Source of the DNA: Hawksworthiomyces lignivorus
Lineage: Eukaryota > Ascomycota > Sordariomycetes > Ophiostomatales > Ophiostomataceae
Direction of reading: 5' to 3'
NCBI GenBank assembly: GCA_002917075.1
Contig: NTMA01000022.1
Coordinates: 248,001 to 312,000 of the forward strand
DNA: 64,000 nucleotides
Below are positions 1-64,000 of the stretch, in pieces (position 1 is the stretch's first letter; every line of letters starts with the position of its first letter). The notes below the pieces were generated by a model. It saw only the letters and a program-made list of their open reading frames with translations, searched no databases and was not told the origin of the DNA. A program made the position numbers and the translations under genes.

Positions 1-411
1 AGCCTCGTCTGCATCTACTCGCCCTCCCCGACCATACACAGCAATATGCAGTTATCTGGCAGTGCAGCTCTACGATATACCTCACCACACCATCCCCGAG
101 CGTACTAACGTATCAGAGTTAGCACTATGATTAACCTTGGTATGGATTGGATATCGCTACTCGGTTCGCCGCTCAAAACTGTCACCGCTTGTTGTAAGAT
201 CCTTTCTATGTGCACGCTGACATATAGGCAGAGGCCAGAAGTCGGTGGTTAAGCGAGACATAAGGCTGGGCCACGATGCCGTTGATAAATCTTGTAGTCG
301 TGTTGGGCTTCCATTTCTGTATCTAGAGAGACCTCACACAATTTTGATATTTTAGTAACTACAAAACGATCAGAAATCACATTGATAATAATAACCATAG
401 CCTTGTTAATC
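1..411. other. Left-edge spacer
   Basis: I see no convincing coding sequence here. The stretch leads into the FHA-kinase gene and presumably holds its promoter. No clear TATA box or known operator stands out. Confidence 0.4.
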
Positions 412-3294
412 ATGCCCTCTGCTGATGTGATTGCTGTCCTCTATGTTCTGTCGGATGACGCCGAAGAAAGCCTCTCCGGGAATCCGCGGTACTTTGTTCC
501 CAGCAACCGTGGTTATGGGAGAATTGGAGGCAGAATCCAACAATGGCATGACGGGAGCGGAGAGCCAGCTCCAGGCGAGACACCAGAGCCCGCTCCGCCG
601 CCCCGGCCTAATGACTGGCTTAACGGGTCAAGGCTAGAGTTACGCTGGAATATGAAAAGGAAGAGCCCAGACGGCTTTCTCATCGGTACAGCTGCGTCGT
701 TTTGTGATATCGCCATTCAAAACTCAATAAACTTCCCTGGAGTCAGCGCTTACCACGGCCGCATTACCTTCGACGACAAGAACCGACTGGTATACCGTGA
801 CCTGCGAAAAAACGATCGGGCTGGTGACGGCAGTGCTGTCTTATATGATGACCGAGGCGGTGATAAACGTCGAGATTTCACCTGGCTTCTCTCTGGCACC
901 GACTATCTCGACAAGGAGGCTCGCAAAATTGAGATTCAGCTACACGACCTATTGAAACTCCGCGTCTACATCCCGCCGCGGAGCTGTACCTCTGCCGAAT
1001 ACGCTGCAAAAGTGAAGACATTCTTTTCCCTTGAGGTAGACAACCTAGAAGCTCCCGAGTTACTCTACCGGAAGACAATTCAAGGCAGCGGCGGTACAAC
1101 AGTGGCCCCTAGCGGCACAAGCACAATAGCTACCGGCCCCATCCTCTTCGAAACCAAGGTGCTCGGCAGTGGCACATACGGCAAAGTGGTGCGACTTTAC
1201 AACCCCAGCGATGGCACTTCCATTGCAGAGAAATTGCCGGTCGGAGATCCTAACGATTGGGATAAATGGAGATGGACATCGTGGGATCGAGAAGTCAATC
1301 TTCTGAACCGGGTGAAACAAGTAAGTTGTGTATACCTCCCTAGAGAATTTTATTTTATTGTTTCGCAGTTTAGCGTCCTTTACTATTGCAAGGAATGCCT
1401 GTTATGATAATCGCGCGAATGGAAGTGGAAACCAAAAAAAGGAGCCTAGGCCTGGGCGCATTTGGTTTTCATGCACAAACTAATGCTATTCAAACAGTTT
1501 TCCCACATAGAGACCGACTTCAGCCGGCATGTGGTACGCATGCTTTTTGGCACGGTACGCCCTCCTGTCATTCACTTAGAATACGCACCATGCGGCAGTC
1601 TCTGGTACCAGCACTACAAGAGACAACGTTTATCAAGCTACGAGACACGAGTCGTTCTAGAGCAAATACTCAAGGCTCTGGCATTCATCCACAAGCTCAA
1701 CATAACCCACCGCGATGTGAAGGCGAACAATATCCTAGTGTTCTATCGGGCTGCGACCGATGGCGGTGCAATGCTCGAAGACAGCGGGATCATACACACT
1801 AAGCTGACTGACTTTGGCCTCTCCAAAGAGGGTGACCCAACCACTGCTAATTTGGGCACGGGCATATATATGGCGCCAGAACTTTTTAGCAGTCCTCCCT
1901 GGCCCGGTCCAGCATACGACCCATTGTGTGCAGTATATACGCCTATAGTGGACATCTGGTCCATGGGCGTCATGGTCTACGAATTGGATCAGCAGGCATT
2001 GAAGAAAGGCGCTGTTGGCGGCAAGGAGATGTGCAAATGGGTTATGAAAACAATCAAGAAACCTATGCAGAGCGAAATGGCCACGTTTGTGGCCGAATAC
2101 ATGGTGCGCTGGGACCCCGAACACCGGCTTGAAGCCCGAGCTTGTCTTGAAAAGGCACGGCTCATATTTGTCAGCCCCCCCTACGCCGAAGAAAACACGA
2201 AAGCCAGTGCACATGAAATTGAATACATATATGGTGATGCAAACCACGACGTAAACAGCGGTGCTACAACGCCCCGGCTACGCGGCCCGGCCGCCAACCA
2301 TCCTCAAGACAAACAAGCGGCGGCGTTTGCGAGCCATCGATACGATCCACTCGTGGACAATCGCATTCTGGTACCGGAGCACTTGGGTCTCTACGAACCT
2401 GTGGCAGTCCTGCTCGCTTCAGGTGGAGAAGTGGCGCAGCCGTCTGAACTTGTTTCGCCTGGAGAGTTCCTCGACCGGGCCCTGCTGTCGATAGGTGGCG
2501 GGACCCCACAGGAGGTCATCCGGCCTCCTGTCTGCCAAGAAGTTCTACCGCCGCGGAGTTCTAGGGGGCGTGTTTCGCCGAGAGTTTACGACAACCTGGG
2601 TGACTCGCAGCTGCCTGGATACCAGGGCAAGGTCACCGACCTGGTCCCACGCGGCGGCTCTTCCTCGTCTCAGGAAACTGTCCGCCAGCGCAGGCACGAC
2701 ACCGTGCAGTCGCCACGCCCTAACCATCGCCGGAGAGCAACACGGCATCCTGATCGCAATGGACCGCCAAGGTCTTCTTCTCGCCGGGACACTCTTGCAC
2801 CGGTATTATGGCAGCGACCATCGCGGAGATATTCTAAGCGCGTGATTGAAGACGGAGATAGCGATGACAATGACGATGACGACGATGACGGCGACGACGA
2901 CGACGATGATGACGATGATGACGACAATGACAATAGCGAGCCGCGGGGCGCGGCACCTTCGGTGAAGAAGCTACGGCCGGTCGCTCCTCCTGTCGCCCCC
3001 TCTCGCTCTCCAACGCCCGAAACTAATTACACGTTTTCATCTACTACACTCGGTGGAGACGACGAAGACGGAGAAGGAGAAGAAGGCCACAATTTACAGA
3101 CTGTTGGCGACGCTGGCTGGCAAGATGACCATGAGCCACCTCCGCAGTCGCTGCCGCCGGCCAGCTGGCGCATGGGAGTGTACACCAACGGACCTGGCGC
3201 TCCCGAGGTCAGCTTGGCCGTCGGCGGCAGTTCAGGAGAGAGGACGCATTTCGATGAGCCCGGTACTGGCTATCTTGGGTGGGACGATCTGTAG
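412..3294 (+). CDS. FHA-domain Ser/Thr protein kinase with acidic C-terminal tail
   Basis: Two exons, 412-1320 and 1498-3294, joined by a 177-bp GTAAGT...CAG intron in phase 0; about 901 residues. Residues about 65-145 resemble a forkhead-associated (phosphothreonine-binding) fold. The kinase domain follows: glycine loop LGSGTYG near 250, an AEK lysine, a helix-C Glu in REVNLL, HRDVKANN near 374, TDFG near 407 and an APE motif. All residues needed for catalysis are visible, so an active kinase is likely. The C-terminal 350 residues are low-complexity and disordered-looking, with a run of about 27 mostly Asp residues near 755-784. An in-frame ATG exists at 382, but 412 gives the better start. 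The domain order recalls the Rad53/Chk2 group, but the divergence is large and the substrate is unknown. The intron removes the stop at 1405; splicing is inferred from phase and the kinase fold. Confidence 0.8.
2854..2938 (+). repeat. GAC/GAT trinucleotide-like repeat inside the kinase gene
   Basis: A purine-rich run of mostly GAC and GAT codons encodes the poly-Asp tract of the FHA-kinase. It stays in frame, so length changes would lengthen or shorten the acidic tail without breaking the gene. Confidence 0.8.
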
Positions 3295-4160
3295 GCAGGG
3301 CATGTCACTTTTATATCGGAGGACGAGGTCGACGAGGATGACTAGAGCTAGTATCTTCCTGCTCAGTGTTCGAGTACAGACTAGTGCATGCTCGCAGGAA
3401 AGGAGGATAAGGTCGAAAACGATAGCTGTCGAAGTAAAATCTGCACTTTTTGATTGTGATCTAGTCTCGCGTTAAAAGTCAAGTTTCTGTTTTCCCAAGA
3501 AAAACTGCTTTGCATGTGTAACCAATAATATCGCTGAGAATGTTCATGACATGCTGAAAAATCGCAAAAAAAAAAAAAAAAGGTAATTTTTTTTTTTAAT
3601 GTGATGCGGACGGGGAAGTCCTAGAGAAAAATTTCAATAAATTTGGAAAGGAAGAAATACTCGAAGTGCTAAGCATGAAGCTGAAGCCCTTCATACTTTC
3701 TGATATTACAAGGACTCTTCAAGATTTTGTGGTTCCCTCAAAATTTCCAGGGCATGTCCAGGTGTGCCACCAAAATGCGCTGAAAAGAGCGTTGAAGCAG
3801 AAGTAAAAATCTTTTATACGACCACTAAAGCACTGTCTAAAGCCATCCTTACGAGATAAGGTAATAGGCTATTAAATGGCACTGGATGGACATTAAACAT
3901 GCCGTTCTAAATCCCTTCCGGGCCATGCAAACATACGCGCAGGCCGTATGGTGGTACTGTAGGTGTCTGGAGAGCTAAGAGCTGCAATAGTGTTTACTGC
4001 CATCTGGTAGCGTTCTCACTTGTATCGCTCCATGGCTAAGTTACGTCTGAAACAAGCAATCGTGCATTTGCGTGCATGCCGTGTTGCCCTTCCAAGAAAA
4101 ACAGTGCAGATTACCGTGATTGCCATGTCCTCTCTATCGATGAGCGAGACAGGTTCGCAC

Positions 4161-4206
4161 ATGTGCGTATGCGTGTGCGTATGCGTGTGTGTGTGCGTGT
4201 GTGTGG
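4161..4206. repeat. GT/GC-rich microsatellite
   Basis: About 45 bp built of GTGTGC and GTATGC units followed by plain GT units. It lies in the gene-poor spacer; the overlapping reading frames that encode Cys-Val or Thr-His repeats are artefacts of the repeat. Confidence 0.85.
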
Positions 4207-5439
4207 TAAGGGAGGGAGATGCATAGCAATTAGGGAAATAGAGCCGAGAGAAGTGGTCAACCATCGCCGAGCCCTTATACTTCGAGTGGACGAGCAGCTC
4301 AGAGTTGGGTGACAGTTGTTACGTCGCTGTGAGAAGTATTTGCTTAGGCCCTTCTGTTGAACGAGTGCCCCCACTCTGCCTTTGTACTTTCGATATTACA
4401 TACTGTGTTGTTGCCTTTCTAGCCTGATAATAGCCCTTCTTACATTTTTGCTTTCCTTGTTGTCCGCCTACGATATGCACATACACATCCTATCTTGCAT
4501 ATTTTCACATCCTTATTTCTTTCCTTTGCATTTTCCCTTTTCTAGGAGGTGTAAAACTTTTTTGTCTCCGTAGTCCCTACTGCTAATATATAGTGTCTAC
4601 TTGCGGATATGGTATATTTACATGGGCGACGATTCCCTGCTGATGACCGGGAGGATTCTCCATATTATGAACACAAGCGGCTTAGCGGCAAGGGGAAGTG
4701 GATGTAAAGCTTTGCCTGCCCCGATCTTATGACAGATACTGTCACAGTTACGGGGCAGCCGTAATGCGTTTACTTGCTGTCTTACTCTAGCGGTGTACTC
4801 GTTTTGCTTGCGACTGACTCCATCGCCGCTTCACGAACCCTTGTCCAAATCGACCAAGCTCAGAAATTAGTTAGCAGCACCGACTAGGCGCTGACGACCC
4901 ACTGGTAGAAGACACACCATGGTCTAAACAACCTACAAGGAAGAACGCGGAACGTTTTGACTGGCACTATTGACATTATGCTCGATTATTCCCGCCGTTC
5001 CTCGTTGTGCATCACCTTTGCACTTGGTTGCCCTCCCTATTGTTACTTGCTCTTCAAAATTTTCACTATTCAACTTCATATCCCAGATCCTGCATTCTCT
5101 CTTGTTCGCCTGCATCTATTTCTATGATTAAATTTCTCTAACTTCGCATCGTTTCGGTGCTTAGGTTGTTTCTATTACGGCTTTCCTTCGTCATTGCGCT
5201 CACTGCATTATGAAAAGTCACATTAGGTCACTTCGCACATTAGCAGATCTAATGGCCCCGTTTCCATCGACACCTCGTCGATCGTCCCCCCTTTCTGCTT
5301 TTCTTTTCTTTTTCGTCCTTTAATATCTCTCCGTAAGTAGAGCACTCCTCTACCACGGAGTCTATCACGCCGCTATAGTATCTAGAAATGCATTTCGCAT
5401 CGAGACCGAGAAAAGCCTATAGCATGAAGGATACAGCAC

Positions 5440-6150
5440 TTCAGGACATACGAGATGCAAGGACAAGGGTATAGACGAGTCACACACGACAGAGAACATC
5501 GACATCGATTCAGACACTGCCGCCAGCAGGCCAACTGCAACCACAGAACCTGTTTCAGTATCTGTCAGAGAGACCATCCCAGAAGCGCACATTTCTAATA
5601 ACTCCGTAGCAGAAAAACTATTAACAGCAGTAGTGACGGCATCACTATCAACATAAGAAATAGCTGAGATAGGAGAGGTACTAGAGATACTACAATAGAT
5701 GATACGGCTGCCCTTACAGCAACAGTGCCAACAACACCACCGCCTCTAGCAACCCTCTCAGTATCGATACCACAACACCACAGCCCATCCGTCTCAACTG
5801 ACCCTCATGAGCACGATACCTGCCTCAATAATAACAACGCCAAGTCCAACTGATACATCTCTCTTCAGATCTAGGAGCATGCGATGTTCTCGCCAAAATA
5901 TCAAAAACTGCCATACGAGGTGACACCCCAAAATCACAAGCCTCTAAAGAAGTTCAGTCTACGGAAGTCAGACGAAAGAGGACGGCGTAGCCGATGGAGG
6001 ATCGCCGCTATTCAGCATGGAATTATGTGGGCACAATTATTTTCATCTTTGTGTCTGGCCCAGGGGTTCTGCTATGCTCTGCAAAATCCCAGGTTGATGC
6101 AGAGCTCCGCCTTGCTGTGTTGCATTTGTCGCTACAGTAGTGCTCCTGTG
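5440..6150 (+). pseudogene. Possible relic of a Ser/Thr/Pro-rich surface protein
   Basis: Short forward frames in changing phase encode Ser/Thr/Pro-rich peptides (about 5480-5650 and 5700-5855). They are followed at about 6025-6075 by a frame with a hydrophobic stretch containing VGTIIFIFV. The order, an S/T-rich ectodomain and then a membrane segment, recalls Mid2/WSC-like fungal surface proteins. No continuous frame or splice scheme restores it. Low complexity makes this a weak call; it may be chance. Confidence 0.18.
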
Positions 6151-7165
6151 ATTGAGCTGTTAGCTGAGGTACTTTTCGCCCTGCGTAGATTGGTTCAGAC
6201 GTAGACTCAGCTCTTAGTGGCTTTGAATGTCCAATACGCCTTCGTTGTCCCAGCCTCTTGACCAAATCTCGGGATTGTTTTTTCCCCCTATCCGAGCAGA
6301 TTCTCTGCACAATCCATATGGTCTACCCATCCCGAATCTGACAGAGATGAGCTGCACATTTTATAAATACAAACAAGACACATGTAGCTTAAATGAAAAA
6401 CAATTCAGAAAACAATAAACATCATCAGTGTTGACAGACTATTTACATCTAATAATCAGACAGAGTTTAGTCATGTGTATTAGCCAGGCCTGGCTATTTT
6501 ATGTATACATTAGGTGGAACCCTCTAGGGCAAACATCTACCGCGGATACGGCGGCGTGAGGGTTTGTCGCTGCGCCAATACCTGAAAAGATGGCCTATTC
6601 GAGTGGTGCGAACTCGAATCTTTATCCCTCTCCCAGCACTACGTTCCAAAAATCAATCATCGAGTGCCTCCGTATCAGATAGAAAGTGCCTTGTAACATT
6701 AATAGGGCATATCAAAATTAAACGATACATTATTATAGGAATGATAAAAGCGATAACTGTACCAAATAAAATGAAAAGCGGTAGATAACACGAAGATTCT
6801 CTTGAAAAGACAGTTGTAGAAAGGAAAGGGGGGGATGGTAGGGGCAGCAAGGACAAGGGTATAGGAAAGGAATTAAGACACTGCAGCTGAAAGTGATAGG
6901 ACAGAAAAGGCTACAGTAGGAGTACAAGAGAGACGTAAGAAAAGAAGAACTGCGTATACACGGTCGTCCAATAGGCTGCAAGGTTTCTAATCAAAAGCTG
7001 ACTTTCCTGCCCCATATCCCCTAATAAAAGAACGCCACCTGCTACGATAGCCGCAACAAGAGCACTCAGATTCGACAAAAAAATTTATAAGTATGCACGT
7101 CGTTGACACAGTGCAACCTCCCTACAAACCGCCAAAAGCTGATGTTTTAATAATATAAGTCGGGC

Positions 7166-8308
7166 TTATTTCTTCATAGATTGAATAATCTGGCGAACAC
7201 CGGCAAAATCGAGCTCTGCAAGTGTCTCTTCCCAGAGCCGCTGGGTAACTGCTTTACCCTCTGGCGTGTACAGATAGCTGGGAAATCTGTGATCAAGAAA
7301 TTCGTTAGCTAACGTAACAAGTATTGCATAGGTATCCGACCCTTACCCCCCGCCCAAAAGAAAATTTCCTTTTTTTGAAAGGAAGACTCACGGGTGAATT
7401 TTCCAGCTCATGAGGAAGCAGCCGTGCGCCTCAGGGCCCTTGTTGACAACGGCATCGATGTAGGTCGACGCGCCGACCCGGGGGCTGCGACCAGCAATGA
7501 GGCCGATGCCGGTCAGTATCACACGCAGCCCAATGCTATCGACATCGCGTCCAAGGCTGGTGCTGCGCACCATGGCTGGGTCCGCCAGGCTGATGACGAT
7601 GTCGCCGGCAGCGACGTAGTCGACCAAATTCCACAAGAACATCTGCACCAGCAGCTTGGAGGTGACGTAGCTGTCGCTGCGGTCAAAATTGGCCGGGTCG
7701 TCGAGCGCCGGCAGCAGCGGCACCTTATCCCGCTGCAGAAACTTGGCGTGCAATGTCAACGCCGCGCTCACAATGGTCATGCGTGCGGGACGGCCGTCCG
7801 GTGGGCCCTTGGCCTTGAGCGTCGGGAGGAGCAGCACAGCGAGCAGCACCGTCGACAGGTAGTTGACCTGCAGGTCCTCTTCATGGCCCGTGGCCGCGCA
7901 GCGGTGGTGTGCCAGCGTCGCACGGCCAGCGTTGAGAATGACCATGTCGATGCGCGCGAGCTGTGCGTCCGCGCGCCGAGCAAACGCCTGTACCGACTCG
8001 TACGAACACATGTCCAGGGGCCAGACCTCGATGCGCGCTGCAGGATACGTCTTCCGCATCGTGGCAGCAGCCGCCTCGCCCTTGTCGACCGAGCGCACAG
8101 CGAGGATCAGCCGTGACGTCTTGAGGCCCAGCAGCTGCAGCGCGGCTTCGTAGCCCATGCCCGTGTTGCTTCCCGTCACGATGGCTGTCTGACCCGAGAG
8201 ATCTGTGTTTCTATCCGGCCATTGCGGCTTGGCGACGAACTGGTTATTCCAGAAGACGTTTGGGAAGAATGGCACCTCAGAGGGCTTCAGGTCTTTGGAG
8301 CCGACCAT
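7166..8308 (-). CDS. Short-chain dehydrogenase/reductase (SDR)
   Basis: Two exons on the minus strand, 8308-7392 and 7286-7166, with a 105-bp GTGAGT...CAG intron (7287-7391); 345 residues. The spliced second exon supplies a C-terminus typical of fungal SDRs (YTPEGK then WEETL), which supports the join. Visible motifs: TGSNTGMG at 45-52 for NAD(P)H (Met in place of the usual Ile), NAG at 126-128, Ser181, and the catalytic YVTSK with Tyr214 and Lys218. The family reduces or oxidises carbonyl/alcohol substrates; fungal members of this type are often called retinol-dehydrogenase-like, but the substrate cannot be read from sequence. Neighbours (a regulator and an NmrA-like protein) do not define a pathway. 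Confidence 0.9.
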
Positions 8309-9114
8309 TTCGACTTGCTAGAGAATGGGCCTATTCCTGGAGATTATACTTGTGTGGTTATGAGACAGGCAAAGAAGCGCGGATGTGGTGCATTAGAGTT
8401 CGACAGGAGAAGCTACGCGAGCATCATACGTATTTATACACACAGATCTTGAAATGGTGGACTGAACACAAATGGCGTTAGTAACTAAAAAATGCTTAAG
8501 TCCATGGAGAAGGTTTTTGAAATATGCAACTGAATATTTACTTTGTAGCTGATCAACTGGTACACGATGAGGCAGAGCACATGTTCCCTGCCTCGCAACG
8601 CCTCTCTACATTGGGCACTGTATATCAGAGATCACGCTCACTATTCCCAAAATGGAAAACAATCTCGGTGGAGTAAGATGGGAAGTGTTGGACACAGATC
8701 AGGGACGTCAAAAAAGGAGCCGTCTGGGCGGACATAAGCTCAGGCTAAACCCAGACGAGCATACAATGTCCTTCGCCGTGCTTACTTCCAACCAAAAGTT
8801 ATCTGTGAATACAGATGCATGTTTTATGAGGATTGTTTTTTTCTGACTTGGACTCCCATCTCGCGAGGTTGCCCCCTTACAACACTCATTCGGCTTCTGG
8901 CTCAACAGTTTGCCCAGAATCCCATACATGCGCTCTTAGGGGGGCTTTTTTTCCCATGGCAACAGAGCGCTTCTGTGCCTCGTAGATAGGAGGTTTCTTC
9001 CTTCGAGGCAATGCTTACCGGTTCTGGAATTAATAATAGGCAAACGCCCATGGCTGCTCCTAGTCAGCCGCCAGGTGAGCAATTCTCTCAGAAGTATCAT
9101 TCATTTTTCAGGGA
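8309..9114. other. Divergent intergenic region between SDR and regulator
   Basis: About 800 bp separate two divergently transcribed genes, so both promoters must lie here. An ATG at 9011 followed by a GTGAGC donor looks like an upstream exon, but its phase does not match the regulator frame with the acceptor at 9110-9111. I therefore leave it outside the gene. Confidence 0.4.
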
Positions 9115-10864
9115 ATGCGATCTCACACAGCGTCTCCTTGGGAGCCATCAGGGCTACGTTTCGTGGTGACGACTGGCGCAGAGAAGGTAAATCCACAGTC
9201 ACGGAAGCTCATCCGTAGCCATGTCATGAAGGGCAGAAACCTGGGAAGGTTATTACCTCCCAGGAAAAGAAAAGACCATGACGGCGCGGCGGCACAGAAT
9301 ATCATTGCGTCATCCTCGTTTAGCTCGGACAGTTCAAATACCTACGGAATTGAGTCCGACCCCTCACCATTGGTACGACTCACTTCTTGCCCCATTTCTT
9401 CCATTTCGACATCTGGTTCCAAATCCGTTTTACTCCGATCGCCGTCGGTGATTCCACGCAAGTTGGGTTCGGATGCGGCCACCATCCGCGTCGCAGATTC
9501 TGTAAAACCCGGCACCATTGATGTTGTTCTGCAGTGTGAGTAGTCCAACTTCTTTTATTGTGATGGCAAATTTCTCACCCAGTGCACATAAAAACCCAGT
9601 CTCTTCCATAGCCAAAAAGCTTCTTTTCCCTCTGGAAGAGTGCATCTTATTCGAGAGGCGAGCAGAGGCATGGATAGCTCCTTTAGCCATCGATCCCGCC
9701 TTTCTCCACGCCAAGATTTTTACGTCACTGTACTATTTCGAAGTAATACTTCCAAAGCGCTCGCCTGTTGCGAGTCAGTGGATATTAAAACATTATCTGA
9801 GAGCGCTTGAGCTTCTTCGTGAGCGGTTCTTGCACGGTGACGATGGGCTGAGGCTGTCCGACAACACGGTATCCGTCGTCCTTGGTCTTGCTGGTCACGC
9901 GTACTGGATGGGTGATTTTGAATCAGCTGGGCATCACATGAATGGCCTGCAAAAGATGGTCCATCTCAGAGGCGTAACCACGTTCCAAGACAACCCAAAA
10001 CTCCTCACAGAGATAATCCGGTAGATTGTCGCTCTTTGGGTCCTTTCCATGCCATTCTTCTGTTTTTCTAATACAATTTCTTATAGCTGCGATTTGGGCG
10101 TAGCACTCTCCAACGGATCGAGGCCCATCATATTCAAATCACCCCTATCCCACGAGACCTTCCTGCAATATCCTAACCTAACCTGGTTGCTTAAAATAGC
10201 AGAAAACAATTCTGCCTCCGCATCGAGCATCTCAAACATTGCCAAAACTACCGGCACCACACCTCCAGAAACACAGTCAATATTAAGTACACTTCGCCTT
10301 GACAATGAGCTCACAAGAGCATGGGGTGTCCTGTCCGACTTCTGTTACGTCATGAATTTTGCCGCCAAGTCGCGACAGCGCATTACTGTCAACATCTTCC
10401 TTGAGACCATGGCCTCAGTTGTCTACCGCCTCCTCGATATGCATTTCGCACCGGCGGATCCCTCATTTAACGAAACCATTCGTCTCGGATTGCTGTGTTT
10501 CTCCTCCAGCGTCTTCCTTCACTGGCGGCAGCTAGGACTTTCTTACCCTCATCTCTCTTCTACATTTCGATGCTGCCTTAGACGCTTGTCAAAAGATGTG
10601 CCCGCTAATATGCCTCCCCAGTTCATGGTTTGGCTCTTGATGACTGGGGCTATCTCAGTATTCGACGCCTCCGATGATGAGTGGCTCCAGCCCTTGCTGC
10701 AGAGCAGCGTGCATCTATGTAGAGTCACCTCTTGGCCTGAGGTGCTGAATCTACTCCAGTCGTTCTTGTGGATCAGCTTGGTACACAATACTCACGGGAA
10801 GCGTGTATTCGACACGGACGCTGGCACCACAAATTTCTTAGAAGAAGGACGAATTGACCGCTAA
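9115..10864 (+). CDS. Fungal_trans_2-type regulator-like protein without zinc cluster
   Basis: Three exons, 9115-9535, 9600-10020 and 10087-10864, with introns of 64 and 66 bp; 539 residues and phase-consistent joins. The N-terminus has the FVVTTG...VNPQSRKLIRSHVM segment followed by basic PPRKRK, a signature I know from Hypocreales proteins annotated as fungal transcription-factor-domain proteins. The middle and C-terminal parts look like the helical Fungal_trans_2 region, including the RCDLG segment restored by the second splice. No Zn2Cys6 cluster is present, so DNA binding, if any, is unexplained. The start is uncertain: 9115 is the first Met in frame, and an upstream exon is possible. 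Role: presumed nuclear regulator, target unknown. Confidence 0.75.
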
Positions 10865-11395
10865 TGCGGGTATATTGGCCTATGTACCACATCCTAAAAG
10901 TAACAGCATTTCTCCTATCTCCTCGTATCAGTATTAAGCCAGCAGGGCGTCACAAAATAGTGCACTCTACAGTTAAGATGGGTACCAGTGAAGGTTTTAT
11001 CCTCGACCCTCCGGCGCACCTATTGTGAGATGTCAAAAAGCATCAGAAGCACTTTTCTGGCCGGTTAATAGGGACCAATTCCGATCATTTCGGGGCAACT
11101 TAAGTATACTTACTCCGAACAGCATCAGTTTCATTGTCGCATACCAACAAAAAAGTCTCCGACCGAAGAGAAGTCCGGACCGGTTGACCCACTTCATCCG
11201 CAGATTCGGCCGACTCTCGAAAATATCCGGACTGGAGTATAAGAACAAGTAGAATTTGCACTGAGGATATTTACTTAACAGCCTTAGGCAATATATTGGT
11301 GCGCACTAAGTTGCTGCGATCTCTTTCTTCGGGAGCCTAATAACTATCTCTCATACTAATACACCGCTCTCTGCAGTAACTTCCGCTGATTCAAA
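10865..11395. other. Spacer between regulator and NmrA-like gene
   Basis: No gene seen. It contains a TACTCCG word near 11109, the same heptamer found in several other spacers of this window. Confidence 0.4.
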
Positions 11396-12331
11396 ATGTC
11401 CCGCGCCATTCTTGTTACTGGCGCAACTGGCAAGCAAGGAGGCGCTGTCATCGATGCCCTTCTAGCCCGCCAGTCCCTAGACTTCACGATCCTCGCTGTG
11501 ACGCGAAACGCCCAGTCAGTTGCTGCCCAACGCCTCGCCGCCAAATCGTCTTCGGTCAAGCTCGTGGAGGGGAACCTCGACGCCGTGTCGGCCCTCTTCA
11601 CGACCGCCAAGAAAGTCGCCGGGCCGGTACCGATATGGGGCATATACTCGGTCCAGCAAGCGATGGGCAAGGGCGTCACCTCGGAGACCGAAGTCCGGCA
11701 GGGCGAGTCCCTCATCGACGAAGCCATCAAGGCCGGGGCGAAGCATTTTGTGTACAGTAGCGTGGACCGAGGCGGCGATGCGCGGTCGTGGGACAACCCG
11801 ACCGACGTGCCACACTTCTGGACCAAGCACCAAATCGAGCAGCACCTGCGCAAGTCGACCGCCGGGGGCAGCGCGGGCGGCGCCATGGGGTGGACCATTC
11901 TGCGTCCCGTCATCTTTATGGAAAATCTCGAGCCGGGCTTCGCAAACAAGGTGTTCTTCACAGTCTTGCGCGACACTCTGAAAGACAAACCCCTGCAGTG
12001 GATCGCGACATCGGAAATCGGCTTCTTCGCGGCAGAGGCCTTCGCGAACCCGGAGGCATGGAACAGGAGGGCCGTCGGACTGGCAGGCGATGAGCTGACA
12101 TTTAATGAGCTGAGCAAAGTGTTTGAAAGAGTGACTGGTAGCCCGGCAGGGACCACGCTCGGCTTGCTGGGGAAGGCTCTCAAGCTTGGCGTTCCAGGGA
12201 TGGGCTCCATGTTCAAGTGGTTTAAGGACGAGGGCTACAAGGCAGACATAGCTGAAATGAAGAAGGTCAACCCAAATATGCTGAGCCTAGAAGACTGGCT
12301 GAAGAAGAGCAAATTTGTAGGCAAGGCTTAG
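11396..12331 (+). CDS. NmrA-like NAD(P)-binding protein
   Basis: Single exon, 311 residues. The N-terminus is a Rossmann nucleotide-binding motif, LVTGATGKQGGAV, followed by an NmrA-type pattern (KHFVYSSVDRGG near 120-131, then WTILRPVIFMENL). The family comprises atypical SDRs that lack the catalytic Tyr-Lys pair and serve as NAD(P)+/NADPH sensors or as reductases; the founding member NmrA binds the GATA factor AreA in nitrogen repression. Which role applies here cannot be told. The ATG sits directly at the start of the beta strand, as usual in the family. Confidence 0.88.
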   Translation: MSRAILVTGATGKQGGAVIDALLARQSLDFTILAVTRNAQSVAAQRLAAKSSSVKLVEGNLDAVSALFTTAKKVAGPVPIWGIYSVQQAMGKGVTSETEVRQGESLIDEAIKAGAKHFVYSSVDRGGDARSWDNPTDVPHFWTKHQIEQHLRKSTAGGSAGGAMGWTILRPVIFMENLEPGFANKVFFTVLRDTLKDKPLQWIATSEIGFFAAEAFANPEAWNRRAVGLAGDELTFNELSKVFERVTGSPAGTTLGLLGKALKLGVPGMGSMFKWFKDEGYKADIAEMKKVNPNMLSLEDWLKKSKFVGKA

Positions 12332-13131
12332 CGGACAAAATAATAGATACCCCCCTCTCCTCAAGCTGTTGGTGTCCAGAATTGATAGATGGTGTTCCAG
12401 TGGCTGCGTAGCTGCCGCTATGTTTGCAACGCAAGATCACCCAAAGAAGTTCGCTTTTGAACCAGAGCCACAGCCATGGCCCTCGCCTGCTAGCGAGCTC
12501 TGATCCAGCTGTATTACATCTAACACGGTCTCTGAATGACAAAACAGATCAACGTTGCTTGCCAGACATATTCTGGTTAGCCCGATTGACTAGACAACTA
12601 CTCCGTACATACCAAATTTTGCATGGCCTTTTATTTTAGGAGCCCCTTTTGTAGATCAATCATTGTAAAGGCCGCTGAGCCGTACGTTGTGCGTATATTG
12701 CGTACAGACATTCTAGCATTCTAACATATGTAAGTAGCTATTAGTTGCCGACACCTAACATTTAGCGCGTTGTCCTAATGTTGTGCTCAGCACGTCACAT
12801 GGTGCCCACAGAGTCTATAGCATCACTGCGCAGTTCAGGACTGAGAGTATGTACGCAGTTGAATATAATGCAATTGATTATGGTAGTTAGTTTACGAAAG
12901 AGCATCCAAAAATAAAATAAGGTGAAATCAAAGGCTTACATTTCTCGCATCGTTCAGAAAAGGCGCAGCAACAAACCTGTCTGGGGAGACGAAGTTTGCT
13001 GCATCTGCCGTAAACAATCTACTTAAACTACCCTTTCACGCCTAGTCATACCTAGCCGCCCGTCACATTTTTCAATATCTGGATCTTTGGCGGCACGGAT
13101 TTCCCCTAAATCAAATTGAGCAGCTGCCATT
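12332..13131. other. Convergent intergenic region
   Basis: About 800 bp between the convergent NmrA-like and NLR-like genes. AT-rich 3' flanks; no coding or RNA signal found. A TCCGTA word near 12603 belongs to the dispersed TACTCCGTA-like motif. Confidence 0.4.
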
Positions 13132-16100
13132 TCACTCCCCTCTAGGTTGTTTGACAACCGCGCTATGTGATCCGTCACCCCAACTCTCCCGAGGCCTCTT
13201 TCGCGTACCATCACTCTTCTTTCCTACTTCCAGTTCACTTTCAACTAGCCGCAAAAGTGGTTCAGCAGTTTCCGAAGGAAAGACCTCATATATCGCTACA
13301 GACAATTGTTTTAGATCTTCGTCCTTGCCAGAACTACACGCAATGAGCTTCTCGGTTACAGATGACAGGAATCGGCACCGCCCCGGGTCAGCAGCCAATT
13401 TAGTTGCTAGAACTTTTAATTCGGTACAATATGAAGTCAGAATTGGTTCCTCTGGGTGCGATCTGGCAAGGTTTCCAAACGCATCCGAGGCATCCGGGTC
13501 AAATGGTCCGATTTGTGGGACACCAAGGCTGGCACCTGCCCGAAAGAAGGCGTCTAGTGTTCTGAGGTAGCCATCGAAACACTCTTCGCCGAGGAATCGC
13601 GACGTAGCAATCTTTAGAAAGTGGGAGAAGACTGTGTGCGCCCCCGGCCGGTCCAGGAGGGCCTTATTGGGGTCGGCGCCGTGGGACATAAGAAGATCAA
13701 AGTGGGCATTATTCACAGAATCGTTCCATCGCAGAGCGGGGAACATGAGCGGCCCCGACAGCATGTTGAAGACAGACATGGTGCTTCGTGCAAAAATCAC
13801 CCAAGGCGACGGCGCATCCAAGGGGTCCGGTACTCTGGTCCGCAGCAGTACGTTGGGATCCTCGCCGTGCTGGAGGAGGATGTCAAGGATTCCAAGTACT
13901 GGGGCCGGGCTCTCGCCGTGGTTGAGTGACATGGGCATAAGCGCAGCAAACAGTGGTGACTCGTCAAAGATATCTAAGTAGTCGGGCTGCTCGCTCATCT
14001 TCTTTCGCACGTATGGCGTCAGGTCGTGCTTGAGTAGCTCCTCGCGGAACGGCAGCCGCGGATCGCATGCCTCAGAGTTGATTCCTCTGATGGTGACATG
14101 CCTGGCGTGTACCATGGCAACAATGGCTGTTTCAAACTTGTCCAGCAGTGTCATCGTCCGTTGGAAATGAAGAGTGGCGCCATGGCCAGATTTGAACGCT
14201 TCTGACGCGTAAATCAAGGCATGGTTCAGGTGTGAGATGAATGGTCCGCTGTTCAGCCCCTTCCCCTGCCTCATGATCCCAGCGACTAGGGTGTGGTCCT
14301 GCGATGTGGTTTTAAGAAACCCGAGGTATGCGGTGGCAATTGATATAAACCCATTGTAGTCATCTGGAAGTTTGCCGCGCAGGTACTCCTCCATATCTTT
14401 TGTCAAGACGAAGTCTTTCACCGTTCTGTGGAGGAACTCGACCCTGTAGTCCACAAGTTTGAGTAGACCTTTTGTCTTTTCGTTTACGCTACTGGCCGTC
14501 TGCTCTCTCTGCTTCATAACTTGCTCTCGCGGTCCAGATCCTATCGGGCATCGATATGCGTAGTCATCTTCTTCAAACTCTCTCTCTAGCTGCCAATACA
14601 GGTCAACATGAAGAGGCTCCAAGGCATGGGCGGCAGCTTGCAAGATGCTCGCCATCTTAACGTGGTCGGCCGGGCCCACACTTTCTAGCATGTGCTTGAA
14701 CAACTGCTCTAGATCCGCCGGCAGCTCGCTGAGGCGCTGGCTTAGATCTTCGACTCTGTCGCCATTTGACAGATCTTCTCGCAGCGCTCGAGTCACGAAG
14801 AAGGCCCAGAGAAACACGCCATCGGCCTTGCCAACAATTTGCTCTACGAGTCCCGACTTTTCACCTGCCGCTGTCTCAGACGCGTCCATGACCCATTTGG
14901 GGTGATCTCGGAGCTGATCGCCGACAAACTTTCGGATGTCATCACGGGTTAGCTCGTGAATATCTAGCCTCTCTTGACCTTCGCCGCCGAAGCTTCTTTC
15001 GAACACGGCCCATGGCCGGCTAGAGAGACACATTTTGATGTGGGGTGCATCTGCCATCTCGGACAGAATCTTGCAGAGCTCGGCATGGTTGCTGTCATAC
15101 TCGTCCAGCCCGTCGATGAAGAAGCACAGCTTCAGCGGCATGTCGTCCGCGGAGGCTAGCGCGCGGAGTGCCGCCGTCAGCTCGGAGACGGCCCACGGCT
15201 CCGCGGCAGCCTGCCAGCGGCCAGCACGTGCAGCTTCCCAGCGGCCAGGGCTGATCCGCGGCACGACGGACGCGTGCTTGTGGCAGACGTCAAAGAGAAG
15301 GGAGCGGAGCAAGCCCTGCCACGACTTCTGAAGCGGTGTACCAGCAATCCAGAAGAAGTGCACAGCCACGGCGAGCTTATCAGCGGCACCCGCCCAGCAG
15401 ACTAGCAGGTCTTTTGTCTGAGGCTGCGCTGCAATGAATTTCATAAATGTGGATTTTCCCGAGCCGGGCTTGCCTGAAACCCAAAATGTACCGCTTCCTT
15501 CCTTAAACCACTTTGCCAGCCGCGAGTCAAAGGCCCACTGAAACGTGTTCGCATGTGCTTGTGGAACGGAATCATGGCGGACCGGCCGGCTGTCGTAGTT
15601 CAGGCTGGCGACGATTCTCTCCGCGAGCATGTTTTCTTCTGCCTCAGTTAGGCTGGCCAGTCGGTCGCTGAACAGTCTAATATCGGACTCTGCAAATGCG
15701 ACTGCATCCTCCGTGTCTGGATTCCCAGACCGTCTCTGCACTTCCAGGCTTAAATTCTGCAGGTCTCGAGAAATCGAGTCGGCTCGGGATTCTTGCTCCG
15801 GCCTGGAATACTGCTTGACATTTCCTAAGGATTCGAGGGTCTTATTGAGCTCGGAGATTCGATATCTGGCACGAGTTGTCAGAATCTCCTAAACTATGGT
15901 GTGCATCTGAGGACTGTATTACTCACCCAAGAATAGAACTGACATGACGCGTTACGGTGTAAGAAAGCTCTTTTGCTTTCTCTTGTGTGAATCTACCTGC
16001 CAGCTGAGACTCAACCAGGGCTCTTGTTTCTGTTTCCCATAGTTGGGAATTCATTCCTTCATCGTCCTTCAGTGATTTTTTGATAACCTCTAGGAACAAA

Positions 16101-16378
16101 TTTGAGTCTTCTAGAGAAGAAGAAGCCAGTTCTAGAAGTGCCAGCTCATCTTTCGATAGAGGCGATGATGATATCGTCCATAACTGCTGCTGCAATGAAG
16201 AAAGTCTGTCGGAGAGCGCTAGATTCGATTTCCGAAACGTGTCAAGAGTGGAGCTCGCGCTATTTTCTTCAGGCGAAGACCAAGCCCTCGATGTTTTGGA
16301 GGTTGTGAGCAATCCCGCGCATAATTCTGTGAGGGCGAGGATGTCCCCTGCGACATCAAGTGCTGCGATGGCATCCAT
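13132..16378 (-). CDS. NACHT-domain STAND protein (fungal NLR-like)
   Basis: Two exons on the minus strand, 16378-15927 and 15865-13132, with a 61-bp GTGAGT...CAG intron; 1061 residues. The N-terminal 150 residues (MDAIAALDVAGDILAL...) match the helical N-terminal domain common to fungal STAND proteins. The NACHT NTPase has a Walker A GKPGSGKST at about 283-290 and a Walker B with FFIDGLDEYD at about 399-408. A winged-helix/DUF7791-like part follows. The C-terminus carries degenerate ankyrin-like units (LLQHGEDPN, LMSHGADPN, FFRAGASLG) rather than long WD or TPR arrays. Known relatives act in non-self recognition and programmed cell death; this role is inferred by family. The second exon starts after a GCCAG acceptor, which keeps the frame and avoids a TAG. 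Confidence 0.85.
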
Positions 16379-17422
16379 GGTTTCTTAGTACGTAGCTATA
16401 AATCAACTAGTGAGCGCATTCAACTGTTGGGAACCGAATCCGCGGCGGTGAAGAAGCGTGAGAATTGAAAGTGGTGCATTTCAAATCGAGGAATCCAACG
16501 AAGGATAAGCCCCCAAGTCTCAGGCGGACAATTAATTTCCCCGCGTGAAAAATTTGACAGCCACCTTTGATGTGACTCCTCTATCTACTAGACAATAGCG
16601 TCGGCGGAATCTCCAGGCTGTCTTGGGGCGGGGAATATCATCCGTACGAGTACATGTACGAGGATGCCACGGGGGACCGCACCCTTGGTAACATATCAGA
16701 GGATAAGTGGGCCTCCACGTGGATCGGCCCGTGTCATCGTGGGGGTCTCAGCATGTTGCTGCGACAATGTTGTCGTGTTGGATTTCATAGAGAATGCCGA
16801 GGAATTCTGCGCCTTGTGAAACAAGAGCGCTTATTGTCGGGTGGGAATTCTCTGGATATCTGAGTCGTGACGTTGGTTTAAACTAGTTGAGGAAATGGGT
16901 ACGCTGCCGTAGATGGTAGGACAATCGTCAACACGAGAGAGTACGTCGAAGACTAGACGGGTCCAGATATCTGGGTGTGCCAACGGTGAGTTTCATGCAT
17001 GCGCCCTGTATGTAGCACGTAACGTACTACAATTTTACGCAGTATCGTTCTGCTGTGAGTAATTCTCAGCACGGTCATTCTGAATCATAATTCATCAGAA
17101 AGCTCTCAGGCACCTCATTGGTCTAATTTTAAGGCTCAGTGGCAATGCAGCGGCTTGTTACTTAGGTAGTGTTACTGTGTAGCTCCAATGAGCTTAGTGC
17201 GATGGTCTAGGATCACGAGCTTCACTCCCACAATCGACATCAATTACTGCCAGGTGCTCGTATATAAAGAGCAAACAACCTATGCTGTGATGTAGGCTTA
17301 TTCTTTATTATCTCAATTCATACAGACACCAATAACCAAGAGTTAGAAGGCGAGACACATTCGTATCAAGAGTCGAGTTCGAATAAAACCCACAACAGAG
17401 GCTTCTTCTAAATTCTACCAAA
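16379..17422. other. Divergent promoter region, NLR-like and Rei1-like genes
   Basis: About 1 kb between divergent starts. One TATA box candidate at 17261-17268 points to the Rei1-like gene. A short frame at 16654-16863 has no recognisable features and I leave it out. Confidence 0.5.
17261..17268 (+). promoter_or_regulatory. TATA box candidate of the Rei1-like gene
   Basis: TATATAAA lies about 155 bp upstream of the ATG at 17423, followed by a CA-rich 5' leader. Spacing fits a start near 17290-17300. Confidence 0.45.
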
Positions 17423-18421
17423 ATGCCAGACACAATAGTAACCCCAACTCCAACTGAAACCGGGGCTCTGCCAACTATACCAATGAGCTCACCTTCAGAC
17501 CTAGAAATACGCCCTCAGCTAGCGCAGCTGGCCAGCTCTACAAATGTGGACTTGCCACCATTTGTCCCTGGGCAGTGCTTGTTTTGCCCCATCCGCTTAC
17601 CGTGCTTCGCTGACAGCGTAGCGCATATGCAAAAATTGCACGGCCTATTTGTTCCACACCGGCACCATCTCATCGTCAACCTTGAGACCCTCTTTCAGCA
17701 CCTGTACATTATTATTTTCGGATACCAAGAGTGCATACAGTGCGGAATAGAAAAGGCTACTGTTCAAGCCATACAACAGCATATGATCCACAAAGGCCAT
17801 TGCACATTTGATGTGTGGGAATGGGAAAGCGGCTCAGAGTTTGCTGAATTTTACGATTTCTCAGAAACAGAAGAAGCTGGTGCGGAGAGCGGCAGTGAAA
17901 GCGAGAACAGCGATAAGAATGCAGAGGCAACGGCGGCTCGGTCATACCGAAAGCCGCTGCGGGTAGACGAAGACTCCATTCGTCTTCCCTCTGGAAAAAT
18001 CATAGCTAAACGATCGACCATGCAAGCGGTGCCGCCATCCACGCAGCTGCGCCGCCGCATTCGGGCTTTGGCTGCGCAATCCGATCAACCGCTGCTCGCA
18101 CCAGGCGACGAGTCGCCTGTCGAAGAAATCCCCAGCGAGGACCCCGACGCGGGCGCACAAGAAAGACGCGTATTGTCCAAGCGGGAGAAGCGCAAGAGGG
18201 TTGAAGCGCCTCATCATCTGGCAAATATGAGTACCAACGACCAGAAGAGTCTAGTACATTTGCCCGCATCTCAGCAGCGCGCCATAGTTGGGGCACAGCA
18301 GAGACAAGCAGAGAAGGCACAGAAAGAAGAGAAACGCCAGCAGAGCAAGATCGATCGGAAGGGGAACAAGAATCTCTATGCTTACTGGAATACGGAGACA
18401 CCTATCTACCAATGTGGTTAG
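17423..18421 (+). CDS. Rei1/ZNF622-like C2H2 zinc-finger protein, shortened
   Basis: Single exon, 332 residues. Two zinc fingers are visible: C52-x2-C55...H68, H73 and C104-x2-C107...H120, H126. They are separated by the HGLFVPHRHHLIVNLETL segment typical of the central part of Rei1/Reh1 (zf-C2H2_2), and WESGSEFAEFYDFS follows as in that family. Rei1 acts in cytoplasmic maturation of 60S ribosomal subunits. The first U1-type finger at the N-terminus of true Rei1 is missing; instead there is a 40-residue Thr/Pro-rich leader. The C-terminal third is charged and probably disordered. It may be a divergent paralogue with changed function rather than the housekeeping copy. Confidence 0.75.
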   Translation: MPDTIVTPTPTETGALPTIPMSSPSDLEIRPQLAQLASSTNVDLPPFVPGQCLFCPIRLPCFADSVAHMQKLHGLFVPHRHHLIVNLETLFQHLYIIIFGYQECIQCGIEKATVQAIQQHMIHKGHCTFDVWEWESGSEFAEFYDFSETEEAGAESGSESENSDKNAEATAARSYRKPLRVDEDSIRLPSGKIIAKRSTMQAVPPSTQLRRRIRALAAQSDQPLLAPGDESPVEEIPSEDPDAGAQERRVLSKREKRKRVEAPHHLANMSTNDQKSLVHLPASQQRAIVGAQQRQAEKAQKEEKRQQSKIDRKGNKNLYAYWNTETPIYQCG

Positions 18422-19413
18422 ATGGGTACCAATCACGCGAGCACGACTCTCTATTCTCCTGGCAGTATTTCATTGGCTGCATTTACAGGTCGACCTCGTC
18501 TGCTAAAAGACTGGGGTGCAATGACCCAGACTTCTAGAGAGACACGAAAAATGATTTTGTGATCCCGTTATTGCGAGCGAAAATACGGAGCATTACGGAC
18601 AAAAGTATGTATTGTGGTGGAATTATCAGGTCGGCGAAAGAGTGGCACGGGGCTCATGTAATTCTCCACAGTGGACAGGAGACCTGCATTGTTAGTGGCA
18701 CACAGGCTTGATTTCGCACGTCGGAGTACGGAGTAATTGGCGGAGTAAGTCGGAGTAAGATGGATTCTAGCAGTGATAAGAAAAATTTGTTTGTCAAGGA
18801 GCGGTCAACTTTGCCCGAAAATCAGATGATGTTTTGGCAGCTGATGACATTAATTTAGCTGGGAATACCAGTTTTTCTCCAACTCTTCGCCGTTCAACCT
18901 AATTGTATCAATATGGTACGACCAAGGTGAAGAGAAATGCCACATTATATAATTTTCTTTCTTCTGTCGTCTCGGTTCTTCCTAGCTCAGCCGAGATGTC
19001 AGGCGGCTGCTGCGCTATGCAAATTAGATTTATAGCCTTAAACTCACTGTGGGTGAGTCTCGCTCCGCTGATAATTAGGACTCATTCTTAGCTGGAACCC
19101 AAAATTTTAAGCTCCATTCTCACTAGGGCAATAATTGCGCCCCATGGAATGCCACCTGGAAATCTGCCAGCGACAAAAAGAATTGCAGGATGCATGTGTA
19201 ACCGGCTCAAGTGCTGTAATATTATAGTGTTGGATACGCACAGGATTGTGAGATAAAATGATCAGCCCTGTTCAAAGGTATTGAGTCTACCGAATCGTCC
19301 TGCTCGAGATCGTAGTCTCAGCCGCTACCGTGCGAAGGTGTGGTATTTAATTTTGCAAGTTCGACGCAAACCGTAACAAAATGGAAGCAACAATAGCCTG
19401 CGCTCATCTTCCT
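18422..19413. other. Convergent spacer with CGGAGTA repeats
   Basis: About 1 kb between the Rei1-like gene and the 3' end of the Zn2Cys6 regulator gene. The notable content is a cluster of four CGGAGTA copies at 18722-18757. No coding sequence supported. Confidence 0.55.
18722..18757 (+). repeat. Four direct copies of CGGAGTA
   Basis: Heptamers start at 18722, 18729, 18741 and 18751, two of them back to back. The same word or its complement recurs in other spacers. Its position downstream of two convergent genes argues that the word is not only a promoter element. Confidence 0.8.
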
Positions 19414-21970
19414 TCAGTCTATAAACTGAGCAAAGTCACTGGTGAAATCCAAGTGATTTACTTCTGTTGAATTTGGCCCTGGCAAACCGATCCTACGAAA
19501 AACAGAGTTAGCTCAAACATCAAACCCGGCACCACGATGCTTCCGTAACTCACCATAGCTCGGGTCTGAATTCCCACTGCTCAAAGGTGTCACCGTTTGA
19601 AGGGGGAGATATGATTGGGAGACTTGTAGGAGAGAAGTCGTCCGCTCGCACAGCATCTGTATGTTTCCGTATTGTGGAATCTACTACGCGTTTTAAAATG
19701 CCCCGGGCTCTGCAGAAGAGCTTATAATTTCCATCACTAGAGTCATATAGATATTCCATGTGGGCAATGAGGACGGATAGGTCTCGAATTGCTTTGATGA
19801 ATGTCGAAGAACTCTGCCGCCTCTGTGGTGGTTGGTGCGACCCAGCCAACATGCATTTGGCGAGTGCCCCGGCAGCTGGCAGACCAAACGCGGACACCTA
19901 AACCACATGTTAGCGCTGTGTAATTATATTGAGAAAGAATACAGGCAAAGAAAGGAAAGAAATTTAAGGGAGACCGACTCGCCAAGCCAATGTGTTCAGT
20001 CCCAGCCGGTTCAGACACTCGCGCATGGTCAGAGCTTCATTAACCCAAGCAAGTAAATCGCTTGCGACGACAAAGAGAGAATCAAGGTCCCCCGTTCCAT
20101 GAATTGAAGCAGTCCATTCGATAAGAAAGATCGTCTGGAGATAGTACAAGCGAATCAGATAAAGCGTGTCCGTTTCTTGGCCTGGGCGTCTCGTCATCCA
20201 CACTTCTCGTGCGGGGATGGCAAGGAATGGAGGTAGCTCGTTCCAGGCCTCCTCGATCCTAATGCGAAGATTCCTAAGCATACGTGTTAATAAATTTAAT
20301 TCCCATCTTTTGTGCTCCCCAGTAGCAGCTCGTCACCTTATAAGTCGGTCTCTGTCTGGAACGTCAGGACCGAGGATCGCCTCAAGAGCCTCCTCCCGAA
20401 TTTTGGACGTCGTCATAGACCATCGGATAACTGCATGAGTACGTATCTGTCCTAAAGTATTCCAGCCGTGTCCGTCTAAATGCTTCAACTCCTCTTGCAG
20501 AGCCTCAGCAGGCAAACCGTAGGCATCTGGATTTACATCCAAAGGCACGTGGATCACGCAATGGCGCTTGCTGATGCGCGGAGGCCTTCCGAGAAAAACG
20601 GAAAAGCTGATGTCGGAGCCGTAGAGGAGGGCAAAGATATGCTTTCGAAGTTCTACCAAGAAAAACGGCAAAACACCTCCATTGTCCAGTTTTTGGTGAA
20701 TACCGCGGCCAAACAGAGCATTGATAGCAGTGTTCAGGCGACCCCAAGCCCGAAAGCCTAGCAAACTACTTGTCAGCTCTCCTGCACCACCTGCTCTCCG
20801 TTCTTTCGAGACAACTTACTTTGGTGCCCAAAATAGACTGAATGGAGAAGAAAGCTCTCGTATAGAAAGATGATGTGAACATCGTTCAAGATGTCAAGCG
20901 ATTCACAGAATGACGCACATCTGTTGCTTGCGTGAAGAAGGTTCCGTCCCAGGGTGTGCCTCTCCTGCTCGGTTTTGAAGACCGCATGGGGTGCTCGAAG
21001 TTTGCTGACAGCATTGCTGATTTTTCGCATTCAGATATGAGCGTCATTCACTCCGGTTGCCAAGCTTCTGTGGGTGGCCACTTACCCTGCAAGTGCTAAG
21101 ATCAATCCGATTGTTTCCCATCTCAAGTTTTGGTTGGTGTACTGCCCTGCAAATTCCGTCACAGATGCCCCAGGGTGGATATCTGTTGAGATTTTCGCAT
21201 TGTCGAAGAGCCGGCGCGACAACGCAAACAGCTCAGCGCGCCACGCAGCAGCTTGTTGTGCTGTTGGTACAATATCTGTGATAGTTTCCAGGAAGGGCCG
21301 CACTAACAAAGACCCTACATGAACTTCCAGTCCTTTACCCTCCCATTCTTCAAAAAGATGCTGGAGAATGCCATGGGCAAATAGTGTCGTGAGAAGCTCC
21401 AGCACCTGGACACCCTCCTCTACCATAGCAGTGCCGCTCATCACAAGCATGGTGCTTCGGATAGACTCCTCTTCGGCACCATTTTCGCTCTCTATGGAAG
21501 GCTCACCACTGCCTTGCTGAAGTTCTGGGTGAATATTTGCGTCGTAGCTCGTTCCACTCTCGATATTGTCTAGAATGGTGCTCAGGGATGAAGATCCTTG
21601 AAATCCTGGATTCGGATACAATGTCAGCTGCAGAGCCTGTGGCTCAGAGTCTGATGCTGGAGAGTGGTTAGAGAGCGGTGTCGTCCGTCCATTGTGAAAT
21701 CTAAAATCGTCAGCTAAATGAATGGAGTGCGACCCCGCAGATTATGTCGAGGGTGAGCCGCTACCTCGTTTGAGAAACTTGAGAAGCCTCGAAGTGATGC
21801 CGGCTTCTCTTGAACGGGTTTTTGCGGTAGATGCATTGGCCAGCGGTTCCTTTTTTTGAGCATCGCGAGCAGATCGGGCGGCCGTGGTCGCAGGCTAGCT
21901 TTGCTACGCGGCAGGGTTCGCAGGATGCGATTCTCACAGGCCGTTTTGCATTGGTTGTTGAACTCGTCAT
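19414..21970 (-). CDS. Zn2Cys6 transcription factor, candidate regulator of the amino-sugar cluster
   Basis: Seven exons on the minus strand: 21970-21765, 21700-21086, 21016-20820, 20757-20337, 20273-19979, 19897-19554 and 19492-19414. Introns are 61-81 bp; 718 residues. The zinc cluster is C17-x2-C20-x6-C27-x6-C34-x2-C37-x8-C46. The Fungal_trans (PF04082) middle region includes RKHIFALLYGSDISFSVFLGRPP, the usual arginine and GRPP landmarks. All joins agree in phase; only the exon 5/6 join is weak because the in-frame donor is GTCGGT, not GTRAGT. It lies about 590 bp from nagB, in the same direction, at the edge of the catabolic cluster. A cluster-specific regulator role is inferred from position. 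A CGGAGTCTCC word lies about 50 bp upstream of its start (22025), which would allow autoregulation. Confidence 0.82.
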
Positions 21971-22556
21971 TTTGGGTCAAGAAGGCGCTTTTAGATACTA
22001 TATATCATCCTCAAAGCGAAATCTCGGAGTCTCCATCGATTATTGAAGTGCGACAGTCGCTAAGCAGTTCTCAGACGGGTGTTGTCAGGGTGAACGAAAA
22101 GCCTCGATGGCGACCTGGGACATCTGGGTAAATAAGTTGGGGGTGGGGAAAGAAATTCGCAGTCATCAGTACGCTCATTCGACCTTTGCTAGGTAGCTAG
22201 CGATTTCTGGGAATAGCTCGAGCCAGTGGAGCTTCCTAAGCTAGGGTATGATAACGCTAAATAGCGCCGACTCTCTTATGTGGCAAATACGACAAGGGCC
22301 GGTGCCAAGCTTCCACTAGGTATTTGGTAGCTCAAAAGAAAGGCAAAGAAAGGTCATTGGCTTCTTGTTGTGCGTGCCATACATGCAGAAATACTGTCAT
22401 AAAAGATCGAATTCATGCCATTAAACTTGGGTCAATCGTGTTGCTAATGAGAAGACATCATCTTGTTTAATTGTTCTACTTGATAGTGCGTAAAGGCACT
22501 TGGTATCATTAGGTTCTGGAAAAGACAGAGAAGTCCAGCCTGCGTCGTGACTGGCT
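21971..22556. other. Spacer between regulator and nagB
   Basis: About 590 bp. It holds the regulator promoter, including CGGAG at 22025-22029, and the 3' flank of nagB. No further gene seen. Confidence 0.5.
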
Positions 22557-23784
22557 TCAGAACCCGTTCACAATCTTGATGCGATCTTTCATTCTATCGG
22601 GTACAAAATCAGGAGAAACGGATCGTACTGGATATTCCAGAGCAGGAACCGCCAACTCGGTAGCGGCCGGGATCACATCAGCCGCAAAAGGGCTATGGAT
22701 GCCGTTACCGTTCGTAATAGATTTTTTGGTTGCAAGGGGACCATTTCTCGCTTTTGGTGCCAGAGTTTGATCGAAGCCTTGTTCTTGAGCAACCTTTTCG
22801 ATACTTTTGAAATACTACAGGATGGCCGTTAGTGCTCAGCATGTTACAAAAATGAGCCTGAAAAACATATTCTGAGTTGCAAGGCCATACCTTGACTGTC
22901 TTGACTTGAAGCTCAAGCGTCGCATCATCATCTACAACAATCATAGGATGTCTGTGGAGCTGCAAAGCTGATAGTGTCCACATATGGTTTACGCCATGTT
23001 CGATGGTCTTTTGTAATGCCAACGCTTTCTTTGCGCCTAGTACAATCACAATGACCTCGTGTGCATCGAGAACCGTTTGGACGCCAACTGTAAGCGCCAT
23101 CTTTGGAACTTGTGTGATGTCGTTGTCAAAAAATCGTGCATTCGCAAGGATGGTATCGTATGCTAGAGTCTTCACTCTTGTTCTTGATGCTAGACTGGAA
23201 CCAGGCTCATTAAAGGCGATGTGTCCATCTTCGCCAATGCCCGCTAGAAAGAGGTCGATACCTCCTACAGCTTTAATCTTCTCTTCATATGCAATGCACT
23301 CTGCGTCCAGGTCGGTGGCATTTCCGTTTAATAGGTTCACATTCCGAGGGTCGATGTCGATATGAGAGAATAGATGCTTCCACATGAAAGAATGGTAGCT
23401 TTCCGGTGAATCCCTGGGAAGTCCAATATACTCATCCTGCCTTTGTAGTTAGATGACATCTTCTATTATAAGACTCACTAAACTCCCGTGCCGTGCAAGA
23501 GCGTACCATATTAAACGTGACGACATGTTTAAACGAGATCTAAATTACCGCCATCTTAGTTATCCAACTATCGAACATTGCAGTCATGGTAATAATTGAC
23601 TTACCTCGCCTGCTTTGAATTTTTGAACCAAGATCCTGTAAATACCAATTGGGCTGGTCCCTGTCGGAAGACCTAAGACAAAAGGACGGACTGCAGAAGG
23701 ATTGCACTGCTTTATCCGCGATATTATGTAGTTGGCAATGTATGAGCTGACAGCTTCAGCATCATCCCGAATGATGAGCCTCAT
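22557..23784 (-). CDS. nagB: Glucosamine-6-phosphate deaminase (isomerising)
   Basis: Four exons on the minus strand, 23784-23605, 23539-23507, 23436-22891 and 22814-22557; 338 residues. It converts glucosamine-6-P to fructose-6-P and ammonia in the cytosol, the last step of GlcNAc catabolism. Landmarks: LGLPTGTSP near 38-46 (phosphate loop), DEYIGLP starting at D72, and [14 protein letters not shown] with D141, H143 and E148. As I recall the E. coli enzyme, these are the same residue numbers as its catalytic residues. The second exon is only 33 bp (11 codons) and is required to restore the conserved VVTFNMDEY join. A C-terminal extension of about 70 residues beyond the bacterial length is fungal-style. 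The gene is divergent from nagA, sharing an 820-bp upstream region. Confidence 0.95.
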
Positions 23785-24605
23785 GATATTTTCAGAATGA
23801 CAATTAAAGTCAAAGGTGAAAGTGTTGCAATAATTGAAAGAGAGAAGCCTTATACAGAGCCTAGAAATTTGAGTTTCAAACAAGCATCTAAGCAAACAAG
23901 TGTCACCAACTTGGCGCTCGATAAATTATGTATCTTACTGTCCACTGAGTTGCTAATAAACATATATTTAGAGCTTTCGTAGGCCGTAGAATAAATTTAC
24001 AGGTAGTGTTCCTTTCGCCGTATCAAACAAATCTCGCCAATGCTGCAATTGAGCCTCGACATATCATACGCATGGCAGTAGCCGGTCGGAGTAAACACTT
24101 CTTTCGCCGGACTCGAACTGCACTATATTACTTGGAGGGGGGTGTATTAGTCGGAGTCCTATTCATTCCCATATTCCAACCTACTTTTATTCTTTCTCCG
24201 TAAGGGCTGTAGCACGTTATTGAGAACAATGGTGGAAGGCGACTAATTACAACTATGTGGGCCGAAATACAGAAGTTTGGTATGGCAATACCAACTGCAA
24301 AATCCGCTGCGTAATTCACTCAAAAGTACTAAGTTAGGCCGGTGAAATAGGCGTCAATGACTCCGAGGAGGCAATGTGGAGCAGGTTTTCTTCGTTCATG
24401 TATCAGCTCCAATCAATCGCAAAATGTCATATTCCACTCGTTACTGAACGTGCTAGAATACTTCGTACTATATTATTACTCTGTTGTGCTAGTTTAAATG
24501 ATTAGTGTTAGATAACTCAATTAAGAAAGTAATTAAATGCAGTGTTGAGAACTCAGTTAATTCGTCTTGAGACGCAAGTGGTGAACCAGAAAACACACTT
24601 CAACA
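23785..24605. promoter_or_regulatory. Shared divergent promoter region nagB/nagA
   Basis: About 820 bp between the divergent starts of nagB and nagA. It holds CGGAGTA at 24087-24093, CGGAGTC at 24152-24158 and CTCCG words near 24198 and 24361. These could be half-sites of a Zn2Cys6 factor. No binding evidence exists beyond the word matches. Confidence 0.45.
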
Positions 24606-26007
24606 ATGGCGTTCTCTAAAGTTGGTATCACCAAAATCACCAACTGCCGACTACTACAAGACGATAAGTTGGTAGATGCTGACCTCTGGGTTAGCTCTAT
24701 TACGGGCAAGGTTGTTGATAGCCAAACCGCTTTCTTTGACGAGCATCGGGTTCCAGACCAAATTCTGGATGTGGGTGGCCGCATTGTTGCACCTGGCCTC
24801 ATAGACTGCCAGCTTAACGGTGCATTTGGATTCAACTTCTCTAGCAGTATAGAAGACGGCTCTTTATATCGGAAGAAGATATCTGTTGTGAACAAAGAAT
24901 TGATAAAGACCGGGGTAACATCCTACTTACCTACCGTTACGAGCCAGAAGCCAGAATTATACCGCAGAGTAAGATAATGATACCAACCCCCTCTCACACA
25001 AGCTCATAGATAGAAATTAACAACACAGACTTTGCCATTTCTTGGTCCTTCAGGAGCAGATCGCAACTACCAAGATGGTTCTGAGTCTCTGGGAGCCCAT
25101 GTTGAGGGCCCCTTTTTGAGCCCCACGAAAAATGGCATTCACGACGTAAGTGTTCTTCGGAACGCTGAAGATTTCGATGACATCCTCGATTGTTATGGAG
25201 AGGAAAATGTAGCCGAAAATAAAATACAGATGATCACGGTTGCCCCAGAAAGAGGCCGGATGATGCAACTCATCCCCAAATTAAAAGCAAGGGGCGTGGT
25301 CTGCTCCATCGGGCATACTGAAGCAACATATGAAGATGCCTCAAAAGCTGTGGAGGCCGGAGCGACAATGATTACGCACCTTTTCAATGCCATGCGACCC
25401 CTTCACCATCGCAATCCGGGGATATTTGGCGTCCTTGGAAGCGTCAACAGCAGAAATCGCCCATACTTCGGCATCATTGCAGATGGCATCCATCTCCATC
25501 CCACCACCATCAAGATCGCTTTCGATGCCCATCCCGGTGGCCTCATTCTCGTTACAGATGCCATGCACATGGTCGGATTGCCAGATGGCCGATATGACTG
25601 GACCAACGGTGGTGTTACTGGTGTTATTGTCAAAGTGGGCTCGAAGCTTCTCTTGGATGGCTCTGACAAAATCGCAGGAAGGTAGGTTGAATATCCAGAC
25701 GACCATGGGCTAAACAGATAAATAATACTGACAGAAAATTAAAAATAGCTCGATTAGTCTCATTGAGTGTGTAAACAATTTTCTTACTTGGACTGGCGCG
25801 ACCATTGCTCAGGCGTTGAATGCTGTGACGGCTACTCCAGCCGCCATGCTTGGTCTTACGGGAGTGAAAGGCTCGCTAGTTACAGGAGCCGACGCAGATC
25901 TGGTGGTACTCTCAGAAAAAATTACGAATGGTGCTACACAGCTCGTCATCGACGAAGTCTGGAAATTTGGCGCACCAGCCTTCCGTCGACAAGTTAAAAC
26001 ACTTTAA
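24606..26007 (+). CDS. nagA: N-acetylglucosamine-6-phosphate deacetylase
   Basis: Three exons, 24606-24968, 25029-25681 and 25749-26007, all phase-consistent; 424 residues. It removes acetate from GlcNAc-6-P, giving glucosamine-6-P for NagB. The amidohydrolase fold is clear: APGLIDCQLNGAFG near 62-75, metal-site Glu147 in GAHVEGPFL, His217 in SIGHTEAT, His238 in THLFNAM, and Asp298 in VTDAM. The third exon restores the C-terminal ALNAVTATPAAMLGL helix and GADADLVVLSE strand. The gene lies between nagB (divergent) and murQ (same direction), matching consecutive pathway steps. In this cluster it would receive GlcNAc-6-P from both the kinase and the MurQ reaction. Confidence 0.95.
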
Positions 26008-26608
26008 ACAAAATCAGCGATAGAGACTACAAGCAGGTCATTTTAGTTAATAGACGGCGACGGTGATACCAGATAGAAAGGCGCACTAGACAGGTTCATT
26101 GAAAATTATTATACATGCAGCTGCAGAAAGTTCAGCATATATCTCTTATGAATGGACATGTTACATAGGAAAGCCTTGGTAAAGCTCTACTGCAGGGCGC
26201 ACACCGGCCTCTTCGGGAATGTTTTGGCTTGGCATTCATAGAATAAGAGCAGAGGTTCATCTAGACTGGCGCAATGGTGTTGCATTTCAGTGGGTCGGGG
26301 AGCCGAAGGCGAGAAAATTCTCTTTGTCTAGCACGGAGTAAAGACGAACGCTAAATTCATTTCACGCAGCCACTCATTCCCACTCTCGGAGAATGAAGTA
26401 CTCCGTACCTAGAGCCGCCAATTGTTCTGTCCGAGCCCAAGCTGTGTGTGGAAACGTAACCCCCCCGCGGAAATTAGTATTGGTCAGACGCACGGGAAAA
26501 TTCCACCCTGCCTATGTATATATTCTCTAGGCAAACTATTTGTCAATCTAGATCCAGATTCGATATCATATTTTGAAACAAAATCAGCGCGTGAGCGGAT
26601 CTCACAGG
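26008..26608. other. nagA-murQ spacer with murQ promoter
   Basis: About 600 bp containing the nagA 3' flank and the murQ promoter. A TATATA stretch near 26516-26523 lies about 90 bp upstream of the murQ ATG. An inverted CGGAG/CTCCG repeat at 26387-26405 is listed separately. Confidence 0.5.
26387..26405. promoter_or_regulatory. CGGAG-N9-CTCCG inverted repeat upstream of murQ
   Basis: Perfect 5-bp arms CGGAG and CTCCG, placing CGG and CCG 13 bp apart, about 200 bp before the murQ ATG. Inverted CGG triplets are the classic target of Zn2Cys6 dimers. Function is inferred. Confidence 0.4.
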
Positions 26609-27901
26609 ATGACGGCCGCCTCATTGGGAGACTTGCAAACGGAGCAGCGGAACTCGAAGACATCCCAGATCGACTGCGTACCGACCATCGAGCTGTGCCG
26701 TGAGTTTACACATGTGTTGATACTTGTATAGAGATGTGCAACTTTTACCAGTATGGAATAACTTACAACTCTCTCTGAGCATAGAGATCATCAATGAGCA
26801 GGACCAGGAAGTTGCGGGAGCGGTGAAGCTGTGTCTTGCCGAGATTGCGCAAGCAATTGATCTCATCGTACCTCGCATCGCTTCTGGCGGCAGAGTTATA
26901 TACATCGGCGCGGGAACCAGCGGCAGGTATGCTTTCCTAATGGCAAGACGAAGTCTCCTTTTGAGCTCGAATGCTGACACTTTCATCTCGGATAGATTAG
27001 GAGTACTAGATGCATCAGAGATGTGCGTTATTCGCCTAGCGATATATGTGGTGTAAGACTAACTGAAGTTTCATAGTCCCCCGACATTCTCGGCACCTCC
27101 ATGGCAATTTGTTGGGCTGATAGCCGGCGGTGACAAAGCTTTACGCACAGCGGTAGAGGGAGCAGAGGATTCAGTGACGCTAGCAGGAGAAGAGCTCTCA
27201 AACTTGTCGCCTCCTATTGGCAGCAACGACGTCCTCATCGGAATAGCATCATCAGGACGTACACCTTACGCTCTTGGTGGATTAAAATATGCTAGATCAG
27301 CGGGAGCTGCGACGATAGGGTTAGCTTGTGTCAAGCCGAGCCAGATGAGAGGTCTATGCGATGTCCTCATCGAGTGTGTGACAGGACCAGAGGTAGTGAC
27401 CGGAAGCACAAGAATGAAGGCTGGCACTGCGACTAAAATGGTAGGACATGACGTGAACAACGCACCTACTAGCTCTTATTCGTGTCTCTGTCGCTAACTT
27501 CGACTTATTTTGCAGATTCTAAACATGATTTCTACGGGCTCACAAGTCCGAACGGGAAAGACCTTTGGAAACCTGGTACGTGTCCGTAGATTGATATGTG
27601 AATTTGCTCAAAGCCAGCTGGGAGTTTGCTAACCCTATAGATGGTCGACCTGCAAATGTCAAACGAGAAGCTCAGAGACCGGGCCCGTCGTGTTGTCCGC
27701 TCGGTAGTGCCAGCCAATTCAGCACGAGACGTCTGCAAGGACTCTGAAGTAGACGATATTCTGGCTGGCTGCGACGGCAACGTCAAGCTCAGTATCTTAG
27801 TAGCAATATCAGGAATGTCACCAGAGCGAGCAAAAGCAGTGTTGCAGAAAAATGGAGGAATGCTGAGCAAGGCTCTCCGAGGTATCAATAATAAAATATA
27901 A
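26609..27901 (+). CDS. murQ: MurQ-type N-acetylmuramate-6-phosphate etherase (SIS domain)
   Basis: Six exons, 26609-26699, 26785-26926, 26996-27022, 27077-27440, 27516-27575 and 27641-27901; 314 residues, close to the bacterial length of about 300. The bacterial enzyme cleaves the lactyl ether of MurNAc-6-P, giving GlcNAc-6-P and D-lactate. Landmarks: LQTEQRN at the N-terminus, sugar-phosphate SIS motif IGAGTSGR near 74-81, LDASE with Glu86, EGAED with Glu117, ASSGRTPY, EVVTGSTRMKAGTATK, and the GKTFGNLMVD join. The two glutamates reported as important in E. coli MurQ (Glu83, Glu114, from memory) are both kept at identical spacing. A 27-bp exon carries LGVLDASE. The gene is intron-rich and so not recent bacterial contamination. 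A regulatory, GKRP-like role is the alternative, but conserved catalytic residues and cluster context favour an enzyme. Confidence 0.92.
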
Positions 27902-28257
27902 ATGTACTTTTCATTGTTTGCATCATCTGTTAAAGGATTCCTACAATCTGCATCAGCATTCTCTGGCCTTTGTATTGAAATTTCAATCGGAGTTATATTA
28001 GTATAGATTAATAGAGAGCTATATCATCTACAACCGCTTGGAAAGCAAGCCTGAAATAAATTTAGATGTAATGTCGTCAATTGAAGTCTCCTCTTCATCG
28101 CGGAAAAATGTTGCTTGTGATATGTTTTTGTTCTACAGATATGAATGCTGACAATCGGGAGTGGAAGACGCCGGCATCACCTCGTACATCTCACTTCAGT
28201 TCCGTGAAATAGCTACTTTCATGGCCGTTGTCTGCTTCAGCACATTTGGAATCTATT
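27902..28257. other. Convergent spacer murQ / sugar kinase
   Basis: About 355 bp of AT-rich sequence between convergent 3' ends. It should hold both polyadenylation regions; nothing else seen. Confidence 0.5.
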
Positions 28258-29472
28258 TCAAACACCGATTTTATTATTTGCTAAGAATCGCGCCCCTTCG
28301 AGAGCAGGCCTTTCTACCTTTATTGTCCACTTAAACTCAATGCCCCTTCGCATCAGTTCTTTCTGCACCCTACTGTTGTATACATCATTGCACAAAACAC
28401 CTCCTGCCATTACAAAAGAAGTGGCAGCTGGGCTCATCTTCTGAAGAAGGAGCAGATCAGCCACTAAATCAGCAAGGCTTGTAGCTCCGCGCTCAAGAAT
28501 TTGCTTCGCCATGATATCTGTCTCACTGAGTGATAAGACTAACTGGGCAGCTCGGGCTATAGTCTTTGGTGGCGAAGGTGAATTGGGTGTCGATCTAGTA
28601 TTGCTAGGTGCCAGAATACAGGAGAGTAGATTAGTAGGGTCGAATTCTCCCTCAGTCTCTCTGGAGAAATATTCGAACACCGCTTCGCTGAGAGGGGGAA
28701 AATCCTGCTGAAGATTGTCGGACCTTAGGGAATCACTCGTCCTTAAGGCAACCCTCAGCGCCTCTCTACCGATAGCGAATCCGGAACCCTCATCTCCCAG
28801 AAGCGGACCCCAGCCGCCTATTCTTCCTGTCCTCGAGAACTTATTGCTGCTCTTATCACGGATATAGCTCATAGCAACAGATCCTGTTCCAGCTACAAGA
28901 ACAACGGCTGATTCTATAGAGGGCTGCATGGCGGCATTGACAGATAAGAGGTCAATATCGGTGGTGATGGTCAAACGCGGGCCTACAGGTATGCCAAGCA
29001 GCTGGGCAACGGCAGTATCAATTGCAGGAGCCAAGGATGGTCTGTCGTATCCAGCAATCCCAACCCAAGCGGACGAGATAGGCAAGCTGAAGATGGTTTC
29101 TGACTTGGCATCCACATGTTTAGCGATAGCAACATTGATGGCTGAAGTGATAACTGAAATGGTTGCCTCGACACCGATAGTAGAACTATTATTGTTAGAT
29201 TCATTATTCGACTTTATGCCCCTGGCATACAGCAACAAAAGTGGGGTACACTATGAGCATGGAGAAGCGACTCACGGATTACTGGGGCCAGCTTCTCCTA
29301 TGGAGGCTGCACCTGAAGAGCTCAACAAGACGGCGGTACACGAAGATCCTCCGCCGTCGACGCACAGGAAGTATGTGAGGCTTGGTGCCGTGGCATTTTG
29401 AATATCTGAGATTTTGGCAGAGATAGATTTCGCCCCTCTGCTCTCAGTTGCATGACTCATGGCAGCTTCCAT
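28258..29472 (-). CDS. BadF/NAGK-type N-acetylhexosamine kinase
   Basis: Two exons on the minus strand, 29472-29276 and 29221-28258, with a 54-bp intron; 386 residues from the chosen Met. In-frame Met codons at 29544 and 29460 are alternatives. ASKHA-fold landmarks: phosphate loop VDGGGSSCTAVL at about 38-49, VGIAGYDRP, VLVAGTGSVAMSY, and GGWGPLLGDEGSGFAIG, which is diagnostic of the BadF/BadG/BcrA/BcrD group that includes animal NAGK and clostridial MurK. Those enzymes phosphorylate GlcNAc, and MurK also MurNAc, at C6. Here the product would feed NagA directly or MurQ. It is convergent with murQ and divergent from the transporter. Substrate choice between GlcNAc and MurNAc cannot be decided from sequence. 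Confidence 0.9.
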
Positions 29473-30035
29473 ATCGAGCTCTTCTGCGGAGTGGTGCTTA
29501 TCGAAGCGAATGAAGGTGTTCAACGGCAAGCTGCAGCAATTCATGCACGTAGTTGAGCAAGCAGATCAATAGATTGCATGCTGATATAACGAAAACTGGT
29601 TGCTGGGACCGAGTACCTGGCATCCTTTGCCCCTAGGTGCTTCCGAGGTCCAGTCATTTTTCTTTTAATTCAGCGCCACCCACATTTAGGGTCGGCCAAT
29701 GTGTTATCAGTGGGTACGGAACTATAGACTCGCCACGCGACCAACTAGATACAGAAAACTAGCACAATGATTCTTTGCCCGGAGTGATCGGAGTACACCT
29801 ACTCCGAATACAATTACGGAGTATTGAGATTGCGGGGAATTGGTGCAAAACTTCTTTTAATGTCTCGTGCAGCTTCACCCGATATCAGGAGGTGGAATTA
29901 AATATATAATATCTCCAGAAAATACGATTATACGAATTTTCTTTGTTATGAATTTCATATTTTCTAATTCTAACAGTTGATTCGGCTGGTCCTTTTTATT
30001 CTCTTACTCGTGCACACCAATATTCTACCATAGTC
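29473..30035. promoter_or_regulatory. Shared divergent promoter region kinase / transporter
   Basis: About 560 bp between the divergent kinase and transporter genes. Three CGGAGT words lie within 29788-29825, two of them as an inverted repeat. An AT-rich TATA-like stretch lies near 29903-29912. Confidence 0.5.
29789..29806. promoter_or_regulatory. CGGAGTA-N4-TACTCCG inverted repeat
   Basis: Perfect 7-bp arms with a 4-bp centre, so CGG and CCG are 12 bp apart, about 230 bp upstream of the transporter ATG. A further CGGAGTA begins at about 29817. This is the strongest operator-like site in the cluster and resembles the murQ upstream repeat. It is a candidate for the nearby Zn2Cys6 regulator; unproven. 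Confidence 0.5.
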
Positions 30036-31578
30036 ATGGAAGAGAGCAAAGCCGACACACCAGCCGTCGAGGCACAGCACCCGGTGCAGCCAGCGGTTGA
30101 AGGAGAGGACAGCTCATGGAGCCCACCAGCCTCGAAGCTCGTGCGCTTTTACTCTCACCCATGGACGCAAATCAACCTGATTAGCTTTATCTTCTTCTGC
30201 CTTCCTGGAGTGCGTCCTATATTTTGAGTTCTATTCAGCGAAGATTAGATTTTTTTTTGTGCGGATTGTTTATAATTGTCTTTTCCGTTATGTGCTGACT
30301 TGTTTTGCAATCCAGATGTACAATGCGCTGAGTGGACTCGGTGGCTCTGGCCAAGTCAACTCGACGGTCGCAGCCAATGCAACGGTCGCCCTCCTCTCGA
30401 CGACCGCCGCTACGGCTCTCTTCTTTGTGGGGCCTATCTTCTCGTATGTCGGCCCGCGCATCTGCTTTCTCATCGGCGGGTGGACGTATGCCTTGTACAG
30501 CGGTTCTCTGCTCTCCTACAACCACAACAAGAACGGCGCCTTTGTCATCGCGTCAGGCGCCATCCTCGGTGTGGGCGCCTCCTTCATCTGGATCGTCCAA
30601 GGCGCGACCATGACGACCTATGTTCCCGAGAGCCAGAAGGGCCGCGCGATCGCCGTCTTCTGGATCATCTTCAACCTGGGCGGCGGCGTCGGTTCGCTGG
30701 CCTCGTTCGGGCTCAACTTCCACTCCAAGAGCGGCACGGTGACGGACTCGACGTACATTGCGCTCATGGTGATCATGATCTTTGGCTGGCTGCTGGGCGT
30801 GTTCATCTGCAACCCGCAGCGGATCCGGCTGGCGCAGCTGCACGCCGCCATGGAGACGGAGCGGCGCACGCTCAAGGGGACGATCTCGATCGCGGTGCAG
30901 ACGATGATGAGCTGGCGCGTGGCGTGCATGCTGCCGCTCTTCTTCTGCGCCAACGTGTTCTACTCGTACCAGCAGAACAACGTCAACGGCTACACGTTTA
31001 ACATCCGCAGCCGCTCGCTCAACTCGGCCCTGTACTGGATGGCGCAGATGGTGGGCGGCCTGCTGATCGGCGTCATCCTGGATCTGCCGTGGTTCTCGCG
31101 GCCGATGCGCGCGCGCATCGGCTGGGCCGTCCTGTTCGTGACGGGCATGGTCATCTGGGGCGGCGGCTACGCCTTCCAGAAGTGGGAGGAGGCGCGGCTC
31201 GCGCGCGGCCTCAAGCAGGACATTGACTACATGCAGTCGTCCCTCGCCGCCGGCCCCATGTTCCTGTACATCTTCTACGGCGCGTACGATGCCCTGTGGC
31301 AGGGCTTCTGCTACTGGCTCATCGGCACCGAGTCCAACAGCACCGGCCGCGCGGCCGTCCTCGTCGGCGCGTACAAGACGTTCCAGTCGACCGGCGGCGC
31401 CATGGCCTGGCGCATCAACGCCCTCGGCAAGTCCGGCATGACGCAGTTCGCCATGGACTGGGGCCTGTGCATGGGCAGCCTGCTGATCGTCCTTCCCACG
31501 GTGTGGACAGTCACCCGGCAGACGACGCTCGAGCAGGAGGCGGGATTCTTGCCATCGGATACGAAGGAAGATAATTAA
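30036..31578 (+). CDS. UNC93-like MFS transporter, candidate amino-sugar importer
   Basis: Two exons, 30036-30209 and 30316-31578, with a 106-bp GTGCGT...CAG intron in phase 0; 478 residues. About 11-12 hydrophobic helices are visible, beginning with INLISFIFFCLPG. The pattern, including the GLGGSGQ and NATVALLS segments after helix 1 and the AMAWRINALG segment near the end, fits the UNC93-like branch of fungal MFS proteins. Plasma-membrane location is expected. Fungal GlcNAc importers (Ngt1) are also MFS proteins, and this gene shares a promoter region with the sugar kinase, so import of GlcNAc, MurNAc or a related sugar is the best inference. The second exon is notably GC-rich compared with its flanks. 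Other substrates cannot be excluded. Confidence 0.85.
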
Positions 31579-33081
31579 AAATTGTCATGGGGCACAAAAG
31601 TATCGGCTCCTAGAGCTCTGTCACCAGTATGGCACAAACATGCTGAGGTTGTACTTAATATTTGATGCTATAGCTATCTATGGCTCGACGATAAAAAAAA
31701 AACTTTTTAATATTCCATCTCTTCTTAGATTCACCTACTTAATTCAGATCTCAGTTAGAGGTACTGTATCTAACGTTCTTTCTTATTGGCATTATTTGTA
31801 CTTCGAATGACTACGGCTGGACCGCCAGCGGCCTCGATTTTCTCCACCCACGTCTTCGAGTTGTCACCCATCAGCTCTGTCCTGCTCTAGAAAGATTAGC
31901 TGTGATGGGGAAGGAAAGCAAGTGAGGGGAAGCCTCTTAGGGGAAGCTTCGTGCTCTCAAAGTGGCAAAGGCAGTAGGGAGCAAGTGCTAAGAGCATAGG
32001 TGCCGCATCTAGCACAAGGCCAGCAGGATTTCACCTTCTAGTGATGACCCCAAAGCATCAAATTAAGCGTGGGAGAGTGGTAGAACAAAGAGAGGCGAGG
32101 GCGGCAGAAATTTTGACGTAAACAATCTGGAACAGGCCTCATGATTAGGGCTCCGCAGATACACCATATTTGGTGCGGTGAGCGGGTTTTCTGTCAATTT
32201 GACAGGAATGTCAGGCATGGTCAGTATCTTCTGAAGAAATACTTTACAAAGAACAAAGATATGTAGTCACTTATCAGATTGTATGTGTCATTGGCGTAAT
32301 ATGGAATAAAATGAAGGTAATGAGAGCCTGTTTATTAACAAAATTTCGTGCATATCGCCCCGTTGCAGCTGAAATGCCATATAGCCGGTGATCTGTGATA
32401 CTGTAAAATAGTGCCAGTGTCCTCCTAAAAAGTTGAATTTAACACCAAAAGCGCACTGGTACTGCCTGCCGTAAAACGCTTCAGAACTACCGCCAAGTCC
32501 CCGCTGTAATTAGCCAATAGCAGGAACTGAGGGACAGAAGCTCGCTCAGCCAGCCACATTGTACTTGACAAAGCTTTTTAAGAGGCTATGAAGCTGTAGA
32601 TGACTGAGAACATGATCCAGGTAGCTAAATAAGATATATCAGAAGCTTCGCAAATATACGCAGACTTCCGTGTTCAGTGCCTCTTGAGACCTTGAGTTTC
32701 ACCGCTTTGGCGCAAACCTTTCCACCTGATTAGTCAAAGGATAATAAGCATATCTCGACCCCTGTCAAACACGTGATCGTGGTTGAAGCCCGGACCCTCA
32801 GGGGCCACCACTTTAAGTATTTAGATTTTGCGTGGGGACACATCTTCCCAAAGCTCGTCTTGCCATAGTAGTTCATATCTGCAAGGCAAACGGGGCAATT
32901 TGCATCAATTGGCCTGCCAGCTCCATTTCTGGAGACTCAATCTATCTCATCGTGACAGCTCTCCTCTCTTGGAGGTGTCAATCGTGAAAATTGCCGAAAA
33001 GGCAGAGCTCATTCTCTCTCTTTCCCGCCAATCAAGAGCTGTGCGGTGATATCGCACCACTCTTCAGCTGCTGCCACCACC
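31579..33081. other. Spacer between transporter and C9-methyltransferase
   Basis: About 1.5 kb, AT-rich, without a supported gene. The part just before 33082 is a CT-rich leader typical of highly expressed fungal genes. No repeats or RNA genes recognised. Confidence 0.5.
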
Positions 33082-34811
33082 ATGTCTTCTCAGAAACACC
33101 AGGGCGAGGAGCTCGAGGGCGACATTGCCTTCATCAAGACTCCCCCAGCTCTGCCCTCCAAGTTTGCAACGGGCGTCGACTGCGGCGTCGAAGTCACCAA
33201 CGTGAGTACCATGGAGCTTCGTGCTTGATACGCTAGCTTGCTGTCCCTCGACTATGACCTGTGGTCTTGCTAAATCTGACCCCGATTGCAGTTTGCCACC
33301 ATCAACAACGCTCCGCTGCCCGCCGAGGGCCCCGGTAACGAGTCCTTCTCGAACTATGTTCTCGGCGGCCTGCTGCTGGGCGTGCCCCTCTTTATCGCTC
33401 GCAGCCTCGGCGGCGGCTTCAAGACGACCATCTTCTTCATCGTGGTCCTCCTCTTCCCGATCTTGATCGCCTACTGGACTGTCGCCTCCACCTTCTCGCC
33501 GCGCATCAACGACAAGGCCAAGCTGCCCGGCCGCCCCGTCGAGCACTACATCACGTTCAAGAAGGAGGCGGACCGCCAGCGCTGGAAGGGCCACACCAAG
33601 ATCCCCATGAAGACGTTCTACGAGATGTACTTTGACGGCGACGTCGACTTCAACGGCGACTGCCTGGACGTCATGGAGTACCGCCACGACTGGGCCAACT
33701 TCTCGTTCACGTGGCCGCTGTTCCAGTTCATCATCTTCACCTTCTTCATCGACGTGCTCTTCCACTCGCGCAAGCAGGATGAGGAGCAGATCCGCCCCAA
33801 CTACGACCGCGGCAACGACCACTACGCCTGGTTCCTGGGCCCGCGCATGGTCTACACCAGCGGCGTCTTCTCGGACCCGACCCGCGAGGAGACGCTCGAG
33901 GAGATGCAGGACAACAAGATGGCCATTGTGTGCGAGAAGCTCGCCCTCAAGGAGGGCGAGTCGCTGCTGGACATTGGCTGCGGCTGGGGCTCGCTGGCCC
34001 GCTTCGCCAGCGTCAACTACGGCGCCCACGTCACCGGCGTCACCCTCGCCCGCAACCAGGCCGCCTGGGGCAACGACGGCCTGCGCCGCGCCGGCATCCC
34101 CGAGAGCCAGAGCAACCTGCTGGTCATGGACTACCGCGACATCCCCGCCCGCCGCTTCAACAAGATCTCCCAGCTCGAGATGGGCGAGCACGTCGGCATC
34201 CGCCGCCTCACCACCTTCTTCCGCCAGTGCTACGACATGCTCGAGGACGACGGCGCCATGTACGTCCAGCTCTCCGGCCTGCGCCGCGCCTGGCAGTACG
34301 AGGACTTTATCTGGGGCCTCTTCCTCAACAAGTACATCTTCCCCGGCGCTGACGCCTCCACCCCGCTCGCCAACTATGTCAGCAGCCTCGAGGGCGCCGG
34401 CTTCGAGGTCAAGAGGTGAGTTTCCCGCCATGAAAGGGCCGCAAGATTTGCAGTGTTTTTTTTTCTTTTTTCCCTTGTTTGTTTTTGTGCTAATCATGGC
34501 CCGTCCGTCTCTACAGCATCGACACCGTCGGCATCCACTACTCGGGCACTCTCTGGCGCTGGTACCGCAACTGGCTCGGCAACGCCGAGACCATCAAGGC
34601 CAAGTACGGCCAGCGCTGGTACCGCATCTGGGAGCTGTTCCTGGCCTGGTCCACCATCGCCTCGCGCCAGGGCAGCGCCACCTGCTACCAGATGGTCGTC
34701 GTCAAGAACTTGAACGCCACCCACCGCGTCAAGGGCTTTGCCACCCAGTTCGGCCTGACCGGCGCCCTGGCCGCGAGCCGCGCCGCGGGCAAGGCGACCT
34801 TCCCCAAGTAA
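33082..34811 (+). CDS. Sphingolipid C9-methyltransferase
   Basis: Three exons, 33082-33201, 33292-34415 and 34517-34811, with phase-consistent introns of 90 and 101 bp; 512 residues, the usual family length. The enzyme adds the C9 methyl group to the sphingoid base of fungal glucosylceramide, using S-adenosylmethionine, at the ER membrane. Seen: a pair of membrane helices near residues 60-105, a second hydrophobic stretch (FIIFTFFIDVLF), and a cyclopropane-fatty-acid-synthase-like methyltransferase domain with LLDIGCGWG at 265-273 and the GITLA-like GVTLARNQ. The C-terminal exon keeps the WYRNWL and RIWELFLAW segments. Strong GC3 codon bias suggests high expression. No link to neighbours is apparent. 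Confidence 0.93.
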
Positions 34812-35790
34812 AGTTCCTCCGCCAGCTACAGAACATGCGTCTTTGGCGCGAGAGGGCGTTTGAGAGGATGGAAAAGGGTTGCCTCGGAAATCTCGGGCGG
34901 CGAATAGGGGCAGCGACTACGGATGGGCATAACATGAACTGGCTTCTTAGCAAGGTGTAATGCTTTGCAAGGCGCCACGGCATAGCTCGCTGTCCAACCC
35001 TGGATTATTCGGCGTACGGCTTTTTTCTCGTGCTAAATGGGCCGCCCTCTGACTAGGAAGGAATCTCGAACCTCGCATTTGATCATCTTGTCACATGTTG
35101 AATATTCTGAAATTTGGAAAACCTCTTTCCAAGTTTCCTAATCATCTCAATGTCAAATACACCCTGCCAATGATAGAATAATAATGATGAAATACATTGA
35201 AACGAGAACACTAAATTTTTTTAACTCTCTAAAACGTATCTTACTTGCCAGTAGCTCCACGGGCCGGCAACATGGTGGCGTAGCATACGTGCAGTGCATT
35301 CTCAAATGCCTTGAACAGCCAGTCCAAGTCTTATCTGTCGACATTTATTATTTAACCTGTATCAACTACAGCACATGGGAGATCTTAGTCTAACCAGGAA
35401 CGATATTTCGGTCGATCATACTTGACTGGTAGTCATTGCTATTTTAGCCTTGAGCCTCTCCCATGCTTTTCATCCCTAGGGTCGTTCTGTAGTTGTCCAA
35501 CAAGCAAGCTGCGACCTCAACGGAGATGTGTCCGAGACACAGGTTAAATCCTGCCTCGGCTTCATCCATGTATCTTGAGATGCAATGATATATCTTTGTA
35601 GCAGCTATAAAAGTACTAGGGTATCACTAAAAAATAACAGGCACTAAATCTGACCCTCGACTACAGTAAACAGCACCCAACGAGCCGCATTTCTCTCATT
35701 AGAGTTGCACGACATCCTCTGCTCATTGTTGGGAGCCCGCAAAGTCTCGCAGACTGCCATCCGACTAAGGCGTTTCTCGTCCAACATATT
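34812..35790. other. Convergent spacer
   Basis: About 980 bp between the methyltransferase and the second Zn2Cys6 regulator. AT-rich; I find no gene, tRNA or repeat family here. Confidence 0.5.
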
Positions 35791-37529
35791 CTACACGAAG
35801 GAAGGGAGATTGTAACTCGAACAGATCACGGCATTTACCATGCCAAGATAGTCCACCAACAAGTCTTCGTCAGCGTGGAGGTCGTAGTGCACCCAGACAG
35901 ACTGGATCACATGTCGCAGCCACGCCATGTTTCTTGCTTGGACATTCTTCTCTGCCCTGCCGAGCAGACTCAGGATGGTGGCCCTCTGCTCGTCTGTCCG
36001 GGCCTCGCAGGATATTATGAACAAGGGAAAAAAATGCGTGCAGGAGCAAGATATGACGGGTATCGAAAACGCCTTATCTACCAAAGCATCCAACCCTGTG
36101 GACACCTCCCATGAGCCCTGTGACATCCGAGTGAGGTAGATCCGCGTAGCAATCTGGTACACTTCGGCCGCGAGTGTCACACCGGTATTTGACGCCTCTG
36201 TCGAAGTCGGTGTTATGGGAAGGTTTTCGATCCGTCTATCGAGCTCTTTAAGGCGACATTTATATTCTTCATCGCGGTTGCGGGGGTCCCAGGGGTCCAG
36301 CAGTGTATCGCACGCCTCGGACAGCAGATTTAAAATCGCAAATGTAGGATTAGGAGACGGAGGCGACTATCTCGGCAAAATTTTGTTAGCGACGATCAGA
36401 GAACGCCTCACACTTACGTTTAATAATCATACCGGTCTATGCCTTGCCAAGGATGTGACTTGTCGGCTCCAGGGCTCGGTTTGGGCTATCTTGGCGACTC
36501 CAGGGGCCAAGGACTTGCTGCGCCAGTGGAGCATGGAAAAGCGAGAGAGGGCTTCATGGTAGTGGAACCAGTCAAGTAAGTGGCCAATATCACGCTCATG
36601 TGACAATTCTTCGAGCCCGGCAGCTTGAATGATGTCCAAGGCCCCCCAGATGTACCGAAGCCATTCATCCGAGCTCCCAGAAGGCAGCAGAGTCTATAGC
36701 AAGACTGTCAGCCCAAATGCACATACTCTACCAAACTTCCGGCTCTCTGACCCACCTCAAAAGACCCTAGAAGCATCGATGCGGCCAAATGCTGAGCTGC
36801 TTCGATAGAGGTCAGTGGTCCATCTTTCGAAGACATGGACAAATAATGGAGCGCCGATATCTTCAGCTCTAGGGTCTGCTGATGAAGGCCACTATAACTC
36901 AGAGAAGCGAACGCAAGCAGCGCATAAAAGAGAGCCGGTCCCGGGACGGTGTCATGCACCATGACCATGCGCAAAAGTGTGTCTCGGATCTTCGAAGGAT
37001 CTTGATCAAAGGTGGCTAGTGAAAGATAGCCGGTAGTATGAACTAGTCCCCAAATCGACCGTTAATACCAAAACTGCGACTATTGGGAAGCATGTCGCTG
37101 TTCCAATCTTACAGTGGAAGAGTAAGTCCAAAGGGTCTGTCCCCAGTTCAGGCTGCCCCTGCATATTAGGAAAATACCGGACCGAGCGAAGGGGTTGCAG
37201 CCGCAGAGACAGATGCCGGTAGATTTCAACATCGCGCCCAGTCGTGTTGATAAAAAGGGCCTTGGATTGTTGTGCTGGATGCACTTCTGCTGGCGGTGAA
37301 AGCCCTGTAATCGCACGCTTCTTATCATTATCTCTTGGCCATGAAAGACGCATTTCGTAGCCTTGGCATCTGCGATGAGCGCGAGCACACTTCTGGCAGA
37401 CAGGCAAGCCTCCGTCGCATTGCGTCTTGCGCTCTAAAGAAGATAAATTAGGAAAGATTGCTTTCTACTGAGGCCTTCTGGTCACGCACACTAACCTTTA
37501 CACGTCCAGCAGCTCTTTGGGGTCTTCAT
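35791..37529 (-). CDS. Zn2Cys6 transcription factor with Fungal_trans_2-type domain
   Basis: Five exons on the minus strand: 37529-37496, 37433-37113, 37042-36756, 36693-36433 and 36366-35791; 492 residues. Splicing of the 34-bp first exon assembles the zinc cluster C7-x2-C10-x6-C17-x6-C24-x2-C27-x6-C34. The following joins produce SLATFDQDPSKIRDTLLRM, GLHQQTLELKISALHYLS and DEWLRYIWGALDIIQAAGLEELSHE, segments typical of the Fungal_trans_2 regulators of Eurotiomycetes and Sordariomycetes. The last exon has FFPLFIISCEARTDEQR. All phases agree. Nuclear regulator; its targets may include the divergently transcribed NmrA-like gene 680 bp away, but this is only positional. Confidence 0.85.
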
Positions 37530-38211
37530 TGTAGTAATAGTGAGCCTTTCAGCCTCGATCTGGCGACTCCCGCGAAAAGTTGCCAGTGGTGGGGATTGAC
37601 GCCTCCTTGGGTCCACTGGAGGCAAGTTTTTATATAGCTAAAAGCGGCGTCTTGGTCAGCATCCCTTTTTTTTAAAGCCGACTCCGCCGGACATGCATTG
37701 CTGACGGCTGGGCTGGGCTCGGAGAGATATGTTGGGCTACTAGTACGAGTCTACGTAATCCATATTAGCCTCAAACCTTAAAGCTGCGTCTCAGGCCACC
37801 AGTCCATCGGACCCACCAAGGGCAAGTTTTCTCGAAGCCATTTAGCCAATAGTCTTTCACCACTGAATTGGATCTTATGCATCGCCTTGTAGCAAACGTT
37901 GAAAAGCAATCGTGGACCTCCAATATGGACGCGCACATCATTAACTATTTTGATGGACACAAATTCGATGACGGGAGATTCAGATTTGAAATCAAAAAAG
38001 AATCATGTCTGCCTAGAGACAGCAGACATCTCTGCTCGTAGAATCGTGTATATATTCAGCTCGACTCATGCTTCAATGAACAATACTTTGATCTAAGACT
38101 CCTCATCCTCCCCTCATCATCAGCCTCGCACTCTTCATCACTTTCATCAAATTCATCCTCACGGTATTCACTCAAGACTTTTACTTTTTATTTCAAAATT
38201 AATTCTTTACA
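37530..38211. other. Divergent promoter region
   Basis: About 680 bp between the regulator and the NmrA-like gene. A TC-rich 5' leader precedes 38212. No operator recognised. Confidence 0.4.
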
Positions 38212-39138
38212 ATGGCTACCTATCTTGTGACGCAAGCAACCGGCTCACAGAGCCAGTGGGTCATCAGACATCTTCTCGATGCCGGTGCCAAGGTTCATGC
38301 TGTTGTACGCGATCTCAACAAGGTCCCCGAACTTCTGAAAGACCCGCGAATTACGCTGTTCCAGGGTGAGAGCCAGAACGTTGAGCAGATTCTCCAAGCG
38401 GCTCAAGGCTGCAAGGGCGTTTTTCTGAACACCTTCCCCGTTCCCGGTCTGGAGATTGCGCAGGCCAAAGGCGTCGTCGAGGCTGGCCTGAAGGCAGGAC
38501 TGGAAAGCATCGTCGTGTCCACGGTATTCCTCACCGACAGCAAGACCGTGCTGAATGAGGCCGCGACTGAAAAGGCCCAGCTGCGCGAGTATTTCGCCTC
38601 CAAGGCGGCCATCGAAGACGTCGTCCGCCAGTCTGGTTTCAAAGCCTACACCATCCTCCGGCCTGCCGTCATCCACCACGACTACACCGTGCCGCACTCG
38701 TACTTCAACTTTCCCGAGCTCCCCACGCAGGGCGAGCTGGCCCACTGCCTCGACCCTGGCGCCAAAATCCCGCAGACGGACGCCCACGATGTGGGCAAGT
38801 TCGCCGCGGCGGCTCTGCAGGACCCGGCCAAGTTTGGCGGCCAAGAGATCGACCTCGTCAACGAGGCGCTTACGATCGAAGAGGCGCGCGATATCATTGC
38901 CAAGGTCAGCGGCAAAAATGTGCGCGTCAGAGCCCGGACCGCCGCGGAGAGAGAGGAGGCGGTGACGAACGTCTTTGGCCAGCGTTTCCATATCATGGCA
39001 AACGAGAAGGACTTTAGCGGCGTCGCAGCCGCTTCAAAGGCGGTCGAGGCCAAGTTTGGCATTCCATTTACGACACTGGAGGAATCTCTCACGAGACAGA
39101 AGGCCCATCTGATTGAGTCGCTGCCCGCCGAATTGTAA
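38212..39138 (+). CDS. NmrA-like protein with altered glycine motif
   Basis: Single exon, 308 residues. NmrA-type layout: N-terminal beta strand YLVTQATGSQSQW, then HAVVRDLNKV, a GVFLNTFP strand, STVFLTDS and YTILRPAVIHH. It is an atypical SDR lacking the YxxxK pair at the usual place. The usual TGxxGxxG loop reads ATGSQSQ, so the third glycine is Ser, which may weaken or change dinucleotide binding. The C-terminal half matches fungal NmrA-like proteins. Role: NAD(P) sensor or reductase, unresolved. Confidence 0.85.
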   Translation: MATYLVTQATGSQSQWVIRHLLDAGAKVHAVVRDLNKVPELLKDPRITLFQGESQNVEQILQAAQGCKGVFLNTFPVPGLEIAQAKGVVEAGLKAGLESIVVSTVFLTDSKTVLNEAATEKAQLREYFASKAAIEDVVRQSGFKAYTILRPAVIHHDYTVPHSYFNFPELPTQGELAHCLDPGAKIPQTDAHDVGKFAAAALQDPAKFGGQEIDLVNEALTIEEARDIIAKVSGKNVRVRARTAAEREEAVTNVFGQRFHIMANEKDFSGVAAASKAVEAKFGIPFTTLEESLTRQKAHLIESLPAEL

Positions 39139-39361
39139 CTGCAGTCGGACGGCCTCATACGTGATGGAGCGAAGGCCACAGCTCGCCAATGTTTCTTGCC
39201 TCGAAATATTTGTGTTAATTTTTATTTACTTGAGTTTTGTTTCATCTAAACGCGAATAATATTGTAGTTTAGTAAAGTTTTGCAGTCTCTGATAACTAAT
39301 AAATGTCTTCTCAGCTACTTTCTGATTTTGAGCGAACACTATTTGATCCATTTGCGTCACT

Positions 39362-41200
39362 TTAATTACTGTCAAATTTTGTCTGTGATATTGCCACTGG
39401 GCTCTCGTCATCTCGCCGTGCTTTCGGTGCATGCTTGAGATCAGCCATGCCGTAGAATACCAAGGCTGCGACGCCCAGTACCGCAGACAAGACTGAAAAT
39501 GCCATAGCTGTTTCACCGCGAGGCGTGAAGCCATCGGAAATGTAGTTCGGCGGCGAAATCTGACCCTTGAGATCCAGAAAATCTTTTGTGTTGCCGGCAG
39601 CATTACCAGACGAAGGCACGCCAGCAGCATCGCAGGCGGCAAGGTGGTCGGCGGGGATGTTGCCAATGTGGCTGGGAATCTGCTCCGGTGCCTCAATGAA
39701 GATCATGCCGAGGCCCGCGCCTAGGTGCCAGTCGACCTGGCAGTGGAACAGCCAGACACCGGGATTATCCGCCACGAAGCGCAGTACAAACCAACCCTGT
39801 GGCGGAATGACGCCGACGTCTCGCCGCACGGGGTAGGTATGAAATGCCGTATGGTTGTTGGGGTCGTAAGGGACCGGGTCGCCTGCGAGATAATCGTAGT
39901 ATGTGGCACCGTAGGACGGAGCTCTCGCAATGATTTGGAAATTGTGTCCATGCAGATACAGCGGGTGCGTGCCTGTATCAGCATTGTTCATAATGACTTC
40001 GACAATTTGGTGATGCTTCAGGACGAATGGATTTGTGTAGCTGCCATAGATAAGAACATTGTCGCTGAGGTTTCCTGCACCCAGCGCCGTGTACAGCGTC
40101 GGTACCTTAGGTGCAGTGTACGTCTTTTCGTTGAACACACCGTGGTTTTCGCCGTCATTCAGATTGATGAAGTTCAGTGTAAGGTTAAGTGTTACGTCTG
40201 GGTCGGGCAGCAGTGGCATTCGGTCGTACGGGATTAAATCGACGTCATCAAACGGCAGCAAGTCTTGACTTGACTCCACCATAAGATCACTCGGGGGAAG
40301 AGCGCTGCCGTTGTTGTACACGAGCCAGTTAGTGAGATTCAGTGCGACATTGGCGGGGATAGTATCAAGCATCTGTGAGTCGGCTACAGTCACAATTGCA
40401 TGGTTCGAGTCCGTTGCGGTCTTTGTCGTTAATAAGATACCATATCGCTGGCCGGGAGCAATATAAATCAGGTTGGCTTCGGCAGGCTCAGTGTAGATGC
40501 CATCGACTTCGACAATGGTGAAGTTATGCCCTTCGATGTAAAAATACTGTCCCACAAAGCCGCCAACGTTGATGATGTGCATGTAATAGGTCGTATTTGG
40601 CTCCACATAGAGGCTCTTGTTCACGCCATCATTGAATAAAAACGAGTCGGGAATTGGCTCGGCACCAGTAGGGTTATACAGGCACATAAATTCAGACTCG
40701 AGGTCGTCTACCGGTGTGTGATACCAGTCGGACATGGTTATTAGAAATTCGTCTTGTATTTCGTTAATGAACGGGGCGTCATCATCATGCACGATGAAAG
40801 CCTGTCGATAGCCGTTGGGATAGCAGTAATCGACGTGGCAATGATACCAATGTGTGCCGACTTCTTTGATAGAGACATTGTAGGACATTGTTCCACCTGG
40901 TGGGATCGGACACTGGGTGACCATGGACGGACCATCCATCTGGTTCGTTCCATTTTGGTACATGCCATGAAAATGGAAAGTTGCGCTCTTCTCAAGGCTG
41001 TTTACCACATTGATTAAGACGGTGTCCCCCTTCGTCGCCTCCATAACCGGTGGTGGCCACTGGTTATTGATACCGATGGTTTTGCGATTGCTAAGGCCAT
41101 CGGGGTTGGTAGTGACATACGTCAAGTTGAAATTGTAAGTGACTATTTTTCCCGTGACCAAGTACAATAGTGCGAGAACACCAATAGCCGAAGCTTTCAT
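39362..41200 (-). CDS. Membrane-anchored multicopper oxidase (Fet3/laccase-like)
   Basis: Single exon, 612 residues. An N-terminal signal peptide (first 18 residues), three cupredoxin domains and one C-terminal membrane helix near 567-588 give the layout of Fet3-type cell-surface oxidases. Copper motifs: HFHG at 76-79, HWYHCH at 117-122, HPLYLHGHNF in the last domain, and HCQVDWH at 486-492. In the canonical HCH motif the second His binds type 3 copper; here it is Gln488. Fet3 uses a Glu in a SEWYH-like segment for iron; here it is Asp158 in SDWYH. So ferroxidase activity is uncertain, and a laccase or pigment-related role is possible. Many N-glycosylation sequons are present. No Ftr1-like permease gene lies nearby, which also argues against a classical iron-uptake pair. 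Confidence 0.88.
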   Translation of the reverse strand: MKASAIGVLALLYLVTGKIVTYNFNLTYVTTNPDGLSNRKTIGINNQWPPPVMEATKGDTVLINVVNSLEKSATFHFHGMYQNGTNQMDGPSMVTQCPIPPGGTMSYNVSIKEVGTHWYHCHVDYCYPNGYRQAFIVHDDDAPFINEIQDEFLITMSDWYHTPVDDLESEFMCLYNPTGAEPIPDSFLFNDGVNKSLYVEPNTTYYMHIINVGGFVGQYFYIEGHNFTIVEVDGIYTEPAEANLIYIAPGQRYGILLTTKTATDSNHAIVTVADSQMLDTIPANVALNLTNWLVYNNGSALPPSDLMVESSQDLLPFDDVDLIPYDRMPLLPDPDVTLNLTLNFINLNDGENHGVFNEKTYTAPKVPTLYTALGAGNLSDNVLIYGSYTNPFVLKHHQIVEVIMNNADTGTHPLYLHGHNFQIIARAPSYGATYYDYLAGDPVPYDPNNHTAFHTYPVRRDVGVIPPQGWFVLRFVADNPGVWLFHCQVDWHLGAGLGMIFIEAPEQIPSHIGNIPADHLAACDAAGVPSSGNAAGNTKDFLDLKGQISPPNYISDGFTPRGETAMAFSVLSAVLGVAALVFYGMADLKHAPKARRDDESPVAISQTKFDSN

Positions 41201-42361
41201 GGTGCCTTAAGATTGAGCGGTATTCGAAGAAGTTAGTTCTACAAAGCAGCAAACAAAAAGATATTAATGTGAGACGGAGAGAGATAAAATTGCTGCGCGT
41301 AGAGAACGAAAGTCTGATACCAAAGAAGAGAAAAAAAAAATGACATTTTGTACTATGCGGTGTATTTAAACCGACGCAGCCATAAATTAGAACAGGTGAA
41401 CAACCAGCAAGTTTTGGTCTTCTAATGATATACATGTACTATGAGATACGTGAAATTCAGCTCTGCACTTCGTGTGCATTATTAGGTCTTGTGATATGTG
41501 CAGTTTGGGATGGCATCTCTTCTCGGTGCCATGATTAAACATTCCACCTGGGGACCTAACGAGGGATCCGAAAGCTATTAGTGCCAATATTGAACAGTAG
41601 GGCTGATCCTTCGCCTGGCCATTTTCTTCGAAGGATTGCACCACTCCAAGAAATCGAAGAGTGTGGTATTGGGCGCGACTTTCGAAAGCATGCTCTAGAT
41701 ATGATGTATACGTTCGCTCATTGATTACGAGACACCATGTATATACTAGGCTTCTGGAGCTTTTCAAAACGAAAATAAAATAAAACAGTGCAAAATCAAT
41801 AAGAAGAAGGCAAAATCTAAGAATGAAGGAATGATTGTTAAGTCATAGGAATATTGCAAAACTATATGCCCAAAGCTACCTTCACATCCTGCTCAAGCCT
41901 CAGCCACGAGCTGTTTACTGTTCTCTCCCACGAAACAATAGAATTAGAAATATAAAATCGAATTTAGAAAAATGGCTATGTGGAACTAGGATAGTCAGAG
42001 ATGATCAAGTAATATCCTGATTGACTCTGGCAGATGACATAGTTGGCGAAAGTAAATAGCACGTATGCAGTTATTCGTGTGGTTGGAGAAAAGGATCTGA
42101 TAATAAAACTGGGGCCATTCCAGCATGGGGGTTCAGCAGCAGCTGTTGTTATTATTATCTGACCGTCTGTGTTGCACGCAGTGCTGCTCCTATCAAAGGC
42201 TTGTGGGCGAGCGCCAAGTGCACATGCAAAAGAGTTTTAGGCGAGTGCTGATTCCCTTAGGACACCTGTAGGCATATTCAATCCCCCCTGTCTGTGTAGG
42301 CTGCCGGTAAATTAGGTGTGCTTTTTGGCGCTAAAAAGAATAGGAGCAAAGACGACCGAAT
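41201..42361. other. Spacer between multicopper oxidase and tRNA
   Basis: About 1.2 kb, AT-rich, holding the oxidase promoter. No gene or repeat recognised. Confidence 0.5.
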
Positions 42362-42465
42362 GGGCTCAGTCGGGGATCGAACCCGAGACCTCACGCATTT
42401 TACAGTTTGCCTCTGTAAAGGGAAAACGACCCGAAGCATGAATCATACCACTAGACCACTGAGCC
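42362..42465 (-). tRNA. tRNA-Pro(CGG): tRNA-Pro (CGG) with 32-nt intron
   Basis: The minus strand begins GGCTCAG and ends CTGAGCC plus a discriminator C, a perfect 7-bp acceptor stem. Box A-like (TGGTCTAGTGG) and box B (GGTTCGATCC) promoters are present. The anticodon stem pairs CATGC with GCGTG and the loop reads TTCGGG/T, giving anticodon CGG. An intron of 32 nt (plus-strand 42398-42429) sits one base 3' of the anticodon, the usual site. Mature length is 72 plus CCA. Inside the intron TTTACAG pairs perfectly with CTGTAAA around a 7-nt loop. Confidence 0.92.
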
Positions 42466-43281
42466 GGTTGTCTGTTCCAATGACAGATGGCTGTTGCGAT
42501 GGTCCCAGTGGCGTATTACAGAAGCACCATCACAAACGAACAAGCGCAGAAACAGGTGATATGGTTAAACTTTTTCTGGCGTCAGGCCACATTCAGCCCA
42601 GACAGGTAGCATGCTAGAAAAGATAACTATCCGAGGAAAACCTCCCGCTAGTGAAGCTCTTGTCAAGAAGAGATTGACGTAAAAATCGTATCGTTGCCAG
42701 AATTATCTGATTATCTGATTATCTATTGCCCTTCTTGTGTAGGTATGTATGTTTGCATCTGTTCCCTCGTCCCATGCTCTCGGCTAGGGCCTGGGCGTGG
42801 GGGCCACTAGACTTCTACTATTAATGTGACAAATTCGTCAATGCTTGATGCGCAGCTTCTCTTGAGCTTGGATTCCTTAAAGTCAGATGATCTGAAAATC
42901 GCAGGCCTTGGGCGAAGCGCACGGCTGTCCATAAACATGTTGTCTTTGCAATACGCTGTCACTAGAAACAATGCGCTGGCAACATGAATTTTTTTAGGGG
43001 ATTACTATAATGGCACCTTACATTATTTTAGGCTACAACCAGACTAGATTCTACCCCTTATACTTAGTAAGTTACACCATTCTGATTAAAAATCCAACCA
43101 ATCTAATAGTGATGCTTACGTAAGTGGTAGTATAAAGAATGTAAAGCTTAGTTATCTGTAAACTATAAAGCTAGGTTTAACAAAAACTGATAATGGGACT
43201 AATGTAGGTACTACTTCCGTCTTTTGAAAAACTCCCCTGCTCTGCCCAGCCTCTTCTTGCTGGTGTCTTGAGCGATGATGC
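42466..43281. other. Spacer between tRNA and receptor-like gene
   Basis: About 815 bp, AT-rich, 5' flank of the tRNA and 3' flank of the receptor-like gene. Nothing else recognised. Confidence 0.5.
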
Positions 43282-44828
43282 CTAGATTTCCCTGTCCTTC
43301 ACCCGGGAGCTAGACACCATCCACCTCTTCTCCACCCGGATGGCTTCGTTGTTGGCGTCGCTGGGCTGGTCGCCGGCGAACGCGACCTCGGACCCGGTCG
43401 AGCCCTCCAGGCTCGTCTTGGCGTTACCCGCCGTGGCGCTGTGGTGCACCACGGCATTGGGCGCGTAGATGTTGTCCATGCCGTACACCCTTTCCCCGTC
43501 TTCCTCATCTTCGGCGTTCTCGATGCGGTTGAAGCGCTTCGCGCTGCGCTGGCCGATGGTGTGCAGCTGGCCGCCGCTGGCACCACCGCTGACGGGGGTG
43601 CTCTTGGACGAGAACAGGGGCCGGCCGCGCACGCGGGCATACAGCGGGCCGAGCGTGGGCAGGGTGACGCAGATGATGCCCAGGTTGGGCTCGACGGTCG
43701 ACAGGAAGTCGGCCCAGATCATAGTGCCCGTCAGGTTCGCCTTAAGATCCAGCTGGGTCAGGGAGTAGATGCGGATGATGGCAACCACGGAGACGCTATA
43801 GTCGTGGACAGGGGAAAAGAATTAACAACTTTGACACCTCAAAAGGTACAAATGGAAGAATGGGGAAGCGGAAACGATGCTATGAAATCAAAAAAAGGGG
43901 GGAGGCGGAGAAGGCTCTGAAGTAAAATATACAGTGGCAAATAATGGACTTGGAATATTAAGCAGGAGGTATACTTACAGCAGACCGATCAGGAAAACGA
44001 CCGTCAATCCAATCTTGGTGCCCCGTGTCGTTTTCAGTGCCCAGACAGTCGGCAGCGGTAGAGTCAGAATCAACACGTCGGTGACCACGTTGAACGCACC
44101 AATGGCGATAAACGAGCCGACCTGGCTGCCGCATGTGCCGGGCACGGTGGGATCGTAGGTTGAGCGAAACGGTCGGCAGATCAAAAACACCTGTAGAACG
44201 TTGCCCACGGTCCACAGAGAAACAAAGATCATGGTGGCCCTGACGGCCCACCGCATGCCGTCGTTGACGAAAATGCGGAGGTAGAAAAAGAGCACAGACA
44301 TTTTGGTGATATAGATTGCCAGTGCGAAAATGAGCTCGTAAGCGACGAGAAGCTACAGAAAAGTGTGGTTGTTGGGATAGCCTTCTTCAAACAAACTCCA
44401 ATCGCCGAGGCAAAGAATGAGAAACGGCAAAGCATACCTTTAGAATGAGCACAATGTTTGCAATGACCTCAGTCAAGGGATAGCCAATGCCCATATCCAC
44501 CCCTTGGAGACGAGTTAGTGTCACAATCCGGCCGGTGTTGGAAGATTGCTTCTTGAACTTACAAAAGCCTTGAATGATCAACATTCCAAGTCCAAACGGC
44601 TGTAGGAGTCGGGTTAGGTCTCTCGTATCTCATAATATGTTTGCTAAAATCAAGGCTGCCTACCAGAGCCGCCACAATAAAGCCATCATCCCAGCCGAAT
44701 CCTGCCGTCGAGATCATCCGGATGTACAGGCGCAGCGAGACTACTGTAAATGCTAGGAACACAAGAATGGTATTGACAATCATGTGCGCCTTGACAATCG
44801 TGAGGGGGCCGAAGTGCACGTAATCCAT
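43282..44828 (-). CDS. Pth11/SAT4-type rhodopsin-domain membrane protein
   Basis: Five exons on the minus strand: 44828-44664, 44599-44563, 44502-44438, 44352-43979 and 43795-43282; 384 residues with consistent phases. About seven membrane helices. Typical markers of the fungal rhodopsin domain (PF20684) are RLYIRM...GWDDGFIVAAL after helix 1-2, FYLRIF, CRPF, C in PGTCGSQVGSF, and DVLILTLPLPTVWAL. The C-terminal 110 residues are cytosolic and Ser/Gly/acidic-rich. Family members include the Pth11 receptor for surface cues in plant pathogens, yet most are of unknown ligand. The third intron (44503-44562) is 60 bp with no stop in frame, so its retention would insert 20 residues. Confidence 0.85.
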
Positions 44829-47800
44829 GGTCGGAGATGGCGTCGAGCAGAGCTACTGCCCGGTACTTAGAAATAGAATTCCCGAGAAAATTGTAGACAA
44901 CGGCAGTTGATGAAATCCCGATGATATAGAGGAGAACGGACGTATATATAATATACAACTGTCTGTAGGAGTATTCCAGGTACGCATACAGGAATGCACA
45001 TGTACAAATGAAATTTCCCCTGTAATCGTATATTTTTAAGTAGATTTTCATTAGAAAGATTCATGTAATAAAATCTTTGCAAACCCAAGGGGAAGGTTCT
45101 CGACAATGTTGCCAAACCAGAGTTCCGGCAACTGTATCTGGCAAACGAGTTCTGGCCTATAGGCTGCTGATCCAATACCGAAATGCTGCTGTTCTCCACC
45201 TGTTGCCATTTGACTATTACCAATAACTCCTCTGGTTGTGATATTCGAGTTCATCTCTGTTGCTGATCACAAACATTGCTATTGCTTACATCGAGGTGGC
45301 GGACTAGAACCTTGTTCTCTTCAATTTTTTTTTGTTTCGAAGTGCATTGCAAAGTGTATTTTCTATTTTAGGGATCTACTGATGAATTTCCTATAGCGGG
45401 AAAGTAGGAGTCGCTTTCCAGGTTTGTTGAAAGTAGAAAAGTACAGGTACGCCGTACTAGGTGATTAGTGAGCCCCTGATGGGTTGGCTTGCTATATGTT
45501 GTGTCGCACCTGAGGGAGAAAAGATATCATTTTTGCTCCGAGAAGAGAACTATGCGGTTCCGCTTCAGTGGATGAGGGTTTACCCAGTAATCGGGTATAC
45601 GGGAATACTTGAAGCCCGTCATAGATTAGAAATTTCGAATACCTGGCCGGTGGACGAGGCTATTTACGTGGCAGCATAGGTGCGTTACAAATGGATAGAC
45701 GTGCACGTACGACGTTAGACCAGTGCATATCCGAATATGAGCACCTGTGCTTCGCCAGCTGCGCTTTTTTAGATGCGAATCTCTTGGGTGTGCACAGGAC
45801 GGCTACAAGTAGTCTGTTAAAACTTTCACCCTGTCCACTTCTACAAACACACGACAAACACCAACAAATACTACCCAATGCATGCAGGGGTTATTGGAAG
45901 TAAAAGTGTAGTTTTCTTTCTTGTCCAAATTATTTGTTACGCGTATGCTATAGAGATGTAGAAGAACTAAAAGGGGCTATCGCATGATCTTGGGGAACGA
46001 GAGAAAAATTTTTTTTTTCAGGGGTCACAATTTTGTGCCAAACGTCCATCCATTCCAAGCCAATGCATGTGGAGAGCAAGTTGTTCCATTCTGACTCACA
46101 ATTGACATGCGGCACTTTGGTGAGATCTTCAACCAATATAAACGTCTTCGAGGCAGTCCAACGGCTCTAGGTGACCGCACTTTCTTTATATATCAAGCCG
46201 TTGGGGAGAGTTCGGGAAGAAGAACGAGCACAAACAGAACGGCGATTTGCATCCAAACTATCTTACGAGAATAACGGTCGTTAGCTTGAAGAATTTTGGT
46301 GGCCCCTGCCCGTACTAAAATAGTTGTTTTGGGGCCGAGGTTAGCTGGCCTAATGGAGTGCGGAGCACGAGTATGTATTAGGCAGAGGTGTTGTGAGTTA
46401 TTTTTTATTGTTTTCTTGAAGTACGAGAATTACGAGTATCTAGACCAAGCGATTTGAAACCCAACCGTTTTTATTCTGGTTGAACCTATTGCTCCTCTAA
46501 CCAGAAGAGGCTGTGATTGACAATTCAAAATGGGGCTTCTGGAGCGGATTTTCTAGGACATCGCCAGTAGCTTCTTTTTTCGTTTGGGACTGAGAATGAG
46601 TGAATAAGAAGGGCAATGACCCCAGTGCTCCGTGACACTCTCATAATACATAGATTTATGCCAGGGTTACATCGGAGCCGAGCTGCGAATGCCCACCACA
46701 GCGAGAAGACTTCGTACTCCACCAAGGTATACGTATGTACATAGACCAGGGTAATAAATGTTATTGGCCTCTTTCAGGGCAGGGTGGGAAGGCCGGGGCT
46801 GCTAAAGTCACGCTTGTGCCCTGTAACAACAGAAAGCGTGGGAAAAGCACAGAAAACCGGCACAAAACATTGCAAAAAATAAATGGGGGTACTTCGCTCG
46901 GCACAGAAATTGCACTAAAAACAATGTATAGATTTAACATTTATTACCCCTGTAGACCTGTACTTCTCGTAGTATGTATAAAAAAGGGGGCTATCAAGAT
47001 ACGTCAAGACAGAAGGGGAGACTGAGAGCGTACAGTCAGTTGACAAAAGTCTTCGTACTTTCAAAAACCACATACAATATCTACTAAAACTACAATTTTC
47101 AAAGAGCCATTACTCAAAGTATTTATACAAAGATATTTAGTCAAATAGTTTCTTTTTAAAAAGCGATTTAAATTATATGTTTTTTTAAGATTTTATTTAA
47201 ATTTATACAATTTTTGGAAATTATAGTATCGATTCCTTAACATTCTTTTTCCCATAGAAACCACGGTGTAACCGCTAAAATATACGCTACAGAACGCGCT
47301 GCCAGAAAAAGTACATTTTCACAAAGAAGCTATACACACTAGTTATATACTAGTACTAGGAGAAGCCATAAAAACACATTTCCATGATGTCTGCAACCAG
47401 GCGAAAACAGATGTATTTTTAAAAGTATTTATTTTGTAATTTGTTGTAGTCGGGCGAGGTTAAAATTGTTGTGTTTTTGCATATGTTAGACCGAAATACG
47501 AAGACTTTTGTCAACCCACTGTAGTACTCGTTATTACTCTATCCTATCTATTCTACCGGGACTGCTCATAAGTAACCGGTTGGTGTGTGCCTACATACAC
47601 TAGGTTGGAGGATCTGCGCCGACCCATGACGCTGGGATGGGGAGGATAATGCCACTAAACCGCATACCGCATCAGTGGCCGCGTTGAAACTGTGCTAGTG
47701 ATTCTTGGGCTCGCTAGCCAGCCGTTCTAATACGCGGAAGACATCCGTGGTGATCAGTTTAGCAGCACAAACGGCTGCAAAGAGCTCCGGTTCCCCCCAC

Positions 47801-48264
47801 TTAGTTGAGACCCAGTCTGCGAATCCAAATAATGGAGTTCTTCACCAGCCAGGTGCAACACAACTCGTACGAAGAACATGTCAGTTGTCAGTGCTCGCAA
47901 CGCCCACTGTTCAAATGCTTAATGGCGTACCTTGTTTGCAATGGCGTACATATGCTCGTCCGTGCATGTTGTCTATCGTAATGAGCAGTCTTACCAGCCT
48001 GTACCCTCCGTGAATGGCCACAGGGGCCGGCGAGCTCGGATACACATGCACGCAGATAGAGGTCTGTAAAGGCTCTATACAAATGCCATGTAAACAGGGA
48101 AACAGGCCCCTTTCCTCTGCTTTCTGAGGACTTGTGTCGAGAATTGCATATCTGTTTTCTATTCTTTTTTTCCTTTTTCTTTTTCCAAGCTACTGCTACA
48201 CCATTTCTTGTTCTATACGCCTCCTTACCTCCATACACTCATACACCTGCAAACTGCTTGCAAT
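44829..48264. other. 3.4-kb gene-poor AT-rich spacer
   Basis: No gene supported on either strand. The only structured feature is the MITE at 47033-47521. A CT-rich leader at about 48160-48240 precedes the GMC oxidoreductase. Confidence 0.6.
47033..47521. mobile_element. Tc1/mariner-type MITE, 489 bp
   Basis: Terminal inverted repeats begin CAGT and share a perfect 19-bp core GTTGACAAAAGTCTTCGTA (47039-47057, with its complement at 47497-47515); the outer 6 bp have two mismatches. The element is flanked by TA on both sides (47031-47032 and 47522-47523), the target duplication of Tc1/mariner/pogo elements. The interior is very AT-rich and has no coding capacity, so it is non-autonomous and depends on a transposase elsewhere. 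Confidence 0.85.
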
Positions 48265-50344
48265 ATGACGACTGCTGTGGATACCGCAGTTACATTCGAC
48301 TACATTGTCGTAGGCGGTGGAACTGCTGGCTTGGTCGTTGCCTCGCGGCTCAGCGAAGATGCTGACGTTCGAGTGTTGGTCATCGAGGCCGGTCCAGACA
48401 AGAGTGACGACCCTTTGGTTGTGAGCCCTGGCCTGGTGGCAGGTGTGTACGGCAAGGATGAATACGACTGGAACTTTTCCTCAACACCTCAGGTAAGACC
48501 TCCTTTCCTATACTATTTATTTTGTTTTCTCGTTTTCTCTTCTCTCCTTTTTGGTCGATGTCGTGTGCCACTTCCATATACTCGCTCAAATCCTAGGGGG
48601 GGAGGGGAATGTGTGTATGTGATATAAAGCACGGATATGTCGTTAGTGTAGACCAATCACACGTTGCTGACGGCGGACATAGACCACCCTGCATAACCGC
48701 CTAATCAACCAGGCGCGCGGACGCATGATCGGCGGCAGCTCGGCGCTCAATTTCATGATGTACCTGTGGCCGTCGCGCAAGGACCTCGACGCCTGGGTGG
48801 CGCTGGGCAACGAGGGCTGGGGTTTCGACGCGCTGGCGCCGTACTTCCGCAAGAGCGTGACGCTGCACGAGCCGAGCGAAGCAGCGCGTGGGCTGGTGCC
48901 GACGCTGGCGGACTACGCGTTCGGCGACGACGCCCTGAAGGGCAGCGGCCCGCTGCAGGTGTCGTTCGGCGAGGGGTACACGTCGGCGGTTAACGGCGGG
49001 TGGATGGAGACGTTTGCGAAGCTGGGCCTGCGGAACGTGGGCGGCGACCCGCGGGCGGGAGCGGTGCTGGGAGCCTTCCAGAACCCGGCGACCATCGACC
49101 CGCGGACCAAGACGCGCAGCAGCGCCGCCACCGCGTACTACGGGGCCGAGGTGCGCGGGCGCCCGAACCTGGTGGTCTGGACGGAGGCGGTGGTGGAGAA
49201 GATCCTGTTCGAGAAAGAGGAGGCTGGTGGCGACGCCGTCGCTACCGGCGTCGCCGTGCAGCGCCAAGGGGGGGACGGCGCGTCGACTGTCGTCGTTGCC
49301 AAGGCCCGCATCGAGGTCGTGCTGGCCGCGGGCGCGTTGCAGACGCCGCAGCTGCTAGAGCTGTCGGGCGTCGGCGGGCGGGCGGTCCTGGAGCCGCTCG
49401 GTATCCCCGTCCTCGTCGATAACCCCAACGTGGGCGAGCATATGCAGGACCACCCCATCGTGTGCCAGAGTTTCGAGGTCAACGACGGCGTCCCCTCGGG
49501 CGACCTGCTGCGCGACCCGAAAGTCCTGGAGGCGCTCGTCGGCCTGTACACGGCGTCTGGTGACGGGCCGTTAGGCCAGAGCACGATCAGCGTCGCGTAC
49601 GCGCCGCTGGCGGACGGTAGCGGCCTCCTGGACGCGGCGGCGCGCACCGCCCTCCTCGACGCGCAGCTCAAGGACGGGCCGGCCCCGGCGGACCCGACGT
49701 CGGCCGCCTCCGCCAAAGAGGTAGGCCTAGTCCGGTCCATACTTGAGGAAGACGGCGGGGCAGCCGTCGAGTACCTGCTGTTCCCGTCGCAGATCACGTC
49801 ACAGCCGGCGCCGCAGTCGATGCTGGAGATCATCGCGCCGTCGCAGCCCGAGAACTACCTGACGGTCATGACGATCCTGAACCACCACCTCAGCCGCGGC
49901 CACGTGCACATCGCGTCGGCCGACGTCCGCGACCGGCCGGTGTGGAACCCCAGCTTCAACGCGCACCCGGCCGACCTGGAGCTCCTCGCGCGCAACGTGC
50001 AGTTCGTCGAGAAGATTGTCGGCACTAAGCCGTTCGGCGCCCTCTTCAAACCGGGCGGCAAGCGCATCCCCGACATCGTCGCCACCGACCTGGAGCAGGC
50101 CCGCGAGATCGTGCGCCAGCGCCAGATCTCCGTCTTCCACGTGTCCAGCAGCTGCGCCATGCTGCCCAAGGAGGACGGCGGCGTCGTCGATGCCCGCCTC
50201 CGGGTCTACGGCACCAAGAACCTGCGCATCGTCGACGCCAGCGTGTTCCCCCTGGAGCCGCTCGGCAACATCCAGTCCACCGTCTATGCTGTGGCCGAGA
50301 AGGCGGCTGATTTGGTCAAAGAGGACCGTTTGGCCAAGAACTAG
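48265..50344 (+). CDS. GMC-family FAD oxidoreductase
   Basis: Two exons, 48265-48492 and 48683-50344, with a 190-bp intron; 629 residues. The acceptor at 48682 is chosen because it restores the HNR...GRMIGGSSALNF segment of the family. N-terminal FAD-binding DYIVVGGGTAGLVVASRL at 12-29 and VIEAG follow the ADP-binding fold. Near the C-terminus, HVSSSCAM with His562 and GNIQSTVYAVAEKAADL with Asn605 form the catalytic His-Asn pair. Related enzymes include alcohol, aryl-alcohol and glucose oxidases and choline dehydrogenases; the substrate here is unknown. No secretion signal is evident, so an intracellular enzyme is likely. Exon 2 is very GC-rich, in sharp contrast with the AT-rich transposon relic just downstream. 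Confidence 0.92.
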
Positions 50345-50458
50345 AACCGCAGAAAAGGCTCAGAGACTAGGGCCTCAAATGAAATATTCAATATTATACA
50401 AGCAAGGACGAGATTCTGGGCAACATAAATTTATTCTTTTCATACATTTAGATAGCTT
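50345..50458. other. Short spacer
   Basis: 114 bp joining the GC-rich GMC gene to the AT-rich piggyBac relic; composition changes abruptly here. Confidence 0.4.
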
Positions 50459-51400
50459 ATGACCCTTAAAGATGTAGTAGTTGTTTATTTATTGTCAAAA
50501 CTTCCTCCACCATCGCCAACTTATGGTTATTATGCTTTTATGGATAATCTTTTTATTACTGTCCCACTCCTTCAACTTTTACGAGATCGTGGTATTGTAA
50601 CAATTAGTACAACAAGACCTATAAGTGGCATTAGAAAACAATTTGTTGTTTTAAAGGAAGAGGATGATAATAAGGATTTCATTCTTTGGGGAACTACTTA
50701 CTTTCGACCAACAAAAAATCAGAAAGTAATACAATTTGTTTGGAAGAATAATGTTCTTGTTCTTTTTCTTTCGACATATTTCAATGGTTTAGAAGAAGAA
50801 GTATTACGTTTACGTCGTTGTCCTATAATAACTTCATCTTTTGGAAAAACTACTAAAGTACCGTTTTATGGTAAGTCTATTACAACACTTTTTATTCCTC
50901 CAATTATTGATGATTACAATCATTCTATAGGAGGTGTTGATATTGGCGATTAGTTAAAAACTTTATACAATTGGGATCGGCGTATAAGACGTAGTAACTG
51001 ACGAACAATAACTTTTCTCTTTTTTCTTGAAATATGTATCACCAACTTCTTTAAGTTATGACATAAACAACCAGACAATGAGAAGAAGACCCATCTTGAC
51101 TTCAGACGTCTTCTTTACTCTGATTTCTTCATGAAATACAACAAAATCGCCCTACTCAAAAAGTCTATGTCAGTAAGTGTTATTCCATCACTCCCTGTTT
51201 TAACAAACCATACTCGAATACGAAGATCTAAACGAGGATGGTGCGCCTTTTGTTCTAGCAGCCGTAAAAAGGCTATTCTATCAGTAAACCTTCCTCCAGG
51301 CTCCAAGCGAAAAACAAATATCTATTACGGCTGTAGGGAGTGCAATATCCCACTATGTGAAGGAGAGTGTTGGAGGCAGTGGCATCAGACTTGTATTTAG
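50459..51400 (+). pseudogene. piggyBac-like transposase relic, C-terminal half
   Basis: One reading frame runs for about 940 bp, interrupted by TAG at 50951, TGA at 50999 and TGA at 51059. The translated pieces keep piggyBac (DDE_Tnp_1_7) landmarks: FMDNLF, LLRDRGI, VLFLSTYFNG, a GGVD segment, and a terminal Cys-rich zinc ribbon (CAFC...YGCREC...CEGEC). The N-terminal half, with the first catalytic Asp residues, is absent. All three stops can arise by single G:C to A:T transitions from CAG or TGG. The copy is AT-rich and clearly dead. No inverted repeats of an intact element were found. Confidence 0.75.
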
Positions 51401-51580
51401 AAGTAGATTATTTTGAATTCTGAAATCTTATTGGCTGAAACCTCTGCCACGCTAAATGGTAACACTTTCGCAGTTAAAGGGATAGCCCAAAGTTGATGCC
51501 ATTATAACAATCCCCTTTTTTTATGACTTCATCGGCCTGCTTTTTACCTAGAGTTCATGTGTGTCGCCTGGGATTGGAAT
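51401..51580. other. Short spacer
   Basis: 180 bp between two pseudogenes; nothing recognised. Confidence 0.3.
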
Positions 51581-53979
51581 TTACCAGTCTCCTCCATCTT
51601 CAGCCGCCCATTCTCCAAACCTGTAACTCTCCATTTCTGAGAACGTAAACGCCTGCGCCGACGCGTGCTCGGTCTGCACGTCTTTCCATATCTGCGCCGC
51701 CTCAGCACGGCCTAGGGGTCACGGCGTCTTCATCACATCGTCGTGGATAATCATGCGCACAATCTCGGACGGCACGCCGTGTGCCGCCCAGGGAATGCGA
51801 CCCCAGCCCGCCGCACTCCACCAGTCGCGCTGCTGTGGGGGTACATTGCGCGTAGAGGCAACGCGGTAGTGCGGGTCCACAAGGTGTAGGCGCAGAAAGC
51901 GGCGGCGGCCCGGGCAGCGCGCGTCGAGCAGCGTGCAGGGCGCCACCTTGTGTTGGACAGCGCTTGGGAATGCAACCAAGCGCCCGTCTGGCGTCTGGAC
52001 AGTACCGAGCTCCTGGACGGCGTGGCCTGTGCCATAGCCGTAAACTTCGCGGCTGCCAAAGTTGGAGAGAGGCGTGACACCGTAGACACCAGCGAGCGGT
52101 ACAAGTACGGCTTGGTGTTCGCAGGGCTGAACCAGTGCAATGTCGGCTCGAGGTCGGCCTCGACGCGGAAGGACAGGGCGGCGGAGTCGGACGTCACGTT
52201 TGCGCTCGAAAAGTACACGACAGAAGTGGCCACGATGTGGTCGTTCAGCACGCCTGGCAACTGCAATCAGTGCCTCCACTGGAATCAACGTTAGTCTGTA
52301 ATGCAAAATCAAATAGATTGTGAGAGTTGATATGAGAAGATGGGCCATATGCTTGCTCTATTAACATACCTTGGGGGATCGCCTGGAAGAAGTTCAACGC
52401 TGCCAATCTCCACGACAACCTGTAGCCCCTGTCCCCGAAACTGCTTTTCTAGTGCAACTGCGTAGTACTGGTGCTCCTGTAGAGCGTATTCAGCGTTATT
52501 CCGCATCATGTCGCGGGGTGGCACGATGGCCTTGGCTACCCGGCCCGCCTTCCAGTCGTCGTAGGTGAAAGCGACACCGGGCTCCGGGTGGAGCCATTTC
52601 TTAATGCGGCCATGTTTCAGCAACACCGTCTTGCGCAGGCCAAGGCGTGTCTCCCAGTCTGGGCCAAGTCGTGCCTCGTACCGTCCCTGAGGCGGTGCTG
52701 TCGGGTCGTCTGGCTGCTCAAGGTAGGCGCGAACTTTTTCGCACGCGTCTTAGTATGCTGCACTGCCAGGCTCGAGAGTATCAAGCTCCGGACCCGCCCA
52801 CGACGGCAGCTCTGGCGCCCACTGCACACCAAAAGTTCGGATGCGGTGCGGGTCGCGGCCTTGAAAACGCATGCGGTGCGAGCTGCCCCGGTCTCTGTAC
52901 ATGACGACTTCGTTCCAAGGTTGCGTGGACGCCGCAATCACCTCTTCAATCAGAGGATACAAAGAAGACCCATACAGCCTTGGATGAAGATTGTTGATAT
53001 ACGAGGAAATACGAATCGGAACAGCCGGTGGGCTCCGTCCGACTTGAACGTGCCGGCCACCACGTCCACTATGCCCTCCATGTCCCCCACGCCCGCCACG
53101 TTCATCCCGCCGGTCTAGTGGCAAAGCATATTCAGGCAGTTCGGCAAATTTCTCGCCAGCCACTACGCCAAATGATACCTCGCATGGTAGCCACTGGAAT
53201 AATGGAGAGCAGCGATAGGCGCGGCGGTTCCGTAGTCGATCTAGCGTTCGAGACCTCGGTCCCCCGCGACGGACCCGGAGCTCATCACGCTTCCAAATTT
53301 CCGGCTTTGGCGATACAGAAACACCTTGACTCATTGCCTCAACCGCATCATAAAGTCCAACACTACCGCCATCAGCCAACACGGGTGTCTTTCCGTACAT
53401 GAGCGGTAGCCAGTTTGGGTCGACCAAGCCTGGCGAGCCTTCTCGGCCTGCCGCAAATTGGCGTGCTGCCAGCTGATCCACGCCGGTCGCGAGACGGCCA
53501 AGAACGTCTTGCGTCAGCACCGCGTCCGATTTACAGATGCGGGCGCCGCCGTTCAGAACAAAGACCAACCCCGTCGCTTCTGCATATCGTGCCTTGTCCC
53601 GCAGCTCGGCTAGACACCAGTCCCAGGCAGCGGGACTGATCAGCGAAGATGGCGGGCTGACCGCCTCTTCCTCCCACTGCGTGATAACCCTGGAGGGGTC
53701 GTCCTGAAGAAGATCACGGGCCCAGTTCGGTTTGTCTGTGATGACATTCATCAGCCGTAGCATGGCGATCTCGCGTGCTGTCATGCGATCCTGCGCCCAG
53801 TCGCCGAAACCGTGCGTAAAGCGCTGGTTTGCTGTCCGCTCGACAAGCACGTCATAGCCGCATCGTAAACCCGGCACTTGGAGCGGACCATCTCCCTTGT
53901 TGTTAAATACTAGATCGGCCTCACCGGATGCCAGATCAAAATCAAGCAACGAGTTTGCCCGCAGCCTTTGAGCTGACAT
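51581..53979 (-). pseudogene. Broken DUF4246-family gene
   Basis: On the minus strand the protein reads well from 53979 (LANSLLDFDLASGE-like start region, DAVLTQDVLGRL, YINNLHP, LYPLIEEVIAAS) but hits a TAA at 52750-52752. The same frame continues with family-like sequence to a GTATGT donor near 52363. After the intron the frame needs a 1-bp shift near 52280 to reach the VLNDHIVATSVVYF segment. Another frame change or odd intron near 52090 leads to FPSAVQHKVAP and VDPHYRV...NVPPQQRDWW, and a TGA follows at 51719. The natural stop is probably at 51581. DUF4246 (PF14033) proteins are thought to resemble 2OG-Fe(II) oxygenases; function unknown. GC content stays gene-like, so decay may be recent, or some breaks may be assembly errors. 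Confidence 0.75.
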
Positions 53980-54849
53980 ACCTCTTTGAGCTTAGACTGA
54001 ATTTACATCAAGACAAGAAAAACTCAAAAGCTGTTGTGATTGAGAGATGTTCGCTTCAGAAACGATACGCAGACAAAGCACGCACGGCACGCAGCCAGCT
54101 TTGGCAGGATTTTGACAGCTTCAGAGGAAGGAGGAAGAAGAAGAAGAAAATTGAAGTTGTCATTGTCGCAATGATTGGCCTAGTAGATCAATCATAACTA
54201 GTTGTTTATTTTTGTGCCGCTCCAAGATATGCAATATCTGTGCTTTTACCCGCGGAGGTGCCTCTGCTATATATTCGAATGAGTCATTCAAGACAAATAC
54301 TGCCTAGGGAATCAATCTATTTAGACGTGCGTCCTCAGTGGTAAACTGAAATCTTCAAAATTCTTCGACGCCAAAGCTTGTAAAATTAACACGACAAAAC
54401 TTCACCTTGCCTCATTGTGACACTATCCTCAAAGAACGCCTAGAGCTCTCTCCAGACATTCTCGAAAAAACACGATAACTGCGTGATGTCTTTGACTTGG
54501 ATGTATTGCAATTCGATGCAGATGTAATCATCTTTCTTTAAGATGGCATTCGTAGCTTAGTTATCTATAATGGCACTGGACGTTGTGCGGCTGTTTAGTT
54601 AGTCTTTTGCCCATTCCATCAGCATTTGTCAGCTGGATTTCGGCGTCCGCGTTCGTGGTCGGACGAAATAGATACTAACTTGAAAGAGCGAGTGCATACC
54701 TTTGCTAAGGTACGCCCCCAACTATAATTAACACTGCTGCCACAACAATATCTTCATGATAGTGCTTTATTGGGCAAGCGATCACTCTGCTTTTGCTCGA
54801 GAAACTTACACAAACTGAATCTTGTGGCCCTAGCCAACAACAAGTAGCC
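53980..54849. other. Divergent spacer before pirin gene
   Basis: About 870 bp. It would hold the DUF4246 and pirin promoters. A short basic frame at 53928-54197 has no support. Confidence 0.4.
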
Positions 54850-55764
54850 ATGCCTAAACTGAGAGCAATCGGCAAAATCTTTACCGCCTCTGAAGTCGCT
54901 GAGGGAGCTGGCGCCAGAGTTCGACGCTCTATTGGCGGCAAATACCAGCGCAATTTCACGCCGTTCCTTATGCTGGATCATATGAACGGAAGCAGCGGGG
55001 CAGGCTTCCCCGATCATCCCCACCGAGGACAAGAAACAGTGTCCTACATCCTGAAGGGGTCCGTCGAGCACGAAGACTTTGCCGGGAACAAGGGAATTCT
55101 CTATGCTGGCGATCTGCAATTCATGACGGCTGGAAGAGGCATTATGCATTCCGAGCAGCCGCTGCCTGATCCTGACGGAACGCCAGGAGCTGGTTTTCAG
55201 CTGTGGATCGATCTCCCAAAGCACCTCAAGATGTGCGAGCCCAGATACCGAGATCTACGAGCCAAAGACATTCCACGTGCGCATCTTGACAATGGTAAGG
55301 TTCTTGTCAAAGTTATCTCAGGCAAGTCCGGTGACGTGGATGGCGTCAAAGATTTAGCATACACGCCAGTGTGGTACCTAGATGTCGAAATACAGCCAGG
55401 AGGCGCACTCGCCCAGCCTCTTCCTTCGGATTGGAATGCGTTCTCTTACGTGTTTGAGGGCTCAGCCGACTTTGTGTCTCCAAACGGCGCCTTGACCAAT
55501 GTTAGACAGTACGGTACAGTTCTATACAAAATCGGAGGAGATGCCATATCTATCCAGGTCGCTGAGAGTGCGCACCAAAGCGCTCATCTCCTCATTATCG
55601 CCGGCCAGGTCTTAGATCAACCAATTGTCCAACATGGGCCTTTTGTAACAACCAGCAGGGAAGAAATCGGACAGGCCTTTGAAGACTTCTACGAAAGCAA
55701 AAACGGGTTTGAGAGGGCAAAGGGTTGGCAGAGTGAGAATATGAGACGAAGAATGAGTGTATAA
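54850..55764 (+). CDS. Pirin-family protein
   Basis: Single exon, 304 residues from the ATG at 54850; an upstream in-frame ATG at 54793 would add 19 residues that do not fit the family. The cupin metal site is clear: DHPHRGQETVSYILKG and HEDFAGNKG, then GDLQFMTAGRGIMHSE with the expected His/His/His/Glu pattern. Pirins are iron-binding nuclear or cytosolic proteins; some are quercetin dioxygenases, others transcription cofactors. The C-terminal cupin half is intact. No functional link to neighbours is seen. Confidence 0.92.
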   Translation: MPKLRAIGKIFTASEVAEGAGARVRRSIGGKYQRNFTPFLMLDHMNGSSGAGFPDHPHRGQETVSYILKGSVEHEDFAGNKGILYAGDLQFMTAGRGIMHSEQPLPDPDGTPGAGFQLWIDLPKHLKMCEPRYRDLRAKDIPRAHLDNGKVLVKVISGKSGDVDGVKDLAYTPVWYLDVEIQPGGALAQPLPSDWNAFSYVFEGSADFVSPNGALTNVRQYGTVLYKIGGDAISIQVAESAHQSAHLLIIAGQVLDQPIVQHGPFVTTSREEIGQAFEDFYESKNGFERAKGWQSENMRRRMSV

Positions 55765-56845
55765 AAAGCAATAACTACCCGAGACTCTGAATTTGTACCT
55801 CCTTGCGATAGAAATTAGTTCAAAAATACGGCACGAGATATCCACTTCGTCACGGAGACAATATGGGCCATTTGTTTTTTCGAGTTGAGAACTGTGTGTA
55901 TTACACTCATTTACTGTATATATCGCACTGTGACTACCCCTTACTAAAAGGTTTAGCCACAGACTACCGTAGACACAGCTATCTCTCCTTTTTTTCAATT
56001 AACAATCTGCTCACCTGAACTCAATTCTAAAACAAGGTGCGTCGCGCGGATCTAATTACTAGTGCTAAAAATTAGGCTGTTCGGCCGACCAATCGGACGA
56101 CCAGAGAGAAATGTCGCCAAGTAAGAAAGTTGTCATCATTCAGGGTCCGTTTGTACACCCTCGAATCAAACGCAACTCCTTTTTTTTTTTTTGCAAGTCG
56201 GAACGAGGGGCGTCGCCTGGCCTCAGCTACCGAGGCTTAGAAGCAGTCGACTCCTTAATTGACATCCTTATAGTCACACATCATCTCGATAGTCCCTATT
56301 AGTCACATACAACGTAACCGGCATCCTCGTGCCACTGTGGCCTTGTGTAGAGAGAGGGTATGAAGCATATTATTAACAGGTCGAAGAAACACATAAGATA
56401 CAAGACTGAATCTTGGTTAGGCCCTAGTCAAGGGTCAGCTGTCTAAGGCTTTCAAAAGAAGTCAGTTCAGTACTCATAACAAAGAAATAGTTTTAGTAAC
56501 TTTTGAATTTAAGCTTTCTATGTAAAACACTAATGACGTCTGTCGACGAAAGCAACCAAATGTTAATACAAATCTCTATAAGACTTTTTATTATGCTTGG
56601 CATGTATACTGTTACACCTGTTTAATTTCCAATTTACCAGCGATTGAGCCACTACACAAGACCGAACTCGACCTAGTGCGGCGAGACATGATGTGACGCT
56701 GATCTCAGTATGACTGTAAGGTGGAATTCGTGGTTTTATTTCGATTTCCCGAATCTGCGTAGTGAGGTTTTGCTTCATTCCGATGCATTGAAGTTCATAT
56801 CTTCGGAATCTGACTTTGTATTCGACCAATCCTTAACCAAGACAC
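55765..56845. other. Convergent spacer
   Basis: About 1.1 kb of AT-rich sequence between the pirin and MFS genes. No gene supported. A T-run lies near 56179. Confidence 0.5.
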
Positions 56846-58395
56846 CTAGTCGGAGTACCTGACAGCGAAGAGATAGGCAACGAGCAAGAGGGCGCCGCAT
56901 ACAGTGAAGACATTGTTCCGATGCGCGTCGCCTATCAGAACGGCATGTCAGCGTTGCATTTCTTGTCGGATAAACTTGAAGAGGCTAGAACATACCTTCT
57001 TCATCCAAGCTATGAGCAATCACCACAAATATGTTCAAGGGAAATCTAAGGATGCTGTATACTCTACCACGGATGCCGTCATCGATAAGCTCGCTCTTCA
57101 AGCAGGCCATGGCGGGGAAGTACGCTCCGATGCAGCCTTCGAGCACGCAGAAGGTCCAGAAAAGCAGCCTCTGGTCTGTCAGTATCACAGAGAGCCCAAG
57201 GCAGCAGCTCACAAGTAAAGTGACGATCTTTAGCATATCCGCTGAACCCTGAGTGCCCTGAAACATTTGGAGACGACCAAATAAAGATGAGCCTGTAACC
57301 ATCGTGCACATAAAGCAAGAAAAGATCAAACCAAACGGTAGTTCACCTTTCATACTAGGAGCAGTCTTGGCGCTCTTTAGTGCAGCAGACCAGAAGAAAA
57401 TGAAGAGGTACATGCTGCCTTCAAAGACGCATGAAGTGATGCTGAGGGACAGCACTTTCTTGTTTTTCAGAATGGCACGCACTCCGGCTTTTATGTCTCC
57501 AACGGATGTCTCTTTCGAGGATTGCGACCCGTAGTTCTCTCTCTATAGAGAGCGTCAGTATCATTAATAAAACAGAATGCCGTCTTATTCTACTTGGCTT
57601 ACCCATCTAGTTGAAATAAGAAGCCCGGCACCGGCGCAACACACGATTGATGCAAGGAACGGCCAAGTTCGGGTGCCGGAGTGGGTGACCAGCACATCAC
57701 CCACGACACCAGAGGCAATTGCGACAATCGAGCTGAGCGTGGTACTGAAGCTAAATACAGAGCCCAGATCCAGTTCTGACGTCTGAATGCACCGCTCATG
57801 GTAGTCTGAGATCATCCAGGCCTCGAAGACGCTGAAGAGCAGGGTGGTGCTAATACCGCCACAGAAGCGACCGACGAAGAGCACCCACAGATCGTTGCTG
57901 AGCATAGTGAGGCACGTCACGATGTATAACGCGCAGTACAAAAGGCATGCACGCTTTCGGCCGAACCTATCCGCATATCCACCCGCGAGTGATGCGCTGA
58001 TTCCGCCCGATACAAAACCGGTCGCGTAGAGCGCCGCAACCATCTTCTCCGGGATCTGCTTCTCATACTTGTAGATGGCATAGATGTGCGGACCCTAGCA
58101 AGACCATTGAGCGATCGCATTAGTGTTTGTAGCAGCTTGCAGGTGTCGTCAGAATGGGGTGATCTCGACTTACCTGGAGCCAGTCTGCGGCGACAGCGAG
58201 AGCATATGGCAAGAAGAAATTAACTTGAAAGTTCCGGACATCTTCGTTTCCGTGGCTTTCCCGCTTGCTTCTATCCTCCTGTGCCGGGTCGGGTAGGGCG
58301 GGTGCCTTGCGCTGCTTTGCTGCCCGATACTGCGACCAGAGAAGATATGCGTTGGTGACAACGAGCACTCCCAAGTTCACTTGATAGAACTCCAT
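56846..58395 (-). CDS. MFSD5-type (molybdate-anion transporter-like) MFS protein
   Basis: Four exons on the minus strand: 58395-58174, 58094-57603, 57542-56996 and 56931-56846; 448 residues with consistent phases. About twelve helices. Markers include NFFLPYALAVAADWLQGPHIYAIY, GYADRFGRKRACLLYC (MFS motif A), FVGRFCGGISTTLLFSVFEAWM, and LIDDGIRGRVYSILRFPLNIFVV. These fit the MFS_5/MFSD5 group, whose algal member MOT2 transports molybdate. Substrate here is inferred at family level only. A CGGAGTA word overlaps the 3' end. Confidence 0.88.
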
Positions 58396-60292
58396 CCTGA
58401 GTATAATTCAGTTTTGTCTTGGCTATTGTCTGTAAACACTTCGTTCATGAAAAGCAGATGCAAGAGCTGAAAGGCATGTCGGCGAGCTAATATGTTGCTG
58501 CCACTACTGCTAACTTTATTGAAGAAGATAGGGTTGTAAGAGGAATCTAAATCTAATTGCTTCGTACCGGAAACCGCGCCTCGCACTGTGTACATGATTG
58601 AAGAATCACACATCTCTCGAGAAATCTTGGCAAAAAATGACGGCCTCGGACACGGAGAAATACGATACAGCGCATTATCTGTCCAATTCCTTTGAAAGGG
58701 CGACCCTCTGGATTGGCTGAGCTCATCCCTGAAGGGATATATTAGATGCGCTAAGTCTGGCGAGAGCTGCGCTATCTACAAAACAAGTTCTAAGTTGGAG
58801 AAATGGAAGCATTGTATCTGGAAGTGGATTAATTTTTTAAAATCTTAGTCTATTTAGGGAGGAGGGATTGACTGTAGATTGATTAGATCCATTCCTGTAG
58901 ATGCAATTGTTGAGCGACAGAAATTCATATCCAAATCAATCGCCCTTGACAATCCCGATGCGCGTGGTGCCTGGCATGGTACAAAAACAGTCTGGAGGGG
59001 CGGTTATCCCTTTAGAACATGTCTCGCAATCGTTGCGGCTGAAATGCTACATGGCAGGCCACCAGGCTATTCCTAAGACAACTCATATATATTGGAGAAA
59101 ATTGGAACCTAACACACGATTGCCAAAACATTGCAGCGATGGAATAAGAAAATACAGGGGCTGAGACATGAAAAAAGAAAGCAAAAGCGCAATTGCGCGT
59201 AATACCGATGCTTTGTTATGCAGAAATAACATCATTTACGCGTCTTAAAGAAGTCGTCGTGGAATATACATTTGCTTTCTGGCAAACTGGTGATGGCTGC
59301 TGATACTTTCTAATTTGCATGAGGTGGTAGTTGAATACGAATGTAGGTGAGGTGCAGAAGGACTAATCCAATATTCCCGCCCAGATAGGGAAGGCTGAGA
59401 AGCATGTTCCGCCCCTGGGATATGCAGAGGATGACCTAACACGCGATCAATTGGTCAACGGATTGCCGGAGGTCTGAGATGTAAACGACGTATACGAGTG
59501 CGATGACACGAGAGCTTCTCGTATCGCTCCTGGTCACAGTGGGAGATCTGCAGGCCAAGCTTTTGAAAGTCAAAGCCAGGTGATTCTATTGGAATAACTT
59601 GAGAGAAGCGTGTTCATCAAGCAAATTTGTTGGGTGGGCAGCATAGCACACAGGCGATACTTTTCAAGGGAAAGTCACATTATTATTGCTTATTCTTTCT
59701 CGTCCCTGAAGGGAGGGCGTGTTTAATTGCTACAAACGTCGCTGCATTCCTACAGTAATAGGTTAACCGCACGCTTTCCTTGCATGAATTGCTCCAAATA
59801 ATTCCAGTGCTTTTTACTTTCGCCCTTCGTCCACGTATTAGCAACAGAGCATTTGTACTCGGCTTTGTCGCAGAGCACTTCACATACATAGTCTTTAGTA
59901 AGCTCTCCGCAGTAGCGCGTGGGAGGAACAAGGAGCAATCTTTACCTGATCCGAAGATAAGCAAATTACAAGGGATGGCCATTCCCAAGCATAGCATGAT
60001 GCAAGCCAGAACCAGCTAAATAATAGTTAGGGCGGCCAGAGAGCCAACCGTAAAGGGTGCATTCAAGACAAATAATACAAGAAGACGCCCATTTTCTCTC
60101 CTCCTTCTAATTTCCTTTCCATATACTCATCACACTTTGCGGTGACATTTTGTAGACATTTCTTGAGAGAACAGCGCAGCTTCGGGTTGGCTTTGTTCTA
60201 CGGTAGTGGACTCTCAAATATTGTCAAATCTCGCAGTCTCTTCACAGGTGTTCGGTGCAACCGCTTTTGCAACAACAAAACAAAAATTCAAC
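58396..60292. other. Spacer between MFS gene and type II membrane protein gene
   Basis: About 1.9 kb. AT-rich, with one weak candidate for a small cysteine-containing protein (59750-59997, minus). A CT-rich leader precedes 60293. Confidence 0.45.
59750..59997 (-). CDS. Candidate small Cys-containing secreted protein
   Basis: On the minus strand an ATG at 59997 begins a hydrophobic stretch (LCLGMAIPCNLLIF). A GTAAAG donor followed 53 bp later by an AAAG acceptor would join it to DYVCEVLCDKAEYKCSVANTW and a stop at 59750, giving about 65 residues with several Cys. This is the shape of a fungal effector-like peptide. No homologue is recognised and the splice signals are poor, so chance is quite possible. 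Confidence 0.2.
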
Positions 60293-61618
60293 ATGGCTCC
60301 ACGGCTGCACTTATTTCTCTTCGCCGCAGCATGCTTGCTGCTTGTTTTCGGACTGACTCGCCAGTACGGCTCGCTGGCAGAAACAGTGAAGCAGCAGCTT
60401 GGGCAACCAAAAGAGACCGGACTGAAGAGCACTCCCCCGAACCCAGTGCACCAGTCTGTCAACTCGGTCGGAGATCCTTACTGCAAATGGGTTTTTGACA
60501 AGTATGAATCCAGCAAGTACGAAGAAGAATGGTTCCAGGAGGTGCCAAATGTTCAATCGGTTACCCCAACTGGGCCCAACGGAAACATTTGCACAGCGAT
60601 GAAGACAGAGAAACACATTGCCGCATCCCAAGCCATCCTCAGACGAACCATGAACCTCACAGCCATTGACCCTAGTATTCAGTGGTCAGCACTAGATCCT
60701 TCATCGACTACGCCGCTTGCTCCAGCAGACGAGTATATGAGTCGTATGCATTACAAGCGTGTCTGCTACGACGAGGAGAAGCAAGGTTTCAATCCGGTAC
60801 CCGGCCATGGAATACAGCTGATCGAGCCGCTATTCGGAATGCTCCGTGACCCATTTGACACCTTTTGTGGCGAGGACAAGCTGAAAATGGAGGGCTACCC
60901 GGATAACAACAACGGGCAATCAAAGCTCCATATTCTTCCTCAGGGCTACTCCCCATACGCATACACGACCAGTGACGCCCAGCCCACGGAATGGCACTCA
61001 CATGGTATTCCCCCCTGGCACTCGTCCATGCGTCCTATCTACAACGAGCAGACCGGTACAGCTTTTGCCACTCCCCAAAACATCTACATAGATCTGGGCT
61101 CCTCCTACTTCGGCAGGTGGAACAGAAACGCTGCAGCGGCATCTGGCCACTGGTTCTATAACAAATATCACGCACGTGGACAGAAATTCAATCGGTTCGT
61201 CGCTGTGGAAGTTCAAAACCTTGATGATGCCGAAGCATTCAAACAAATCCCCGATGATTTGGTCGGCATCTACACGCTAATGAACATTGGCCTGACCATG
61301 GGCGATGATAAGCTCAACGCCGTGGAAATGATCAAGCGGTTGGTCAAGCCGGAGGATTTCTTTGTTTTCAAGCTGGACATTGACTCCGCACCCATCGAAG
61401 AGCCCATTGTGCAAAACCTATTAGCCGATGATCCTGAAAATGGTGGCGCCAGCGCTTTGATTGATGAGCTCATGTTTGAACACCATGTGAACTTCTGGCC
61501 GATGAACCGCCCGTGGAGAATTCCGCCGACTTCGACGAAGGATGGAGACTTGTTGACCAGCTACAACTTGTTCAGGGATCTGAGAAAGAAGGGAATTAGG
61601 GCGCATTCATGGCCTTGA
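60293..61618 (+). CDS. Type II membrane protein of unknown function
   Basis: Single exon, 441 residues from the ATG at 60293. That ATG places a signal-anchor helix (LHLFLFAAACLLLVFGL) directly at the N-terminus; an in-frame ATG at 60206 would add 29 residues. A lumenal or extracellular domain follows, with NIYIDLGSSYFG near 265, a WFYNKYHARG segment, and FFVFKLDIDSAPIEEP with VQNLL, then DELMFEHHVNF. The DLGSS and KLDID segments recall FkbM-like Rossmann methyltransferase folds, an inference I cannot confirm. Expected location is the Golgi or ER membrane. It belongs to a family I have seen only as hypothetical proteins in fungi and protists. Confidence 0.78.
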   Translation: MAPRLHLFLFAAACLLLVFGLTRQYGSLAETVKQQLGQPKETGLKSTPPNPVHQSVNSVGDPYCKWVFDKYESSKYEEEWFQEVPNVQSVTPTGPNGNICTAMKTEKHIAASQAILRRTMNLTAIDPSIQWSALDPSSTTPLAPADEYMSRMHYKRVCYDEEKQGFNPVPGHGIQLIEPLFGMLRDPFDTFCGEDKLKMEGYPDNNNGQSKLHILPQGYSPYAYTTSDAQPTEWHSHGIPPWHSSMRPIYNEQTGTAFATPQNIYIDLGSSYFGRWNRNAAAASGHWFYNKYHARGQKFNRFVAVEVQNLDDAEAFKQIPDDLVGIYTLMNIGLTMGDDKLNAVEMIKRLVKPEDFFVFKLDIDSAPIEEPIVQNLLADDPENGGASALIDELMFEHHVNFWPMNRPWRIPPTSTKDGDLLTSYNLFRDLRKKGIRAHSWP

Positions 61619-62459
61619 GAGAATATTGGCTTGTGGTCGTTGATTTTTGGAGTATCTGGTGGCGGTTAGCATTTGATACCTTAACGTACCTGCAATGAGA
61701 GCCAGCAGGTTACGGAGTAATGCAAAAGGTCTGGCACAATAGGAATACATAAATTAATTAAGAATATAACTTTGGTTCTCGTTTCTGATCAGACGGTTCA
61801 ATTTCTCAAACGTGACTAAGTACCCACTCGCCGAGCTTCTAGTATAAAATGGCTATTAATTGCCTACAGTGATCTTGCCTAACATTCTTATTAGGATCCT
61901 TAAACTACCCTCTCCTTTGCTATTCATTACCAAATTCTAGCTGAATGAAGTCCCTACGGCTAGAGGGTTGCGGCCTACTCCCGAATAGGGCAAGGGTTTC
62001 TCCTTTGGATTGTTCTGCATTCTGTCACAGCCCAGTATGTAAATAAGGGTACTTTACCAGGGCGCTGGACTGCTTACTGGTTATTACTCTCAACGAGGAA
62101 ACGCTAAGAGTCTTGAGACTTTACAATTTTACCCAGTGTTCCAGATAAATTTGAGTTTAGCTTTCCACCAATAGACAAAAAAAAACGAAAGGAGATTTGT
62201 TGATTCCGGAAGATATTGTCTATGAAGTTGATACCCTAAATCTTCCTAGAATGCCAGTGATCACAGCTAACTTGTACAAATACATATAGCTAAGTATTTG
62301 CCTTCAAAAATCAAGTGGACCTATCAACCATTACTACAGGGAGTCAATCATAGGTAAATCAACATCGATCAAATCCCACACCTCACTTCACAGTAGCACT
62401 CTTAGTTTTCCCAGAAAGCATATTTAAAAACGGCACCCCTTGTCATCATCAGCATTTGA
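61619..62459. other. AT-rich spacer
   Basis: About 840 bp with no supported gene. The base composition suggests old non-coding or mutated DNA. Confidence 0.45.
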
Positions 62460-63047
62460 TTTCCCAATGTCAGTTATAATATATACTCGCACGTGCTTTA
62501 CGACAGCAGTTCTTGCATCAGGCGGCTGTGTCATCCGAATATTTGGATAACGTTGCTCCATACGCACCCGATTCTCGCGTCAGCCCAGACACATTGGGAT
62601 CTGTCGTCTTTTTAACTCACAGTCACTTCCGCCGTGTGTTGCTTGGTGTTGATAGATTTTATTTGGTCGTCATCAAGTTGCAAAATCCAATCAATAACGG
62701 GGTCAAAAATTTTCTTCAAATCGTCCCTAGAAACTCCTTGTCAGTCATCTTTGGCAAATATCTAAGGAATAAGTTTTTTATAGCCGAGCAAAGGGTGCTC
62801 TGACGTCTTACGCCGTCATCCGCCACGTATTCGACTCCAGATCCGCTTCGAGATCATCTTCGAGATCCGCAAAGGGAAAGTGTATGAAATATTCCTCTTG
62901 AGAGTTACCTCTGAAAGCTCTCTTCAATTCCCTATCAAATTTGAGCTCGGCCAGACGGAAACCTTTAATCTTTCGGAGTTCCTGAAATTGATCTCCGCCT
63001 ACTAGATTTCTCCCGCTGTGCTCTTGACTTGTTTCCCTTACTTTCAC
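62460..63047 (-). pseudogene. Hsp70-like (HSPA12-type) ATPase remnant
   Basis: On the minus strand, exon 63047-62812 joined to 62726-62609 by a GTAAGA...TAG intron reads FDRELKRAF...EEYFIHFPFADLEDD, then ADDLKKIFDPVIDWILQL and DQIKSINTKQ. This is the tail of the ATPase region in fungal Hsp70-like proteins. Further on, about 62530-62460, another frame carries RYPNIRMTQPPDARTAVVK, matching the segment that normally follows the LVGGFG loop. The loop itself and the N-terminal half (first phosphate motif) are missing, and stops interrupt the frame. So this is a broken, partial copy. Confidence 0.5.
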
Positions 63048-64000
63048 ATTTTGTTCTTGCCGTCTTTTTATAGCATTGCTTTAATTTTCCCTCTAGATCC
63101 TTTCTTCTCTACCCCTGCAGTTTTTTTTCGTTTCGGTATTATCCCTGAAGATCCTTCCATTGCTCCCTTTCTCGTCGCCCTGTATGTTCTACTTGTGTCA
63201 TTAAAAAAACCTTTTCGGCTACTCACTATGGAACTTGTCTTACTGTTGGTATGTGTACTCAAGTACCAGCCTTTTATTCTTTCTTTACACAACGAATTCA
63301 TCTTTATTATAATAATATCACTGCATTTGGCGATCAATTATGTTTCTCTTTGCTCACAGGGTACACTCTATACTCTCTGAAAAGATTCTTGGTACGGCAT
63401 AGGTATTAACGTATCCCGCTAGACATTAACTCGGCGGTGTCATCAGTAATATAACTATCTCTTCATGGCCTGAATTACTGCATTTTTCACAAGAGACAAT
63501 ATAATCAGAAAAAATCCTTTTAATCACGTCATGGCGGAGTGAGACATTGCCGCCATGCTATACAACTGAAAATCACTATTCGAGTGCTAATGCTAGAATT
63601 CTTTACGCTACATGTAGCGTATAACACACCTTTGCCAGTGTGAAAACACCAATGCGCAGTGCAGTCACAACAGAATATGGCACATCTCTCTCACTTATCC
63701 TATTAATGCTACCGTTGTAAAATTTGAAGAGGATAGCAGAATCATAACGAAGAGAGTCCCGCCTAGAAAAGGAGTTTGCTTCTAAAATATAAGATGGCAA
63801 AGTCAAACGATGATCGCCTGCAAAAGGTGTTCGTCAGTAAGTATTTGTTAGAAAGGATGTCATGCTACGTAATAGATAATCTGTACATAGTATCTATGCT
63901 CGGAAGCAGATATTCGCTTTACATCAATTGAGTAACGCAGATGGGAACAGAAGGCCCGATACATATAGAGTTTAGAACTTGGCACATGCATCTGCTTGTT
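63048..64000. other. Right-edge AT-rich spacer
   Basis: No gene can be supported. The hydrophobic forward frame at 63018-63380 overlaps the opposite-strand Hsp70-like relic and is likely chance in AT-rich DNA. Confidence 0.4.

What the first reader, a model, noticed from the sequence alone, without database searches (positions are those of the whole stretch)
19414..31578. Fungal amino-sugar cluster that includes a MurQ etherase
Six adjacent genes (Zn2Cys6 factor, nagB, nagA, murQ, BadF-type kinase, UNC93-like transporter) form a near-complete route from MurNAc or GlcNAc to fructose-6-P. Known fungal GlcNAc clusters (e.g. Trichoderma) combine transporter, kinase, deacetylase and deaminase. A co-clustered MurNAc-6-P etherase suggests use of bacterial cell-wall sugar, for example by a fungus that feeds on bacteria. 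Exon structure is seen in sequence; the MurNAc role is inference.
Basis: partly seen in the sequence, partly recalled or inferred. Interest (0 to 1): 0.93.

Follow-up and report, generated by a model that had tools for sequence, protein, structure and literature searches.

The report
Fungal gene cluster for bacterial wall-sugar catabolism
This fungal genome carries a gene cluster that looks built to break down N-acetylmuramic acid, a sugar of bacterial rather than fungal cell walls, and several other fungi keep its key genes side by side or fused, which suggests that some fungi live partly on bacterial cell-wall debris.

Summary
MurQ (26609-27901, six exons) passes NCBI's curated MurNAc-6-P etherase cut-off and keeps both glutamates that align with E. 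coli Glu83/Glu114. Its BadF-type kinase is nearest, among solved structures by sequence, to a MurNAc/GlcNAc kinase. The genome has two ordinary GlcNAc clusters elsewhere (hexokinase, GH3, Ndt80 factor), so this third cluster, with murQ and the genome's only BadF kinase over cut-off, is best read as dedicated to MurNAc. On another contig lies a second murQ beside an AnmK-family kinase that is distinct from the genome's levoglucosan-kinase-like copy. In several other fungi MurQ is linked or fused to one of these two kinases. Fungal MurQs form one clade apart from the bacteria sampled; the trees suggest that the window's MurQ came from the AnmK-partnered lineage and was re-paired with a BadF kinase. 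CGGAGT is the most enriched hexamer in the cluster's promoters. Not shown: enzyme activity, transport, growth. Five peptidoglycan-hydrolase families gave no match in the genome, so 'feeds on bacteria' is unsupported; scavenging released MurNAc fits better. My literature searches found no described fungal MurNAc pathway.

The parts
19414..21970 (-). Zn2Cys6 transcription factor gene (ends read by eye, inner exons not fully resolved)
   Evidence: PF00172 24.9 bits against cut-off 21 in the first exons; sequence
22557..23784 (-). nagB, glucosamine-6-phosphate deaminase, 4 exons, 338 aa
   Evidence: TIGR00502 397 bits against 237; model
23785..24605 (.). shared upstream region of nagB and nagA with CGGAGT sites
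24606..26007 (+). nagA, GlcNAc-6-phosphate deacetylase, 3 exons, 424 aa
   Evidence: TIGR00221 247 bits against 226; model
26008..26608 (.). upstream region of murQ with CGGAGT sites
26609..27901 (+). murQ1, MurNAc-6-phosphate etherase, 6 exons, 314 aa
   Evidence: TIGR00274 353 bits against 302; E86 and E117 align with E. coli Glu83 and Glu114
28258..29472 (-). BadF/MurK-type sugar kinase, 2 exons, 374 aa
   Evidence: PF01869 71 bits against 31.5; nearest solved chain C. acetobutylicum MurK 8zo3
29473..30035 (.). shared upstream region of kinase and transporter with CGGAGT sites
30036..31578 (+). UNC93-like MFS transporter, 2 exons, 478 aa
   Evidence: PF05978 and PF07690 over cut-off

Best explanation
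The cluster encodes a dedicated pathway for N-acetylmuramic acid. MurNAc, or a small muropeptide sugar, enters the cell, possibly by the UNC93-like transporter (inferred, weak). The BadF/MurK-type kinase phosphorylates it to MurNAc-6-P (inferred from family and partner genes). MurQ splits off D-lactate to give GlcNAc-6-P (activity inferred; family membership and catalytic residues shown). NagA and NagB carry GlcNAc-6-P to glucosamine-6-P and fructose-6-P (family membership shown). The Zn2Cys6 factor probably controls the set through CGGAGT sites (enrichment shown, binding inferred). A second locus on contig C170 (Zn2Cys6 factor, anmK, murQ2, a transporter-like gene) would feed 1,6-anhydro-MurNAc in through a second kinase (inferred). 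It works like the bacterial murT-murK-murQ set of Tannerella forsythia joined to a fungal NagA/NagB pair.
For: MurQ1 and MurQ2 exceed the etherase equivalog cut-off. Position of E. coli Glu83: E in 40 of 43 fungal rows (2 gaps, 1 D); Glu114: E in 43 of 43. Kinase nearest by sequence to MurK among solved chains. Sixteen fused proteins among the hits, MurQ first in each: 2 with AnmK, 14 with BadF. Kinase and MurQ on contigs of equal length in 5 of 7 BadF entries compared, one with consecutive tags. AnmK and MurQ likewise in 7 of 17 AnmK entries compared, two with consecutive tags. Two hexokinase-based GlcNAc clusters with GH3 and NDT80 genes elsewhere in the genome. anmK beside murQ2 in this genome. 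The C170 AnmK lies outside the LGK clade and shares H109, P111, T118, Q120 with two bacterial AnmKs. CGGAGT: 10 sites in three promoter regions against 0.6 expected. T. forsythia MurK and C. acetobutylicum MurK phosphorylate MurNAc (PMC5790795, passages).
Against: No activity, transport or expression data. BadF kinases can prefer GlcNAc: C. acetobutylicum MurK slightly does. The kinase model's best fold matches are a broad-specificity archaeal hexokinase, ahead of MurK and human NAGK; its only NCBIfam match is a NagK model, far below cut-off (72.7 against 370). No peptidoglycan hydrolase of five families in the genome. murQ-nagA/nagB linkage in relatives not testable. The C170 AnmK-family protein is closer overall to levoglucosan kinase (E 1e-98 to 8e-102) than to bacterial AnmK (E about 5e-39) and misses all 14 NCBIfam AnmK cut-offs it matched. 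10 of 17 AnmK entries and 2 of 7 BadF entries found no MurQ on an equal contig.
Confidence: 0.75

Rival explanations
1. It is a third GlcNAc (chitin-derived) cluster. The BadF kinase is a GlcNAc kinase, NagA and NagB do the rest, and MurQ is a passenger or acts rarely.
For: NagA and NagB are paralogues of the genome's own GlcNAc-cluster enzymes (57% and 69% to the C104 copies). The kinase fold also matches human NAGK, and C. acetobutylicum MurK slightly prefers GlcNAc (PMC5790795). An UNC93-like transporter also sits beside the C1 GlcNAc cluster (about 36% identical in aligned pieces).
Against: Two complete hexokinase/GH3/NDT80 clusters already exist. MurQ keeps its catalytic glutamates and is 86% identical to the Niveomyces protein. 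Kinase and MurQ are linked or fused in several lineages.
Confidence: 0.14
2. MurQ here is not an etherase but a regulator of a sugar kinase, like animal glucokinase regulatory protein, as the database name 'glucokinase regulator family' implies.
For: Homologues carry that name; Pfam's first hit is GKRP_SIS_N.
Against: Single SIS unit of bacterial length, full-length match to bacterial etherases at E about 1e-79 against 1e-20 or weaker for GKRP. Over the etherase cut-off. Xenopus GKRP has Ser where Glu83 aligns in its first SIS domain (by eye).
Confidence: 0.04
3. The genes serve sensing or detoxification of bacterial muropeptides (as human NAGK phosphorylates muramyl dipeptide) rather than nutrition.
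For: Human NAGK phosphorylates muramyl dipeptide for NOD2 sensing (reported in PMC10465942, passage). No own peptidoglycan hydrolases found.
Against: A complete route to fructose-6-P with its own NagA and NagB and a transporter gene suggests catabolism.
Confidence: 0.05
4. Bacterial contamination or a chimaeric assembly.
For: The proteins are of bacterial families.
Against: Twelve GT-AG introns in the cluster. Fungal clade with support 100/99. Introns shared by the two murQ genes. Flanks of fungal gene type on the same contig.
Confidence: 0.005

Closest known systems
Tannerella forsythia murT-murK-murQ genes (PMC5790795, PMC10465942; passages)
   Same: MurNAc transporter, MurNAc 6-kinase and MurQ etherase genes next to each other, using exogenous MurNAc
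   Different: Bacterial; serves MurNAc auxotrophy; nagA/nagB not named in the set in the passages seen; the kinase is only 14-15% identical in the Foldseek alignments
Clostridium acetobutylicum MurK (8zo3; kinetics in PMC5790795 passages)
   Same: Nearest solved relative of the window kinase by sequence; acts on MurNAc and GlcNAc
   Different: Bacterial; low similarity (E 3e-12), so specificity cannot be carried over
Fungal GlcNAc catabolic cluster of Trichoderma reesei (hxk3, dac1, dam1, nag3, ron1; PMC4950302 passages)
   Same: NagA and NagB homologues clustered with a transcription factor gene
   Different: Hexokinase instead of BadF kinase, Ndt80 instead of Zn2Cys6 factor, GH3 gene, no MurQ; 'muram' and 'etherase' do not occur in its main text. 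This genome has two such clusters as well
E. coli AnmK and MurQ (cell-wall recycling)
   Same: MurQ, and in the second locus an AnmK-family kinase with four residues shared with E. coli and P. aeruginosa AnmK
   Different: Intron-bearing fungal genes; overall the kinase is nearer to levoglucosan kinase
Levoglucosan kinase of Lipomyces starkeyi (4yh5, 4zlu and others)
   Same: Same family; best solved match of the C170 kinase
   Different: Other clade; the genome's C104 copy, not the murQ-linked C170 copy, groups with it
murQ transferred into Camponotini ants (PMC13320244, passages)
   Same: A bacterial murQ established in a eukaryote
   Different: Reported source Mollicutes, one gene; the passages seen name no partner kinase and suggest antibacterial defence

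Membership tests
MurQ, MurNAc-6-P etherase (TIGR00274) | Score over the curated equivalog cut-off of 302 bits | tested here: met
   murQ1 353.2, murQ2 357.9 bits
MurQ, MurNAc-6-P etherase (TIGR00274) | Glutamates at E. coli MurQ positions 83 and 114 (catalytic roles recalled, not read here) | tested here: met
   E86 and E117 in murQ1 and in murQ2
MurQ, MurNAc-6-P etherase (TIGR00274) | Release of D-lactate from MurNAc-6-P | not testable with these tools
   needs purified protein
BadF/BadG/BcrA/BcrD kinase (PF01869) | Family score over cut-off; conserved Asp and GGWG...GD segments | tested here: met
   71 bits against 31.5; D134, G182-G185 (GGWG), G189, D190 invariant in 39 homologues, Niveomyces numbering
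MurK (MurNAc-specific kinase) | Room for the lactyl group: no bulky Glu/His at the T. forsythia MurK S133-P134-L135 positions | tested here: inconclusive
   Window kinase has GGWG there, like human NAGK and C. acetobutylicum MurK (alignments read by eye against the numbering); compatible with MurNAc, not specific for it
MurK (MurNAc-specific kinase) | MurNAc 6-kinase activity | not testable with these tools
   needs assay
AnmK (second locus, C170) | PF03702 over cut-off | tested here: met
   236 bits against 24
AnmK (second locus, C170) | NCBIfam AnmK equivalog cut-offs | tested here: not met
   best 348.4 against 387; 14 of 14 matched models below their cut-offs. Not filed as a proven AnmK
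AnmK (second locus, C170) | Activity on 1,6-anhydro-MurNAc | not testable with these tools
   needs assay against anhydro-MurNAc and levoglucosan
Levoglucosan kinase (second locus, C170) | Membership of the clade that holds Lipomyces LGK | tested here: not met
   the C104 copy falls in that 15-row clade, the C170 copy in another (quick tree)
Canonical fungal GlcNAc (RON1) cluster | Hexokinase, Ndt80 factor and GH3 genes beside NagA/NagB | tested here: not met
   PF05224 matches lie on C115, C104, C174 and C1, none in the window; no hexokinase or GH3 gene among the genes read in 19.4-31.6 kb (no separate family search); full sets on C104 and C1

The most novel reading that the evidence does not exclude
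Dikaryotic fungi acquired MurQ from bacteria once and have kept a peptidoglycan-sugar salvage pathway with two entry points: an AnmK-family kinase for 1,6-anhydro-MurNAc and a BadF/MurK-type kinase for MurNAc. Etherase and kinase genes have repeatedly become neighbours, fused and swapped partners. The murQ-linked fungal AnmK-family kinases, whose nearest solved relatives are levoglucosan kinases, are really anhydro-MurNAc kinases, and levoglucosan kinases may be an offshoot of them.
Probability: 0.5. Interest if true: 0.82.

Novelty: new variant of a known kind. Interest (0 to 1): 0.74.

Why it matters
MurNAc is a sugar of bacterial walls, not of fungal walls. A dedicated, regulated fungal route for it would mean that some fungi tap bacterial necromass or cell-wall turnover for carbon and nitrogen, a trophic link that the fungal GlcNAc paper I looked into does not mention. 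It gives testable functions to fungal proteins now named 'glucokinase regulator family', 'SIS domain-containing protein' or 'UPF0075', and suggests that some kinases in a family studied for levoglucosan use have a natural role on bacterial wall sugar.

Tried and rejected
Rejected: bacterial contamination (introns; fungal clade); GKRP-like regulation as the main reading. 'Feeds on bacteria with its own lysozymes': no GH25, GH24, SLT, NLPC/P60 or Amidase_2 match; other hydrolase families were not searched and genes cut up by introns could be missed. Origin of the window pair by splitting a MurQ-BadF fusion: holding the eight Sporothrix/Niveomyces-group MurQs together with five MurQs of the fungal BadF-fusion group (13 rows of 65) was rejected, p-AU 0.0002; that group was named after the tree had been seen. 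Base composition as a sign of recent transfer: GC3 0.45-0.51 for murQ1, nagA, nagB and kinase, 0.87 for the transporter, 0.66-0.67 for murQ2 and anmK; not interpretable alone. The levoglucosan-kinase structure paper and the MurNAc-etherase review are not held, so the pocket role of H109/P111/T118/Q120 was not checked; a passage search in PMC11980594 gave nothing on AnmK residues.

Limits: I worked from the best 120 hits of each protein search, and each search scored only the candidates sharing most words. Linkage by equal 'longest contig' is indirect except where locus tags are consecutive (S. bragantina, F. nematophilum, F. lateritium). List entries are clusters of strains, so a missing match is weak evidence. 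The bacterial loci came from a fusion query and the best 80 of 476 were kept, so counts are biased upwards. One search used 22 of the 39 BadF-positive loci, the first by name. In one search the AnmK comparison left out the C66 copy and Saitoella. I first labelled P0072 bacterial; it fell with the fungal rows and is counted with them. Trees are quick trees (SH-aLRT only); one search has bootstraps. Other outputs of G000 scans are exon-wise.
Full report
What is there. The window is bases 248001-312000 of contig C107 of a 43.7 Mb fungal genome. Between a C2H2 zinc-finger gene (17387-18421) and a methyltransferase gene with a CMAS domain (33280-34419) lie a Zn2Cys6 factor, nagB, nagA, murQ, a BadF-type kinase and an UNC93-like transporter. 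I built spliced models of the five non-regulator genes; all are open, with GT-AG introns. MurQ, NagA, NagB, the kinase and the transporter are over curated cut-offs.

MurQ. murQ1 scores 353 bits against the etherase equivalog cut-off of 302 and matches solved bacterial etherases over nearly its whole length (4lzj, 1nri, 4s12). It keeps the glutamates that align with E. coli Glu83 and Glu114. In the 43 rows I took as fungal the first is E in 40 (2 gaps, 1 D) and the second in 43; in 22 bacterial rows both are E in 22. In Xenopus glucokinase regulatory protein the first position in the first SIS domain is Ser (by eye). The catalytic role of these residues is recalled, not read here.

Kinase. The nearest solved chain by sequence is C. 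acetobutylicum MurK (8zo3, E 3.2e-12), then S. tokodaii hexokinase and human NAGK. An AlphaFold model of the Niveomyces homologue (mean pLDDT 90.8) matches S. tokodaii hexokinase first, then MurK 8zo3, human NAGK, a putative NagK and T. forsythia MurK. At the positions that give room for the lactyl group in T. forsythia MurK (PMC10465942, passages) the window kinase has the GGWG segment of NAGK and C. acetobutylicum MurK, not a clashing glutamate. This permits MurNAc and proves nothing more: C. [quoted passage not shown]

Why it is not just another GlcNAc cluster. The published fungal GlcNAc cluster holds hexokinase, deacetylase, deaminase, often GH3, and the Ndt80-like factor RON1 (PMC4950302, passages). 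This genome has two such sets: C104:797-816k with nagB, hexokinase, NDT80, GH3 and nagA; and C1:123-137k with an UNC93-like transporter, GH3, nagB, nagA, hexokinase and NDT80. In the window set I read no hexokinase or GH3 gene and the NDT80 search found none, but it has murQ and the genome's only PF01869 match over cut-off. The window's NagA and NagB are 57% and 69% identical to the C104 copies. A fourth nagB lies on C112.

A second locus. A second murQ, 65.9% identical to the first, is on C170 next to an AnmK-family gene, a Zn2Cys6/Fungal_trans factor, and a transporter-like gene that I read by eye as MFS; the two exon pieces given to Pfam had no match. The two murQ genes share two intron positions and phases (codon 31 phase 1, codon 209 phase 0), as expected of a duplication inside fungi. 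The AnmK-family protein is closer overall to Lipomyces levoglucosan kinase than to bacterial AnmK and misses NCBI's AnmK cut-offs. In a quick tree the C104 copy, not this one, falls in the levoglucosan-kinase clade. I listed the 42 columns that are fixed differently (85% or more) in 15 LGK-clade rows and 23 other fungal rows: in 16 the other fungal rows carry a residue of E. coli or P. aeruginosa AnmK, in 7 the LGK rows do, in 19 neither. Four of the 16 lie close together, H109, P111, T118 and Q120, are shared by both bacterial proteins, and are L, S, A and T in LGK rows. A third AnmK-family gene on C66 is very divergent.

Linkage elsewhere. MurQ and the BadF kinase have equal longest contigs in Niveomyces, S. 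eucalyptigena, S. bragantina (consecutive tags), S. schenckii and one metagenome contig, 5 of the 7 BadF entries I compared; S. stenoceras and Grosmannia found no partner in my list. MurQ and AnmK have equal contigs in 7 of 17 AnmK entries: F. nematophilum and F. lateritium (consecutive tags), P. riverlandense, C. rosea, Dactylonectria, Cephalotrichum and the basidiomycete Naematelia. Sixteen hits are fusions, MurQ first in each: with AnmK in F. decemcellulare and Paramyrothecium; with BadF in five Beauveria entries, Rhexocercosporidium, one unnamed entry that groups with fungi (P0135), and seven unnamed entries that look bacterial, six of which fell with bacteria (P0206 was not placed). The Purpureocillium MurQ model ends with the start of a BadF domain. 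In 80 bacterial loci found with a fusion query, BadF was fused to MurQ in 6, within 600 bases in 32, elsewhere in the flank in 1 and absent in 41; AnmK was in the flank in 17.

History. In a maximum-likelihood tree of 65 MurQ rows the 43 fungal rows and P0072 form one clade, support 100/99. The window's MurQ lies with the Sporothrix/Niveomyces group (8 rows, 100/100). These lie with the group of murQ2 (24 rows, 100/99), in which AnmK linkage or fusion is seen for 9 of the 16 other rows, murQ2 included. Holding the window group together with the fungal BadF-fusion MurQs is rejected (p-AU 0.0002). Yet the window kinase lies in one clade with the fungal fusion kinases (13 rows, SH-aLRT 99). So etherase and kinase seem to have different histories and to have been re-paired. 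The bacterial rows are murQ1's nearest hits and fusions, so the donor is not identified. By these genes the host is near Sporothrix and Niveomyces; NCBI files Niveomyces under Hypocreales and Grosmannia clavigera under Ophiostomatales. No Sporothrix name appears in the best 120 AnmK hits.

Regulation. Of 2048 hexamers (strands merged) CGGAGT is the most enriched in the three promoter regions (nagB/nagA, murQ, kinase/transporter): 10 against 0.6 expected, Bonferroni 2e-6, present in all three. Against non-ORF background, 0.8 to 1.4 are expected, p 2e-8 to 2e-6. Four CGGAGTA copies lie about 0.65 kb beyond the factor's 3' end. CGG half-sites suit Zn2Cys6 factors (recalled). I saw the motif by eye before the test; the test ranks all hexamers.

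What remains open. There are no enzyme, transport or growth data. Five families of peptidoglycan hydrolases were not found, so the likely food is MurNAc and anhydro-MurNAc released by bacteria or by other organisms' enzymes (inference). Searches listed no paper on a fungal MurNAc pathway; I looked into a few of the listed papers only. They showed murQ named once in Monascus within a chitin pathway (PMC9159588, passage), a rumen ciliate with MurNAc-related transcripts (PMC6925433, passages), murQ transfer into ants (PMC13320244, passages), and an Ophiostoma novo-ulmi gene annotated as AnmK and raised in mycelium (PMC4632067, passage; its clade is unknown). Fungal AnmK/LGK proteins are studied for levoglucosan use (PMC9476349, passages).

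Noticed in passing
L004:5550-8337 (G000:C170, about 274.0-276.8k): Second murQ gene directly beside an AnmK-family kinase gene, with a Zn2Cys6 factor gene and a transporter-like gene nearby.
   Followed up: yes
L036:4752-6053 (G000:C66:19.3-20.6k): Third AnmK-family gene, very divergent (long branch, at best 32% identical to the rows used), on a 40 kb contig.
   Followed up: partly
G000:C1:123-137k (L031, L032): A second hexokinase/GH3/NDT80/nagA/nagB cluster besides the one on C104, with an UNC93-like transporter gene.
   Followed up: partly
G000:C112:285167-285880 (L038): Fourth nagB gene; the nagA search found no nagA on that contig.
   Followed up: no
window 30036-31578: Transporter GC3 is 0.87 while the other four modelled cluster genes have 0.45-0.51.
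   Followed up: no
window 18722-18757: Four CGGAGTA copies within 36 bases, left of the transcription factor gene.
   Followed up: partly
P0132, P0136, P0140, P0150, P0174 (Beauveria); P0144 (Rhexocercosporidium): Fungal proteins that fuse MurQ and a BadF kinase; one is named 'glucokinase regulator family protein'.
   Followed up: yes
P0252 (Fusarium decemcellulare), P0266 (Paramyrothecium foliicola): Fungal proteins that fuse MurQ and an AnmK-family kinase.
   Followed up: yes
P0257 (Purpureocillium lavendulum): AnmK domain and PF03663 domain in one 691 aa record; perhaps a gene-model error.
   Followed up: no
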